Of a DNA stretch of 55,173 nt, positions 1 to 55,173 are shown piece by piece. This DNA is from Oscillospiraceae bacterium. GTDB taxonomy: Bacteria; Bacillota; Clostridia; Oscillospirales; Ruminococcaceae. The notes beneath the pieces are model-generated. The model worked only from the letters and a program-made list of their open reading frames with translations, was not told where the DNA came from and did not search any database. Both the position numbers and the translations under genes were made by a program. How positions within the stretch are numbered: position 1 is the stretch's first letter; each line of letters begins with the position of its first letter. The stretch is taken from the NCBI GenBank assembly GCA_031253495.1, contig JAIRWC010000013.1:1-55173 (forward strand), given 5' to 3'.

Positions 1-115
1 CACAGTCGCCGGAGGTAATCGCCCCGCTCTTAACGACCGCCCCGCCGTTCGGGACGAGGACGACGCCCGCCGCCATGGCGAGCGACAAAAATACGCTTAA
101 GATTTTCTTTTTCAT
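1..115 (-). CDS. N-terminus of a secreted protein (partial)
   Basis: On the minus strand an ATG at 115 opens a frame that stays open to the window edge (38 codons). It begins MKKKILSVFLSLAMAAGVVL, a typical Sec signal peptide: a lysine-rich start followed by a hydrophobic core. A purine-rich AAAGGCGG ribosome site lies just upstream, and TATAAT-like sequence is present about 40 bp further up. The mature part is outside the window, so the function cannot be told. It is divergent from metA. Confidence 0.6.
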   Translation of the reverse strand, partial: MKKKILSVFLSLAMAAGVVLVPNGGAVVKSGAITSGDC

Positions 116-274
116 TGACATTATCCGCCTTTCACAAAATTTTCACTTATTATAACATATTTTTGAAACGAATTCTATTCGTATAGTATACATAGTTTTG
201 ACGCTTTTTTTTTTTTTTTTTTGTTTATATTGCACAAAAGAATGTCGTGTAAACGCCCTCCGTCCGCGGCGGGG

Positions 275-303
275 TTGAATTTCCCCGGACAATGTGCTAT
301 AAT
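275..303 (+). promoter_or_regulatory. sigma-A-type promoter of metA
   Basis: TTGAAT at 275-280 and TATAAT at 298-303 are separated by 17 bp, followed by a leader of about 20 nt and a strong AAGGAGGTGG ribosome site before metA. The leader is too short for a SAM or T-box riboswitch. An 18-base T run lies further upstream at 205-222. The rest of 116-332 shows only AT-rich promoter DNA for the divergent gene. Confidence 0.75.
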
Positions 304-332
304 GAAACCCCGAACCCGAAGGAGGTGGCGAA

Positions 333-1292
333 ATGCCGATAAACATCCCGAGCAATCTGCCGGCTTTCAAAACGCTGAAAGACGAAAGCATATTCGTCAT
401 GTCCGCTGAAAGGGCTTTGACGCAGGATATCCGCGCCTTAAAAATCGCGATAGTCAACCTTATGCCCACGAAAATCGAGACGGAAACGCAGTTGCTGCGG
501 CTGTTGTCGAACACCCCGCTGCAGGCGGACATAACCCTTATAAAAACGTCCACATACGTGCCCAAGCACGCTTCTTACGAGCATATGGCGACGTTTTACA
601 AGACGTTCGGCGATGTAAAGGGCGAGAAGTTCGACGCGCTGGTCATAACCGGCGCCCCCGTCGAAAAGATGGATTTTCTCGACGTCGTGTATTGGGAAGA
701 GCTTTGCGAAATGCTCGAATGGTCGAAGTCGCACGCTTTTTCCGTCATGCACATCTGCTGGGGGGCGCAGGCGGGGCTGTACTATCATTATGGGATAAAC
801 AAAAGGGAATTGCCGCGGAAGCTGTCGGGGATTTACCCGCAAAGGCCGGCGGTAAACAACCACCCCCTCCTTAAAGGGTTCGACGAGGTGTTTTACGTGC
901 CGCAGTCGCGTTATACCGAAATTAAGCCGGAGGATATAGAAAAGAGCGGAAGCCTGACGGTTCTGGCGGGCTCGCCGGTTTCCGGGGCGCACATAATAGC
1001 GGATAAGACCAACAGGCAGATTTTCATTACCGGGCACGGGGAGTACGACCGCGAAACGCTGAAAAACGAGTACCTGCGCGATAAGGAAAGGGGGTTAAAC
1101 CCGGAAATCCCGTATAACTATTTCCCGGACGACGACCCCGAAAAGGAGCCGATTTACACTTGGCGGGGGCACGCGAGCCTGATGTATTCCAACTGGCTGA
1201 ACTTCTGCGTGTATCAGGAAACGCCGTTCGACTTGAATAACTTGAAAGAGTTGGAAATAGACAGAAACGCTTCGCGGCTGTCTTCGATGTAA
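333..1292 (+). CDS. metA: homoserine O-acetyltransferase (MetA family)
   Basis: This cytoplasmic enzyme acylates homoserine in the first committed step of methionine synthesis. The 319-residue length is usual for MetA. The catalytic cysteine is in HICWGAQ (Cys142), and the His/Glu pair is in GHGEYD. Residue 111, in TGAPVEKMDF, is Glu. In characterised MetA proteins Glu here goes with acetyl-CoA use, whereas E. coli has Gly and uses succinyl-CoA, so I infer an acetyltransferase despite the usual succinyltransferase label. The start follows AAGGAGGTGG. It is a single-gene unit with its own promoter; no methionine-responsive riboswitch is visible. Confidence 0.93.
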   Translation: MPINIPSNLPAFKTLKDESIFVMSAERALTQDIRALKIAIVNLMPTKIETETQLLRLLSNTPLQADITLIKTSTYVPKHASYEHMATFYKTFGDVKGEKFDALVITGAPVEKMDFLDVVYWEELCEMLEWSKSHAFSVMHICWGAQAGLYYHYGINKRELPRKLSGIYPQRPAVNNHPLLKGFDEVFYVPQSRYTEIKPEDIEKSGSLTVLAGSPVSGAHIIADKTNRQIFITGHGEYDRETLKNEYLRDKERGLNPEIPYNYFPDDDPEKEPIYTWRGHASLMYSNWLNFCVYQETPFDLNNLKELEIDRNASRLSSM

Positions 1293-1429
1293 ATGATATA
1301 TTGCGGACTTTCGGGGTGACAGCGGTTTTGTTTCAAGGTTTTAGAGCGTAAAATATCGCGAAAAACAGCTAATTCACAGAAAATTCATAAAAAATTAATT
1401 GTTATTTAATAATTATTTTCAAAAAAGAC

Positions 1430-1458
1430 TTGAATTTGTAACAAAAATAGTATATAAT
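1430..1458 (+). promoter_or_regulatory. promoter upstream of the ATP synthase operon
   Basis: TTGAAT at 1430-1435 and TATAAT at 1453-1458 have a 17 bp spacer in a very AT-rich stretch (about 1340-1460). It is the only strong promoter seen before the atp genes, so the 1522 gene is probably the first cistron of the atp transcript. No clear metA terminator is visible between 1293 and 1430. Confidence 0.7.
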
Positions 1459-1521
1459 GGCTTTTAGTTTGTTAAAGAAAACGCAAAGGACTTCCGCGGA
1501 TTTTAAAGGTTGATTCAGTTT

Positions 1522-2142
1522 ATGAGCAATAAACCGGCGTTAATCGCGACAGTGATAGTGGCTGTGTCGGCCGTTGCGGCTGTTTTGTTTACGGCAGTCA
1601 AATTGACGTCCGACGACGAAGACAATAAGGCGGAGCCGGACGGCGCGGAATACGGCCCGACGGAAGAAACGGCGGATGAAATGTGGGGCGCGGTGGTGCG
1701 CTTGGTGGGGGATAACCACACCGTGTTAAGGCTGTTTTACACCGTCGGTATGCCGCACGAGGAAGAGGCTTACGGCAACCCCCCGGAAGACGGGTATTAC
1801 ACGGCCGTAACTTCGGAATACGCCGACGTGGAAGAGATATTCGGCTTGGTCAGGAACACTTTCGCGGAGCCGGCGGCGGAAAGGATTATAAACGACCCGA
1901 GCGGCCGCGGCCCCGTTTATAAGGATAAGAACGGCAAGATAGGCGTCAGCGAGAAATTCGAGCGCTTGGAATATAATATCAACTGGGAGAACCCGCCCTG
2001 CGAAATCATCGAGTTTATATCCGACACGGAATGTGAGATAAGGATTACCTTGACGAACGGGGACGGCGAACCCGAAATCAAGGATATGGGAATGAAAAAG
2101 GGTTCGGACGGGGTATGGCGCCTGGACGACTTGATTTTCTGA
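1522..2142 (+). CDS. membrane-anchored extracytoplasmic protein, possibly IseA-like
   Basis: The 206-residue product starts at the ATG at 1522, after AAAGG. It has one N-terminal hydrophobic segment (about residues 5-27), then an acidic linker (about 30-55) and a soluble domain of roughly 150 residues ending in a GVWRLDDLIF-type strand. The alternation of the C-terminal strands recalls the IseA/YoeB peptidoglycan-hydrolase-inhibitor fold, but this is only a resemblance and no catalytic motif is seen. Its stop codon overlaps the ATG of the AtpZ-like gene by one base, so it is translationally coupled to the ATP synthase operon. Its role there is unknown. Confidence 0.55.
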   Translation: MSNKPALIATVIVAVSAVAAVLFTAVKLTSDDEDNKAEPDGAEYGPTEETADEMWGAVVRLVGDNHTVLRLFYTVGMPHEEEAYGNPPEDGYYTAVTSEYADVEEIFGLVRNTFAEPAAERIINDPSGRGPVYKDKNGKIGVSEKFERLEYNINWENPPCEIIEFISDTECEIRITLTNGDGEPEIKDMGMKKGSDGVWRLDDLIF

Positions 2143-2432
2143 TGAAAGGGCAGTCGCCGCTCTCGGTTTACGCGGTCGCCGGGCAGATAGGTTTCGCCGT
2201 CGCGACGCCGCTGGTCGTGTTCATAGGCGGGGGGAGTTGGCTTGTTGACAGGTTCGGCTGGGCGGAATGGGTAAAGATTGTTTTCGTTTTGCTCGGGATA
2301 GCGGCTATGGTCGGCTCCGTCGCTTCGTATTTGCGCGGTCTGCTTAGGGCTTACGACGATTTGAGGGAGAAAGAGCCGCCGCCGTCGGATAAGCGCGACC
2401 ATGACTATTACGATGACAATTATAAAAAATAA
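2142..2432 (+). CDS. AtpZ/AtpI-like small membrane protein
   Basis: This 96-residue protein has two hydrophobic segments (about residues 9-30 and 40-62) and a charged tail ending in many Asp, Tyr and Lys residues. Size, topology, the G-x-G-S-W-L-V-D motif and its place directly before atpI fit the AtpZ/AtpI accessory family of F-ATPase operons. Members are thought to help assemble the c-ring or to handle Mg2+ or Ca2+. The ATG at 2142 shares its A with the preceding TGA stop, which decides the start over earlier non-ATG codons. Its 3' end overlaps the start of atpI. Confidence 0.75.
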   Translation: MKGQSPLSVYAVAGQIGFAVATPLVVFIGGGSWLVDRFGWAEWVKIVFVLLGIAAMVGSVASYLRGLLRAYDDLREKEPPPSDKRDHDYYDDNYKK

Positions 2433-2847
2433 CCGCCGGAGGAGGCGCGACGCGGCGAAGAAAATCGCGCTCGCGGAACTGGCGGGGATGGTTCCGGCGT
2501 TTTTGGTTTTAAACGGGATAGTCTTGGTTACAAGCGGAATTGCCGGGATTGCGGGCGTTGCGGGCGTCGATTGGCGGATTTTCACGGGGTTGGCCGTCGG
2601 GAATGTCGCGGGCGCGCTGAACTTTTACGTGATGGCGCTTGTCGCGGGGCGCGCCGTCCAAAGCAGGATAGCGCGGAGGGCTCGCGTGAACACCGCGGTC
2701 GGTTACGGCGCACGTTATATCGCGCTCTTCGTGATTTTCGGGATTCTGATTACGTTAAGGCTGATAAATCCGGTAACTGCGGTTTTACCGCTGCTTTACC
2801 CGAGTTTACACTATAAATTGACCGCCGTGTTCAATAAGTCCGTGTAG
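2401..2847 (+). CDS. atpI: ATP synthase subunit I (AtpI)
   Basis: The 148-residue protein has a very basic N-terminus (five consecutive Arg) followed by four hydrophobic segments, as in AtpI, the c-ring assembly factor common in Na+-type and clostridial F-ATPase operons. The reading frame overlaps the end of the AtpZ-like gene by 32 bases. No good ribosome site precedes either in-frame ATG (2401 or 2413), so the start is uncertain and coupling is likely. The sequence is poorly conserved in this family, and the call rests on topology and gene order. Confidence 0.78.
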   Translation: MTITMTIIKNNRRRRRDAAKKIALAELAGMVPAFLVLNGIVLVTSGIAGIAGVAGVDWRIFTGLAVGNVAGALNFYVMALVAGRAVQSRIARRARVNTAVGYGARYIALFVIFGILITLRLINPVTAVLPLLYPSLHYKLTAVFNKSV

Positions 2848-2871
2848 GGGCCGCGATAGGGGGGCGTGATA

Positions 2872-3777
2872 ATGAAAAAGTTGATACCGCTGTTAATCGT
2901 CGCGTTGGCGCTTGGTTTGGCTTCTTTCACCGCGTTCGCGGACGCCGGTTCGGCGGGGGAAACGAAAGAAGAGGGGCGCAAGATTGAAATTCTCGGCCCG
3001 CGCGAGGTCGTGAGCGTTTTTAGGGTTGTCGAGGACGCGGACGGGGGGCGCAGGGTTGAGTTTTTCAAGAAGAGCCACTGCGACGAAAAGGGGAATTTAA
3101 TCGACGACGAGGGCGTGGTGTTCAAATTCAATCTCACCACCTCCGTAACCGCGCAGTGGGTTATGCTCGCCATTGCGGGAACCCTGTTCTTCATCCTCGG
3201 CAAGGATTTGAAAATCGTTCCGACCGGGAAAAAGCAAATGCTCGCGGAGTGGATTGTCGGGTTTTTCAGGGGGATGGTAAAAGACGGCATGGGCGAAAAG
3301 TATTTGGGTTACGCGCCTTATATAGGCGGGGTGTTCTGCCTGTCGATGTTTTCCAGCCTTTCCTCGTTGCTCGGTATGCGCTCCCCGACCGCGGACATTT
3401 CAATCATAGCCGGTTGGGGCGCAATGACTTTCATTCTCGTGCAAATCAACAAGATTAAGACCGGCGGGGTGATAGGCGCGGGGAAGAGCCTTTTGCAGCC
3501 CGTCGCGCCGCTTTTGCCCATTAACCTGCTGAGCGAAATCACGAATCCGCTTTCCCAGACGTTCAGGCACTTCGGCAATATTTTGGCGGGTACCATCATA
3601 ATGGGGGTAATTTACTTCGCGCTCCATTATTTCGCCGTTCTCGTGCCGGCGGTGCTTTCGCTTTACTTTGACATCTTCGGCGCGGTTATTCAAGCGTATG
3701 TGTTTACGACGCTGATAACGGTGTACGTTTCGGGGGCGGACTGTTCCGCTTTGGTAAAAAAGAAAAGCGAGGCGTGA
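2872..3777 (+). CDS. atpB: F-ATPase subunit a with extracytoplasmic N-terminal domain
   Basis: Subunit a forms the two ion half-channels against the c-ring. The essential Arg lies in SQTFRHFGNILAG, and the flanking helices read as normal subunit a. The protein is 301 residues from the ATG at 2872, 8 bp after AGGGGGG. It begins with a signal-peptide-like segment (to about residue 22) and about 70 residues of hydrophilic sequence before the next membrane helix. This predicts an extracytoplasmic domain, a layout found in several clostridial subunits. The stop region is repeated three times (see the repeat at 3767). Confidence 0.93.
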   Translation: MKKLIPLLIVALALGLASFTAFADAGSAGETKEEGRKIEILGPREVVSVFRVVEDADGGRRVEFFKKSHCDEKGNLIDDEGVVFKFNLTTSVTAQWVMLAIAGTLFFILGKDLKIVPTGKKQMLAEWIVGFFRGMVKDGMGEKYLGYAPYIGGVFCLSMFSSLSSLLGMRSPTADISIIAGWGAMTFILVQINKIKTGGVIGAGKSLLQPVAPLLPINLLSEITNPLSQTFRHFGNILAGTIIMGVIYFALHYFAVLVPAVLSLYFDIFGAVIQAYVFTTLITVYVSGADCSALVKKKSEA

Positions 3778-3829
3778 AACAAGGGTTGCGAGGCGTGAAA
3801 CAAAGGTTGCGAGGCGTGAAACAAGGGTT
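3767..3829 (+). repeat. three tandem 21 bp copies of the atpB 3' end
   Basis: The unit GCGAGGCGTGAAACAAGGGTT occurs at 3767-3787, 3788-3808 (one mismatch) and 3809-3829. The first copy contains the last atpB codons and its TGA stop. Since 21 is a multiple of three, each later copy keeps the same Glu-Ala-stop in frame. It is followed by a small CCCC-TTTA-GGGG hairpin (about 3832-3843) and then the strong atpE ribosome site. Confidence 0.9.
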
Positions 3830-3847
3830 TACCCCTTTAGGGGCTAA

Positions 3848-4168
<321 letters not shown>

Positions 4169-4198
4169 AGTCGCCGACTCACGAAAGGACTGATTGAA

Positions 4199-4708
4199 AT
4201 GGGAGCTTTCTTATCCCTTGTCAGTATTGACGTAGGAACCATAATTTTTTCGTTGATTAACACCCTGCTCATCTTCTTGATGTATAAGCATTTTTTGCAC
4301 GGCAAGGTCGTGGTCATGCTTGAAAATCGCGCGCAGGCGGTTTCAGCCGAGATGAAGGCGGCGGAAGACGCCAAGCTGTCGGCTCAGCAAAAGGAAGAGG
4401 AGTATAAGGCGTTGCTCGCGGATTCCAGAGCCGAGGCGGAGAAGATTATTTCTTCCGCCGCGGAAAAGGCGCAGGCGCGGGAAACGGAGATAATCAGCGG
4501 CGCGGAGAACGCGGCGTCCCTTATCCGCAAGAAAGCGGAGGAAGAGGTCGAACGCGAGCGTAAGCGTACCATCAACGAAATTAAAAATCAAATCGCCGAA
4601 CTTGTTATCATGACCGCCTCCGCCGTCGCGGAAAAGGAAATTGACGAGAGCGGCAACGCCGCGTTAATCGAAAGTTTTTTGGTCAGGGCTTCGGACGTCG
4701 AAAATTAA
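4199..4708 (+). CDS. atpF: F-ATPase subunit b
   Basis: The 169-residue stator subunit has one N-terminal membrane helix (about residues 10-30) followed by a long Ala/Glu/Lys-rich coiled coil. This is the usual architecture of subunit b, which links Fo to the delta subunit. It follows atpE by 30 bp with GAAAGGAC as ribosome site. There is only one b gene and no b' duplicate, so a b homodimer is expected. Confidence 0.93.
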   Translation: MGAFLSLVSIDVGTIIFSLINTLLIFLMYKHFLHGKVVVMLENRAQAVSAEMKAAEDAKLSAQQKEEEYKALLADSRAEAEKIISSAAEKAQARETEIISGAENAASLIRKKAEEEVERERKRTINEIKNQIAELVIMTASAVAEKEIDESGNAALIESFLVRASDVEN

Positions 4709-4717
4709 GGAGAGTTT

Positions 4718-5272
4718 ATGCCTGCTTCTATTGAAAAAACCTATGCCGACGCGCTTTTTTCGCTGATTGCCGAAGACGGCGGGGATAAAGCCGCATACGA
4801 CGGCGTCTTGCGCGAACTTGAAGCCGTCGACGCGGTTTTGACCGAGGTTCCCGATTTTTTGAAACTGCTCGGCACTCCCACGGTTTCAGGCGAGAGTAAG
4901 CTGGAAATCATCGAAAAGGCTTTCAAAAGCCGATTGTCGGAATATCCGTACAATTTTTTGCGGGTTCTTACGGTTAAGGGGCGTATGTCGCGTTTCGGGG
5001 GGATTTACCGCTCTTTTCGGGGGCTGTACAACGAACGTTTCGGGATTGCGGAAATAACCGTTACCACGTCCGTTCCGCTGACTGCCGCGCTTAAGAGCAA
5101 GATTACGGCGCGTATGTCGGAAATCACGAAAAAGACCGTAACGGTGAAAGAAAAAGTCAATCCCGAAATTATCGGTGGGATTGTCGTCGATTACGGGAAT
5201 ACGCGTTTGGACGGCAGCGTTAAGACGAGACTCGCGGAGTTGAAAAAAGACGTCGCGGGGATAATCGCGTAA
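4718..5272 (+). CDS. atpH: F-ATPase subunit delta
   Basis: The 184-residue protein matches subunit delta (OSCP), with an N-terminal helical bundle and a conserved C-terminal region (VNPEIIGGIVVDYGNTRLDGS) that joins the top of F1 to subunit b. It begins 9 bp after atpF with AAGGAGAG. Downstream, before atpA, a GC-rich stretch can form a hairpin (CCCGGC at 5273-5278 with GCCGGG at 5292-5297), possibly affecting processing or stoichiometry. Confidence 0.93.
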   Translation: MPASIEKTYADALFSLIAEDGGDKAAYDGVLRELEAVDAVLTEVPDFLKLLGTPTVSGESKLEIIEKAFKSRLSEYPYNFLRVLTVKGRMSRFGGIYRSFRGLYNERFGIAEITVTTSVPLTAALKSKITARMSEITKKTVTVKEKVNPEIIGGIVVDYGNTRLDGSVKTRLAELKKDVAGIIA

Positions 5273-5360
5273 CCCGGCGGAATCGGGTTTTGCCGGGCGC
5301 GGTCGCCCCGAGACCCGCGTTTCCAAATCCTAACTACTATAAAGAAGGGAACATAAAGAT

Positions 5361-6881
5361 ATGGCAACAGGTATACGTCCCGATGAAATTACCGCCATAA
5401 TCAAGGAGCAGATTAAGAGCTTCGACACGAAAATCCGGCTCACCGACACGGGAACGGTCGTTACGGTGGGCGACGGGATAGTCCGTATTCACGGGCTGGA
5501 AAAGTGTATGTTGGGCGAGCTTCTTGAGTTTGAGAATGGCGTGCGCTGTATGGCGCTCAACCTTGAACAGGACTTCGTGGGCGCGGTAATGCTCGGCGCC
5601 GAGGCGGAGATAAAGGAAGGCGACGCCGTCAAGCGGACGGGGAGCATAGTGTCGGTTCCGGTGGGGAAAGAATTACTGGGGAGAGTGGTCAATTCCTTGG
5701 GGCAGCCGATTGACGGGAAAGGTCCGGCGCTTACCAGCGAGACCCGCCCCATTGAGAAAGAGGCTCCCGGTATTATCGCCCGCGAGAAGGTGAACGAACC
5801 CCTGCAAACGGGGATTAAGGCGATTGACTCGATGATACCGATAGGGCGCGGTCAGCGCGAGCTTATCATCGGCGACCGCCAAACCGGTAAGACGGCGATT
5901 GCCATCGACACGATTATTAACCAGAAAGATACGGGCGTTATCTGTATATATGTGGCGGTCGGACAGAAAAACTCCACCGTCGCGGGGGTTGTGGAACAAC
6001 TTAGGGTGGCCGGCGCGTTGGATTACACCATCGTGGTGGCGGCGAGCGCGTCCGAGCTTGCGCCTTTGCAGTACATCGCGCCTTATTCGGGGTGCGCGAT
6101 GGGCGAGTATTTTATGGAGCAGGGGAAAGACGTTTTGGCAATCTACGACGATTTGTCGAAGCACGCCGTCGCTTACCGCGCGCTTTCGCTCCTGCTGAAA
6201 AGGCCGCCGGGGCGCGAGGCTTTCCCGGGGGACGTGTTCTACCTCCACTCAAGGCTGCTTGAACGCGCCGCGAAATTAAGCAAAGAAAACGGCGGCGGCT
6301 CTTTGACCGCCCTGCCGATTATCGAAACCCAAGCGGGGGATATCTCCGCTTATATCCCGACTAACGTAATATCGATTACAGACGGGCAGATATTCCTTGA
6401 GACCGAGTTGTTCAATTCCGGGATACGCCCCGCCGTCAATCCCGGCGTGTCCGTTTCCCGCGTGGGCGGCGACGCGCAGATAAAAGCCATGAAAAAGGTT
6501 TCCGGTTCGCTCAAGCTCGAATATTCGCAGTACCGCGAACTGCAGGCGTTCTCGCAGTTCGGCTCGGATTTGGACAAGAGCACCAAGAAGCGTTTGGCGA
6601 AAGGCGAGCGTATAGTCGAGGTTTTAAAGCAAGGGAAATCTTCCCCCTTGTCCGTTGAGAAGCAGATTATCATAATATACGCGGTCATCAACAACTATTT
6701 GGTTGACGTTCCCACCGCGAAGGTGAACGCCTATGAAGCGGATTTGTTCCGTTGGCTCGATAATCACGGCAGGGAAATAATATCCGCCTTGAAATCGGAA
6801 AAGGCGCTTACCGAAGCTATTGAATCGCAGATAAAAGAAGCGTTGAAGACGTTCACGGAAGAGTTTAAGGCAAGTTTGTAA
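5361..6881 (+). CDS. atpA: F-ATPase subunit alpha
   Basis: The 506-residue protein is full length and contains the non-catalytic nucleotide-site P-loop [11 protein letters not shown] and the conserved [17 protein letters not shown] segment. It alternates with subunit beta in the F1 head. The ATG at 5361 follows AAGAAGGGA. The gene lies 88 bp after atpH, the widest gap of the operon apart from those before atpE and atpD, and ends 15 bp before a small membrane ORF. Confidence 0.97.
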
Positions 6882-6896
6882 CAAGGAGGGCTTATC

Positions 6897-7013
6897 ATGG
6901 TTAAGGCGGGGTTCGTCATCAGTTTGGTTTCGTTGGTAATCGCGGCGTCCGCTCTCGCGCTTGTCGTAACGGGGATGGTGTTCAAGAAGATAAGCTATTT
7001 TTCAGCCGACTGA
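6897..7013 (+). CDS. 38-residue single-helix membrane protein inside the atp operon
   Basis: An ATG at 6897 sits 6 bp after a perfect AGGAGGG ribosome site and opens a 38-codon frame to TGA at 7011-7013. The product starts MVKAGF, has one strongly hydrophobic stretch (about residues 6-28, rich in Val, Leu, Ala and Ser), and ends FKKISYFSAD. It therefore looks like a single membrane helix with a positively charged cytoplasmic edge. It fills the space between atpA and atpG, in the same direction, with no promoter of its own. I know of no standard ATP synthase subunit at this place, so a role as accessory or regulatory peptide is inference. Confidence 0.75.
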   Translation: MVKAGFVISLVSLVIAASALALVVTGMVFKKISYFSAD

Positions 7014-7062
7014 CCGTTTGCCGCCGGGCGATAATTTCTAAATGCCGTAGGGGGGGTGCGTT

Positions 7063-7929
7063 ATGGCTTCCGGAAACATGAAAATGATAAAAAGGCGCAT
7101 AAAGAGCGTCAGTTCCACGATGCAGATTACAAACGCGATGGAGCTTGTCGCTTCCTCAAAGTTGCGCCGCGCCAAGCAAAAAGCCAAAACGGGGCGCCCT
7201 TTCTTTGACGCGCAGTATCAGATGCTGACCGAATTGGCGCAGCAGCATATCGGGTTGGAAACGGTCTTCACGCAAAAGCGCGACGTCGTTAAAAACCGCC
7301 TTTTTATCGTAATCGCGGGCGACAGGGGTATGGCGGGGGGATATAACAGCGGGATGTTCAAGTTGGTCGCCGCCGCGCATAAGGACCAACCCGTGCCGAA
7401 GATTATCGCAATCGGGAAAAAGTCCGTCGAGTATTTTGAAAAGCGCGGGTACGAGGTAATTTCCAAATATGTCGGTTTGGCCGAAAACGTGAAGAACGCC
7501 TATTGCGCCGACATAGCCGGAACGGCAATCAGGATGTTCCGCAGGGGCGAAGTTGACGAGGTTCTTCTGTTTTACACGCAGTTCGTTTCGTCGATGGTGC
7601 AAAAGGCGGCGGATATACCGCTTTTGCCGATTGACACGCCGCCTTTGGAGCAAAACGCCGGAAGCAAGTCGCGGCTGTTGAACTATGACCCTAACCCGGA
7701 GGCGGTGTTCAACCGGATAGTGCCGAATTTCCTTATGAGTTTGGTGCAATGCGCGGTTTCGGAGTCTTACGCTTCGGAACAGTGCGCGAGGCGGATTGCC
7801 ATGGAAAACGCTTCCGACAACGCGGCGGAGATGATAGGGCGGCTTTCCCTGCTTTATAACAGGGCGCGCCAAGAGAAGATAACCAACGAGATTAACGAGA
7901 TTGTCGGCGGCGCGAACGCCCTGTCGTAG
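7063..7929 (+). CDS. atpG: F-ATPase subunit gamma
   Basis: The 288-residue central rotor shaft begins with the typical K-R-R-I-K-S-V...T-M-Q-I-T-N-A-M-E-L-V-A start and ends with the conserved C-terminal helix (RARQEKITNEINEIVGGANAL) that enters the alpha/beta head. The ATG follows AGGGGGGGT. The stop codon (7927-7929) is followed after three bases by a dispersed repeat that separates it from atpD. Confidence 0.95.
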   Translation: MASGNMKMIKRRIKSVSSTMQITNAMELVASSKLRRAKQKAKTGRPFFDAQYQMLTELAQQHIGLETVFTQKRDVVKNRLFIVIAGDRGMAGGYNSGMFKLVAAAHKDQPVPKIIAIGKKSVEYFEKRGYEVISKYVGLAENVKNAYCADIAGTAIRMFRRGEVDEVLLFYTQFVSSMVQKAADIPLLPIDTPPLEQNAGSKSRLLNYDPNPEAVFNRIVPNFLMSLVQCAVSESYASEQCARRIAMENASDNAAEMIGRLSLLYNRARQEKITNEINEIVGGANALS

Positions 7930-7932
7930 CTT

Positions 7933-7985
7933 TCGCGGCGGCCGCCGGCATTGAATTTATTTCAGTGTCAAGCGGAATTGCTATA
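7933..7985 (+). repeat. intercistronic hairpin repeat, copy D (atpG-atpD)
   Basis: The stretch from TCGCGGCGG to TTGCTATA is nearly the same as the reverse complement of 35086-35142. It contains the palindrome GGCGGCCGCC and a hairpin GCATTGAA (7948-7955), loop TTTAT, TTCAGTGT (7961-7968). The transcript of the atp operon would read the same strand of the element as the PPIase transcript reads in copy C. It ends 45 nt before the atpD start. Confidence 0.85.
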
Positions 7986-8011
7986 AAGACGTCGTTATTA
8001 ACTGCAAATAA

Positions 8012-9421
<1,410 letters not shown>

Positions 9422-9463
9422 GAACGGAGCGTCGGCTAACCACCTTACAGGCGAGGTTTAATT

Positions 9464-9868
9464 ATGACCCCATTTAATTTAAAAATAATCACCCCGGATA
9501 AAATCTTTTTTGACGGCGAGGCTGAAAACATAATAGTTCACACCACCGTCGGCGACAAAGGGGTTCTCGCCCGGCACGAGCCTTATATCGCCGCGCTCCC
9601 CATAGGGAAAATGAGGGTTATGACGGACGGCAAATACAGGGTGGCCGCCATTTCTTCGGGGACCGTCGAGGTGAAGGACGGCGGGGATACGGTCGTTTTG
9701 GCGCAGAGTTGCGAATGGAGCGATGAAATTGACGTTTTCAGGGCCGAAAAGGCGAAGAAAATAGCGGAAGAGCGGCTCGCCGACAAGGGCACGTCGCAAA
9801 AGGATTTTGAAATCGCGGAGTTTAAGTTGAAACGCGCGATTAACCGCTTGAAAGCCGCTGAAAAGTAA
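9464..9868 (+). CDS. atpC: F-ATPase subunit epsilon
   Basis: The 134-residue protein has the N-terminal beta-sandwich (ITPDKIFFDGEAENI, GVLARHEP) and a C-terminal helical part rich in Lys, Ala and Glu, which acts as the regulatory and inhibitory arm. It is the last gene of the operon and is followed by a terminator. AGGCGAGG serves as ribosome site. Confidence 0.93.
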   Translation: MTPFNLKIITPDKIFFDGEAENIIVHTTVGDKGVLARHEPYIAALPIGKMRVMTDGKYRVAAISSGTVEVKDGGDTVVLAQSCEWSDEIDVFRAEKAKKIAEERLADKGTSQKDFEIAEFKLKRAINRLKAAEK

Positions 9869-9883
9869 TCTGCAAAACTTAAA

Positions 9884-9911
9884 AGCCTTTCCCGACGGGA
9901 GAGGTTTTTTT
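9884..9911 (+). terminator. intrinsic terminator of the atp operon
   Basis: A stem of about 8 bp (AGCCTTTCCC with GGGAGAGGTT, one G-T pair, loop GAC) is followed by seven T. It lies just after the atpC stop and before the convergent leuS end. Confidence 0.8.
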
Positions 9912-9954
9912 ATCGGATTTTACGGTTATGGTCGTCTGAAAACGGCTTGTCGTA

Positions 9955-12396
9955 TTATCTCGCCACAATATTAACCAACTTGTCGGGAACGGCGATTTCC
10001 TTAACAATCTCTTTCCCGTCGAGCAAACCGCCGAGCGCGGCTTTCGCCGCCGCAAGCGTCGTCGCCTTATCCGAACCCGCCTTGACAACCGCCTTCGCCC
10101 GAACCTTGCCGTTAATCTGAACCGCGATTTCTGTTTCGTCGTCTTTGCACAACTCCTCGTCGTACCCCGCCCACGATTGCGTATTTAAAACGCCGAACCC
10201 CGCCTTTTCAAACATCTCCTCGGTAATGTGCGGCGCGAACGGGTTGAGCAAAATCAAAAACGTCCTAAGCTCGGCTTTGTTGATTGAACCTGTGGAATAT
10301 ATTTCGTTAATCAGCGACATTAAAGCGGCGATTGCCGTGTTGAACTTGAGCGTTTCAATGTCCGAACCTACTTTCTTGACCGTCTTGTGGAACGCCGCCC
10401 GCAATTCTTTTCGATATTCATCGCCGTCGGAAAGAATTTCCGCCAGCCCCCAAACCCGTTCGAGAAACCGCTTACAGCCTTTAATCCCCGTTGTGCTCCA
10501 CGGCGCGACCTTCTCAAAATCGCCGACGAACATTTCATATAAGCGAAGCCCGTCCGCGCCGTAATCGCGGATTACGTCGTCGGGGTTAATGACGTTGCCG
10601 CGCGACTTTGACATCTTCTGCCCGTCCTCGCCGAGAATCATTCCGTGCGAGGTGCGCTTTTTGTAAGGCTCTTTGGTGTTTACGACGCCAATATCGTACA
10701 GGAACTTGTGCCAAAACCGCGAGTACAGCAGGTGAAGCGTCGTGTGCTCCATTCCGCCGTTGTACCAGTCAACCGGCGGAGAGACCGCGGAATTGACCCC
10801 CGTCCAGTAGCCTAACTTTTCTTTGGAGATTAACTCCTTGTCGTTATGCGGGTCGCAGTAGCGCAGGTAATACCACGACGAACCCGCCCACTGCGGCATG
10901 GTGTCGGTTTCGCGCTTGGCGGGCGAACCGCAGACGGGGCAGACGGTGTTGATAAAGCCGACAAGCGTGGCGAGCGGCGATTCCCCGTTGTCGGTGGGCA
11001 TATAGCTTTCAACTTCGGGCAAGGTCAAGGGCAACTCGCTTTCGGGCAACGCCACCCAGCCCCCGCACTTCTCGCAGTAAACCACGGGAATGGGTTCCCC
11101 CCAGTAACGCTGGCGGCTGAAAACCCAGTCGCGCAGTTTGAAATTAACCTTGGGCTCGCCGAGCTTTTTCTCCGAAAGCCACGCGGTTATTTTAACCTTG
11201 GCGTCCTCCACGCTTAACCCGTCCAAGAACCCCGAATTTACCATAACCCCCGCGTCGCAATCCGTGAAAGCCTCTTTCTCAACATCCCCGCCCTTAACCA
11301 CTTCGATAATCGGCAGGTTAAACTTTTTCGCGAACTCCCAATCTCGCGTGTCGTGTCCCGGAACCGCCATAATCGCGCCCGTTCCGTAGCTCATCATGAC
11401 GTAATCGCTTATAAACACGGGAATTTCCGCGCCGTTGACGGGGTTTACGGCGAGAACGCCGTCAAGCTTAACGCCGGTTTTTTCCTTGACGATTTCGGTG
11501 CGCTCAAAGTCGGACTTTTTGGCGGCAAGCTCCCTGTACTTCACGACTTCGCCGAAATTGGAAAGCCTGCCCGCCCATTTTTCCACGTAAGGGTGTTCGG
11601 GCGCGATAACCATGTAGGTCGCCCCAAACAGGGTGTCGGGGCGGGTGGTGTACACCGCGAGCGCGTCGTCGGAAGCTTCGCCGCCCGTGTTTACGGCAAA
11701 CTTGACCTCCGCGCCCGTGCTTCTGCCAATCCAGTTAATCTGGGAGGCTTTTACCCGTTCGGGGTAATCGACACTTTCCAAATCGTCGAGCAGCCTTTGG
11801 GCGTACTCGGTGATTTTAAGCGTCCACTGGCTTTTCACCTTGCGGACGACTTCCCCGTGACAGCGTTCGCACTCGCCGTTGACCACCTCTTCGTTGGCGA
11901 GAACCACCTTGCAGTCGGTGCACCAGTTGACCGCCATTTCCTTTTTGTAAGCCAAGCCTCTCTTAAACAATTGCAGGAAAATCCACTGCGTCCACTTGTA
12001 ATAAGCGGGGTCGGTTGTGTTAATCTCCCTTGACCAGTCGAAGGAAAAGCCTATCGCCTTCGCCTGCTTTGTAAATGACGCGACGTTGTCGGCGGTGACC
12101 TTGGCGGGGTGAATCCTGTTCTTAATCGCGAAGTTTTCCGTGGGCAGCCCGAACGCGTCCCAACCGAACGGGAACAGCACGTTATAACCCTGCAACCGCC
12201 TTTTCCTCGCGAGAATGTCCATGGCGGTGTACGGTCGCGGATGCCCTATGTGAAGCCCCTGCCCCGACGGATAGGGGAATTCCGCGAGAACGTAGAACTT
12301 TTCCTTTGAACCGTCCTCGGTAACTTTAAAGGTTTGGTGTTCCTCCCAGTAAGCCTGCCATTTTTTCTCAATCCGCGAATAGTCGTAGTCTTTCAT
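9955..12396 (-). CDS. leuS: leucyl-tRNA synthetase
   Basis: This class I synthetase charges tRNA-Leu. The 813-residue protein has the HIGH motif as LHIGHPRPY near residue 46, and the KMSKS motif as [10 protein letters not shown]. The CP1 editing domain lies between them, with [11 protein letters not shown] and the zinc-like Cys pairs [21 protein letters not shown]. The start is set at the ATG at 12396, after AAAGGAAC; an upstream in-frame ATG lacks a ribosome site. It is converging with the atp operon and transcribed after speE-speB. Confidence 0.97.
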
Positions 12397-12456
12397 AAAT
12401 TTTGTTCCTTTGTCGAAAATATACAATACGGCGATTTTGCGCGAAACGCGGAATCG

Positions 12457-13320
12457 CTATGGTTTAAGCGACAGCAGCAGCTCCCTTAAAATCTTTCCCG
12501 CGACGGCGGCGCAAACGCCGTTCAAGTCGTAAGGCGGGGAGTATTCAACCAAGTCGGCACCGACGACGTTAAATTCCGAGCAGACCAAAGCCAAGGCGGC
12601 ATGGAACTCGTTATAGCTTACGCCGCCCGATTCGGGGGTTCCTGTTGCGGGGAAAACCGACGGGTCAAGCACGTCAAGGTCGATTGTGAAATAAACAGGA
12701 GTGTTTTTCAGCCTTTTCGCGGCGGCGGAAATGCCGTCAAGCGGCAGTTTGAACCTTTCCGAAAAAATATGCTCTTTTGCCCACGCAAACTCTTCCCGCG
12801 TTCCCGAACGTATTCCAAAGCTGTAAAGGCGGTCGTCGCCGAGAAGCTCGTGACACCTTCGCATAACGCAGGCGTGCGACAGCTTTTCGCCAAGGTAGTC
12901 GTCGCGAAGGTCGGCGTGCGCGTCGAAGTGGATTACAGCCAAGTCGGGGTGTTTTTCGACCGCCGCCCTGACCGCGGGAAGCGTTACAAGGTGTTCGCCG
13001 CCGAGCATAACGGGAATTTTCCCGTCGGCTGTGATTTTCCTTTGAACGGCGTAGATTTCGTCAAGGGCGCGTTCGGTGTTCCCGAACGGAAGTTCAAGCT
13101 CGCCCATGTCAAAGACGTTGATTTCGGTCAAATCGCGGTCCGATTGAGGGCTGTAGGTTTCAAGCCCGCAGCTTTCGCCGCGTATAACCTTGCCGCCGAA
13201 CCTCGCGCCGGGACGGTAGGATGTTGTTCCGTCAAACGGCGCGCCGAACAGAACAATTTCGGCTTTGCCGTAATCGCCGTCGCAGCCTATAAAAGTTTCG
13301 GTGTTTTTATTCAACCTCAC
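12457..13320 (-). CDS. speB: agmatinase (arginase/agmatinase family)
   Basis: Agmatinase hydrolyses agmatine to putrescine and urea at a dinuclear Mn centre. The metal-binding motifs are GGEH, HFDAHADLR and TIDLDVLDPS. The GTG at 13320 is the best start: GGAGG lies 9 bp upstream inside the speE 3' end, whereas the ATG at 13338 sits upstream of that site and a TTG at 13314 is too close to the next purine run. It overlaps speE by 14 bases. The pair makes putrescine and then spermidine; no arginine decarboxylase is in the window. Confidence 0.92.
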   Translation of the reverse strand: MRLNKNTETFIGCDGDYGKAEIVLFGAPFDGTTSYRPGARFGGKVIRGESCGLETYSPQSDRDLTEINVFDMGELELPFGNTERALDEIYAVQRKITADGKIPVMLGGEHLVTLPAVRAAVEKHPDLAVIHFDAHADLRDDYLGEKLSHACVMRRCHELLGDDRLYSFGIRSGTREEFAWAKEHIFSERFKLPLDGISAAAKRLKNTPVYFTIDLDVLDPSVFPATGTPESGGVSYNEFHAALALVCSEFNVVGADLVEYSPPYDLNGVCAAVAGKILRELLLSLKP

Positions 13321-14158
13321 GCAGCATTTCCTCCACATAATTCGGCAAAGCGAACGCGCCGATGTGCAACTGGGTGTTATAATAACGCGTGTCCAAGCCT
13401 ATGGCGTTCCATATCGCGGGATTGAATCCGTTGACGGGATGCGACCGCTTTGAGGCGAACCCGAACAGCCAATGCCCCGACGGATAGGTCGGAATGTGCG
13501 CCTGATAGACCCGGCTAATCGGAAAGGTTTCCACAATGCGCTTGTGCGCGCGTTGCATGGCGAAGGCGTCGTCTTTATAAAACGGGCTTTCGTGCTGGTT
13601 GACCATTATGCCGGTTTCGGTTAAAGCGTTAAAGCAGTTGCCGTAAAATTCCTTGGTGAACAGCCCCTCGCCCGGTCCGAGAGGGTCGGTGGAATCAACT
13701 ATTATTAAGTCGTAGACGTTTGCGCGGCTCCTGACAAACTTCAAGCCGTCTTGGTAGTGGATTGTCAAGCGTTCGTCGCCGAACGAGCAGGCGGTTTTCG
13801 GAAGGTACTTCTTGCAGATTGAAACCACAAGCTCGTCAATTTCAACCATGTCGATTTTTTCAATCGAGGGATAGCGGCAAAGCTCCCTTATCGCGCCCCC
13901 GTCGCCCGCCCCGATTACCAGAACGTTTTTTGCGTCGGGGTTAACCGCCATCGGAACGTGCACAATCATGTCGTGGTAGATGAACTCGTCGCGTTCGGTG
14001 AGCATCATGAACCCGTCAAGAGTGAGAAACTTCCCGAACTCCTTCGATTCGAAAACGTCAATCCGCTGTATTCCCGAATGTCCCGAATAAAGCTGCTTTG
14101 TAACCTTGATTGAAAACCTCACGTTTTTGGTGTGGTATTCGCTGAACCATAAATCCAT
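13307..14158 (-). CDS. speE: spermidine synthase
   Basis: The enzyme transfers an aminopropyl group from decarboxylated S-adenosylmethionine to putrescine. The 283-residue protein shows the conserved LVIGAGDGGAIRE nucleotide loop, MVEIDE, and the catalytic DSTDPLGPGEGLF region. It starts at the ATG at 14158 after AAAGGAGCC and is the first gene of the speE-speB unit, with a promoter whose -35 box is shared with trmB. It overlaps speB. Confidence 0.95.
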   Translation of the reverse strand: MDLWFSEYHTKNVRFSIKVTKQLYSGHSGIQRIDVFESKEFGKFLTLDGFMMLTERDEFIYHDMIVHVPMAVNPDAKNVLVIGAGDGGAIRELCRYPSIEKIDMVEIDELVVSICKKYLPKTACSFGDERLTIHYQDGLKFVRSRANVYDLIIVDSTDPLGPGEGLFTKEFYGNCFNALTETGIMVNQHESPFYKDDAFAMQRAHKRIVETFPISRVYQAHIPTYPSGHWLFGFASKRSHPVNGFNPAIWNAIGLDTRYYNTQLHIGAFALPNYVEEMLREVE

Positions 14159-14185
14159 GAGCGGCTCCTTTCCTTACGGTTATTT

Positions 14186-14237
14186 ATTTTACCATAAAAA
14201 ATTATAATTTGCAAGTTTTCGGCAAACATGATATAAT
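14186..14237. promoter_or_regulatory. divergent speE/trmB promoters sharing one -35 box
   Basis: TTGCAA at 14209-14214 is its own reverse complement. Rightward it is followed after 17 bp by TATAAT at 14232-14237 (trmB). Leftward it is followed after 17 bp by TAAAAT (ATTTTA at 14186-14191), which serves speE. Both spacings are optimal, so the same six base pairs appear to act as -35 for both directions. Confidence 0.7.
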
Positions 14238-14244
14238 CATATCC

Positions 14245-14922
14245 ATGAGAATGAGAAGAAAACGCAACCTCGAGGCGAGAACCGCCGCCTGTTCCGCCGT
14301 CCTTGCGGGCAGGCTGGAAAATTACCGCTCGAGGGCGGACAATATCACGGGGGTTATTGATTTTACGCGGATTTTCGGAAATTCAAACCCCGTCCGCTTG
14401 GAGATAGGCTGCGGCAAAGGGCGGTTCATCCGCGAAACCGCCGCCCTTAACCCCGGCGTAAACTTTATCGCGCTGGAAAAGTCTGAAAACGTTCTGATAA
14501 CCGCATTGGAAAATTCCGTAAAGGAAAAACCGCCCAATCTTCGGTTCATACTCGGGCGGGCGGAATATATAGGGGAAATTCTTGAAAGCAACGCCATAGA
14601 ACGGATTTATCTCAATTTCAGCTGCCCTTTCCCGAAAAACACCGACGCCAAGCTCCGTTTGACACATTCGCGCTTCCTTGGGATTTACCGTAAAATCTTG
14701 GTTGACGACGGCGTCGTCGAATTGAAGACCGACGATTTGCCTTTCTTCAATTTTTCCGTAAAGAGCCTGACGGAAAACGGGTTCGCGCCGTTTTTAAACG
14801 GCGAACCGTATAAGAACGGCGTTACCGGAAAGATATTGACCGAATACGAGGAGAAGTTCCTCGGTTTTTCCAAGCCGATTTATTATTTAACCGCGAAAAA
14901 AACAACGCGAAGCCCCGTTTAA
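14245..14922 (+). CDS. trmB: tRNA (guanine-N7-)-methyltransferase
   Basis: TrmB makes m7G46 in tRNA using S-adenosylmethionine. The 225-residue product has the SAM motif LEIGCGKGRFI, the acidic ALEKSE strand end, and the NFSCPFPKN segment, which replaces the common NFPDPWPK with some divergence. The N-terminus is basic (MRMRRKRNLEAR). The ATG at 14245 lies 7 bp after the TATAAT box, leaving no room for a ribosome site, so translation is probably from a leaderless transcript. A second in-frame ATG is at 14251. The gene ends inside a strong hairpin. Confidence 0.9.
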   Translation: MRMRRKRNLEARTAACSAVLAGRLENYRSRADNITGVIDFTRIFGNSNPVRLEIGCGKGRFIRETAALNPGVNFIALEKSENVLITALENSVKEKPPNLRFILGRAEYIGEILESNAIERIYLNFSCPFPKNTDAKLRLTHSRFLGIYRKILVDDGVVELKTDDLPFFNFSVKSLTENGFAPFLNGEPYKNGVTGKILTEYEEKFLGFSKPIYYLTAKKTTRSPV

Positions 14923-14956
14923 ATTCAAAATGCTTCGCATTTTGAATTTAAACGGC
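14914..14956. terminator. long perfect hairpin between trmB and cupin gene
   Basis: Arms of 19 bp (CCGTTTAAATTCAAAATGC from 14915 and its complement to 14955) surround a TTC loop. The trmB stop codon (14920-14922) lies within the left arm. There is no long T run, but it is symmetrical and sits between convergent genes, so it can act as a bidirectional terminator or mRNA end stabiliser. Confidence 0.7.
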
Positions 14957-14974
14957 TGTACGCGCCGTTTTCGC

Positions 14975-15232
14975 TTATCCGAACTTATAGTATTTTTCCA
15001 CGTCCTCAAGGACTTTCCACACGCATTTCAGCCCTTTCTCGAACGTAACGAGGTCGCCCTCGCCAAACTCGGCTTGTCCGCCGTCGTAGGTTACTACCAC
15101 GCTGCCTTTGATAATCAGACAGGTTTCCCTGTCGGTGTACGCCCATTTAAACTCGGACGCCTCGCAGCCCCACGTCGGCAATTTTTGCATTTCCGCCGTT
15201 TCTTCCGGAGTGGGTTTCCTTACGGTAATCAT
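14975..15232 (-). CDS. small cupin-domain protein
   Basis: The 85-residue protein is a single small cupin barrel of the EutQ / ureidoglycine-aminohydrolase-like group, with segments RETCLIIKGSVVVTYDGG and FGEGDLVTFEKGLKCVWKV. The family usually binds a small ligand or metal, but the His residues that bind metal in classical cupins are mostly absent, so the activity is unknown. It starts after AAAAAGGAG. It stands alone and converges with trmB. Confidence 0.8.
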   Translation of the reverse strand: MITVRKPTPEETAEMQKLPTWGCEASEFKWAYTDRETCLIIKGSVVVTYDGGQAEFGEGDLVTFEKGLKCVWKVLEDVEKYYKFG

Positions 15233-15353
15233 AATTTTTCTCCTTTTTCATCGTATAATGGCGTTTTACCCCTTGTTTTTTTGTAAATTATATGCTATCA
15301 TGTAGGCATATATCATTGAAAACGCGTAAAAATCAAGGGGGCGAACAACAGTT

Positions 15354-15539
15354 ATGAGGGTTTTATCTCAAAGCGAAATAGACAGTCTCCTCGCGAACCT
15401 TTTGCCGGATTCGTCGATACTTCCGCCGGCTCCGCCACCGGCTTCTTCGGCTCCGCCATCGGCTCCGCCGCCGGCTTCTTCGGCTCCGCCATCGACTTCT
15501 TCGGATTCCCCCCGGGAAACGCCCGAAGCGCCCGGTTAA
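15354..15539 (+). CDS. 61-residue peptide with FliM-type CheY-binding N-terminus
   Basis: The peptide begins MRVLSQSEIDSLLANL, which matches the N-terminal CheY-P-binding segment of the flagellar switch proteins FliM and FliY (consensus L-S-Q-x-E-I-D-x-L-L). After it come about 45 residues of Pro/Ala/Ser repeats (APPxASS units) and a stop. No FliM middle domain or FliN/SpoA domain follows in any frame; instead a terminator lies 55 bp downstream. AAGGGGG lies 12 bp upstream of the ATG. The gene is next to cheV. It may be a truncated remnant or a stand-alone CheY-binding peptide. Confidence 0.55.
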   Translation: MRVLSQSEIDSLLANLLPDSSILPPAPPPASSAPPSAPPPASSAPPSTSSDSPRETPEAPG

Positions 15540-15594
15540 CAAGCCAAGCCGCGGCGGCGGGTCGTGTCGGCAGGCGCGGCAGGTCGGTTAAATC

Positions 15595-15627
15595 AAAAAG
15601 CCCCCGCCGCACGGACGGGGCTTTTTT
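15595..15627 (+). terminator. intrinsic terminator after the FliM-like peptide
   Basis: AAAAAGCCCC (15595-15604) pairs with GGGGCTTTTT (15617-15626), extended inward by a CG/CG pair, with a T run at the end. It isolates the peptide gene from cheV. Confidence 0.85.
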
Positions 15628-15749
15628 ACGTTGTGCCCGCCGTTTGTTTTCAGTGTGATTGATTGGTGTAATTATACCATTTGCGCGGTTGAACGTCAAG
15701 CCTTTTTCTTTATTTGTCCGCCGTTCGGTATAAAATTATTAAAAATCAC

Positions 15750-15778
15750 TTGATTTTATACGCCCGATATAGTATAAT
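15750..15778 (+). promoter_or_regulatory. promoter of cheV
   Basis: TTGATT at 15750-15755 and TATAAT at 15773-15778 have a 17 bp spacer, a vegetative sigma-A pattern rather than a sigma-28 motility promoter. Confidence 0.7.
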
Positions 15779-15815
15779 CATAAAAAAGGCGATTAGCGAA
15801 AGGACGGTAACGGTT

Positions 15816-16751
15816 ATGGACAATATCGATAACATAGACAACACCGACGAAGAATTTGAAACTAATACCAACGAGCTTGAACTGCTTGAGTTTTTGGTGG
15901 GCACGGAGTATTTCGGCATAAACATCGCGAAGGTGAGCGAAATTATCATCCATTGCGACGTTACGCACGTTCCGAGTTCGCCCGACGCGGTCGAGGGCGT
16001 GTTCATGCACAGGGACAGGCTCGTAACCGTCGTGGATTTGCATAAGGTTTTGAACTTAAGCAAGCCGGACAACAATGAGCGCAGTCTGCTGGTGGTTTGC
16101 GATTTCGACCAGTTGAGCATCGCTTTCAACGTTACCAACGTGAACGGAATTCAACGCCTTAACTGGTCGGAGGTCGAGAAGCCGCCCGCCATCAGCGGCA
16201 AAGCCGAAGAAAGCCTCGCCACGGGCGTGGCGAAAATCGAGGATAAAATCATCATGATTCTCGATTTTGAAAAAATCGTCTGCGACATGAATTCCGGGCA
16301 GGAATTTGAAATCGGCAAGTTAGAGGAGATAGAGGCGCCGCATAACTTCGATTACAGCAGAAAGGTAATCGTGGTGGAGGACTCTATTTTCCTGAGCAAG
16401 GTTATGGCGGACGCCCTGGAAAAAACAGGGTTCACGAACGTCCTGCAGTTTTATAACGGGAAAGAGGCGTGGGATTACATCACCTCGCAAAAGGGTTCGA
16501 CCAACCTGTCCTATAACGTCGCCGCCGTCATCAGCGATATTGAAATGCCGCAAATGGACGGTCATACGCTCGTCCGCCTGATAAGGTCGGATAAGGTGCT
16601 GAAATCGACGCCGATTGTGCTGTTCTCCTCGCTTATCCACGACAATCTGCGCCAAAAAGGCGAAACGGCGGGAGCGGACGCGCAGTATTCGCGCTCGCAG
16701 TTAAGCGAGTGTATAAAAACCGTTATAGAATTGATGGAGAAAGAACGTTAG
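15816..16751 (+). CDS. cheV: chemotaxis coupling protein CheV (CheW + receiver)
   Basis: The 311-residue protein has an N-terminal CheW-like domain (about residues 18-165), which couples receptors to CheA, and a C-terminal receiver domain (about 180-308). The receiver shows VVEDS, the phosphorylatable Asp in ISDIEMPQMDG and LFSSL. The position of the conserved receiver lysine reads ADAQYSRSQL, with Arg or Ser where Lys-Pro is expected, so its phosphorylation response may be altered. The start at 15816 follows AAAGGACGG. The acidic Asn/Asp-rich N-terminus (DNIDNIDNTDEE) precedes the CheW fold. Confidence 0.92.
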   Translation: MDNIDNIDNTDEEFETNTNELELLEFLVGTEYFGINIAKVSEIIIHCDVTHVPSSPDAVEGVFMHRDRLVTVVDLHKVLNLSKPDNNERSLLVVCDFDQLSIAFNVTNVNGIQRLNWSEVEKPPAISGKAEESLATGVAKIEDKIIMILDFEKIVCDMNSGQEFEIGKLEEIEAPHNFDYSRKVIVVEDSIFLSKVMADALEKTGFTNVLQFYNGKEAWDYITSQKGSTNLSYNVAAVISDIEMPQMDGHTLVRLIRSDKVLKSTPIVLFSSLIHDNLRQKGETAGADAQYSRSQLSECIKTVIELMEKER

Positions 16752-16783
16752 GCTCGCGGCCGCGCGTTACGCGGTTTAACAGA

Positions 16784-16819
16784 AAAAAGGCGGTATTCAA
16801 AACGAATACCGCCTTTTTC
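16784..16819. terminator. bidirectional terminator between cheV and hsp20
   Basis: AAAAAGGCGGTATTC pairs with GAATACCGCCTTTTT around a short AAAAC loop, with A and T tracts on both sides, serving both convergent genes. Confidence 0.9.
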
Positions 16820-16820
16820 G

Positions 16821-17255
16821 TCATTTAATCTCAAGCCGCCTCGTATTCGGCGTTTTTTCGCCTTTTTTGGGCAAGCTGAGCGAAAGAACGCCGTTCTTGT
16901 ATTCCGCCTCGATTTTTTCGGAATCCACGCTTTCAATGTTGAAGCTGCGCTTGAATGAGCCGTAACTCCGCTCGCGGCGGATATAACCGCCGTCCTTATC
17001 CTCCTTCTCGCTTGAACGCTCGGCGGAAAGGGTTAAATAATCGCCCTCGACGTCGATTTTGATGTCGTCCTTTCCGAAACCGGGCATTTCCGCTTCGAGA
17101 ACGTATTTGTCCGCTTCTTCGCGAATATCGGTCTTCACCGAGTTTACCGGCATTTCGCCCCCGAAAAAGTCACGCTCAAAATCGCGGAACACGTTAAGCA
17201 GGTCGAAACTGCTTCTGTAAGGGGCGGTCTGCCCCCTTGGCGTAATTTTAAACAT
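16821..17255 (-). CDS. small heat-shock protein, Hsp20 family
   Basis: This 144-residue ATP-independent chaperone has an alpha-crystallin domain from about residue 40 to 135 (EAEMPGFGKDDIKIDVEGDYL, ending in the NGVLSLSLPK signature) and a C-terminal extension with a degenerate I-x-I/V motif (RLEIK). The ATG at 17255 follows CAGGAGGG. A CIRCE operator about 120 bp upstream suggests control by HrcA, although a second candidate promoter lies between the operator and the gene. Confidence 0.94.
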   Translation of the reverse strand: MFKITPRGQTAPYRSSFDLLNVFRDFERDFFGGEMPVNSVKTDIREEADKYVLEAEMPGFGKDDIKIDVEGDYLTLSAERSSEKEDKDGGYIRRERSYGSFKRSFNIESVDSEKIEAEYKNGVLSLSLPKKGEKTPNTRRLEIK

Positions 17256-17374
17256 ATCGTTTCCCTCCTGTTTTTTATTCGTTTTTGTTTGTTTGGCTTT
17301 GCCGCGGCCACGGTTATTATACTACACCAAAAATGTGATAAACATGTGATAATTATGTTATGGAAATCTGAAAG

Positions 17375-17401
17375 TTAGCACTCTCTCGTATAGAGTGCTA
17401 A
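17375..17401. promoter_or_regulatory. CIRCE element (HrcA operator)
   Basis: TTAGCACTC, nine spacer bases and GAGTGCTAA form the exact CIRCE inverted repeat recognised by the heat-shock repressor HrcA. It lies in the hsp20/LRR-gene divergent region, 120 bp before hsp20 and just 15 bp upstream of the -35 box for the LRR gene. Confidence 0.93.
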
Positions 17402-17416
17402 TAATACCGATTTCGC

Positions 17417-17445
17417 TTGAATTTTACGGGTTTATATGGTACAAT
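17417..17445 (+). promoter_or_regulatory. promoter of the LRR protein gene
   Basis: TTGAAT at 17417-17422 and TACAAT at 17440-17445 are 17 bp apart. The CIRCE element ends 15 bp upstream of the -35 box. Confidence 0.65.
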
Positions 17446-17479
17446 TAAACCGAAGTCTGACACAAGGACGGTCCAATCC

Positions 17480-18631
17480 ATGAAAAAACGGATTTTCCCG
17501 TTATTTTTGGCGGCGGCGTTAAGCGCGTCGGCGTTTCCCGTTTTCGCGGCGGATGACACGGCGGCGACGCTGACGTTAAGCGCGAAAACGGCGACGCTCG
17601 GCGTGGGGGAGGAATATTTTTTCCGCGCCGAAACGGATTCTCTCAAAAAAATATCTTGGAGTTCAAGCGACAAGACCGTGGCGACCGTAAACGGCGAAGG
17701 CAGGGTAAAAGCGAGGAGCGAGGGGGAAACCGCGGTTACCGCCAAAACGGGCGGGCTTGAAGCAAAAATCAAAATCACCGTGAAGAAAGCCCCCGCGCGC
17801 GTAAAGGCGGACGATATAACCGTCACGGCGAAATTTTCCGAAAAAATCAAGGTAAGGCTGCCGAGCGGCTCCGCGAGCAAGGGGAGGGCGTTCGCAAGCT
17901 CCGACGACAAGACGGCGCAAGTCGACGAATACGGAATCGTCACGGGCAAAAAGGCGGGGAAATGCACCGTTACCGTTACGACCTACAACGGCTTGACCGC
18001 CACGCTTAACGTAACCGTCGAACCGTTCCCCAAAACCGTAACGATAAAGGGAAAGGAATACGAAACGGATTTGACGGAGCTTTCGCTTCCGTGGAAAGAG
18101 CTTGCCGCCGAGGATATCGCGCCCTTAAAATATATGACTAAGTTAAGGACCTTGGATTTAAGCTATAACATGATAGGCGATATAAGCGTTTTGGCGGGGC
18201 TTGCCAAGCTGAGGGAACTGAATCTGAGCGACAACCGGATAAGCAAAATCGCCCCTTTGGCGGGCTTAACCGATTTAAGGGTTTTGAACCTGAGCAACAA
18301 CAATATAAGCGGGTTAAGCCCGTTAAGGGGCTTGGTTAAACTGACCGACTTAAAAATAAACGGGAACAACGTCAAGAGCGCCGTTTCTTTGAAAGGGTTG
18401 GTCAAACTGAAAACCTTGGAGCTGGAAGACAACGAAATCAAAAGCGTGTCGGCGTTGGAAGGCTTGAAGAGATTGACCGCGCTGAACCTTAATTACAACA
18501 AAATCCGAAACGTCGGCGTCTTAAAGGGTCTCGGCCGTTTGAGGGATTTGCGGCTGTTCGACAACAACATAAAAAATTCCGATATAAGCGATTTGAAAAA
18601 ATCAATACCGAAATGCGGCGTAAACGCGTAG
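17480..18631 (+). CDS. secreted Ig-like / leucine-rich-repeat protein
   Basis: The 383-residue protein has a signal peptide (about residues 1-23, ending PVFAA). It continues with two bacterial Ig-like (Big2) modules with the W-S-S-S-D-K-T-V-A-T-V pattern (about 28-185), then about seven internalin-type leucine-rich repeats of roughly 21-22 residues (LRTLDLSYNMIGDISVLAGL-type, about 215-375). Such proteins are usually exported and mediate surface or protein contacts. There is no LPXTG motif or membrane tail, so it is probably released or held by the Ig modules. AAGGACGG precedes the ATG. Confidence 0.88.
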   Translation: MKKRIFPLFLAAALSASAFPVFAADDTAATLTLSAKTATLGVGEEYFFRAETDSLKKISWSSSDKTVATVNGEGRVKARSEGETAVTAKTGGLEAKIKITVKKAPARVKADDITVTAKFSEKIKVRLPSGSASKGRAFASSDDKTAQVDEYGIVTGKKAGKCTVTVTTYNGLTATLNVTVEPFPKTVTIKGKEYETDLTELSLPWKELAAEDIAPLKYMTKLRTLDLSYNMIGDISVLAGLAKLRELNLSDNRISKIAPLAGLTDLRVLNLSNNNISGLSPLRGLVKLTDLKINGNNVKSAVSLKGLVKLKTLELEDNEIKSVSALEGLKRLTALNLNYNKIRNVGVLKGLGRLRDLRLFDNNIKNSDISDLKKSIPKCGVNA

Positions 18632-18668
18632 CGCCGCCGCAACGGCGAATCGGATTAAGGAGGGGCAA

Positions 18669-19574
18669 ATGTCATTACGGGTGGAGGGCATCCAAAAGAA
18701 ATACGGCGACTATTTCGCCGTGAAGGGGCTCAGTTTCGCTATCGAGAAGCCGGGCGTGTTCGCGCTCCTCGGAACCAACGGCGCGGGGAAAACGACGGCA
18801 ATTCGCGTTATCCTCGGTATATTGGCCAAAGAGGGCGGAAACGTCGATTGGAACGGCCGGCCTTTGGACGTTACCGACGAGAAGGTGGGCTATTTGGCGG
18901 AGGAGCGCGGATTATACCCCAAATATAACGTCATAGAGCAGATGTTTTATTTCGCGCGGCTGAAGGGCATGAGCAGGACGGACGCCGGCGAGGCAATCGA
19001 CTATTGGTTCGGGCGTCTCAACGTTGACGAATACCGCCAAAAACGCGCCGACCAGCTTTCAAAGGGAAACCAGCAGAAAATCCAACTCGCCGCCGCGCTG
19101 GTTTCCGACCCCGACCTGTTAATCCTCGACGAACCCTTATCGGGGCTCGACCCCGTGAACACGGACCTGTTCAAGGGCGTCATCCGCGAACAAATCAAGA
19201 AAAACAAGTTTATAATCATGTCAAGCCACCAAATGCCCACCATCGAGGAATTTTGCGAGGACATAGTGATTATGGACAAGGGCGACACGGTTTTGCAGGG
19301 TAACTTAAACGAGATAAAAAAAGGCTACGGCAGGATAAATTTAAGCGTGAAAGCGGACGCGAACATACTGCCCATAGCCAAGGAATGCGGGCTTGAGCCA
19401 ATCAGCCACACCCCCAACGGAATCGACTTTAAAGTCAAGGAGGAGCGGCAGTCGCAGTCGCTTTTAAAGAAAATCACCGACGCTTCGATTACGCTGGTCA
19501 GGTTTGAATTAAGGGAACCCAGCCTGCATGAAATATTCGTCGAGAAGGCGGGGGGTGAAACCAATGAGGACTAA
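18669..19574 (+). CDS. ABC transporter ATPase (NatA/YhaQ-like)
   Basis: The 301-residue ATPase has Walker A GTNGAGKTTAI, signature LSKGNQQKIQLAAAL, Walker B LLILDEPLSGLDP and the switch His in SSHQM. The extra C-terminal domain of about 80 residues is typical of the NatA/YhaQ export group. It forms a transporter with the next gene, which overlaps its 3' end. The substrate (Na+, drug or peptide) cannot be told from sequence. Confidence 0.93.
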   Translation: MSLRVEGIQKKYGDYFAVKGLSFAIEKPGVFALLGTNGAGKTTAIRVILGILAKEGGNVDWNGRPLDVTDEKVGYLAEERGLYPKYNVIEQMFYFARLKGMSRTDAGEAIDYWFGRLNVDEYRQKRADQLSKGNQQKIQLAAALVSDPDLLILDEPLSGLDPVNTDLFKGVIREQIKKNKFIIMSSHQMPTIEEFCEDIVIMDKGDTVLQGNLNEIKKGYGRINLSVKADANILPIAKECGLEPISHTPNGIDFKVKEERQSQSLLKKITDASITLVRFELREPSLHEIFVEKAGGETNED

Positions 19575-20946
19575 GGGCTGGTCGAACGTCTTGAAATTTA
19601 CTTATTTGCAGACGGTAAAATCGAAATCTTTCATAGTAAGCAATATTGTAATTTTCTCGATTTTTCTGCTTATGATGGCGGGGGTGAACTTCCTCCCGAA
19701 ACTTATCGGTTCCGAGGAAAGCAAAAACGTCATCGAAGTCGACGACGGTCAGGGCGGCGTAATCGAGATAGAAGCCTTTAAGATAAAAAAGACGTATATT
19801 CTCGATAAAAGCGGGCTTGACATTGACTTTTCATTCCTAACGACGTATAAGGTGGAATACGAGATTATTTCCGCGGACAAACAAAACCAAACCATGGGCG
19901 CCGTGGCGAACGCCGAAACGCCCGTAACGCTTTTGGTTATCGAAAGGGGCGAAACGGGGGCTTTTACGCTGACGATGGACCGCCCCGACAATACGGATTT
20001 GGTTAAAAACAGCGACTGCCAATCGCTCTTAAACGTCTTTTCCGCGGTTGTAAAAGACGCGAACTACATTTCTTTGGGGATAAGCGCGGATGAAACATAT
20101 CTCGCGGACGCGCCGATTATTACGAAAGTAACGATAAACGGCGCGGAACCGCCGAGCGAAATTGCCCAGTATATAGGGATGATGTCCACGATGATTACAT
20201 CTTTGGTTATGTTCATGCTGATAATCATGTACGGGCAGCTCACCGCGCAGTCAATCGCCACCGAAAAAACCTCCCGCGTTTTGGAACTCCTTTTGACTTC
20301 GATTAAGCCTTTGGCGGTCATAGTGGGCAAGGTGCTCGCCATGATGCTGGTCGTGATTACGCAGGTAGCCGCGATTGTCGGCGCGTCGGCGATTTTGTTC
20401 CTGATATTCGCGCCGGCGGGGACGCTGGGCGAGATTTTCGGAATGGTGAAAACCGACAGCGCGGAGATTGCCATGATTTCTCAGGAATTGAAATCCGCGT
20501 TCGCGGGGTTCGGCGTTTTGCAGATTTTGCTGATTGTTCTGATATTTATACTCGGTTTTCTGTTCTATTCGCTTATCGCGGGGTTAATAGGCGCGAGTAT
20601 CAGCAGAATAGAGGATTTGCAGACGGCCATGCAGCCTATGGCGCTTATAAGCGCGCTGGGCTTCTATTTGGCGTATTTCGCCCCCATGACGGGAATGAGC
20701 GCGGACGGCGGCAATGATTTTCTGACAAAGCTGTCGCGCTATCTGCCCGTATCGTCGCCGTTCGCTTTGCCCGGCGCCATTATGTCGGGGGAAATCGCCC
20801 CGGGCGAACTGGCGGCCTCAATCGGGGTCCTCGCGGCGAGCGTCGCGCTCTTCGCTTTGTTCGTGGCGAAAGTGTACGAAAGCATTATACTTTATACCGG
20901 CAACAGGCTGAAGATTAAGGATATGATTAAAATGGCGAGAAAGTGA
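19564..20946 (+). CDS. ABC transporter permease (NatB/YhaP-like)
   Basis: The 460-residue membrane protein has one N-terminal helix (about residues 19-40), a large extracytoplasmic domain (about 45-210) and five or more helices in the C-terminal half, the ABC-2 permease layout. The conserved IATEKTSRVLELLLTSIKP coupling segment is present. The ATG at 19564 overlaps the ATPase gene by 11 bases and has GGGGGTG as ribosome site. The pair probably exports a cation or toxic compound. Confidence 0.9.
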   Translation: MRTKGWSNVLKFTYLQTVKSKSFIVSNIVIFSIFLLMMAGVNFLPKLIGSEESKNVIEVDDGQGGVIEIEAFKIKKTYILDKSGLDIDFSFLTTYKVEYEIISADKQNQTMGAVANAETPVTLLVIERGETGAFTLTMDRPDNTDLVKNSDCQSLLNVFSAVVKDANYISLGISADETYLADAPIITKVTINGAEPPSEIAQYIGMMSTMITSLVMFMLIIMYGQLTAQSIATEKTSRVLELLLTSIKPLAVIVGKVLAMMLVVITQVAAIVGASAILFLIFAPAGTLGEIFGMVKTDSAEIAMISQELKSAFAGFGVLQILLIVLIFILGFLFYSLIAGLIGASISRIEDLQTAMQPMALISALGFYLAYFAPMTGMSADGGNDFLTKLSRYLPVSSPFALPGAIMSGEIAPGELAASIGVLAASVALFALFVAKVYESIILYTGNRLKIKDMIKMARK

Positions 20947-20967
20947 GCGGCGCGACCCGCCCGGCGG

Positions 20968-21252
20968 CTACGCCCCGGTTTCGGCGCGCGCCTTGTCAAG
21001 CCGCCTGTTCCTGAAATACAGCGCCGCGTCGGCCGAAACCAACAGCAGGTTTAACGCGTAGAAAAACAGCACGTAGTTGACGCCGTTTATCACGTTATTG
21101 ATTATCCCGCTCACATACCCCGCCGTCAGCGCGGCGAGAAAAATAATGCTTTTGCCTTTCGCGGTCCTCGCGCGAAAGGATTTGTAAACCGAAAACGGCC
21201 ACGCCGCCCCGAAACATAAAAGCATAATGACTTCAAAAATATTCTTTTCCAT
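20968..21252 (-). CDS. small integral membrane protein, PQ-loop/SemiSWEET-like
   Basis: The 94-residue protein has three hydrophobic segments. The motif WPFSVYKSFRARTAKGKS after the first helix resembles the PQ-loop signature (Pro, Lys, Gly-Lys-Ser) of SemiSWEET-type half transporters, with Trp-Pro in place of Pro-Gln. The likely start is the ATG at 21252, just after the upstream gene's stop. It is the last gene of a three-gene minus-strand unit. Function is not known. Confidence 0.65.
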   Translation of the reverse strand: MEKNIFEVIMLLCFGAAWPFSVYKSFRARTAKGKSIIFLAALTAGYVSGIINNVINGVNYVLFFYALNLLLVSADAALYFRNRRLDKARAETGA

Positions 21253-21257
21253 TCCGG

Positions 21258-21929
21258 CTAATCCCAATCCTCCGTATCAAACTTTTGCTGAAATTCGCGC
21301 AACCGCTTTCTCCTCTCGCGGTAATCCGGCAAAACCCGCTCCACAACCGCCCAAAACCGTTTTGAATGATTCATTTCGGTTAAATGCGCGAGTTCGTGGA
21401 CAATCACATAATCAATCACGCCGTCGTCGGCCATTATGAGCCGCCATGAAAAGTTTACGCTCCCGTTCGCGGAACAGCTCCCCCAGCGGGTTTTCGCGCC
21501 GCCGACCTTAACGGCGGACGGCATAACCGACAACAGCCCGGCGAAGCCGTACGCCTTCACGGTTAAATCGCTTTCGGCGAGGATGCGATAAATCCGGACG
21601 CAGGCGCTTTTTATTTGCCCGGAAGACAGGTCGGGCGGGATATAAAAGCCGTCGCCGCTCACTCCGATACGACCGCCGGCGCTTGCCGTAATCGCGCGCG
21701 GTTCCCCCCTGTACAAAACAAAATCGCCGTAACCGAGGCGAAAATTTTCTTTTCGGAACGCCTGTTCGCTTCCTTCCGCCAGACGAGCCGCAATCCACTT
21801 TTCTTTCGACGACACGAAAGCGTCTATTTCGCGTTTCGGCGTCCTCAAAGGCGCGCGAACCTCGACGGCGCCGGAGCGGATATAAATGGCGACCGTCTTG
21901 CGTTCGGAACGGACAAGGGCGTATTCCAT
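21258..21929 (-). CDS. YgjP-like metallopeptidase (M48/DUF45 family)
   Basis: The 223-residue protein carries the zinc-protease signature VIVHELAHL (two His and the catalytic Glu) with a downstream NHSKRFW segment. The preceding TRWGSCSANGSVNFSWRL stretch is typical of the YgjP/DUF45 group. It has no signal peptide, so it should be cytoplasmic. Substrates of the family are mostly unknown. It starts one base inside the end of the SLOG gene, which indicates coupling. Confidence 0.88.
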   Translation of the reverse strand: MEYALVRSERKTVAIYIRSGAVEVRAPLRTPKREIDAFVSSKEKWIAARLAEGSEQAFRKENFRLGYGDFVLYRGEPRAITASAGGRIGVSGDGFYIPPDLSSGQIKSACVRIYRILAESDLTVKAYGFAGLLSVMPSAVKVGGAKTRWGSCSANGSVNFSWRLIMADDGVIDYVIVHELAHLTEMNHSKRFWAVVERVLPDYRERRKRLREFQQKFDTEDWD

Positions 21930-22495
21930 CAGCGGAAACCGGCGCGTTTTTTAAAATAACCGCCCGCGTCAAAAGGCGCGGCGAACCCTTTTTCCGGGTT
22001 GACGACGGTTATCTTTATCTTTCTTTTGCCGGCGTAGTTAATCGTCTGCATGGTTCCGCCCCGCTGCCCGTCGTAAACGGCGAGAAGTTCGTCGCAGGTG
22101 TCCGCCAAATAACGGTTGCGCTTCGCCATGCAACCGTCAAAATAACGCGAATTGCTTACGATTACCGCTTCGTCGGCTTTTTCGGAGATTTCGCGGCAAC
22201 GCGCGCGGTCGGTTTCGTTCCAGCCGCTGTCGTGTTCGAGACAGGGGATAACCGCGATAAATTTAACCGAAGGGTGTTCGCGCTTTAACTCGAGGGCGAT
22301 TTCCGCGAACATCAAATCCGCGCCGACGGCCATCCCGCATTGAAACGTGCCGAAACCTTCCTTAAGCATCCTTTCCATTTCGGCTTTAAGGGCGCTTTTG
22401 ATTTCTTCCGCGCTTGCGGAACCCGCCGAAATACTCGCGTTCAGCTTTTTTGTGCGGTACCCGGTGAACGAGCAGATTTTTTTCGCATAATCCAT
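21929..22495 (-). CDS. SLOG-domain protein (YpsA/DUF1273-like)
   Basis: The 188-residue protein has the SLOG Rossmann-like pattern: start CSFTGYRTKKL, GMAVGADLMFAEIAL in the nucleotide-loop region, the AVIPCLEHDSGWNETD segment, and ADEAVIVSNSRYFDGCMAKRNRYLAD. These are shared with YpsA-type proteins, thought to bind nucleotide-derived ligands. It is the first gene of the minus-strand trio and is divergent from dprA, which also carries a SLOG/Rossmann fold. A consensus promoter (TTGACA, 17 bp, TATAAT) precedes it. Confidence 0.85.
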   Translation of the reverse strand: MDYAKKICSFTGYRTKKLNASISAGSASAEEIKSALKAEMERMLKEGFGTFQCGMAVGADLMFAEIALELKREHPSVKFIAVIPCLEHDSGWNETDRARCREISEKADEAVIVSNSRYFDGCMAKRNRYLADTCDELLAVYDGQRGGTMQTINYAGKRKIKITVVNPEKGFAAPFDAGGYFKKRAGFR

Positions 22496-22502
22496 ACCTC
22501 TG

Positions 22503-22568
22503 ATTATATCTTAGTAACAAAATATTGTCAATATAATATTGACTTTTTTCACGCGGGTATTGTATAAT
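22503..22568. promoter_or_regulatory. divergent SLOG/dprA promoters with a shared palindrome
   Basis: Leftward promoter: TTGACA (TGTCAA at 22526-22531), 17 bp, TATAAT (ATTATA at 22503-22508). Rightward promoter: TTGACT at 22539-22544, 18 bp, TATAAT at 22563-22568. The bases 22527-22543 form the perfect palindrome GTCAATAT-A-ATATTGAC, covering most of both -35 boxes. A preceding ATATTG adds a third alternating half-site. A dimeric regulator bound here would block both promoters. Confidence 0.75.
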
Positions 22569-22600
22569 TGTCTTGCGGCGCAAAACAAAGGAGCGTGTTT

Positions 22601-23800
22601 ATGAAAGAGTATTACATATGGCTGCTTTCCGTTATGGGCGCGGCTAACCCGCGGAGTTTAAGGCTTATTTCCCGTTTCGGCGGCGTTAAGGGGGTTTACG
22701 ACGCCTTAACCGCCGGCGAGGACGGAACGGGGTTTTTGAAACCCGCCGAGGAAAAAGCCTTAAAGAAATCGTCGCCGGACAAAGCCCGCGAGCTTATCGA
22801 ATGGTGCGGAAAAAAGGGATACGGCATAACGACGATTGAAGACGAGGATTATCCCGAACTGCTGCGGCATATTTACAACCCGCCGATTTTGCTTTTTACG
22901 GAAGGTTCTCTTTCCGGGATAGACGGGGAAATCCGCATCAACGTGATAGGAACCCGCTCGCCGAGCGAATACAGCTATAAGGTCGCCTCCGCGCTGTGCG
23001 CGTCTTTGGCCGCCACGGGGATAGTCATAGTCAGCGGGATGGCCGTCGGTTTGGATAAATGCGCCATGACGGCGGCCCTTGCCGGCGGAGGGAAAGTCGC
23101 CGGGGTTCTCGCCTGCGGGATAGACGCGGAATACCCGCGCGGGAGCAAGGCGTTCCGCAAAAGCGTCGTCGAAGCGGGCGGAGTCTGCGTTTCCGAACTT
23201 ATGCCGCGCGACGCCGTCCGCCCCGCTTATTTCCAAAACAGAAACAGGCTTATGTCCGGGCTGTCGTCGGGGACGCTGATTATCGAGGCGGGCGAAAGGA
23301 GCGGGTGCCACATTACCGCCGCCCACGCCGTCGCGCAAAACCGCGACCTTTTCTGCGTGCCGCCGCACGACATACTCGACCCGCGCTATTCGGGGGTGGT
23401 GCGCTATTTGAGGGACGGCGCGATTCCCGCGTTCGGTTATATCGATATAATCAACGAATATCTGCCGGATTTAAGCGATAAGTTAAACGACAGCGCGGTT
23501 CCCCGCGATTTGAGGAAACCCGGCGCGGCGGTCGCCGGCGGAACGCCCGCGGAGCCTGCGGAGCAGTCCAAAATGTCCGTAAAGCCGCCCGCTCCCCAAT
23601 CGGCCCCTAAAGCCGACTATTCCGCGCTCCCGGAAGAACGCCTTAAAATAGTCGAAGCGTTGAGGAAGAAAAAGCTGTCTTTCGACGAAATTGTCAGGAA
23701 AAAGCTCTGCGCGGCGGATAAAGCGTATGAAACCCTGTTAGATATGGAGCTTGACGGAATAATAGAAAGGGTGGCGGGGGACAGATACGCGGCTGTATAA
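22601..23800 (+). CDS. dprA: DNA-processing protein DprA
   Basis: DprA binds incoming single-stranded DNA and loads RecA during natural transformation. The 399-residue protein shows an N-terminal SAM/HhH-like part (1-70), the Rossmann core (IGTRSPSEYSYKVA, VSGMAVGLDKCAM, GVLACGIDAEYPRGSK, FQNRNRLMSGLSSGTLIIEAGERSG), a Pro/Ala-rich linker (about 300-340) and a C-terminal winged-helix domain (about 345-399). In the core GARxxS is replaced by GTRSPS. The ATG at 22601 follows AAAGGAG. No other competence gene is in the window. Confidence 0.95.
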   Translation: MKEYYIWLLSVMGAANPRSLRLISRFGGVKGVYDALTAGEDGTGFLKPAEEKALKKSSPDKARELIEWCGKKGYGITTIEDEDYPELLRHIYNPPILLFTEGSLSGIDGEIRINVIGTRSPSEYSYKVASALCASLAATGIVIVSGMAVGLDKCAMTAALAGGGKVAGVLACGIDAEYPRGSKAFRKSVVEAGGVCVSELMPRDAVRPAYFQNRNRLMSGLSSGTLIIEAGERSGCHITAAHAVAQNRDLFCVPPHDILDPRYSGVVRYLRDGAIPAFGYIDIINEYLPDLSDKLNDSAVPRDLRKPGAAVAGGTPAEPAEQSKMSVKPPAPQSAPKADYSALPEERLKIVEALRKKKLSFDEIVRKKLCAADKAYETLLDMELDGIIERVAGDRYAAV

Positions 23801-23829
23801 TTCAGACGACACGCAAAAGGAGGACGGTC

Positions 23830-24975
23830 ATGTTAAACTTCAGTTTTTGTTCGCCGACTTATTTCGAGTTCGGGAGGGGCGCCGAGGCGAAGACCGCCGA
23901 ATTGGTGAGAAAATTCGGCGGGACGAAGATTTTGTTCCATTACGGAGGCGGCTCGATTAAGAAATCGGGGTTATACGAACGGATAACAAAATCGCTTAAC
24001 CAAGCCGATATCCCGTTCGCGGAGCTGGGCGGCGTCCGACCCAATCCGGTTGACTCCCTCGTTTATGAGGGAATTGAGCTGTGCCGGAAAGAAAACGTGG
24101 ACTTTATCCTCGCCGCCGGCGGGGGCAGCGCGATAGATTCCGCCAAGGCGATAGCGGCGGGCGTTCTTTACGGCGGCGATTTCTGGGATTTTTATTCCGG
24201 AAGGTATATCGAAGAGGCTTTGCCCGTCGGAACAATCCTGACAATCGCCGCCGCGGGGAGCGAGGGAAGCCCCAATTCCGTCATCACGAAAGAGAAGGGC
24301 AGGCTTAAACGCGGCGCCGCGGGGGAAGCCATACGCCCCGCGTTTTCAATCCTTAATCCGGAACTGACGCAAACGCTCCCCGCTTACCAGACGGCGGCGG
24401 GCGCGGTTGACATAATGGTTCACATCTGCGAGAGGTATTTTTCCAACACTTCGGAGGTGGAGGTTACCGACCGCCTTTGCGAGGCGCTTTTGCTGACGAT
24501 GATAAGCCAGACGCCGCGCGTTATCGCCGCTCCCGACGATTATGAGGCGAGGGCCAACATTATGTGGGCGGGAACGGTGGCGCACAATAACCTGTGCGGC
24601 GTGGGCCGGGAACAGGATTGGGCGAGCCACGGCATGGAGCATGAGCTGTCGGCGTTTTACGGGGCGACTCACGGCGCGGGTCTGGCGGTAATCGCCCCGG
24701 CGTGGATGAAATTCGTGAGCAAGAAAAACCCCGGCAAATTTCTGCAGTTCGCCGAAAGGGTATGGGGCGTCGAGGGCGTCGACGAGGGGATAAACGCTTT
24801 CGAAAAATTCCTTAAAAGCATAGGGATGCCAAGTTCCATAAAGGAATTCGGGGCGAACGAGGAAGACGTTCCGATGCTCGCCGAACATATCGGCTTAACC
24901 GAGGAACGCACGTTCGGCGGCTATGTCAAGCTGAACGCGCGCGACGCGGAAGAAATCTACAGGCTCGCGCTGTAA
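23830..24975 (+). CDS. iron-containing alcohol dehydrogenase (BDH/YugJ-like)
   Basis: The 381-residue type III alcohol dehydrogenase has the NAD(P)-binding GGGSAIDSAKAIAAG motif and iron ligands Asp and His in AGAVDIMVHICERYF, and two His in HGMEHELSAFYGATHGAGLA. Similar proteins reduce aldehydes (butyraldehyde, acetaldehyde, methylglyoxal-type carbonyls) with NADPH during fermentation. AAGGAGG precedes the ATG. Confidence 0.92.
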   Translation: MLNFSFCSPTYFEFGRGAEAKTAELVRKFGGTKILFHYGGGSIKKSGLYERITKSLNQADIPFAELGGVRPNPVDSLVYEGIELCRKENVDFILAAGGGSAIDSAKAIAAGVLYGGDFWDFYSGRYIEEALPVGTILTIAAAGSEGSPNSVITKEKGRLKRGAAGEAIRPAFSILNPELTQTLPAYQTAAGAVDIMVHICERYFSNTSEVEVTDRLCEALLLTMISQTPRVIAAPDDYEARANIMWAGTVAHNNLCGVGREQDWASHGMEHELSAFYGATHGAGLAVIAPAWMKFVSKKNPGKFLQFAERVWGVEGVDEGINAFEKFLKSIGMPSSIKEFGANEEDVPMLAEHIGLTEERTFGGYVKLNARDAEEIYRLAL

Positions 24976-25017
24976 CGGCTTGCGTTCCGGCGGCGTTTTT
25001 GGGGGGCTGTACCTAAA

Positions 25018-25452
25018 ATGACGGTTAAAGTCAAAAAAACCGAACCCGGCGCGAAACTGCCTTTCCGCGCCACCGAACACAGCGCGGGGGCGGACTTGTT
25101 CGCGCTTTTGGAAAAAGACGCCGTTCTCGAAAGCGGTTCGCGCGTTCTCGTGCCCACCGGCATAGCCGTTGAAATTCCGCCCGGTTACGGCGGCTTCGTA
25201 TTCCCGAGGAGTTCGGTTTCGTCAAAACACGGCGTTTCATTGGCTAACTGCGTCGGCGTTATCGACGCCGACTACCGCGGCGAGGTGAAAATTCCCTTGA
25301 TTAACCACGGCAAGGAAACCTACGCGATTAAAAACGGCGACAGGATAGCGCAAATGGTAATCATGCCGGTTAAAAACGCGGAATTTATCGAGGTCGGCGG
25401 CATTTCCGACACCGAAAGGGGCGCGGGCGGGTTCGGCTCGACGGGTTTGTAA
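25018..25452 (+). CDS. dut: dUTP diphosphatase
   Basis: The 144-residue trimeric dUTPase shows all five motifs: AGADLFA, PRSSVSSKHG, GVIDADYRGEV, RIAQMVI, and the glycine-rich C-terminal RGAGGFGSTGL arm. It removes dUTP and supplies dUMP. It lies between the dehydrogenase and mreB, without a clear promoter of its own. Confidence 0.96.
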   Translation: MTVKVKKTEPGAKLPFRATEHSAGADLFALLEKDAVLESGSRVLVPTGIAVEIPPGYGGFVFPRSSVSSKHGVSLANCVGVIDADYRGEVKIPLINHGKETYAIKNGDRIAQMVIMPVKNAEFIEVGGISDTERGAGGFGSTGL

Positions 25453-25484
25453 TCAAATTGTAATAAAAAAAATTGAAATAATTG

Positions 25485-25513
25485 TTGTAACCGCCGTTCA
25501 ATCGTGATATAAT
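25485..25513 (+). promoter_or_regulatory. promoter of the mreBCD cluster
   Basis: TTGTAA at 25485-25490 and TATAAT at 25508-25513 with a 17 bp spacer lie 37 bp before the mreB ATG, in the gap after dut. Confidence 0.7.
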
Positions 25514-25550
25514 AACACTTGTTGTAACTGATTGAGGGAAAGGGAGCTTT

Positions 25551-26570
25551 ATGTTTTCAAAAGATATCGGGATTGATTTGGGGACGGCAAACACGCTTGT
25601 TTATATGAGGGGGAAAGGCATAATAATCCGCGAGCCCAGCGTCGTCGCCGTGGACGTGAAATACGACCGCGTAAGGTACGTCGGTCAGGAAGCTAAAGAA
25701 GTCATTGGGCGGACCCCCGGTTCCATAGTGGCGGTCAGACCGTTAAAAGACGGCGTTATCGCGGATTTTGACATGACGACGAGTATGTTGGAATCTTTTA
25801 TAAAAAAGGCGGTGAAGAACCGCGCGTTCGTAAAACCGCGCGTAATCATATGTATTCCGTCGGGCGTAACGGCGGTGGAACGCCGCGCCGTTAAAGAATC
25901 GGCGCAAAGGGCGGGGGCGAAGCGCGTTTCGATAATTGAGGAGCCTATGGCGGCGGCGATAGGGGCGGGTCTGCCCGTGGAGGAACCGTCGGGGAGCATG
26001 ATAGTGGATATAGGCGGCGGCACCAGCGAAGTGGCGGTTATTTCCCTCGGCGGGATAGTAACGTCGCGTTCGGTTAGGGTGGCGGGCGACGAGTTTGATT
26101 CGGCGATTATCAACTATATCAAGAAAAAGTACAATCTTTTAATCGGCGAGCGCACCGCCGAAAATATCAAAATCAACATCGGTTCGGCGTATCCCTTCGA
26201 GGAAGAAGAGCTTCAAATGGATATAAAAGGGCGCAACCTGCTGAACGGTCTGCCCGAAAATATCCTGATTACGAGCGTTGAAATCCGCGAGGCGCTTTCC
26301 GAGCCTTTGTCGCACGTGATAGAAGCGATTAAGGTAACGCTTGAAAAGACCCCGCCCGAATTGGCGTCCGACATTATTGACCAAGGTATAATGCTGGCGG
26401 GGGGGGGCGCGCTTTTGAAGGGTTTGGATATGCTTATTCACGCGGAAACGGGTATGCCGGTGAAAATCGCCGAGCGCCCGCTTGACTGTGTCGCCGACGG
26501 AACCGGAAAGGTTCTCGAAAATATCGACAAGCTTGAGGATGTGTTAAACGACGATGAAAACCGGTATTGA
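25551..26570 (+). CDS. mreB: rod-shape-determining actin homologue MreB
   Basis: The 339-residue protein carries the actin-family phosphate loops ([29 protein letters not shown]) and adenosine-site residues ([12 protein letters not shown]). MreB forms membrane-bound filaments that guide the elongation machinery. The gene starts the mreB-mreC-mreD-PBP2 unit. A run of eight G at about 26399-26406 falls in the adenosine-motif codons, and the frame is intact across it. GGGAAAGGGAG precedes the ATG. Confidence 0.97.
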
Positions 26571-26585
26571 AGCAAGGTGATTTAA

Positions 26586-27440
26586 TTGAAGGAATTTCTT
26601 CGCGGCTGGAAATTCAAGATTTTGGTATGTATTTTCGCGCTTTTTTTGGGATTTATGATATACGCGGCTATGGCGGCGGGGGCGGCGTCGCTGCCCGAAC
26701 TTGCCTTGAGAACCATAACCGAGCCGTTCGCGCGGCTTTCCTCGGGTATATCAAGCCGGGTGGAGGACGGGCTTGACAAACTTATAAACGCCGATAAATA
26801 CAAACGCGAGAACGAGGAACTGCGCGAAAAAATCTCCGAGCTTAACCGGCGGAACATAAACATAGAGGAGTTGGAAAAGGATAACGAGCTGCTGCGGGAA
26901 ATGCTTGACATCGTTACCGAGAACCCGGAGATAAAGATGTCCGATATATGCACCATTTCAGCAAGGAACTTCAACGACGTTTTCGGCGGCTTTACGATTG
27001 ACCGCGGCGCGAACGACGGGATTTCGTTCCGCGACATGGTCGTTACCAAAATAGGCGCGGTCGGCATAATTACCGAGGTCGCCCCGAATTATTCCAAAGT
27101 CAGCACCATCCTCCACGCCAACGTCAAAATCGGGGTGCGAACCACCCGCGCCAACACAATCGGCATTATCGAGAACGACATACTTTACGCCAAGGACGGT
27201 TACTGCCTCGTCAGCTATATCGAAAAGGACGCGGATATAGCTGTCGGCGACATATTCGTAACCGCCGGAACCGAGGATTATCCCGCCAATTATATAATCG
27301 GGGAGGTCGTCGACGTATTCGGCGACGCGAACGGGCTGACCCTGCGCGCGCTTATCCGGCCGAGCGAACATCTTTCCCGCATTACCGACGTCTTTGTAAT
27401 CATCGACTTTACAGGCAAAGGAAAACCGCTTAATGAGTGA
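26586..27440 (+). CDS. mreC: rod-shape-determining protein MreC
   Basis: The 284-residue protein has one N-terminal membrane helix (about 10-32), a coiled coil (about 60-100, KYKRENEELREKISEL) and the double beta-barrel core (DRGANDGISFRDMVV). It links MreB and the transpeptidase outside the membrane. It uses a TTG start at 26586 with AAGGTG seven bases upstream. Its end overlaps mreD by eight bases. Confidence 0.93.
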   Translation: MKEFLRGWKFKILVCIFALFLGFMIYAAMAAGAASLPELALRTITEPFARLSSGISSRVEDGLDKLINADKYKRENEELREKISELNRRNINIEELEKDNELLREMLDIVTENPEIKMSDICTISARNFNDVFGGFTIDRGANDGISFRDMVVTKIGAVGIITEVAPNYSKVSTILHANVKIGVRTTRANTIGIIENDILYAKDGYCLVSYIEKDADIAVGDIFVTAGTEDYPANYIIGEVVDVFGDANGLTLRALIRPSEHLSRITDVFVIIDFTGKGKPLNE

Positions 27441-28059
27441 GATACGGCTGTTCGGCGCGCTCGGGAAAAAAGACAGATTTCGCGCCGTTATGCGTTGGTT
27501 CCTTTATTCTTTGACGCTCCTTCTTATGTATATGGCGATGTCGGGCGGACTGTTTAAAAAATGGCAGCCCGTTATGATAATCCCGCTCGCGGTTTCCGTC
27601 GCCATGCGCGAAAAAGAGATGAGCGGCTCCGTGTTCGGCGCGGTATGCGGGCTTATCATAGACATAGCATACGGAAAACTGTTCGGTTTTTCGGGGGTTT
27701 GGCTGATGCCGTGCTGTCTCGCCGCCGCCCTTTTGGTCGCGAACTTAATAAAATCCAATCTGCTCAACTTTTTGTGGGTGAACGCCGTCGTCTGCGCGTT
27801 AACGGCTCTGGCGGACTATTTTTTCGGCTATGTTTTATGGAACGTCAAAAATTCGTCTTACGTTTTGACGGGGTATATTATCCCCGCGCATTTGTCGGCG
27901 GTTTTGCTGTCGCCCGCCGTCTATTTCTTGGTGAAGCTCATTTCGGTGAAGTTCTCTCCGCGCGAGACCCGCCGCTTGAACGTCGGTCCCGCCGAAGACG
28001 AAGAGGAAGAGGAATATTATCGCAGGGACAACGACCATGAAAAAAGAAACAATGAATAA
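27433..28059 (+). CDS. mreD: rod-shape-determining membrane protein MreD
   Basis: The 208-residue protein has about five or six hydrophobic segments and a long, highly charged C-terminal tail (EDEEEEEYYRRDNDHEKR). Its position between mreC and the PBP2 gene, with overlaps on both sides, and its topology identify MreD. The acidic tail is longer than usual. The ATG overlaps the mreC stop (AATGAGTGA). Confidence 0.9.
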   Translation: MSEIRLFGALGKKDRFRAVMRWFLYSLTLLLMYMAMSGGLFKKWQPVMIIPLAVSVAMREKEMSGSVFGAVCGLIIDIAYGKLFGFSGVWLMPCCLAAALLVANLIKSNLLNFLWVNAVVCALTALADYFFGYVLWNVKNSSYVLTGYIIPAHLSAVLLSPAVYFLVKLISVKFSPRETRRLNVGPAEDEEEEEYYRRDNDHEKRNNE

Positions 28060-30139
28060 GATATCGTACGTCGTCAGAATTGCCGTGCTGGTCGCCATGA
28101 TGTTTTCGTTGTCGTTTTTGAGCGTGGTGAGACTGTTGAAAATACAAATCGTAGACGCGGGCGTCTACGCCGAGCAGGTCGCCAAGCCGACGTATACCGC
28201 CGAACAGACCATTCAGGCGGCGCGCGGGCAAATCCTTGACAGCAACGGGCGCAAACTCAACACAAACGAAATAGTTTATAAAGTAATCGTTCAGCGCGCT
28301 TTCCTGCCCGTCGGCGAGGAAAACGACGTCGTCGCCGGCGTCCTCGCCGTGCTTATGAAAAACGGGGAGGAGTGGATTGACACCGCGCCGATTTCAATGG
28401 ACGCGCCCTTCGGGTTTAAGAACGCGGGCGACGCGGAATTAGACAAGTTCAAGGAACGGTTGGGGCTGAACTATGACGCGACCGTCGGCAACTGTTTAAA
28501 GGCGTTCGCCGATAATTACGGGATAGACGCGGAAAAATACGACGAGCAATCGATAAGGTACATAGGCGGCGTGCGTTATGAGATGGAATTGCGGGATTTT
28601 TCTTTCCAAAACCGCTATATGCTCGCGGAAGACGTTTCGATGGCGACCATTATCGAAATAAAAGAAAAATCGTTGGTTTTGAAAGGCGTCGACATAGTGG
28701 AGGAACCCATAAGGGTTTATCTCGACGGGACGGCAATCCCCCACATACGCGGCAGAATAAACGCGATAAACGAACAGCAGTACAACGTTTTAAAGAACAG
28801 CGGATATAATTTGAACGACGTTATCGGCTTTTTCGGCGTCGAGGATTCCATGGAAAGCACGCTCCGCGGGAAAAACGGCATCCGCAGGATAACGCGGGAC
28901 GCTTCCGGCACGGTAATCGACGACGTGATTGACAAGGCGGCGACGGCGGGAAATTCCGTAAAACTCACCATAGACACGGAATTTCAGCGCACGGTCGAGG
29001 AAATACTCGCCAACCACATAAACTGGCTCAACAACAAGACGAGCGACTTGCGCGGCGTTAACTGCTACGCCGGGGCCGTCGTCGTCCTCGACGTAAAAAC
29101 GGGCGCCATACTCGCCATGGCGAACAACCCGAGTTATGATTTGAGCAATTATGTGGAGCTGATGCTCGCGGAAGAAAGAGGGGAGCCCATCCTGCCGAAT
29201 ACCCCGCTTTTGAACAGGGCGGCGGCGCAAGGATACCGCCCGGGTTCGGCGTTCAAGACCATAACGGGCACGGCGGGGCTGATTAATGGGGTAATCGGGC
29301 GCAACGACACCGTTTTCTGCGGCGGGAAATACACATTTTACGCCGATTATCAGCCGGGTTGCACGGGGGTTCACGGTTCGATATCCGCGGTAAGGGCGCT
29401 CCGCTGGTCGTGCAACTGCTACTTTTACGACGTGGGGAGAAGGCTGGAAATAGACAGGTTAAGCGAGGCGGCGGCGCTCTTCGGCGTGGGAACCAACCTT
29501 AACTGCGACATATACAACTATCCCGGCATAATGACCACGCCGGAAATTTACGAGGAACTCATAGGTTCCCCTTTCACCCCCGGCGATACCATCCAAGCGG
29601 CGATAGGTCAGTCTGAAAATCTTCTGACGCCCCTGCACATGGCGGTCGTCGGAATGACGTTGGCCAACCAAGGCGTAAGATACCGCCCCTATCTCGTCGA
29701 TTCGGTCTGGAATTACGACTGCACGGAGCTGATTTATCAAACCCGGCCTGAAATAGTAGCCGACTTCAGCGAGGGCAACTCGGACAGCTTTTCGATAGTG
29801 AGGGAGGGTATGGTCGCGCTCGCCGTAGAAGGGACGAACTGGCCGCTGTATTCCACGAACAACCACTTCGCTTACCTGCCCGATTACGCCGCCATTAAAA
29901 CGGGCACGCCCGAGCTTATCGACAAAAAGTACAATTCCACGGTTTTGGGCTATTACCCCGCGAACGACCCGCAGATAGCTTTCGGGATAGTCCTTGAGGA
30001 GGGGGAATTTTCGCGCTTTATGATAAGGAACATAATCGACGCGTATTTTTACGGCTTCTACGAGCCGGAATATAACGAGGACGGCAATATCGCCAATCCG
30101 TGGAAAATATGGGACGCGCCCCACGAACCCGTTCGCTGA
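28037..30139 (+). CDS. mrdA: penicillin-binding protein 2 (elongasome transpeptidase)
   Basis: The 700-residue class B PBP has one N-terminal helix (about 10-32), the dimerisation/pedestal domain (about 50-320), and the transpeptidase domain with the three active-site motifs: SxxK as GSAFK, SxN as SCN (RWSCNCYFYDVG) and KTG as AIKTGTPEL. It crosslinks peptidoglycan during elongation with MreBCD. It overlaps mreD by 23 bases. No rodA follows in the window, so the partner glycosyltransferase is encoded elsewhere. Confidence 0.93.
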   Translation: MKKETMNKISYVVRIAVLVAMMFSLSFLSVVRLLKIQIVDAGVYAEQVAKPTYTAEQTIQAARGQILDSNGRKLNTNEIVYKVIVQRAFLPVGEENDVVAGVLAVLMKNGEEWIDTAPISMDAPFGFKNAGDAELDKFKERLGLNYDATVGNCLKAFADNYGIDAEKYDEQSIRYIGGVRYEMELRDFSFQNRYMLAEDVSMATIIEIKEKSLVLKGVDIVEEPIRVYLDGTAIPHIRGRINAINEQQYNVLKNSGYNLNDVIGFFGVEDSMESTLRGKNGIRRITRDASGTVIDDVIDKAATAGNSVKLTIDTEFQRTVEEILANHINWLNNKTSDLRGVNCYAGAVVVLDVKTGAILAMANNPSYDLSNYVELMLAEERGEPILPNTPLLNRAAAQGYRPGSAFKTITGTAGLINGVIGRNDTVFCGGKYTFYADYQPGCTGVHGSISAVRALRWSCNCYFYDVGRRLEIDRLSEAAALFGVGTNLNCDIYNYPGIMTTPEIYEELIGSPFTPGDTIQAAIGQSENLLTPLHMAVVGMTLANQGVRYRPYLVDSVWNYDCTELIYQTRPEIVADFSEGNSDSFSIVREGMVALAVEGTNWPLYSTNNHFAYLPDYAAIKTGTPELIDKKYNSTVLGYYPANDPQIAFGIVLEEGEFSRFMIRNIIDAYFYGFYEPEYNEDGNIANPWKIWDAPHEPVR

Positions 30140-30290
30140 AATTGTCGGTTTTTTACAATAATATTATAAATCAAGGAAAATATATGGTGAAATTGCCTTT
30201 TTTTTCGCTAATTACTTTAAATGTCGCGCGGTTTATGGTATAATGACCGTAAATATTCAAAGATTGACCTGCGGGAACGGAGGGATATAT

Positions 30291-31028
30291 ATGTCTCAGA
30301 TTATTGCGGTTACGGCGGGCAAGGGCGGCACCGGCAAATCCACGACTTCGGCGAACGTCGCCTCCGGATTGGCGTTTTACGGGAAAAAGACGCTGGTAAT
30401 GGAACTGGACTTCGGTCTGCGCTGCCTTGACATCATGCTCGGGATAAAAGACGAGGTCAGACACGACATCGGCGAATATCTGAACGGGGATATCGACATA
30501 CTTACGGCGACGACTAAGGTGGGGAGCGGCGACAACCTTTATTTGGTGTGCGCCACGCGCAACCCTTTTATGGAAATCAATCCCGACAAGATTATCGGCG
30601 TCTGCGAGGAAATGCGCAACCATTTCGACTATATCATCATCGACACCGCGGGGATAGGCAGTTCGGTCTTCAGCGTAATCAAGGCGGCGGATTTAATTCT
30701 CATGGTAACCACGCCCGACACCGTTTGCGTTCGCGACGGCGCCATACTTTCGGACTTTTTGTACGTGAAGAACTGCACCAACCAGCGCCTTATAATCAAC
30801 AAGGTCAGCCAGCGGTTCAAAGAGGAGGAAATTCTTTACGATTTGGACGTCGTAATGGACGAGGTGGGGATTCCGCTTATCGGCGTGGTGCCCGAAGACA
30901 ACGAAATAAAGGTATGCGGGGCGAAAGGCATACCCCTGCCGCCCACGTCGCCGGGGCTGAAAGCGTACCGCGCCGTTTCCGGCCGTATTTTGGGGAACGA
31001 CGTTCCGCTTACAATCAGTATCAATTAG
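30291..31028 (+). CDS. minD: MinD/ParA-family ATPase
   Basis: The 245-residue P-loop ATPase has the deviant Walker A motif KGGTGKST, the DFGLRCLDIMLG switch and IIIDTAGIG, all MinD-like. MinD places the division septum together with MinC. Neither minC nor minE is adjacent, and the C-terminus (ending LTISIN) lacks a clear basic amphipathic membrane-targeting helix, so it could also be a related FlhG- or ParA-type protein. The start follows CGGAGGGAT; TATAAT at 30239-30244 suggests its own promoter, with a weak -35. Confidence 0.8.
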   Translation: MSQIIAVTAGKGGTGKSTTSANVASGLAFYGKKTLVMELDFGLRCLDIMLGIKDEVRHDIGEYLNGDIDILTATTKVGSGDNLYLVCATRNPFMEINPDKIIGVCEEMRNHFDYIIIDTAGIGSSVFSVIKAADLILMVTTPDTVCVRDGAILSDFLYVKNCTNQRLIINKVSQRFKEEEILYDLDVVMDEVGIPLIGVVPEDNEIKVCGAKGIPLPPTSPGLKAYRAVSGRILGNDVPLTISIN

Positions 31029-31048
31029 TATAATTTACGGAGACGGCT

Positions 31049-31447
31049 ATGAATATTGCTCTTATTGCGCACGATTCAAAAAAAGAATTGATGGTGCAGT
31101 TTTGTATCGCTTATTACGGGGTGTTAAGCCAAAATAACCTTTGCGCGACCGGCACGACGGGCAAACTTGTGGCGGAGGCTACGGGTCTGCATATTCAGCG
31201 GTATTTAAGCGGCTCGCACGGCGGCGGCGAACAGATAATATCAAGGATTTCCTGCAACGAGATAGACGTGCTGTTTTTTTTCCGCGACCCGCTCAACGCG
31301 AAATCCAACGAACCCAACGACATGAGCATACTTCGCGTTTGCGATATGCACACAATTCCCGTCGCGACAAACATAGCGACGGGTGAAGCTCTTATTCACG
31401 CGCTCGAACGCGGCGATTTGGACTGGCGGGAAATAGTAAGATATTAG
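31049..31447 (+). CDS. mgsA: methylglyoxal synthase
   Basis: The 132-residue enzyme converts dihydroxyacetone phosphate to methylglyoxal, a bypass when phosphate is short. It shows the motifs ALIAHDSKK, ATGTTG, SGSHGGGEQI and FFRDPL, with the catalytic Asp in the last. It is 20 bp after the MinD-like gene. The stop codon is followed directly by repeat copy B. Confidence 0.95.
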   Translation: MNIALIAHDSKKELMVQFCIAYYGVLSQNNLCATGTTGKLVAEATGLHIQRYLSGSHGGGEQIISRISCNEIDVLFFFRDPLNAKSNEPNDMSILRVCDMHTIPVATNIATGEALIHALERGDLDWREIVRY

Positions 31448-31485
31448 ACCGCCCCGTAAACTGCGTCGCGGCGGTTTTGCGGTTG
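31448..31485 (+). repeat. dispersed repeat, copy B (after mgsA)
   Basis: Beginning at the first base after the mgsA stop, this stretch matches the left end of the MITE at 51456. In particular 25 of 26 bases agree over the segment ending GCGGCGGTTTTGCGGTTG. It can form an ACCGCC/GGCGGT stem followed by TTTT and may serve as an mgsA terminator. No right end is recognisable, so it is partial. Confidence 0.75.
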
Positions 31486-31504
31486 CGATACGCGCGTACC
31501 TGTT

Positions 31505-31930
31505 TTATTTCAATATCTTTGTAATCGTATTGAACCGAAGCCGTATGTTATGGGTCTTGCCGACGGACAGCTTGTCGAGAATTACGTTGTCCTCGCATTT
31601 AATCGTTTTCTTTTTGCCGTTTATCTCCACGTCGATTTTACTGCGGGCGTACCTCGCGTTTATTTTGGAACCCCTTAACGAAAACCCTTTCCTTTGCTTA
31701 AATTTTAGCTCGTGCTTTTTCAAAACCTTTACGCCGACTTTCTTCCCTTTATAAAAAGCGCCGATAATCGCCGTCGCAAGGAAAAACAGCAGGATTCCGG
31801 CGGCGAGGATTCCTATGGCGCGTATAACGGCGTTAAGGGCGCCGTTGAACACGTTTTGGTTGAATTCGCAACCCGCGAGAACCGCCGTCAGCCCCAACGC
31901 GAAGGATATTTTAAGTATTTTTTTCTTCAT
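31505..31930 (-). CDS. lipoprotein of unknown function
   Basis: The 141-residue product has a lipoprotein signal peptide (MKKKILKISFALGLTAVLAG then Cys; lipobox LAGC), a second hydrophobic segment at about residues 33-58, and a basic C-terminal domain of about 80 residues rich in Lys and Arg. The ATG at 31930 follows AAAGGAG. I do not recognise the family. It ends a minus-strand group with the metallo-hydrolase and murA. Confidence 0.7.
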   Translation of the reverse strand: MKKKILKISFALGLTAVLAGCEFNQNVFNGALNAVIRAIGILAAGILLFFLATAIIGAFYKGKKVGVKVLKKHELKFKQRKGFSLRGSKINARYARSKIDVEINGKKKTIKCEDNVILDKLSVGKTHNIRLRFNTITKILK

Positions 31931-31966
31931 AAAAACTCCTTTGAGCAAAGGCTGCGCGCGGCGTCG

Positions 31967-32764
31967 TCAGACGGCCGCGTACTCGCCGGCGGTGCGAACG
32001 CCCGCCACGTCGAGCGTGTAATCGCGGTTCAATCTCATACCGCAGTCCGACAGCTTCCCGACGACGCTTGCGTAAGCGAGCCGCGGGGAGTTGTTTTCTC
32101 TTGACAAGTGCGCGAGCATAAACCGCGTCGTCCCGCTTTGCGCCAACCGCGAAACGTATTCCGCGCTGTCCGCGTTGGAAAGGTGCCCCAGCCGCGACGA
32201 TATGCGTTCTACGACGTAAGGCGGGTACGCGTCGTTCCGGCGCAGCATATCGGCGTCATAATTCGCCTCGATAAACACGAAGTCCGCGCCCGCCGCCCCT
32301 TCTCTGACGGAATCCGTTATCTCGCCCAAATCGGTAAAATAGGCTATTTTATACCCGTTCGGGGCGACAAGGGAAAAGCCCACGCTTTCCGCGCTGTCGT
32401 GCGGCGTTTTGAACGCTTTTATTTCAAAATCCACGGGGGCGTTCGGTAACTCGCTCAAATCACGCAAATTCTTCTCGTTATAAATATACCCGTTCGTCAG
32501 GAGGAACCCTGCGGTCCCCCGTGAGGCGTAAACGGGAACGTCGTTATGTTTTGTAAACTGCTTCAGCCCTTTTACGTGGTCGGTATGCTCGTGCGTTACA
32601 AGAACCGCCCTTATCGCGGAAACGTCCGTACGGCAAAGCGAAAGGCAGTCCAACAGCGTTTTATAGCCGCAACCCGCGTCCACCAACACCCCGCCGCCGG
32701 CTCCGCCCATGCCTATGTAGGAAGAATTAGCCGAACTGGAACTGCAAAGCGGCGCGATACGCAT
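31967..32764 (-). CDS. metallo-beta-lactamase-fold hydrolase (YycJ/WalJ-like)
   Basis: The 265-residue protein shows the fold's metal motif THEHTDHVKG, a later AYFTDLGE Asp and the C-terminal LAHLSRENNSP His. Length and sequence resemble YycJ (WalJ), a DNA exonuclease-like MBL protein of Firmicutes often found near walRK. Here it is next to murA instead, 11 bp downstream of it. Confidence 0.85.
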   Translation of the reverse strand: MRIAPLCSSSSANSSYIGMGGAGGGVLVDAGCGYKTLLDCLSLCRTDVSAIRAVLVTHEHTDHVKGLKQFTKHNDVPVYASRGTAGFLLTNGYIYNEKNLRDLSELPNAPVDFEIKAFKTPHDSAESVGFSLVAPNGYKIAYFTDLGEITDSVREGAAGADFVFIEANYDADMLRRNDAYPPYVVERISSRLGHLSNADSAEYVSRLAQSGTTRFMLAHLSRENNSPRLAYASVVGKLSDCGMRLNRDYTLDVAGVRTAGEYAAV

Positions 32765-32775
32765 AACAAGACCCC

Positions 32776-34059
32776 CTATTCGCCGGCGGCGCGTATCCCG
32801 TCGGTGTATCTGCGTTTGGTTATATCGGCGCCAAGCTCGCGCAACTTCAAGTCCATATCCTCATAACCGCGTTCGATATGGTGAATACCCTCGATTTCGG
32901 TAACGCCGTCCGCGCTTAACCCCGCGATAATCAAAGCCGCGCCCGCCCGTAAATCGGCCACCTTCACCGGGGCGCCGGTAAGCCGTTCCACGCCCTCGAT
33001 GACCGCGACTTTCCCGTCGACGGAAACGTCCGCGCCCATCCTCCTCAATTCGTCCACGTATCTGAAACGGTTGTCGAAAACCCCCTCGGTAAGTATGCTC
33101 GTGCCTTTCGCCAAGGTCAACAGGGCGGCGAACTGCGGCTGCATATCGGTGGGAAAGCCGGGGTGCGGCATGGTTTTAAGGTTGGTTCTCTCGTATCTGT
33201 CCGCGCCGATTACACGTATGCTCTCGTCAAATTCCTCGACTTTGGCGCCGATTTTGCGGAGTTTTGAGGTTATCGGCTCCAAATGCTTCGGAATAATGCC
33301 GTTGACGGTAACGTCCCCTTTCGTTGCCGCCGCCGCCGCCATATACGTCCCCGCCTCTATCTGGTCGGGGATAATCGTGTAATTAGCCCCTGAAAACGCT
33401 TTCACCCCGCGAATTTTTATAACGTCGGTTCCCGCCCCCATAATATCCGCGCCGAGCGAGTTCAAAAAGTTCGCCAAATCGACTATATGCGGTTCTTTGG
33501 CGGCGTTTTCAAGTATGGTAAGACCGTCCGCCTTCACCGAGGCGAGCATTGCGTTAATCGTCGCGCCCACCGTTACCTTATCGAAGTAAATCTGGCTCCC
33601 TATCAGCTTATCCGCGGAAATCTCGACAATGCCGCGCTCTATGGAATAATTCGCGCTTAAGGATTTAAAGCATTTCAAATGCTGGTCGATAGGGCGGTCC
33701 CCCAAATCGCACCCGCCGGGCATCGAAACCTTGGCGTGGTTAAACTTTGTAAGCAGCGTCCCCAAAAAATAATACGACGCGCGCATACGGCGCGCCATTT
33801 CGTACGGAACCACCGCGTCCCTTATATGCTTCGCGTCAATCCTGACGGTGGATTTATCCAAAACCCTGACGTCCGCGCCCATTTCCCTGAGAATCTGCAA
33901 ATCAATGGTAACGTCGTTGATATTGGGAACGTTTTCCAAAACGCAGGGCCCCCCCGCCAAAACCGTCGCCGGAATAATCGCGACGGCCGCGTTCTTCGCC
34001 CCGCTGATTTGCACGCCCCCCCGAAGCCTTTTACCGCCGTTTATGATATATTTGTCCAA
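32776..34059 (-). CDS. murA: UDP-N-acetylglucosamine 1-carboxyvinyltransferase
   Basis: MurA catalyses the first committed step of peptidoglycan precursor synthesis, adding enolpyruvate to UDP-GlcNAc. The 427-residue protein has GAKNAAVAI at the start. The active-site loop PGGCDLGDRPIDQHL retains the catalytic Cys, so it should be fosfomycin-sensitive. AGGAGAGG precedes the ATG. Confidence 0.96.
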   Translation of the reverse strand: MDKYIINGGKRLRGGVQISGAKNAAVAIIPATVLAGGPCVLENVPNINDVTIDLQILREMGADVRVLDKSTVRIDAKHIRDAVVPYEMARRMRASYYFLGTLLTKFNHAKVSMPGGCDLGDRPIDQHLKCFKSLSANYSIERGIVEISADKLIGSQIYFDKVTVGATINAMLASVKADGLTILENAAKEPHIVDLANFLNSLGADIMGAGTDVIKIRGVKAFSGANYTIIPDQIEAGTYMAAAAATKGDVTVNGIIPKHLEPITSKLRKIGAKVEEFDESIRVIGADRYERTNLKTMPHPGFPTDMQPQFAALLTLAKGTSILTEGVFDNRFRYVDELRRMGADVSVDGKVAVIEGVERLTGAPVKVADLRAGAALIIAGLSADGVTEIEGIHHIERGYEDMDLKLRELGADITKRRYTDGIRAAGE

Positions 34060-34158
34060 ATTTCGGTTACCTCTCCTCTTTCAGTCGCACCGGGGGGAAT
34101 TATAACACATTTTGTCGAAAAATAAAAGCGTTTTCGCGTAAAATCATCATTTTTACCA

Positions 34159-34174
34159 TATTATCGCGATAATA
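34159..34174. promoter_or_regulatory. 16 bp perfect palindrome between murA and PPIase
   Basis: TATTATCGCGATAATA is a perfect palindrome in the gap between the murA start and the PPIase 3' end. It lies about 100 bp upstream of murA, on the far side of a TATAAT-like box. It may be an operator or a chance AT-rich palindrome. Otherwise the 34060-34222 gap shows no gene. Confidence 0.35.
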
Positions 34175-34222
34175 CCGAAAAACTTTATACTCAACGCATA
34201 ACGCGGATTTCGCCGGATTCGG

Positions 34223-35065
34223 CTATTTTTTCTTCTTGCTTGACGTCGTTTCCTCCGGCTGCGGGATTTCGACTATGGTAACGCTTTCAATAAAGATATC
34301 GTGCAGCGGTCTTGAAAATTTCCCCAAACTTTCGTTAAGGTCGTCTATCTTGTTACCCGCGACGACTTCGACGCTTTGAACCTGTTCCAAAATATCAAAA
34401 CCGTCTATCACCTGCCCGAAAACCGTAACCGTGCCGTCCAAGCGGAACAACCCGCCTTTTTCCTTATACCTTTCCTTGACGGCGTCGGGAATTTTCGTCA
34501 TCGACTTATACTGGCCGTCAAGCTCTTTTTTCTTGTCTTTTAACAATTGGTCGCCGTATTTGTCCATCTGTTCTTTCAAGTCCGCCGCAACCTCGTCGAT
34601 ATCCACCGGTTCGGAAGCCGTTACGATATAAAATTGACGATAATTGCCGTATTTTTCGTCCTTGGCGAAGCACAGCGCCCCGTAAAAGTTCCTCGCCTTG
34701 TCCGAGGTTTCGATGGTAAAGTATTCCGACAAGGGAATAGTGGCGTCGGTTCCGTCGGTGTTAAGCGCGCCGCCTTGAACGAGCATCCCCTCCAGCACGC
34801 GGTGAAAGTTCTTCCCGTTATAATAGCCGTTGTTCGCCGCCTCGACGAATTTCGCGACGCCTTTGGGGGCGATTTCCGGGAACAGCCGCACCGTTATTTC
34901 CCCTTCGTAATCCTTGATTTTAATAATGGCGCAGGTGTCGCCCGGGTTCACGGTGATATCGCCCAAATTGCCGTTGAAAGACCCTTGACCGCCGCCGCAC
35001 CCGGCGAACGCTGACAGCGCCGCCGCGCATATCAAAACGGCTGGTATAAATTTTCTTTTAACCAT
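34223..35065 (-). CDS. extracellular peptidyl-prolyl isomerase lipoprotein (cyclophilin type)
   Basis: The 280-residue protein has a lipoprotein signal (lipobox AFAGC at about residues 19-23) and a cyclophilin domain. It keeps the catalytic NFHRVLEG motif with the essential Arg, the QGG residue set and the FGQVIDGFDIL core strand. A Lys-rich insertion (about 150-200) and a tail of lysines follow. It should help fold exported proteins on the outer face of the membrane. It is downstream of a degenerate paralogue with repeat copy C between them. Confidence 0.88.
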   Translation of the reverse strand: MVKRKFIPAVLICAAALSAFAGCGGGQGSFNGNLGDITVNPGDTCAIIKIKDYEGEITVRLFPEIAPKGVAKFVEAANNGYYNGKNFHRVLEGMLVQGGALNTDGTDATIPLSEYFTIETSDKARNFYGALCFAKDEKYGNYRQFYIVTASEPVDIDEVAADLKEQMDKYGDQLLKDKKKELDGQYKSMTKIPDAVKERYKEKGGLFRLDGTVTVFGQVIDGFDILEQVQSVEVVAGNKIDDLNESLGKFSRPLHDIFIESVTIVEIPQPEETTSSKKKK

Positions 35066-35085
35066 GATGATTATTCCTTATCATA

Positions 35086-35159
35086 TATAGCAATTCCGCT
35101 TGACGTTGAAATAAATTCAACGTCGGCGGCCGCCGCCGCGATACGGTTTCCGGGGAGGT
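35086..35159 (-). repeat. dispersed repeat, copy C (between PPIase genes)
   Basis: Read on the minus strand it begins four bases after the stop of the upstream gene with ACCTCCCCGGAAACCGTATC, matching the left end of the MITE at 51456. It continues with the same GC palindrome and hairpin as copy D (ACGTTGAA, TTTAT, TTCAACGT). It ends about 20 bp before the next start codon. Confidence 0.85.
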
Positions 35160-35162
35160 CCG

Positions 35163-35897
35163 TCAATAGTATTCAAGCTCAATCTTTTCTATGACAATAT
35201 CCTCGGCGGGTCTGTAGGTTTCGCCGTCAACCACCTCGGCGGCGCAAATAGCCTCGACCACTTCCATTCCCTCGATTGTTTGCCCGTAAACGGTATAACT
35301 CCCCGAAAAACCGATTACGCCCCCGAATTCGGCGAAAGCGTACAGCAGTTCGTCGGGCAGCAGCCGCTCGCCGTCCCTTTCAACTTCTTTCAAAGCCTCG
35401 ATTTCTTCTTCGCCGAAGTCGTCGGCGTTCACTATGAAAAATCTGCCGTCGCTCTCGCCTTCTTTGTCGCCGCAGGATAAAAGCGCGCCTTTAAAGGGCC
35501 AAAGGTTGACGGAATATTCGTTCGCCACGGGGTTCCCGTCCGCCGTCCTGCCGCCGTTGCCGGTCTCCTCGTTTTCCACCCCGGACAGGAAATACAACCC
35601 CTCCATCACGACCAAAACCTTTTTCCCGTCATAATAACCCTCCCCGATTAAATCGGTGAAGTTTTTGACCGTGTTGGGGGCGTATTCCGGATAAAGAGCG
35701 GTCTTGAACACCCCGAGGGAGGTGGTTATAACCGCCACCGGCTGCCCCGCGTAGGGTTCCTCAAGCTGGACCAACCGCATTTCGCCGTAATCGTAATCCT
35801 TAATCGCTATCCTTTTCTCGCTTACGGAACCGCACCCCGCCGCGAGGGACGCCGTTGCCGCCAAGAAAAACGCGGCGGCGCTGATTTTATTTTTCAA
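35163..35897 (-). CDS. cyclophilin-like lipoprotein lacking catalytic residues
   Basis: The 244-residue protein has a lipoprotein signal (lipobox LAAGC) and the overall cyclophilin layout (VITTSLGVFKTALYPEYAPNTVKNF, YGQTIEGMEVVEAI) of its downstream paralogue. Where that protein has FHRV and a Gln, this one reads VLVV and Leu, so the catalytic Phe, Arg and Gln are missing. It is probably a pseudo-isomerase acting as a binding protein. It uses a TTG start at 35897 with AAAGGTG upstream. Confidence 0.78.
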   Translation of the reverse strand: MKNKISAAAFFLAATASLAAGCGSVSEKRIAIKDYDYGEMRLVQLEEPYAGQPVAVITTSLGVFKTALYPEYAPNTVKNFTDLIGEGYYDGKKVLVVMEGLYFLSGVENEETGNGGRTADGNPVANEYSVNLWPFKGALLSCGDKEGESDGRFFIVNADDFGEEEIEALKEVERDGERLLPDELLYAFAEFGGVIGFSGSYTVYGQTIEGMEVVEAICAAEVVDGETYRPAEDIVIEKIELEYY

Positions 35898-35969
35898 AAA
35901 AGTTCACCTTTCACGCGTATTCCACTGAATAATTATATACAAAATTTTATGTAAAGTCAAGATTTTATA

Positions 35970-35997
35970 TTGCATTTTTCAAAATATATGGTAAAAT
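35970..35997 (+). promoter_or_regulatory. promoter of glgA
   Basis: TTGCAT at 35970-35975 and TAAAAT at 35992-35997, with a 16 bp spacer, lie 36 bp before the glgA ATG. Confidence 0.6.
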
Positions 35998-36033
35998 AGG
36001 CGTATACGATAAAGTATTGGGGGATAAAGTTCG

Positions 36034-37470
36034 ATGAAAATTTTATACGCGGCAAGCGAGGCGCAACCGTTCGCGGCGTCGGGCGGGCTGGCGGACGTGG
36101 CCGGTTCGCTTCCGAAGGCGCTGGCCGCCGAAGGGTGCGAATGTTCCGTCATAATGCCCTATTATAAAAACACGATTAAACCCGAACATCAAAAAAAGAT
36201 AGAAAAACTGACGGATTTCCGTATCCCGGTGGGTTGGCGCTCGCAGTTCTGCGGGGTGCATACCGCCAAGCTGAAAGGCGTCAGGTTTTATTTCATAGAC
36301 AACGAGTATTATTTTAAGCGCGATTTCGGGCTGTACGGGTATTACGACGACGCCGAGCGTTTCGCGTATTTTTCCCGCGCCGTTCTGGAAACCGTTCAGC
36401 ACACCGGCGACATCCCCGACATTATCAATTCCAACGACTGGCAATGCGCGCTTATCCCCATATATTACAACATATACTACCGCTATCAGCACGATATGCG
36501 GGCGATAAAAAACGTTTTCACCATCCACAATATACAGTATCAGGGGCATTACGGGTTCGACCTGCTGGAAGACGTGCTCAGTATCCCCCGCCATATAAGC
36601 AGGCTTGTGGAATACGACGGCGACGTAAACTTTATGAAGGGCGCCATAGAGGTGGCGGATAAGGTTACGACGGTTTCCCCCACCTACGCGGAAGAAATTC
36701 TTGACCCGTGGTTTTCGCACGGGCTCGACCGCGCTTTGGCGAGCAAGAAATATAAGACCTGCGGTTTCCTTAACGGGATAGACACGGATATGTACAATCC
36801 CGCGACCGACCCCGACATCGCCGCGAATTTTTCCGCCGGAAAAAAAGCGGGGAAAAAAATATGCAAAGCCGAACTGCTCAAGCAGGCGGGGCTTCCGGGC
36901 GGGGACGAGCCGGTTATCGGCATAATCTCGCGAATGGTGGAGCATAAGGGGTTCGATTTAATCAAAAACGTGTTCGACGATATCGTCGGCACGGGGTATA
37001 AGGTCGTCGTCCTCGGTTCCGGCGACCCCGCGTACGAGAATTTTTTCAATGAAGCCGCGGAGCGGTTCCCGGGGAAAGTCAGCTTCACCTGCGGGTATAT
37101 CCCCGATTTGGCCAAGAAGATTTACGCGGGCGCCGATATGTTCCTGATGCCGAGTAAGAGCGAGCCTTGCGGATTGGCGCAGATGATTTCATTAAGGTAC
37201 GGGACCGTTCCGATTGTGCGCGCTACCGGCGGGCTGAAAGACTCGATTGTGGACTGCGGGGATTTGTCAGGCACGGGCACGGGGTTCACTTTCCTGACGT
37301 ATAACGCCGGCGATATGCTTAATTCCGTCAAACGCGCCTACGGTTATTATTGCGACAAAAAGGCGTGGGGCGGTTTGGTTACGCGGGCGATGAAAGCCGA
37401 CTTCAGCTGGAAGCAGTCGGCAAAGCTGTATTTGGGGCTTTATAAAGAACTGTATAATTGGGGAAAGTAA
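36034..37470 (+). CDS. glgA: glycogen synthase (ADP-glucose type)
   Basis: This GT5 glycosyltransferase extends alpha-1,4-glucan from ADP-glucose. The 478-residue protein has the N-terminal loop ASGGLADVAGSLPKAL, HDMRA-type acceptor regions, and the C-terminal PSKSEPCGLAQMISLRYGTVPIVRATGGL motif. The Lys of the classical KTGGL loop is replaced (AASGGL), as seen in some Clostridia. No glgB, glgC or glgP is adjacent. Confidence 0.94.
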   Translation: MKILYAASEAQPFAASGGLADVAGSLPKALAAEGCECSVIMPYYKNTIKPEHQKKIEKLTDFRIPVGWRSQFCGVHTAKLKGVRFYFIDNEYYFKRDFGLYGYYDDAERFAYFSRAVLETVQHTGDIPDIINSNDWQCALIPIYYNIYYRYQHDMRAIKNVFTIHNIQYQGHYGFDLLEDVLSIPRHISRLVEYDGDVNFMKGAIEVADKVTTVSPTYAEEILDPWFSHGLDRALASKKYKTCGFLNGIDTDMYNPATDPDIAANFSAGKKAGKKICKAELLKQAGLPGGDEPVIGIISRMVEHKGFDLIKNVFDDIVGTGYKVVVLGSGDPAYENFFNEAAERFPGKVSFTCGYIPDLAKKIYAGADMFLMPSKSEPCGLAQMISLRYGTVPIVRATGGLKDSIVDCGDLSGTGTGFTFLTYNAGDMLNSVKRAYGYYCDKKAWGGLVTRAMKADFSWKQSAKLYLGLYKELYNWGK

Positions 37471-37485
37471 CGGAGCGCCCGCCCG

Positions 37486-37527
37486 AAAAACGCCGTGAAC
37501 GCAAAAAGTTGCGGTCGCGGCGTTTTT
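37486..37527. terminator. bidirectional terminator between glgA and mutS
   Basis: AAAAACGCCG (37486-37495) pairs with CGGCGTTTTT (37518-37527), with a second small stem possible in the loop. It serves both convergent genes and overlaps the mutS stop codon. Confidence 0.85.
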
Positions 37528-40105
37528 ACAGCCCTTTTTTTATTTCCGTCAGCTCCCTTAACGCGTCAAGCGGCGTAATGCCGTCCAAATCCAGCGCCTT
37601 TATTCTGTTAATCGCGTTTTCCCTCGCAATCAGCGAAAAATCGAACTGCCCCCCGTCCCCGTCCTCTTCGCGGAGTTTTTCCTCAAGCTCTATTTTGGAG
37701 TTCAGCTCCATTTCCTTTAACGCCTTTTTCGCGGAGGAAATGACCTTTTCGGGCAGTCCCGCCAGTTTCGCCACTTCGATACCGTAGCTTTGGTCGGTTC
37801 CGCCCTCGACGATTTTGTGCAAAAAGGTTATTTCCCCGCCCCGTTTGATTACGCTTACGCTTAGGTTTTTTATTCCCGCGTTCCGCTTCCCCAACTCGAT
37901 TAACTCGTGATAATGCGTGGCGAACAGCGTTTTGCAGCCGATTTTGCCGTTTATGTATTCGGCGACGGCTTTGGCGATTGAAATACCGTCGAAGGTTGAG
38001 GTTCCCCTGCCGATTTCGTCAAGGATAACAAGGCTTTGCGCCGTCGCGCCGCCGAGGATTTCAGCCACTTCCAACATTTCCGTCATAAAGGTGGATTGCC
38101 CCATTGAAAGGTCGTCGCTCGCGCCCACGCGGGTGAATATTTTGTCCGCCACACCTATTCTCGCCGATTTCGCGGGGACGAAGCAGCCAAGCTGCGCCAT
38201 TAACGTAATCAGCGCGATTTGCCGCATATATGTGGATTTTCCCGACATGTTGGGGCCGGTTATAATCATCAGGCGGTTTTCGTTAACGTCAAGATAGCAG
38301 TCGTTCGGCGCGAACTCGCCGCCCGAAAGCATTTTCTCCACGACGGGGTGTCTGGAGCCTTTGACGTCGATTACGCTGTTGAGCGTGATTTCGGGGCGGC
38401 GGTAGTTTTCCCTGATTGCCACGTCCGCGAACGAACAAAGCGCGTCCAAATCCGAAACGGCTTCGGCGGTTCGGCGGATTTTTTCAAGCCCGTTTCCCAC
38501 AAACGCTTTCACGTCGGAGAAAATTTCAAGCTCAAGCGCTACGATTTTATCGTTCGCCGAAAGCATGTCCTCCTCGATTTTTTTGAGTTCCTCGGTAATA
38601 TACCTCTCGCCGTTCGTAAGCGTCTGCTTTCTGTGGTAACGCGCCGGAACGCCGTTAATATTGCTTTTTGAAACCTCGATGTAATACCCGAACACCCTGT
38701 TGTACCCCACGCGCAGATTTTTTATCCCCGTGGCTTCCCTCTCGCGCCTTTCGATTTCCCCGAGCAGGCTTTGCCCGCCGGCGGTTAATTTTCTTAATCC
38801 GTCCAGCTCCCCGTTGAAGCCGTCGTTGATATAACCGCCGTCTTTCGTAACCGCCGGCGGTTCGGGGACAATCGCGTTTTCAATCAGCGCGGCAAAGTCC
38901 GAAAGGGCGTCCGCGCGATTGTTCAGTTCGCGCAAAAGCGCCGAGGAAAGGTTTTCAAGCTCGCTCTTTATTTCGGGGATTTTGGAGCAAGCCGCCCCCA
39001 AAGCGCGGACGTCCCTCGGGTTGGCGGTCTTGTATACGACCCTTGACATAAGCCGCTCAAGGTCGAAAATCCCCGACAGCCCCTCCCTCAACCGGGCGAG
39101 GGCGGGCGCGTTTTTCGTCAATTCCTCCACCGCGTCGAGCCTTTTTATTATGGTGAGGTGATTTTTAAAGGGGCGTTCAATCAACCGCCTTATGCGCCGT
39201 CTGCCCATCGCGGTTTTGGCCCGGTCGAGAACCCACAGCAAACTGCCTTTCTTTTCGCGGGTGCGGATGGTTTCGACAAGCTCCAAGTTCCGCCGCGCCG
39301 TCTGCCCTATTTCCATAAATTCGTCGCCGTAAACGTTAAGGCTGATAAATCCGTTGGCGGCGGTTTTCCTCGTGTGTTCCGCGTAACGCAAAAGCGCGCC
39401 CAACGCGCCCGACGCGAGCGGGTTTTCAAGAATTTCGCTCCCGTTAGGGTCGGCCGCGTTTAACAAACGCCCTTCGATATACGCGCGGTCCGGCGGGAAT
39501 TTATCGTCGTCAAGCGTTTCCGCCAAACAGTTCATGCGCGTTTTCAACAAATCGCACGCCCCTTTAAAATCCATGAACGCGGGGTTGAACAGTATTTCAG
39601 ACGGCGCGTAACGGGCAATCTCGTTTATAATTTCCGTTTCCCCCCTCGCGACGCGAACATACAGCTCCCCCGTCGAAATATCGCCGAACGCCATCCCGCA
39701 GTCTTCCCCCGACGCGTATAAACTGCCTATGTAGTTGTTTTTCCCCTCGTCAAGCATGGAGTCTTCCGTCAGCGTTCCCGGGGTTACGAGGCGGACGACC
39801 TTCCTTAACATCGGCCCTTTGCCGCCGGGGGTTTCCGTCTGTTCGCACAGCGCCACTTTATAATTCTTTTTGATAAGCCTTTGTATATAGGTTTCGGCGG
39901 CGTGGTAAGGAACGCCGCACATGGGGACGCCCGCCCTCGCCGTAAGGGTCAGCTCCAGTTCCTTCGACATATTCTCCGCTTCCTCGAAAAACATTTCATA
40001 AAAATCGCCGAGCCGATAAAACAACACGAACCCGGGATACTCGTCTTTTATTTCGAGGTATTGCCTTAACATGGGCGTCATGTTTTCCCTGTCGCCGTTT
40101 TTCAT
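37526..40105 (-). CDS. mutS: DNA mismatch repair protein MutS
   Basis: The 859-residue MutS1 recognises mismatches: the N-terminal GFVLFYRLGDFYEMFFEEA carries the Phe-x-Glu (FYE) mismatch-binding motif. The ATPase domain has TGPNMSGKSTYMRQ (Walker A), DEIGRGTSTFDG (Walker B) and FATHYHEL. The start is the ATG at 40105, which overlaps the stop of the reductase gene (ATGA). An open stretch upstream is non-coding in this frame. mutL is not in the window. Confidence 0.96.
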   Translation of the reverse strand: MKNGDRENMTPMLRQYLEIKDEYPGFVLFYRLGDFYEMFFEEAENMSKELELTLTARAGVPMCGVPYHAAETYIQRLIKKNYKVALCEQTETPGGKGPMLRKVVRLVTPGTLTEDSMLDEGKNNYIGSLYASGEDCGMAFGDISTGELYVRVARGETEIINEIARYAPSEILFNPAFMDFKGACDLLKTRMNCLAETLDDDKFPPDRAYIEGRLLNAADPNGSEILENPLASGALGALLRYAEHTRKTAANGFISLNVYGDEFMEIGQTARRNLELVETIRTREKKGSLLWVLDRAKTAMGRRRIRRLIERPFKNHLTIIKRLDAVEELTKNAPALARLREGLSGIFDLERLMSRVVYKTANPRDVRALGAACSKIPEIKSELENLSSALLRELNNRADALSDFAALIENAIVPEPPAVTKDGGYINDGFNGELDGLRKLTAGGQSLLGEIERREREATGIKNLRVGYNRVFGYYIEVSKSNINGVPARYHRKQTLTNGERYITEELKKIEEDMLSANDKIVALELEIFSDVKAFVGNGLEKIRRTAEAVSDLDALCSFADVAIRENYRRPEITLNSVIDVKGSRHPVVEKMLSGGEFAPNDCYLDVNENRLMIITGPNMSGKSTYMRQIALITLMAQLGCFVPAKSARIGVADKIFTRVGASDDLSMGQSTFMTEMLEVAEILGGATAQSLVILDEIGRGTSTFDGISIAKAVAEYINGKIGCKTLFATHYHELIELGKRNAGIKNLSVSVIKRGGEITFLHKIVEGGTDQSYGIEVAKLAGLPEKVISSAKKALKEMELNSKIELEEKLREEDGDGGQFDFSLIARENAINRIKALDLDGITPLDALRELTEIKKGL

Positions 40106-41235
40106 AAAAACAACCTGTCCAATTCCGCTTGCGCGAGTTTTAAATCGTTGACCACGTTTATCTTTTGCGAACATTGTTTTTCGCAAACGCCGCAGTTTAC
40201 GCAGTTTTTCGGCTTTTCCCCTTCCTTTAAGGCATACAGCCATTCCCACTTGGCGACGTCAAAGTTTTCATAAATCGCGTAATCGTTCCAAATTTTAAAA
40301 ACCCGCGAAATACTCACCCCGTTAGGGCAGGGCGCGCAATAATCGCAGTATACGCAACCGTTGTTGGAACGCTTTACGCGTTCGTTTTTGACCGTTTCAA
40401 CCGCGACTTTCTCCTCAAAAGACAAGGGCGTGAAATTATTGAAAGTGGAAAGGTTATCCTCGACTTGCGACATATTGTTCATCCCGCTCAGTATGAGCTT
40501 CACGCCGGGCAGACCGATTACCCACCTCATCGCCCACGAAGATACGGTGGCCATCGGGTTTATATTGGTGAAATACCGGTTCAAATCGCCCGGCAACTTT
40601 GACAGGGAACCGCCTTTAACCGGCTCCATCACGATTAGGGGGACGCCTTTTTCGACGCATAACTCATACGCCGGCAACCCGCCCTGTTCGACCCCCGTAT
40701 CCATATAATTGAGCTGTATTTGGCAGAAATCCCACTCGCGAGAGGTGATGATATTCTCGAAACTGCAGTAATAATCATGGAACGAAAAACCGAAATATTT
40801 GATTTTGCCCGCTTTTTTCAGTTCCTCCCCCCATTCGATAATATCCAGCCGCCTCATTTTCCGCCATTTGTAATCGTCAAGGGCTTGAAGCAGATAAAAG
40901 TCGATATAATCCATCCCCAGCCGCCGTAACTGCTCGTCGAAAATTCTGTCGGCCTCCTCGACTGAATTGACCGACCATGTGGGCAGCTTCGTCGCCATAT
41001 AAAAGCTGCCGCGAGGGTATTCGGCGAGGGCGCGCCCTATGAACATCTCGCTTTTTCCGTCGTTATAAACGTAAGAAGAATCGAAATAATTCACTCCCCC
41101 CTTGACGGCGGCCCTAACCATTTGAACGCCTAATTCTTCGTTAATCGAACCGTCTTCCGTTAAGGGCAGGCGCATACACCCGAACCCCAAAAGGGACGGC
41201 GAAACGTCGTGCTTCCCGAATTTTCTGTGTTCCAT
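40102..41235 (-). CDS. aldo/keto reductase with C-terminal 4Fe-4S domain
   Basis: The 377-residue protein has an aldo/keto reductase barrel (LGFGCMRLP, the catalytic Tyr in DSSYVYNDGKSE, MATKLP). It is followed by a ferredoxin-like domain with cysteine clusters CVYCDYCAPCPNG and NCVNCGVCEKQC. Such fusions are common in anaerobic Clostridia, and their redox partners are unknown. It lies 10 bp after the YlbF-like gene and overlaps mutS. Confidence 0.92.
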   Translation of the reverse strand: MEHRKFGKHDVSPSLLGFGCMRLPLTEDGSINEELGVQMVRAAVKGGVNYFDSSYVYNDGKSEMFIGRALAEYPRGSFYMATKLPTWSVNSVEEADRIFDEQLRRLGMDYIDFYLLQALDDYKWRKMRRLDIIEWGEELKKAGKIKYFGFSFHDYYCSFENIITSREWDFCQIQLNYMDTGVEQGGLPAYELCVEKGVPLIVMEPVKGGSLSKLPGDLNRYFTNINPMATVSSWAMRWVIGLPGVKLILSGMNNMSQVEDNLSTFNNFTPLSFEEKVAVETVKNERVKRSNNGCVYCDYCAPCPNGVSISRVFKIWNDYAIYENFDVAKWEWLYALKEGEKPKNCVNCGVCEKQCSQKINVVNDLKLAQAELDRLFL

Positions 41236-41245
41236 AAGGGGTCTC

Positions 41246-41656
41246 CTACCCGCACTTCGCGCAGTTTGAACACGCGCCGGAACAGTCGTCTTTCACCTCG
41301 CAGGTATCGGGGTTTTCCCCGTCGCAGCAAAGGCTGATTATCCCGCTGACTTCACGGATTAGTCTGTCCATGGCGGTTTTCGCCTCGGTGAATTTCGCCA
41401 TGCTCTCGTTTTCCATAATCCGCGCGTGGACGGTCTGCGCTTCGGCGTTTAATTCGCTGATTTTCCCGGGATTTTTTTCGTTTTCGGGCTTGCTCATCTC
41501 CATTCCTATCTTCTGCCTGATAAGGTTAAATTCGCCTATCAGCTCTTGCAAAGCCCCGTCGGAATCGTTGGCTTCCCTCGCTTTTATATAAGCGGCGTAC
41601 CTTTCGTCCGCCTGAATGGCTCTGCCAAGCTCCCTCGCTGATTTTACCGCGTCCAT
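41246..41656 (-). CDS. YlbF/YmcA-family protein with Cys-rich tail
   Basis: The 136-residue protein is helical and matches the YlbF/YmcA family, which in Bacillus forms the Y-complex with YaaT, affecting RNA maturation by RNase Y. The last 28 residues contain eight cysteines (CC...C...C...C..C..C), which suggests iron-sulphur or zinc binding. AGGAGGAG precedes the ATG. It lies directly after miaB. Confidence 0.82.
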   Translation of the reverse strand: MDAVKSARELGRAIQADERYAAYIKAREANDSDGALQELIGEFNLIRQKIGMEMSKPENEKNPGKISELNAEAQTVHARIMENESMAKFTEAKTAMDRLIREVSGIISLCCDGENPDTCEVKDDCSGACSNCAKCG

Positions 41657-41686
41657 ATAACCGTTCTCCTCCTTTTTGTTATTCCA

Positions 41687-43027
41687 TTATTCGCGTATTG
41701 TTTGCGCCTTGCCCAGCAACGCCCATTTCAACGCTTCTTCTATCCTGACGTTGACAAATTCCCCCGTTACGTCCGCGGGCGAGTCGAAATCGACGATTAC
41801 GCCTTCCCCGCTCTTCCCCGTGTAACCGCGCTTGCCCGTTCTGCCTTCCCCCTCGCATAAAACGCGCAGGGTTTTTCCTATATAACGCCCGTAAGCCTTA
41901 CCGCCGGTTTCCTCCAAAACGCCTAATAATTCGCGGAACCGCGCGCTTTTTTCCGCGGCGGTCACGGGGTCGGGCAGGCGGACGGCTTTCGTCCCCTCGC
42001 GCTTTGAATAAATAAACGTGTAAGCCGAATCAAAACCGATTTTCCTTATAAGCGACAGCGTTTCCTCAAAATCGGCGCGGGTCTCCCCCGGAAAGCCGAC
42101 TATTATGTCGGTGGTTACGGACAATCCCGGAATTTTTTCCCTCGCGAAGGAAATTATATCCTCGTATTGCTTTGCCGAATAGCCCCTGTTCATAAGCGAC
42201 AAGATTCTGTCGCTGCCCGATTGGACGGGCAAATGCAGATGGCGCGAGATTTTGCCGCTTTCGGCTACGGCGTCTATCAGTTCCGGGGATAAGTCTTTCG
42301 GGTGGGAGGTCATGTAGGTTACGCGGAAATCTCCGTTTATTTTCTCCGCTTCCCGCAGAAGCCCGGCGAAGGTCGCGCCGTGTTCTTTGCCGTAAGAATT
42401 GACGTTTTGCCCCAACAGCGCGATTTCTTTAACGCCGCCGTTTATCAGTTCCCTCGCTTCCTTGATTATATCGGCGGGCAGGCGGGAACGTTCCCGCCCG
42501 CGAACGTAAGGGACGACGCAGTATGAACAAAAGTTGTCGCACCCGAACATCACGGGGATATCGGCTTTCAGGGCGCTCCCCCTTTTTACGGGCAAGCCCT
42601 CGACTATTCCCCCCGAACAGGCGGTTATATCCGTAACGCGCTTTTTTTCGGAAATAACCTCGGTCAGCAGTTCCGGCAGCTTGTGAACGGCGCCCGTCCC
42701 GAAAATCAAATCGACGAAAGGGAACGTTGCGCGCAGCTTTTCGGCGATGTGCCCCTGCTGAACCATACAGCCGCAAACGGCTATTATCAAATCGGGGTTA
42801 ACCCGTTTGAAATGAACAAGCGCGCCTATGTTCCCGAACGCCCGCGTTTCGGCGTTTTCGCGGACGGCGCAGGTATTGAGCAATATCAAGTCGGCGTTTT
42901 CCGGCCCCCCCGTGAATCCGTAACCCATTTCCGCGAGTATGCCGTTGATTTTCTCGCCGTCGGAAACGTTGGCGCGGCATCCGTAAGTGCGGGTATAAGC
43001 CAAAAGCCGTTTGTTTTTATCCGTCAT
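41687..43027 (-). CDS. miaB: tRNA-2-methylthio-N6-dimethylallyladenosine synthase
   Basis: MiaB is a radical-SAM methylthiotransferase acting on i6A37 of tRNA. The 446-residue protein shows the N-terminal cluster cysteines (YGCRAN, NTCAVRENA, VCGCM), the radical-SAM motif GCDNFCSYCVVPYVRGRERS and a C-terminal TRAM domain. The usual YGCQxN motif reads YGCRAN. It overlaps engB by 11 bases. No miaA is in the window. Confidence 0.93.
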   Translation of the reverse strand: MTDKNKRLLAYTRTYGCRANVSDGEKINGILAEMGYGFTGGPENADLILLNTCAVRENAETRAFGNIGALVHFKRVNPDLIIAVCGCMVQQGHIAEKLRATFPFVDLIFGTGAVHKLPELLTEVISEKKRVTDITACSGGIVEGLPVKRGSALKADIPVMFGCDNFCSYCVVPYVRGRERSRLPADIIKEARELINGGVKEIALLGQNVNSYGKEHGATFAGLLREAEKINGDFRVTYMTSHPKDLSPELIDAVAESGKISRHLHLPVQSGSDRILSLMNRGYSAKQYEDIISFAREKIPGLSVTTDIIVGFPGETRADFEETLSLIRKIGFDSAYTFIYSKREGTKAVRLPDPVTAAEKSARFRELLGVLEETGGKAYGRYIGKTLRVLCEGEGRTGKRGYTGKSGEGVIVDFDSPADVTGEFVNVRIEEALKWALLGKAQTIRE

Positions 43028-43598
43028 TATATTTTTCTATAATCCGCCGTAATTCTTCGACTCCCTCGCCCGTTTCGGAAGAAAACTCGATTTTCTCAAT
43101 GTTCCCGAACCCGCCGAGTTCTTCTTTTAGCTCCTCCCGCCGCTTTTCCCGCTGTTTTTTCTTTAACTTGTCCGCTTTGGTCAGCGCGATTAAAAAATTT
43201 ACGCCGCTTTCGGCAAGGAAATTTAACATGGTCAAGTCGTCGGCGGTCGGCGGGTGCCTAAAGTCGATTAGCTGTACCAAAAAGGCTATTCTCCCGGATT
43301 TAAGGTACCGCTCGGTGAGTTCGCCGAAGCGAGAACGCTCGGACTTCGCCGTTTGCGCGTAGCCGTAACCGGGCAAATCGACAATATAAATACCGTCGAC
43401 CGCGAAAAAATTGACCGTAACGGTTTTCCCCGGTTTCGCGCTGACGCGGGCAAGCGCTTTCCGGTTGAGGAGCTTGTTAATCAGCGAAGACTTACCTACG
43501 TTCGACCGTCCGGAAAAAGCTATCTCAACCCTTTCCGGAGGGGGAACCTGCGGGAATTTGCCGTATGAGGCGAAAAACCCGGATTTATTCCAGTTCAC
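43017..43598 (-). CDS. engB: ribosome-assembly GTPase EngB (YsxC/YihA)
   Basis: The 193-residue TRAFAC GTPase has G1 GRSNVGKSSL, G3 DLPGYG, G4 TKADKL and the C-terminal SSETGEG. The family is essential for 50S subunit assembly. It lies between the ACT protein and miaB in the long minus-strand run. Confidence 0.95.
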   Translation of the reverse strand: MNWNKSGFFASYGKFPQVPPPERVEIAFSGRSNVGKSSLINKLLNRKALARVSAKPGKTVTVNFFAVDGIYIVDLPGYGYAQTAKSERSRFGELTERYLKSGRIAFLVQLIDFRHPPTADDLTMLNFLAESGVNFLIALTKADKLKKKQREKRREELKEELGGFGNIEKIEFSSETGEGVEELRRIIEKYNDG

Positions 43599-43602
43599 GC
43601 GG

Positions 43603-44025
43603 TTAAACGGCGTCGTTCGGCGAAATCAGCTTCACTCCCGCGCCGGAAAGGATTTTGCCCGCTTTTTCCGCGTCGCCGACCTTGACGACGATGTCCGCCT
43701 CGCTTTGGTTTTTCCCCATCAGCGAATAGGAATACTCGATGTTCACGCCGTTTTCGCCGAGCAGCTTGATTACGTCGTACAACGCGCCGAAATGGTCGGG
43801 AATGGTAAACGCGATTACCTCGGTGATTTTCGCGGTGAAATTGTTTTCCCGCAGCGCGCCCGCGGCTTTTTCGGCGTCGTTGACGATTAGGCGCACAATG
43901 CCGAATTCGGAAGTGTCGGCGATTGTCATGGCGCGGACGTCGATTTTAGCCGCCGCCAGCGTTTCCATAACGGCGCAGAGCCTGCCCGCCTTATTTTCCA
44001 CGAAAATTGAGATTTGTTTCAGCAT
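43603..44025 (-). CDS. tandem ACT-domain protein
   Basis: The 140-residue protein consists of two ACT domains (about 1-65 and 70-140), each with an E-N-K-A-G-R-L or D-H-F-G-A-L ligand loop, and nothing else. This type is repeatedly found beside paaK and iorAB, probably sensing aromatic amino acids. The start ATG shares bases with the paaK stop (TAATG). Confidence 0.9.
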   Translation of the reverse strand: MLKQISIFVENKAGRLCAVMETLAAAKIDVRAMTIADTSEFGIVRLIVNDAEKAAGALRENNFTAKITEVIAFTIPDHFGALYDVIKLLGENGVNIEYSYSLMGKNQSEADIVVKVGDAEKAGKILSGAGVKLISPNDAV

Positions 44026-45353
44026 TACTGTTTTCCTCCCTCGAATTTATTCTTCAGCTTGCGGTTATCCGTAACCCTTACCGCTTTGCCCATCGAACGC
44101 GCCAACGTCTTCGGCTCAATCAGCTTGACGTTTACCCCCACGCCGATAGCGGAATCAATCGCCGTTTTCGCTTTGGCGCGGTAACCTTCCACCTCGCCCA
44201 CGTTGTCGCCGAACATATCGGGGCGCATTTCTATTTGCACTTCCAGCGTGTCGAAGTTGTTTACCCTGTCAACCACAATCAGATAATTCGTCGCGTTATT
44301 GTCAAAGCCGAGCAAAGCCGCCTCAATCTGCGACGGGAACACGTTGACCCCTTTTATAATCAGCATATCGTCGGTGCGCCCCTGCGGCTTGAGCATTCTG
44401 ACAAGGGTGCGGCCGCACTCGCACTTGTCGTAACACAAGGCGGCTACGTCGCGGGTGCGGTAGCGAATCAGCGGCAACGCCTCTTTCGTAATGCAGGTAA
44501 AGACAAGCTCGCCCGGCGTTCCCGCAGGCAAAGGCTCAAATGTGTCGGGGTCTACGACTTCGGGTATAAAATGGTCTTCGCAGACGTGCATGCCTTTTTG
44601 CGCCGTACATTCGCAGGAAACGGACGGACCCATGATTTCGGACAGCCCGTAGATGTCGTAAGCCTTTAACCCCAATCCCTTCTCGATTTCCCGCCGCATT
44701 TCCTCCGTCCACGGTTCCGCGCCGAACACCCCCGCCTTAAGGTCGAAGTCGTCCTTCGACACGCCGTTCTCTTGCATAAGCTCGATTAGGCTCATGGCGT
44801 AAGACGGGGTCATGCAAATTATCGACGAGCCGAAGTCGCGGAACATTTCAAGCTGGCGCAGACTGTTCCCCGCCGAAGCCGGAATTGTTACCGCGCCTAA
44901 TTTTTCCGCGCCGTAATGCATCCCCAGCCCCCCCGTGAACAGCCCGTACCCGTAGGAAACGTGTACGTAGTCGTGCTTCGAGCCGCCGATGCTCACGAGG
45001 GCGCGCGCGGCACATTCCGCCCAGATATCGACGTCCTTTGCCGTGTAGCCGACGACGGTCTGTTTGCCCGTCGTTCCCGACGAAGCGTGAATCCGTACCA
45101 CCTCGCTCATGGGAACCGCGAACATTCCGTAAGGGTAGTTGTCGCGCAGGTCTTGCTTGGTGGTGAACGGCAGTTTGCCCAAGTCCGCGACCGTCTTTAT
45201 GTCGTCGGGCTTGATTCCCGCCTCGTCCATTTTGGCGCGGTAGGGCGCGACTTTTTCGTAAACCTCGCGGATTTTCTGCGCCAAGCGGAACGATTGCAAA
45301 GCCTCAAGCTCGTGGCGCGGCGCGGTCTCGATTTCCTTCATGTAATAGTCCAT
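44025..45353 (-). CDS. paaK: phenylacetate-CoA ligase
   Basis: The 442-residue adenylate-forming enzyme has the ATP motif SSGTTGKQTVVGYT and the DIYGLSEIMGPSVSCEC and GRTDDMLIIKGVNVFPSQIE segments. It activates phenylacetate or indoleacetate to the CoA ester, or runs in reverse to conserve ATP from the acyl-CoA made by IorAB. The ATG at 45353 follows AAAGGAGAA. It is clustered with ACT and iorAB genes. Confidence 0.94.
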   Translation of the reverse strand: MDYYMKEIETAPRHELEALQSFRLAQKIREVYEKVAPYRAKMDEAGIKPDDIKTVADLGKLPFTTKQDLRDNYPYGMFAVPMSEVVRIHASSGTTGKQTVVGYTAKDVDIWAECAARALVSIGGSKHDYVHVSYGYGLFTGGLGMHYGAEKLGAVTIPASAGNSLRQLEMFRDFGSSIICMTPSYAMSLIELMQENGVSKDDFDLKAGVFGAEPWTEEMRREIEKGLGLKAYDIYGLSEIMGPSVSCECTAQKGMHVCEDHFIPEVVDPDTFEPLPAGTPGELVFTCITKEALPLIRYRTRDVAALCYDKCECGRTLVRMLKPQGRTDDMLIIKGVNVFPSQIEAALLGFDNNATNYLIVVDRVNNFDTLEVQIEMRPDMFGDNVGEVEGYRAKAKTAIDSAIGVGVNVKLIEPKTLARSMGKAVRVTDNRKLKNKFEGGKQ

Positions 45354-45388
45354 TGGTGTTCTCCTTTGTTTTGGTGTATAAATTAAAA

Positions 45389-45763
45389 TCACGCTTTCTT
45401 TGCCAGCAGCCCCGCCAAAAACATTCCCAAAACCACCCCGGCGAAGCTCAACGCCAAATTCAGCAATACATTCGCCGCGCCGAGGAAGTATTTCCCGCCG
45501 CCGAACAGGTTGACGGTTTCAAGACTGAACGCCGAAAACGTGCTTAGTCCGCCGAGCAGCCCCGTCGTCAAGAACAGCTTTAACTTCGGCGAAAAAGCGT
45601 CAAGCCCGATTACAAAGCCTATCGCTATGCCCGCCGCAACATTGGAAACCAAGGTTCCGAGCGGAAACGAAATCCCGAAGTAAACCGCTATTTGGTTAAA
45701 CGCGAACCGCAGGCACGAGCCTATGAAGCCGCCCGTTCCCACAACCAAAAAATCTGTAAGCAT
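45389..45763 (-). CDS. crcB: fluoride channel FluC/CrcB
   Basis: The 124-residue protein has four membrane helices, with the early GTGGFIGSCLRFAFN and the pore motif GGLSTFSAFSLE of dual-topology fluoride channels. A single gene suggests a homodimer. It starts one base after a copy of the iorB stop codon. No fluoride riboswitch is seen upstream; the preceding DNA is the hicAB insertion. Confidence 0.93.
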   Translation of the reverse strand: MLTDFLVVGTGGFIGSCLRFAFNQIAVYFGISFPLGTLVSNVAAGIAIGFVIGLDAFSPKLKLFLTTGLLGGLSTFSAFSLETVNLFGGGKYFLGAANVLLNLALSFAGVVLGMFLAGLLAKKA

Positions 45764-45765
45764 AT

Positions 45766-45812
45766 TACGCTTCTTTCCCCAGCTTGAACGCCTTTCGGAA
45801 TAATATCAAGCG
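45766..45812. repeat. direct repeat 1 flanking hicAB (copy of iorB 3' end)
   Basis: This 47 bp stretch differs from 46275-46320 by one substitution (synonymous GAA for GAG in the iorB frame) and one more small change with a one-base indel. On the minus strand it reads as the last iorB codons (...RKAFKLGKEA) with a TAA stop, one base before the crcB ATG. It also contributes the last codons and stop of hicB. Confidence 0.9.
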
Positions 45813-46015
45813 AATTTTAATCTTCCGCGAGGTTCGGGAATATCACGACCCGTTAATTTTGCCGTTTCAATCCATTCTTCAATAATAACGTCAAGATTTT
45901 CAAGGGCTTTCAATTTTGTTTCCCCGTCCGCGCAACAACCCGGAAGTTCCGGCGCTTCCGCTATAAAAGCGTCGTCTTCCGCGCTCCAAAACAAAATAAT
46001 TTCATATTTATACAT
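45806..46015 (-). CDS. hicB: HicB-family antitoxin
   Basis: The 69-residue protein has the partial RNase H-like HicB fold (EIILFWSAEDDAFIAEAPELPGC, then a helix with ALENLDVIIEEWIETA) and no DNA-binding domain, so autoregulation may rely on another factor. The ATG at 46015, with AGGGGG nine bases upstream, is preferred to a GTG at 46024. It overlaps hicA. Its final codons lie in the iorB-derived repeat. Confidence 0.88.
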   Translation of the reverse strand: MYKYEIILFWSAEDDAFIAEAPELPGCCADGETKLKALENLDVIIEEWIETAKLTGRDIPEPRGRLKFA

Positions 46016-46268
46016 TGAGCTCACCCCCTAACTTATATTTTATAATAATATTTCTGATTTGTTTTACCTGATATGGTTTAACTTTACCGTTTTTTGACTG
46101 AATATTGATAATTTCTTCAACATCGTCGCGATAAAAGATATTGTGGCTCCCCTTTATTCTTAGTGAAAAACGAAAAGAGTCGAGCAATCCGCACATTTCA
46201 TCAAAACGAATACGGTCGTCGCCGGTTCCGCTCAATATTTTTATAAGAAGCTTTTCTCGCTGTCCCAT
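46008..46268 (-). CDS. hicA: HicA-family mRNA interferase toxin
   Basis: The 86-residue protein has the double-stranded-RNA-binding fold of HicA with the catalytic His in IKGSHNIFYR and the closing PYQVKQIRNIIIKY helix. It cleaves mRNA unless held by HicB. Toxin-first order is usual for hicAB. It starts a few bases after the iorB stop, inside an amino-acid fermentation operon, and the cassette is flanked by direct repeats. Confidence 0.88.
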   Translation of the reverse strand: MGQREKLLIKILSGTGDDRIRFDEMCGLLDSFRFSLRIKGSHNIFYRDDVEEIINIQSKNGKVKPYQVKQIRNIIIKYKLGGELNV

Positions 46269-46273
46269 GATGT

Positions 46274-46852
46274 CTACGCCTCTTTCCCCAGCTTGAACGC
46301 CTTTCGGTTAATATCAAGCGCCTTCGCGGGGGAACACCCGCTCAACGCCGCTTCCCACATTTCGCCGCCAAACCCCAACTCGTTCGACAACGCGCCCATC
46401 ATTACGACGTTGACGGCTCTCGCGCTCCCCGCCCGCTCCGCCAACTCCAAAGCGTTCAGCGATTTCACAGCCGCGCCCGAAGCCGCGATTTTCCCTATAA
46501 TATCGGCGTTGTACTCCGCCGCGCCCGTTATAACGGGCATGGGCGGCAGTTTCTGCGTGTTGATAAGCATCTTGCCCTCCGGTTTCAGGTAATTCAGCCA
46601 CCGCGCCGCTTCCATTTGCTCGAACGCGACAATATAGTCGGCTTCCCCCTTGTCAATCACAGGCGAATAGACCTTTTCGCCGTATTTCACGTAGGTAACG
46701 ACCGAACCTCCGCGCTGGCTCATTCCGTGAACCTCGCTCAGCTTCACGTCGAACCCGCCGTCAAGCAACACCCGCCCTATTATCCGCGACGCGAGAAGGG
46801 TTCCCTGCCCGCCCACGCCCGCAAATATAACAGAAGTCGTATTATTCATCAT
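46274..46852 (-). CDS. iorB: indolepyruvate oxidoreductase subunit beta
   Basis: The 192-residue gamma-type subunit has the VIFAGVGGQGTLLASRIIG nucleotide-like loop and the SEVHGMSQRGGSVVTYVK motif of 2-oxoacid:ferredoxin oxidoreductases. With IorA it oxidises aryl pyruvates to aryl-acetyl-CoA, reducing ferredoxin. The ATG at 46852 overlaps the iorA stop (TGATG) with GGAGG 7 bp upstream. Its last 14 codons lie in the direct repeat shared with 45766-45812. Confidence 0.94.
   Translation of the reverse strand: MMNNTTSVIFAGVGGQGTLLASRIIGRVLLDGGFDVKLSEVHGMSQRGGSVVTYVKYGEKVYSPVIDKGEADYIVAFEQMEAARWLNYLKPEGKMLINTQKLPPMPVITGAAEYNADIIGKIAASGAAVKSLNALELAERAGSARAVNVVMMGALSNELGFGGEMWEAALSGCSPAKALDINRKAFKLGKEA
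46275..46320. repeat. direct repeat 2 flanking hicAB (present iorB 3' end)
   Basis: This is the second copy of the 46-47 bp repeat, 509 bp from the first. It is the current 3' end of iorB (stop TAG) and also gives the ribosome-site region of hicA. Confidence 0.9.
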
Positions 46853-48594
46853 CACTCGCCCTCCGCGAAAGCGTTAAACTTACATAACTGCCCGCACACC
46901 CCGCAACCCACGCAGAGAGTACGGTTGACGGCGGCTTTCCCGCCGCTTACCGAAATCGCGGGGCAGCCGATTTTCATGCACGCTTTGCAACCCGCGCATC
47001 TTTCGGGGATAACCGATACGGGCGGCTTTTTTTGGTAATTCTTAAGCAAAGCGCAGGGGCGGCGGGTTATAATAACGCTCGGTTCCTTAACCTCAAGCTC
47101 TTGCTTTACAACCAGCTCGGTTTCCGCCAAGTCGTAAGGGTCTATAACCGTTACCCGCTTAATCCCCACGCTCTTCACGAGTTCCTCAAGATTAACCGCG
47201 GGGGCGGGTTCCCCGTAAATGTCAAGACCGTTGGCAGGGGTGTTCTGGTGCCCCGTCATTCCCGTTATCGTGTTGTCCAAAATTATGACAAGCGAGTTGC
47301 TTTGGTTGTAGGCTATGTTGATTAAACCCGTTATTCCGGAGTGCATAAAGGTGGAATCGCCGATTACCGCGACGGCTTTGCTCTCGTAACCGCCCGCCCT
47401 GCCCTTGTTAAACCCGTGCAACCCGCTTACCGACGCGCCCATGCAGACGGTTGTGTCCATCGCGGAAAGCGGCGGCGTTGCTCCCAGCGTGTAACAGCCG
47501 ATGTCGCCGTTGACCATTACGCCGAGCTTGCCCAAAACATAGAACACCCCCCTGTGCGAACACCCCGCGCAGAGAACAGGCGGGCGGCTCGGAACCGCTT
47601 CGGGGAAAGCGCGGCTCTCCACGGTTTCGCCCAAGATTTTTTCGGCAATCAGGCTCTGCGAAAACTCCCCGATTTCCGGGAACAGCTCTTTCCCGATAAC
47701 CCCCACACCCAACGCCTTGCAGTGCCTTTCGATAATCGGGTCAAGTTCCTCTATTACGTACACTTTTTTGTATTTCGCCGCGAATCTCCTTATTAACTCC
47801 GTCGGCAACGGGTTGATAAGCCCAAGCTTGAGATACCCCGCCTTATCGCCGAGCGCCTCTTTCGCGTATTGGTAAGCCGCCCCCGACGTTATAACCCCCA
47901 TTTCCGGACAGCCGTCCTCCTCCGAGTTAAGCGGAGTCGTTTCGGCGTACTCGCGCAACCTCCGCTCGCGTTCCAAAACCTCAACCCGCCTTAACTTGGC
48001 AAACCCCGGCATCATCACGTATTTAGCCGCGTTCTTTTGGTAATCGGGCAGTTCGCGCCTCGCGCGTTCCCCCTCCTCCACAACCCCCTGCGAATGGGAA
48101 ATTCTCGTCGTAAGCCTAAGCAGCACCGGAACGTCGTATTCCTCCGACAAAGCGTAGGCGGCTTTTGTAAATTCAAGACATTCCCGCGAGTCCGACGGCT
48201 CAAGCATCGGAAGTTTCGCGGCTATGGCGTAATTGCGGGAGTCCTGCTCGTTTTGCGAAGAGTGCATTCCCGGGTCGTCGGCGATTGCCGCGACCAACCC
48301 GCCCGTTACACCCGTGTAAGACGCAGTGAAAAACGGGTCGGCGGCTACGTTGAACCCGACGTGCTTCATTCCCGTGAAGGCGCGCGCCCCCGCAATGCTC
48401 GCCCCTATCGCGGTTTCGGCGGCGACCTTTTCGTTGGGCGCCCACTCGGCGTGAATCTCGCCCTTGTATTTGGCGGCGGCGGCGGTGATTTCGGTGCTCG
48501 GCGTTCCCGGATAACTCGACACCACGGTTACGCCGCTCTCGTACAGTCCGCGCGCAACCGCGTGGTTCCCAAGCATAAGCGTTTTTTGGGGCAT
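46852..48594 (-). CDS. iorA: indolepyruvate ferredoxin oxidoreductase subunit alpha
   Basis: The 580-residue subunit has a pyrimidine-binding N-terminal half (VVSSYPGTPSTEI), the TPP-binding GDIGCYTLGATPPLSAMDT region and a C-terminal two-cluster ferredoxin domain (CAGCKACMKIGCP, CVGCGVCGQLC). It acts on transaminated Trp, Phe and Tyr under anaerobic conditions. GGAGAAACCC precedes the ATG. It is cotranscribed with iorB and probably paaK. Confidence 0.95.
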   Translation of the reverse strand: MPQKTLMLGNHAVARGLYESGVTVVSSYPGTPSTEITAAAAKYKGEIHAEWAPNEKVAAETAIGASIAGARAFTGMKHVGFNVAADPFFTASYTGVTGGLVAAIADDPGMHSSQNEQDSRNYAIAAKLPMLEPSDSRECLEFTKAAYALSEEYDVPVLLRLTTRISHSQGVVEEGERARRELPDYQKNAAKYVMMPGFAKLRRVEVLERERRLREYAETTPLNSEEDGCPEMGVITSGAAYQYAKEALGDKAGYLKLGLINPLPTELIRRFAAKYKKVYVIEELDPIIERHCKALGVGVIGKELFPEIGEFSQSLIAEKILGETVESRAFPEAVPSRPPVLCAGCSHRGVFYVLGKLGVMVNGDIGCYTLGATPPLSAMDTTVCMGASVSGLHGFNKGRAGGYESKAVAVIGDSTFMHSGITGLINIAYNQSNSLVIILDNTITGMTGHQNTPANGLDIYGEPAPAVNLEELVKSVGIKRVTVIDPYDLAETELVVKQELEVKEPSVIITRRPCALLKNYQKKPPVSVIPERCAGCKACMKIGCPAISVSGGKAAVNRTLCVGCGVCGQLCKFNAFAEGE

Positions 48595-48609
48595 GGGTTT
48601 CTCCTTTTT

Positions 48610-51594
48610 TTACAAGAATTTTTTTAGGGTTTTCATTACCGCGTCTATATCAATCGGTTTCGCGAGGTGAGAGTTCATCCCCGCTTCAATGGCGCGCCGA
48701 ACGTCCTCGTTATACGCGTTGGCGGTCATCGCCACAATCGGAACGCTCGCCGCGTCGCCCCGTTTCAGCTTTCTTATCTCCCTGACGGCCTCATAACCGT
48801 CCATAACCGGCATTTGAATATCCATCAATATCAAATTATAATACCCATTCGCCGACTTGCCGAACATTTCCACGGCCTTTTCCCCGTTTTCGGCTTCGTC
48901 TATAACCATTCCCGTTTCGGACAAAAGCTCTTTTATTATGAACCTGTTAATCTCTATATCCTCCGCGAGCAGTATCCTGCTGCCGCTGAAGTCCGCGTTC
49001 CCGTTCTGCTCCCGAACGCTTTCCTCCGCCCGGCCTTTCGGGAACATCAGTTCAAAATAAAACTTCGTCCCTTTTCCGGGGGCGCTTTCAACCTTTATTT
49101 CACCCCCCATCATTTTTATAAGGTTCTGGCTGATTGAAAGCCCCAACCCCGTCCCCCCGAAACGCGACGCGATTGTCGCGTCCGCCTGCTCGAAAGGTTG
49201 AAACAGCCGCCGACGCTGTTCTTCCGTCATACCTATGCCGTTGTCGGAAATTTCAAAACGGGCGTTGATTTCACCGTCGGATTCCCCGAAAATCTTGATG
49301 CTCAAAACCACCTCGCCGCCCTGTTCGGTGAATTTGACGGCGTTGCCGAGCAGATTGATTAAAACTTGGTTGACCCTTAATTTATCGCCGACGACCGTCA
49401 TGTCGTCGCGCCCGTTTATATCGCAGGTGAATTTGATGTTTTTTTCAAGGCAGCGCTGCGATATAATGCCGTAAACCTCGTTATAGGCTTCCATGACGGA
49501 GAAAGGCTCGCGCGTGATTTCCAGCTTCCCTGACTCAATTTTGGACATATCCAAAATATCGTTTATAATTCCCAGCAGATGCCGCGACGAAAAAATTATC
49601 CTGTTGACGGACGACAGGGCTTTCGCGTTATCCGAAACGCTTTTCTTGGCGACTTCCGACATTCCTATTATGGCGTTTAACGGCGTCCTTATTTCGTGGC
49701 TCATACGCGCCAAAAATTCGCCCTTCGCTTTGGAGGCTATCCTCGCCTCGTTCGTTTGGCGGGCGAGATTTTTGCTTAAACGTCTGGAATTTATAAACAT
49801 TATCACGACTGCTATCAGCGTCGCGAACAGTATCACGGAAAACGTCATCAGATAATCGGCGCGAATGTTCGCTAACTTCGTCGAATAGTCGAAAACGCGC
49901 GCCGTCCAGTTTTTCACTATGTTTTCGGTGTTCAGGCAGGCGAGCGTTTTGTTTACGATTGAGCGCAACTCGGTTTCATTTTTGCCGAAGCCGTACATGG
50001 AGCGACATTCCGTGCTGAAAACGTAGTTTACTTTATAGTCCGGTTTTTCAAGATAATTCGTCTGCGTGTACAGCGTCAACTCGGAAGCCATGAGCAGGTC
50101 GATTTCACCTTTTTCCAACGCCGCCAGCGCTTCAAACTGCGTGGGGTAAACGGTCAAATTGTCGCTGTCGTAGAACCATTCCCTGTATTTGCTCTCATAA
50201 ATCGAATCCTTCATCACCCCCACCTTCGCCCTGACTATCTGCCTCGGAGTAACCTCCGGGTAATCGAATTCGGACAAAAGCGCGTAACGCGACGTTACGT
50301 TCGGTATATCGGGCCAAATAAAGTCGTCCGCCCGCTTTTCGGAATACACAAGCTCCGAAACCATTGAAATTTCACCGCTCAAAAGCCGCTCGTATATGTC
50401 GTTCCACTCGTCGTCCCTGCCGGTAACGATTTCAAACTCCAGACCCGTCATGTCCTCGATTTCACGGAGAATATCAATGGCGATACCCTCGAACTTCCCC
50501 GTGTTGCCGTTGTAAAAGCTGACGGGATAATTGTCCGCTTCGGCGGCGAAAGCGATTTTACGCCGCGGTTCCTCGCCGAAACGCGCGATGTAAGCCCTTT
50601 CTTCGCCGGAGAAGGTTTTATTCAGTTTATACTTGACGTATTCGCGGTCGCCGGCGTTATAAATCTCATAAAGCAGGTCTATGCCGCCCGCTTCGATATA
50701 TTTGTTTAAAGCGTTTATTATCGGCTCCAACTCGCCGTTGGCGGCGGACATCGAAACGGGCGAGTATACGAGCGGGAACAGCTTTTTCGACACGACGCCG
50801 TATTCCTCGAAAAAGGCTTCCAAAACCGATTCTTCAATAAAAGCGTCGACTTCGCCCCCGATGAGCATTTCCAAAGCGTCGCCCTCGTCGTCGACCTCGA
50901 CGGTTTCGTAACTCGCGGCGTAAATTCTCTTAATCGCGGCGTCCGACACCGAACCTTTCATAAACGCGATTTTCAGCCCGTTTACGTCGCTTTCGGATTT
51001 AATTCCGCTGTCCGGCATAGTGAAAACCAAAAGCGAGCGTTCCGCTATGGCGAGCGACATGGAATACAATTCCAGCCTTTCCGGCGTAACGGAAAGGTCG
51101 CCGATAAAATCGACGGCGAAGCTGTCGAAAGACGTTTTCAAATCGCTCCACGACTCATGGTATTCCGGAATAAAGCCAATCCCGAAAAGCTCCGTCAGCA
51201 ATTCGCAAAACCTGTAAGTAAAGCCCGCGTACGTTCCGTCCGGCGAAACGAACGCTTCCGTGGTGAGAATATGCCCGTAAGAAAAGCCTTTCCCCGCCCG
51301 GCTCTCTTTAAGCGCTTCAATTTCCGCTATTTCAGCTTCGGTTATTCCGGGGATTTGGGTGTAATACGTCATGCCGCCCGGCTTTGTTCCCGCCGAGCCG
51401 CCGCATGCCGAAACGACCGACGCTATTATCGCCGGCAATAAAAGGATTGATATTAAACCTCTTCGGAAACTGTGTCGCGGCGGTTTTGCGGTTGATTTTC
51501 CGCCGCGCCGCGTCAAAATTTCCTTGTCTGACGAAAAATCCGTCCGCAACCCCGCTCGCGCACGGTTTCCGAGGAGGTTTATTATTCTTCCCAT
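48610..51594 (-). CDS. hybrid histidine kinase with two solute-binding sensor domains
   Basis: The 994-residue protein has a lipoprotein-type signal (VVSAC; Cys64), two periplasmic-binding (SBP_bac_3) domains, one membrane helix (YLMTFSVILFATLIAVVIMF), a HisKA domain with H-box MSHEIRTPLNAIIG, an HATPase with LINLLGNAVKF, DNGIGM and GGTGLGLSI, and a C-terminal receiver (AEDIEINR, LMDIQMPVMDG, HLAKP). The layout is EvgS/BvgS-like, sensing small ligands such as amino acids. The ATG at 51594 has AAGGAG nine bases upstream. Residues 6-48 derive from a MITE inserted in frame into the signal peptide; without it Cys64 would be Cys21. Confidence 0.9.
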   Translation of the reverse strand: MGRIINLLGNRARAGLRTDFSSDKEILTRRGGKSTAKPPRHSFRRGLISILLLPAIIASVVSACGGSAGTKPGGMTYYTQIPGITEAEIAEIEALKESRAGKGFSYGHILTTEAFVSPDGTYAGFTYRFCELLTELFGIGFIPEYHESWSDLKTSFDSFAVDFIGDLSVTPERLELYSMSLAIAERSLLVFTMPDSGIKSESDVNGLKIAFMKGSVSDAAIKRIYAASYETVEVDDEGDALEMLIGGEVDAFIEESVLEAFFEEYGVVSKKLFPLVYSPVSMSAANGELEPIINALNKYIEAGGIDLLYEIYNAGDREYVKYKLNKTFSGEERAYIARFGEEPRRKIAFAAEADNYPVSFYNGNTGKFEGIAIDILREIEDMTGLEFEIVTGRDDEWNDIYERLLSGEISMVSELVYSEKRADDFIWPDIPNVTSRYALLSEFDYPEVTPRQIVRAKVGVMKDSIYESKYREWFYDSDNLTVYPTQFEALAALEKGEIDLLMASELTLYTQTNYLEKPDYKVNYVFSTECRSMYGFGKNETELRSIVNKTLACLNTENIVKNWTARVFDYSTKLANIRADYLMTFSVILFATLIAVVIMFINSRRLSKNLARQTNEARIASKAKGEFLARMSHEIRTPLNAIIGMSEVAKKSVSDNAKALSSVNRIIFSSRHLLGIINDILDMSKIESGKLEITREPFSVMEAYNEVYGIISQRCLEKNIKFTCDINGRDDMTVVGDKLRVNQVLINLLGNAVKFTEQGGEVVLSIKIFGESDGEINARFEISDNGIGMTEEQRRRLFQPFEQADATIASRFGGTGLGLSISQNLIKMMGGEIKVESAPGKGTKFYFELMFPKGRAEESVREQNGNADFSGSRILLAEDIEINRFIIKELLSETGMVIDEAENGEKAVEMFGKSANGYYNLILMDIQMPVMDGYEAVREIRKLKRGDAASVPIVAMTANAYNEDVRRAIEAGMNSHLAKPIDIDAVMKTLKKFL
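51451..51584. mobile_element. MITE-like element, copy A, with target duplication
   Basis: A 124 bp element (51456-51579) begins AACCTCTTCGGAAACTGTG and ends with the inverted copy (CACGGTTTCCGAGGAGGTT), 17 of 19 terminal bases matching. It is flanked by 5 bp direct repeats TATTA (51451-51455 and 51580-51584). The inverted similarity continues imperfectly inward (GCGGTTTTGCGG vs GCGGGGTTGCGG). No transposase is encoded. Element plus duplication is 129 bp, exactly 43 codons, so the host frame is kept. Confidence 0.88.
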
Positions 51595-51607
51595 AAACAG
51601 CCGCTCC

Positions 51608-53878
51608 TTATTCAACCGTGAAACTCCTCAAAAGTTTCGCGTCGGACGTCAGCGATTTTATCGCGTCGTCCCAAAAGGCGTAGACATACCCTTCCGAAAT
51701 AACCGCCGACAAGGTATCCGAAAAGCTGTCCACGTCCACCCTGCTGCCTTTCGTTTCAAAGCCCCGTTCGGCGTCGTAACCGAGTATGACGAATTTTTCA
51801 ATCCTTACTATTCCGTTAAAATCTATAATCGGGACGACGATTATGCCCGAGTCCGCGTTTGCCGCGACAGCCCCGCGCGAGTGTTCCGCCGGAGTTTTCA
51901 TATATTCGCCGTATTCCGCGATTGACGGCGCTATCAGAACCGCCGCGGCTTCGACGGGGGCGCCCGTTTCCCGATAATCGTACATCGTAACGCGGACGCC
52001 GCGCCTGTTTCCTTCGTCGTCCGCCTCGACGCTTACGGAAAAGAACGAGTTTTCCCCCCAACCGTAATAGTATTCCGCGGAAATCAGCGAGTCCGTCTCG
52101 TCCAAAAATCTCGGCTCGCCCGGCGCCGACGTGTCAATCACATAAAGCTGTTCGGCGATTATATAAGCCCTGTTCTTGTCGAAAGCCGCGCCTTTCGGGG
52201 TTTCCCCCGCCGCTATTTTTTCCACGCTGACGGGCTTGGCGTTGCTTTCAAAGATATGCAGCGTTACCGATTGCCCCTTGTCTTCCCCCGTAATCGCCGC
52301 CAAGCGCAAAACGCCGTTCCTGTCGTCAACGAAGCCCTCGGGAACCGAGCCTTTAACCTTAAACGAGGCGGGCGCGCTCAAATTGGTTTCATAAACGCCG
52401 TATCTGACCGCCTCGGCTTCGCCGCCGCCGTTATATACCAGCAAAAGCGAGTTTTCGCCCTCGTAGACGAAATTCGCGGAACCGCCCGTCGCCGCGCAGG
52501 CGAAAGCCGTTTCGCACGCCGCGTCCGCGCCGCCTATCACGGTCATGTTTGAATAAGGCGGTTCACGCATGAGAATATTTTCCAACGACACCCAGCTCCT
52601 TTGGCTGTTTAAGCGATAAGCGGGTATGTAACCGTCGTATTTTCCGTCGTAAACGTCGTTGCTTACGGCGTAATCCGTAATCAAAAAGAAATTGCCCGCG
52701 CGTATTATTATGTCAAAAAACTCGCCGTCTTGCGTATATTCGGCAATCGGCGTGGCGTTCCAGCTCATCGCGTCAAAAACGGCGACGGTTACGCAAGGCT
52801 GCGGGAATTTAAACGTTTTCGCGGCGTTTGCGCGGTCTGTTTCGCCGTCTTCCCCCGTTTCGCTTTCGGTTTGATACTCGAAGCTGATTTCATACTCGCC
52901 CGAATAAACGGCGAACAGCCTTTCCTTCAGCAGGAAAACGCCTATCAACTCCATATCGTTTCTTTCATACCCGGGGGCGGCGTACATTTCCCCGCCCGAT
53001 ATTTTTACGGCGTTAACCGCGTTTCCTCTTGTTTTGAAAATATATTCGGAGTTAGAGCAAAGGGAAACCGGTTTTTGCCCGCCGCCGGAAAACTTTTCCG
53101 CCCTATAGACCCTTTCCGCCGGAACGCGCTCGGCTTGCCCCGCGCCCCGCCCCGCCTGAACAGCGAAAAGCGCCTCGTAACTCCCCGCGGGGGTCAACCC
53201 GTTAACGGGCAAAAACCAATCCCCCGTCAAAACGAAACGGATAAAAAAACTCGCGAACACCAAAACCGCGCCCGATATAAGGCATATTACCCTCTTCGCC
53301 ATATTTTCGCGCGGGGCGTTTGCGTCAAAGTCCTCGCTCCCGCCGTATTCGCCGTATTCCTCGGCGTAGTCGCCGGAGTTATAATCGCCGTATTCGGTCG
53401 GCTCGTCCCCCCACAGGTCGTCGTAACCCGCTTCTTCCGGGGACGTTTCTTCCGGGGCGTCCGACAGGGTTATTTCCTCGGTAACGCCGTCGCCCGTATC
53501 CCGCGCGGTTTTCGCGCCCGCCGCCGCGTTATCCGAAAGCGGCGCGCCGTCGGAGCTTTTGGACGCGATAATCGCGTTCAAATCCTTTTCCAAAGCGGCG
53601 CGTTTCCTGAACAGCTCACGTTTTTCACGCCTTTCCCGCGAGGTTTTGAGCAGGGCGGCGTAATCCTCGCCCGTCAGCGGGGAAGCTTCCAGTATTGCCA
53701 CAAGACGGGCGTAAGTGAGACCGGGGTTGTCTTTTATTTCGGCGTAGCTTTCATTGCTTATTCCGGTGTGCCCGATGAGCGCGAGAAACTCCCGCCCCGA
53801 AAGGCGTTCTTTCTTTATCTCCGCGAGAAACCCCGCGGCGGTTAACCCGGTTTTAGACGCGCTGTCTGCTGATGCCAT
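51608..53878 (-). CDS. membrane-anchored protein with large extracytoplasmic beta-rich domain
   Basis: The 756-residue protein has a charged helical N-terminal part (about 1-110), an acidic Asp/Glu/Tyr-rich linker (about 120-195, EYGDYNSGDYAEEYGEYGG-type), one membrane helix (about 200-222) and about 530 residues of extracytoplasmic sequence with repeated short strands. That suggests a beta-propeller, but I do not recognise a family. The start is the ATG at 53878 after CGGAGA. It sits 13 bp before the hybrid kinase gene and may work with that sensor. Confidence 0.65.
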   Translation of the reverse strand: MASADSASKTGLTAAGFLAEIKKERLSGREFLALIGHTGISNESYAEIKDNPGLTYARLVAILEASPLTGEDYAALLKTSRERREKRELFRKRAALEKDLNAIIASKSSDGAPLSDNAAAGAKTARDTGDGVTEEITLSDAPEETSPEEAGYDDLWGDEPTEYGDYNSGDYAEEYGEYGGSEDFDANAPRENMAKRVICLISGAVLVFASFFIRFVLTGDWFLPVNGLTPAGSYEALFAVQAGRGAGQAERVPAERVYRAEKFSGGGQKPVSLCSNSEYIFKTRGNAVNAVKISGGEMYAAPGYERNDMELIGVFLLKERLFAVYSGEYEISFEYQTESETGEDGETDRANAAKTFKFPQPCVTVAVFDAMSWNATPIAEYTQDGEFFDIIIRAGNFFLITDYAVSNDVYDGKYDGYIPAYRLNSQRSWVSLENILMREPPYSNMTVIGGADAACETAFACAATGGSANFVYEGENSLLLVYNGGGEAEAVRYGVYETNLSAPASFKVKGSVPEGFVDDRNGVLRLAAITGEDKGQSVTLHIFESNAKPVSVEKIAAGETPKGAAFDKNRAYIIAEQLYVIDTSAPGEPRFLDETDSLISAEYYYGWGENSFFSVSVEADDEGNRRGVRVTMYDYRETGAPVEAAAVLIAPSIAEYGEYMKTPAEHSRGAVAANADSGIIVVPIIDFNGIVRIEKFVILGYDAERGFETKGSRVDVDSFSDTLSAVISEGYVYAFWDDAIKSLTSDAKLLRSFTVE

Positions 53879-53975
53879 GCGTATTTCTCCGTTATCAATG
53901 TCCTTAAAGAACATAATAACATATTTTTTAACGTTTTTCAATACCCCGAACGCCGCGTAAAAATTATAAATTTGC

Positions 53976-54004
53976 TTGCGTTTAAAAGAATTTCATTGTA
54001 TAAT
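53976..54004 (+). promoter_or_regulatory. promoter of the 36-residue membrane ORF
   Basis: TTGCGT at 53976-53981 and TATAAT at 53999-54004 have a 17 bp spacer, placing the start of transcription just upstream of the GGAGG ribosome site. Confidence 0.65.
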
Positions 54005-54034
54005 AAAAAAAACGCCGCGCGCGGAGGCATTTAA

Positions 54035-54145
54035 ATGAATAATAAAAGCAGGGAAAAACTGAAAATCTTTTTAAGATACGGGGCGCTCATACTGGCGATA
54101 ATCATGCTGCTTGGGATTATACTCGACGCTTTGCAGTTTATTTAG
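54035..54145 (+). CDS. 36-residue single-helix membrane protein
   Basis: The ATG at 54035 follows GCGGAGGC and opens a 36-codon frame to TAG at 54143-54145. The product has a basic start (MNNKSREKLKIFLRYG), then one hydrophobic helix (about residues 17-31) and a short end (DALQFI). It has its own promoter and a downstream hairpin, so it forms a complete small transcription unit. Short membrane proteins of this build are common in Clostridia, and its function is unknown. Confidence 0.65.
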   Translation: MNNKSREKLKIFLRYGALILAIIMLLGIILDALQFI

Positions 54146-54158
54146 CCGCGCAAAACAC

Positions 54159-54187
54159 CAACCGCCGACGGCAACCCCCGGCGGTTG
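54159..54187 (+). terminator. hairpin after the 36-residue ORF
   Basis: CAACCGCC (54159-54166) pairs with GGCGGTTG (54180-54187), followed by CTTT. The T run is weak. It also lies at the 3' end of the convergent HTH gene. Confidence 0.55.
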
Positions 54188-54206
54188 CTTTAACAGCCGT
54201 CTCGCG

Positions 54207-54908
54207 TTATTTAATCAAAAGCTCCGTTACCGCCGCGTAGGTTTCCGCCGCTTCGGCGTCGTATTCGGCGCGTATGGACAACGCTTCCAAGAGCTTTAAC
54301 GCCGCGCCGTCGTCGAGGCTTGCGAGATTTTTAACTTTCGCGGACGCCGGCGCTTCCGCCGCGACCGCCCTCGCCCTAACCGGCTTCGCCGCCTTTGCCG
54401 CTTTCGCCCTAACCGGCTTCGCCGCCTTCGCCGCTTTCGCCCTAATCGGCTTCGCCGTCTTCGCCGTCTTCGCTCCGACCGGTTTCGCCGTCTTCGCCGC
54501 CTTCGCTCCGACCGGCTTTTTCACGGATTTCTTGTTTTTGGATTTCGCGGCGGGTTTCACCGCCTTTTCTTTCGCGGCCGTCTTGCGTTTCGCCGGCTTT
54601 TTGGCGTTGCTTTGGCACTCGTTGAAAAATTCCGCAAGCACCGCGGCGTCGCAAGGTCCCTTAACATCCGTTTCCCCCGTCAAATAATGCGGCGAAACGT
54701 TAAGCACCTGCGCCAACGCAATCACCACCTTCGGCGAGGCCGAGGCTTTGTAAAAGCCAAACCTCGAAAGCCCCGACAGTTCAATGATTTCATTCTTTTG
54801 AGCCGTCGTCGCGCTTTTGAACATTTCGGGGATACGCCGCCCGGACTTCTCCGCGTCGACGCTGATGTTCCCTTTCTTCAACGCCTGTAATCGCTCTACC
54901 GTAAACAT
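54207..54908 (-). CDS. HTH protein with histone H1-like Lys/Ala/Pro tail
   Basis: The 233-residue protein has an N-terminal XRE/Cro-like helix-turn-helix part (about 1-82, ending ALAQVLNVSPHYLTGETD). A basic low-complexity tail (about 101-185) contains five copies of an 11-residue repeat, K-P-V-x-A-K-A-A-K-x-A, resembling the C-terminus of histone H1 and bacterial HupB/AlgP tails. It ends with a short acidic helix (about 196-233). It probably binds DNA both specifically and through the tail. CGGAGG precedes the ATG, and a consensus promoter lies at 54941-54969. Confidence 0.75.
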   Translation of the reverse strand: MFTVERLQALKKGNISVDAEKSGRRIPEMFKSATTAQKNEIIELSGLSRFGFYKASASPKVVIALAQVLNVSPHYLTGETDVKGPCDAAVLAEFFNECQSNAKKPAKRKTAAKEKAVKPAAKSKNKKSVKKPVGAKAAKTAKPVGAKTAKTAKPIRAKAAKAAKPVRAKAAKAAKPVRARAVAAEAPASAKVKNLASLDDGAALKLLEALSIRAEYDAEAAETYAAVTELLIK

Positions 54909-54940
54909 ACCGAAAACCTCCGATTTACAATTATGTGGCG

Positions 54941-54969
54941 ATTATAACATATAATAACGCAAATGTCAA
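54941..54969 (-). promoter_or_regulatory. consensus promoter of the HTH gene
   Basis: On the minus strand TTGACA (54964-54969), a 17 bp spacer and TATAAT (54941-54946) match the sigma-A consensus exactly, so expression should be strong unless repressed. Confidence 0.85.
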
Positions 54970-55013
54970 CAATTATTGCATTTAGAACCCGTATTAATTA
55001 GATACTGTTCACA

Positions 55014-55173
55014 CTAATATGGTCTGAGTGCTTCCGCAATCATGGCGAAAACACAGTACCCCATAAACATAAAATCGAGCTTGTCATACGCCGCTTTCGC
55101 TCCATCGCAGCATCCTTACATGAATGGTGTGCCAATTCCCGAATTCGGGCGGCAGATCACGCCATTTGCAACC
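55014..55173 (-). pseudogene. IS5-type transposase fragment, frameshifted
   Basis: On the minus strand from the window edge the translation reads GCKWRDLPPEFGNWHTIHV, then RMLRWSESGV, the conserved N-terminal region of IS5-family transposases. It then hits a stop. A shift of frame continues as YDKLDFMFMGYCVFAMIAEA and ends LRPY-stop at 55014-55016. No DDE domain follows, so this is a broken or frameshift-split copy; its beginning is outside the window. The sequence 54970-55013 before it shows no gene. Confidence 0.75.

What the first reader, a model, noticed from the sequence alone, without database searches (positions are those of the whole stretch)
51451..51584. MITE inserted in frame into the signal peptide of a hybrid histidine kinase
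A 124 bp element with 19 bp terminal inverted repeats (17/19 matching) is flanked by TATTA duplications. Removing the element and one TATTA joins MGRII directly to SILLLPAIIASVVSAC, a perfect lipoprotein signal peptide with Cys at 21. With the insertion, 43 arginine- and lysine-rich residues precede the hydrophobic core. Since 124 + 5 = 129 = 43 codons and both insert and duplication lack stops in this frame, the kinase survived as one ORF. This is a visible case of a non-autonomous element turned into coding sequence, and it may change the targeting of a sensor kinase.
Basis: partly seen in the sequence, partly recalled or inferred. Interest (0 to 1): 0.78.

Follow-up and report, generated by a model that had tools for sequence, protein, structure and literature searches.

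The report
Mini-transposon inside a kinase signal peptide
A short piece of jumping DNA landed in frame inside the disposable front end of a bacterial sensor kinase, and its relatives seem to carry ready-made ribosome landing sites at their ends that let them sit right in front of genes without silencing them.

Summary
A 124-126 bp palindromic element with near-perfect terminal inverted repeats sits in frame at codons 6-48 of a hybrid histidine kinase. A syntenic orthologue (74% identity, genome G041) lacks those residues and starts with an ordinary lipoprotein signal peptide. The ends recur in the host genome (29 sites, control 5). Twenty-nine full copies elsewhere correct the duplication to 3 bp (here ATT). 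IS5-family transposase pieces bounded by the same ends occur in one relative; no such transposase was found in the host. The 43 residues lie upstream of the lipobox cysteine and should be cleaved off: probably a tolerated insertion, not a new function.

The wider result is more surprising. Read outward, the family's end is a strong Shine-Dalgarno site (GAGGAGGTCT). Of 115 exact ends held here, 14 lie 0-9 nt before the ATG of an ORF of at least 80 codons, against 0 of 74 ends of elements with other arms (p = 0.001; 19 against 2 if GTG/TTG count). polA and secA (host, decayed ends), atpG, ispH and addB (relatives) begin directly after such ends. The family appears to bring its own ribosome-binding site. 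No expression data were available.

The parts
51455..51580 (.).
51455..51474 (+). Terminal inverted repeat, kinase-downstream end; outward on the minus strand it reads CCGAAGAGGTTT (Shine-Dalgarno-like)
51561..51580 (-). Terminal inverted repeat, kinase-upstream end; outward on the plus strand it reads CCGAGGAGGTTT
51452..51454 (.). Target duplication ATT, left copy
51581..51583 (.). Target duplication ATT, right copy
48610..51594 (-). Hybrid histidine kinase ORF (SBP_bac_3 x2, HisKA, HATPase_c, Response_reg), 994 aa; residues 6-48 are insert
51604..51609 (-). Native Shine-Dalgarno AAGGAG of the kinase, 9 nt before its ATG (51592-51594)
   Evidence: read from sequence
51403..51405 (-). Lipobox cysteine codon (VSAC), residue 64 with the insert and 21 without

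Best explanation
An IS5-derived MITE transposed into codon 5-6 of a lipoprotein-anchored hybrid sensor kinase, with a 3 bp ATT duplication. Element plus duplication is 129 bp and has no stop in the kinase frame, so the gene stayed one ORF and gained a 43-residue, Arg/Lys-rich extension of the signal-peptide n-region. Translation most likely still starts at the original ATG from the native AAGGAG. The extended signal peptide (63 residues) is then removed at the lipobox cysteine, so the mature kinase is unchanged; that is why the insertion was tolerated (inferred). The copy belongs to a family whose terminal inverted repeats read outward as Shine-Dalgarno sites (GAGGAGGTCT). When such an element lands between the native ribosome-binding site and the start codon, its end takes over initiation, so insertions in front of essential genes survive. 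The placement is shown; use by ribosomes is inferred.
For: The orthologue with the same neighbours lacks the insert. The ends recur in the host and, as two-ended elements with A-N-T duplications, in 30 loci of named records. In G037, pieces of an IS5-family transposase lie next to the identical end on two contigs (Pfam HTH_Tnp_4 and DDE_Tnp_4 above cut-off; NCBIfam NF033581 matches below its whole-protein cut-off, as expected of fragments). In G041 an IS of the same transposase family, with related ends and an ATT duplication, can be followed from end to end. Shine-Dalgarno role: 14 of 115 exact ends have an ATG (ORF at least 80 codons) at 0-9 nt, against 0 of 74 ends of elements that carry other arms without a Shine-Dalgarno motif; at 10-39 nt the figures are 15 of 115 and 15 of 74 (p = 0.0010; p from 0.0003 to 0.0035 over six settings). 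Eighteen of 20 tested ORFs starting at such ends hit Pfam families above cut-off, several from residue 2-5 (PolA, SecA, AtpG, IspH/LytB, AddB, ROK, M56). Before and after: in G041 the polA ATG appears to overlap the upstream stop codon, while in the host a decayed element lies between the two genes. In G041 an intact element separates AGAGG from the ATG of a sigma factor.
Against: There is no expression, ribosome or protein data. No intact autonomous copy was seen: the G037 transposase is in pieces and in more than one frame, and the G041 IS is interrupted by a nested MITE-like stretch. The host has no DDE_Tnp_4 match and no match to the N-terminal piece of the G037 transposase, so the family may be dead there. 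Most ends (101 of 115) are not at start codons. With GTG and TTG counted as starts, the no-Shine-Dalgarno arms score 1 to 3 of 74 instead of 0. The 0-9 nt window was chosen after seeing examples, and the two sets come from partly different genomes. The host polA and secA ends each differ from the family end at 3 of 14 positions and were not in the exact set. The host sigma-factor orthologue has a different upstream region, so it is not a clean empty site. The kinase copy itself does not use its end as a ribosome-binding site at any standard start codon. The anti-Shine-Dalgarno of the host could not be checked (the 16S pattern was not found in the assembly). Only 12 of 31 window ORFs carry a simple Shine-Dalgarno motif (longest-ATG starts, crude). 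Whether a 63-residue lipoprotein signal peptide is processed is not known.
Confidence: 0.78

Rival explanations
1. The insertion is simply neutral or mildly damaging debris: the extended n-region blocks export, the kinase is on its way to becoming a pseudogene, and nothing was recruited.
For: 43 hydrophilic residues with 11 Arg/Lys precede the hydrophobic core; the host carries many decayed copies; no selection test after insertion was possible.
Against: The rest of the ORF is intact over 994 codons and four Pfam domains score above cut-off; the native ribosome-binding site and ATG are preserved.
Confidence: 0.3
2. The element end acts as a second ribosome-binding site inside the kinase and starts translation at a near-cognate codon just after the insert (GAAGAGG-TTTA-ATA), restoring a near-ancestral signal peptide.
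For: The end reads GAAGAGG four bases before an in-frame ATA; other copies of the family abut start codons.
Against: ATA is a very poor start codon (general knowledge); the first standard in-frame start after the insert (TTG) would cut the signal peptide short.
Confidence: 0.07
3. The enrichment of ends at start codons reflects a target preference for TAATG/TATTA-like sites near starts, and the Shine-Dalgarno likeness is incidental.
For: Targets are T-A-W-T rich, and TAATG is such a site.
Against: Elements with other arms are at least as common 10-39 nt from ATGs but absent at 0-9 nt, and at several of those sites the sequence between element and ATG carries its own purine-rich motif. Three of 18 ends of other arms that contain a Shine-Dalgarno motif also abut ATGs.
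Confidence: 0.15
4. The element is a structured regulatory RNA leader (its stem pairs the Shine-Dalgarno end with the opposite end) rather than a transposon.
For: A strong hairpin covers the ends and would sequester the Shine-Dalgarno site in two-ended copies.
Against: Copies lie within a coding sequence, between genes and at gene ends; duplications flank them; ends match an IS5-type transposon; the downstream genes belong to unrelated families.
Confidence: 0.04

Closest known systems
Rickettsia palindromic elements (RPE)
   Same: Palindromic repeats of about 150 bp, between genes and in frame inside genes, giving translated inserts (PMC10969869 and PMC2229807, passages read).
   Different: RPEs are described there as inserted in many ORFs with a conserved peptide, and their target duplication is marked unknown; here one clear in-frame full copy, an A-N-T duplication and an IS5-type transposase with the same ends in a relative. 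Sequence relation to RPEs was not tested.
Yersinia palindromic sequence (YPAL/RU-2) locus YPO1552
   Same: A MITE contributes part of a predicted signal peptide of a putative exported protein (PMC2229807, passage read).
   Different: There the MITE peptide is rich in hydrophobic residues; here it only lengthens the charged region of an existing lipoprotein signal, and an empty orthologue is known.
IS5-family insertion sequences with HTH_Tnp_4/DDE_Tnp_4 transposase and their MITEs
   Same: Transposase family, short inverted ends, 3 bp A-N-T duplications (that ISL2-like IS5 elements use A-N-T is recalled, not looked up).
   Different: Ends form strong outward Shine-Dalgarno sites that lie at the expected spacing before start codons.
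BOX elements of Streptococcus pneumoniae
   Same: Small repeats that overlap gene ends and create ORFs (PMC3049150, passages read).
   Different: The paper notes for three BOX-made ORFs that they lacked good Shine-Dalgarno candidates; the present family carries one at each end.

Membership tests
MITE of an IS5-family insertion sequence | Short, non-coding, terminal inverted repeats | tested here: met
   126 bp; 17 of 19 matching end bases
MITE of an IS5-family insertion sequence | Target-site duplication | tested here: met
   ATT/ATT in the window; the three bases identical in 21 of 29 full copies
MITE of an IS5-family insertion sequence | Multiple dispersed copies | tested here: met
MITE of an IS5-family insertion sequence | Autonomous partner with the same ends | tested here: inconclusive
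   Transposase pieces next to identical ends in G037 and an end-to-end but interrupted IS with related ends in G041; no intact autonomous copy seen, and none in the host
MITE of an IS5-family insertion sequence | Demonstrated transposition | not testable with these tools
   needs an experiment
Rickettsia palindromic elements | In-frame insertion in protein-coding genes | tested here: met
   kinase; one clear full-length case among the copies examined
Rickettsia palindromic elements | Sequence homology to known RPE families | not tested
   no RPE sequence was compared
Rickettsia palindromic elements | Element-wide conserved open frame | tested here: not met
   12 of 31 full elements have no open frame at all
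Bacterial lipoprotein (type II signal peptide) | Hydrophobic core followed by lipobox cysteine | tested here: met
   ISILLLPAIIASVVSAC retained; G041 orthologue similar
Bacterial lipoprotein (type II signal peptide) | Short charged n-region | tested here: not met
   48 residues precede SILLLPAII because of the insert

The most novel reading that the evidence does not exclude
The terminal inverted repeats of this IS5-type element family double as portable, outward-facing Shine-Dalgarno sites, so the transposon is translation-proof: it can insert between ribosome-binding site and start codon, even of essential genes, and take over initiation. Decayed copies then remain as the only ribosome-binding site of genes such as polA and secA. 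Where both arms survive, the stem could in addition hide the site and make translation conditional.
Probability: 0.6. Interest if true: 0.78.

Novelty: new variant of a known kind. Interest (0 to 1): 0.6.

Why it matters
MITEs fused in frame to genes are known, but this case has an empty orthologue, a defined duplication and a transposase with the same ends in a relative, and it sits in the one protein segment that is normally discarded. The wider pattern suggests how a transposon can avoid harming its host at the level of translation: by carrying a ribosome-binding site in the very repeats its transposase needs. That would explain why copies are found directly in front of essential genes, and it gives a simple, testable route by which mobile DNA rewires translation starts in gut Oscillospiraceae and their relatives.

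Tried and rejected
Duplication of 5 bp: rejected in favour of 3 bp, because only 5 of 29 full copies match over five bases while 21 of 29 match over the inner three.

A second full-length in-frame insertion in L002 (polysaccharide deacetylase): the frame is open through the element, but the likely start is the TTG directly after the element end, so it was counted as ribosome-binding-site use, not fusion.

L017 lipoprotein: its only standard in-frame start lies upstream of the element end, so it may be another element-encoded n-region. It is left as a candidate because the ancestral start is unclear.

Arm loss by selection (one-ended copies freeing the site): unpaired exact ends at 0-9 nt 8 of 48, paired 6 of 72 (before 5 ends were dropped); not clearly different, so not claimed.

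Checking the host anti-Shine-Dalgarno failed: the 16S 3'-end pattern was not found in the assembly. The search with the G041 M56 gene found no orthologue in the other five genomes searched, so no empty site.

Dropped rows: 5 exact ends inside long ORFs without a partner (L138, L140, L141, L151, L182); 12 of 60 core-element loci in which no inverted repeat was found, and 4 of the remaining 96 ends too close to a contig end; exact ends with under 300 nt of downstream sequence. For Pfam I gave 20 of the 43 ORFs listed, chosen as those at convincing element ends. In the der and Mini-III cases a later ATG could be the true start.

Literature: five searches gave 2, 2, 0, 4 and 9 papers, and I saw none in their listings that ties MITE or IS ends to a Shine-Dalgarno role. 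Of these only PMC3049150 and PMC6382973 were opened (passages); the others were seen as listings only. PMC10969869 and PMC2229807 came (passages read). PMC3281130 was searched for four terms without a hit. The library lacks most subscription journals.

Full report
Observation. The window reads TATTA, 124 bp, TATTA at 51451-51584. The ends AACCTCTTCGGAAACTGTG and CACGGTTTCCGAGGAGGTT are inverted repeats (17 of 19), and the whole folds as one long hairpin (z -7.7, 0 of 200 shuffles as good). Three matches to the end pattern lie in the window against 0.04 expected. The host genome has 29 matches against 5 for the reversed pattern, and 50 BLAST matches at E up to 10, of which 21 have E of 0.001 or less, the window copy included (40 of 59 candidates were scored). 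Only one other listed copy covers most of the element (C32, 72% identity), so the insertion is not likely to be an assembly join of identical repeats.

The gene. The minus-strand ORF (ATG 51594, end 48610, 994 aa) is a hybrid histidine kinase with SBP_bac_3 stretches, HisKA, HATPase_c and a receiver domain. AAGGAG lies 9 nt before the ATG. The N-terminus reads MGRII-[43 residues]-SILLLPAIIASVVSAC; the insert has 11 K/R and 3 D/E. In 71 genomes of the genus the best match outside the host is in G041 (74% identity, aligned from residue 46 on). It lies between the same neighbours and starts MPMKKAVSTLAAAAIITALVSSC. Of seven more distant homologues looked at, five (37-39% identity) show ordinary signal peptides with a lipobox-like motif close to the start, and two a signal-like start without such a motif. 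So the 43 residues are an insertion in the host lineage.

The element family. A pattern with both ends found 30 loci in named records, among them Oscillospiraceae and Ruminococcus bins. Three contigs of the bin Glo450_bin21 (JAIRWE) have the same lengths as the G041 contigs C17, C43 and C156, so G041 is that bin. That several of these bins come from termite guts is my recollection of the isolate names, not a tool result. In the 29 usable copies the duplication is A-N-T, mostly A-W-T (21 of 29 identical), flanked by an A and a T that belong to the element (28 of 29 each). In G037 an IS5-family transposase begins about 70 nt inside an identical end on one contig, and a C-terminal piece finishes at an identical end on another contig; the first stretch is read in more than one frame. 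In G041 an element of the same transposase family can be followed from end to end: its ends are AGACATCTTGCATAACT and AGACCTCTTGCATAACT, with an ATT duplication, but a MITE-like stretch lies nested in it. So an intact autonomous copy was not seen. The host has no DDE_Tnp_4 match and none to the N-terminal piece. Elements in related genomes share an inner core while their outer arms differ.

The ends as ribosome-binding sites. Read outward the family end is TTTCCGAGGAGGTCT. Many copies stop just short of a start codon. In the host: polA (GAGGAGGTCTGATG) and secA (GAGGGGGTCTGTTACATG), both with ends 3 of 14 positions away from the family end, and a galactokinase-like gene, an ABC permease and an FtsX-like permease. 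In relatives: ispH (GAGGAGGTCTAATG), atpG (GAGGAGGTCTCTTATG), addB, an ECF sigma factor, an M56 peptidase, a ROK kinase (GTG), and, less surely, der and a Mini-III-like gene. Pfam confirms 18 of 20 tested ORFs above cut-off, with domains that begin at residue 2-5 in PolA, SecA, AtpG, LytB, AddB, ROK and M56. Where the gap is 7 nt or less, no other ribosome-binding site fits in it. Over the exact ends in the loci I held (120, or 115 after dropping 5 inside ORFs), 14 have an ATG of an ORF of at least 80 codons at 0-9 nt and 15 at 10-39 nt. For elements with other arms that lack a Shine-Dalgarno motif the figures are 0 and 15 of 74; for other arms that do have one, 3 and 3 of 18 (p = 0.0010). With GTG and TTG included the first window gives 19 of 115 against 2 of 74; over six settings p runs from 0.0003 to 0.0035. 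The window was set after seeing examples, the sets come from partly different genomes and copies are not fully independent, so the p-value is a guide only. Shifting the ends by 30 to 150 nt outward gave 4 to 8 ATGs in a window of the same width.

Before and after. In G041 the polA start appears to overlap the upstream stop codon; in the host a decayed element lies between the two genes and ends in GAGGAGGTCTG-ATG. In G041 an intact 157 bp element separates GGTAGAGG from the ATG of a sigma factor; the host orthologue (66% identity) has no element there, though its upstream region differs.

Mechanism proposed. Shown: insertion, frame, orthologue, family, duplications, transposase with the same ends in a relative, placement of ends at start codons. 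Inferred: that translation of the kinase still starts at the old ATG, that the longer signal peptide is cleaved at Cys64 so the mature kinase is unchanged, and that ribosomes use the element ends in front of other genes.

Known or new. In-frame MITEs are known: RPEs in Rickettsia (PMC10969869 and PMC2229807, passages) and a Yersinia MITE that forms part of a predicted signal peptide (PMC2229807, passage). The kinase insertion is therefore a new case of a known kind. In the listings of five searches of the paper library I saw no paper proposing that MITE or IS ends act as Shine-Dalgarno sites; most subscription journals are not in that library.

Noticed in passing
window 31443-31485 and 35142-35160: Two further partial copies of the element in the window. 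The one at 35142-35160 begins a few bases after a stop codon of the minus-strand ORF near 35165-35780.
   Followed up: partly
L003 about 1501-1549 (G000 C5:49599-49646): An ORF that looks ankyrin-like by eye runs into the element end and ends in ...AENQPQNRRDTVSEEVRHL*, so the element seems to supply its last residues; read from the sequence, no domain search.
   Followed up: no
L017 about 1445-1600 (G000 C2): A lipoprotein whose only standard in-frame start lies upstream of an element end, giving MKIMNEFFAGVKPPRYGFRGGLVYSRKSALCGLVIFAALLFFVAGC: a possible second element-derived signal-peptide n-region.
   Followed up: partly
L095, L096, L098, L220-L279: Palindromic elements of related genomes share one inner core but carry at least seven different arm sequences, as if arms were exchanged around a conserved core.
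   Followed up: partly
L296 about 1287 onward (G041 C99): A MITE-like stretch with core-like sequence nested inside the IS5-type element.
   Followed up: no
L134 (G006 C2) and L153 (G037 C6): Collapsed 28 bp copies that keep little more than the two ends; in L134 the end is followed by TAATG.
   Followed up: no
L293 (G010 C8), upstream of secA: A differently armed element end (GCAAGAGGTCTAATAAATG) lies upstream of secA in G010 as well, farther from the start, suggesting repeated hits in the same place.
   Followed up: no
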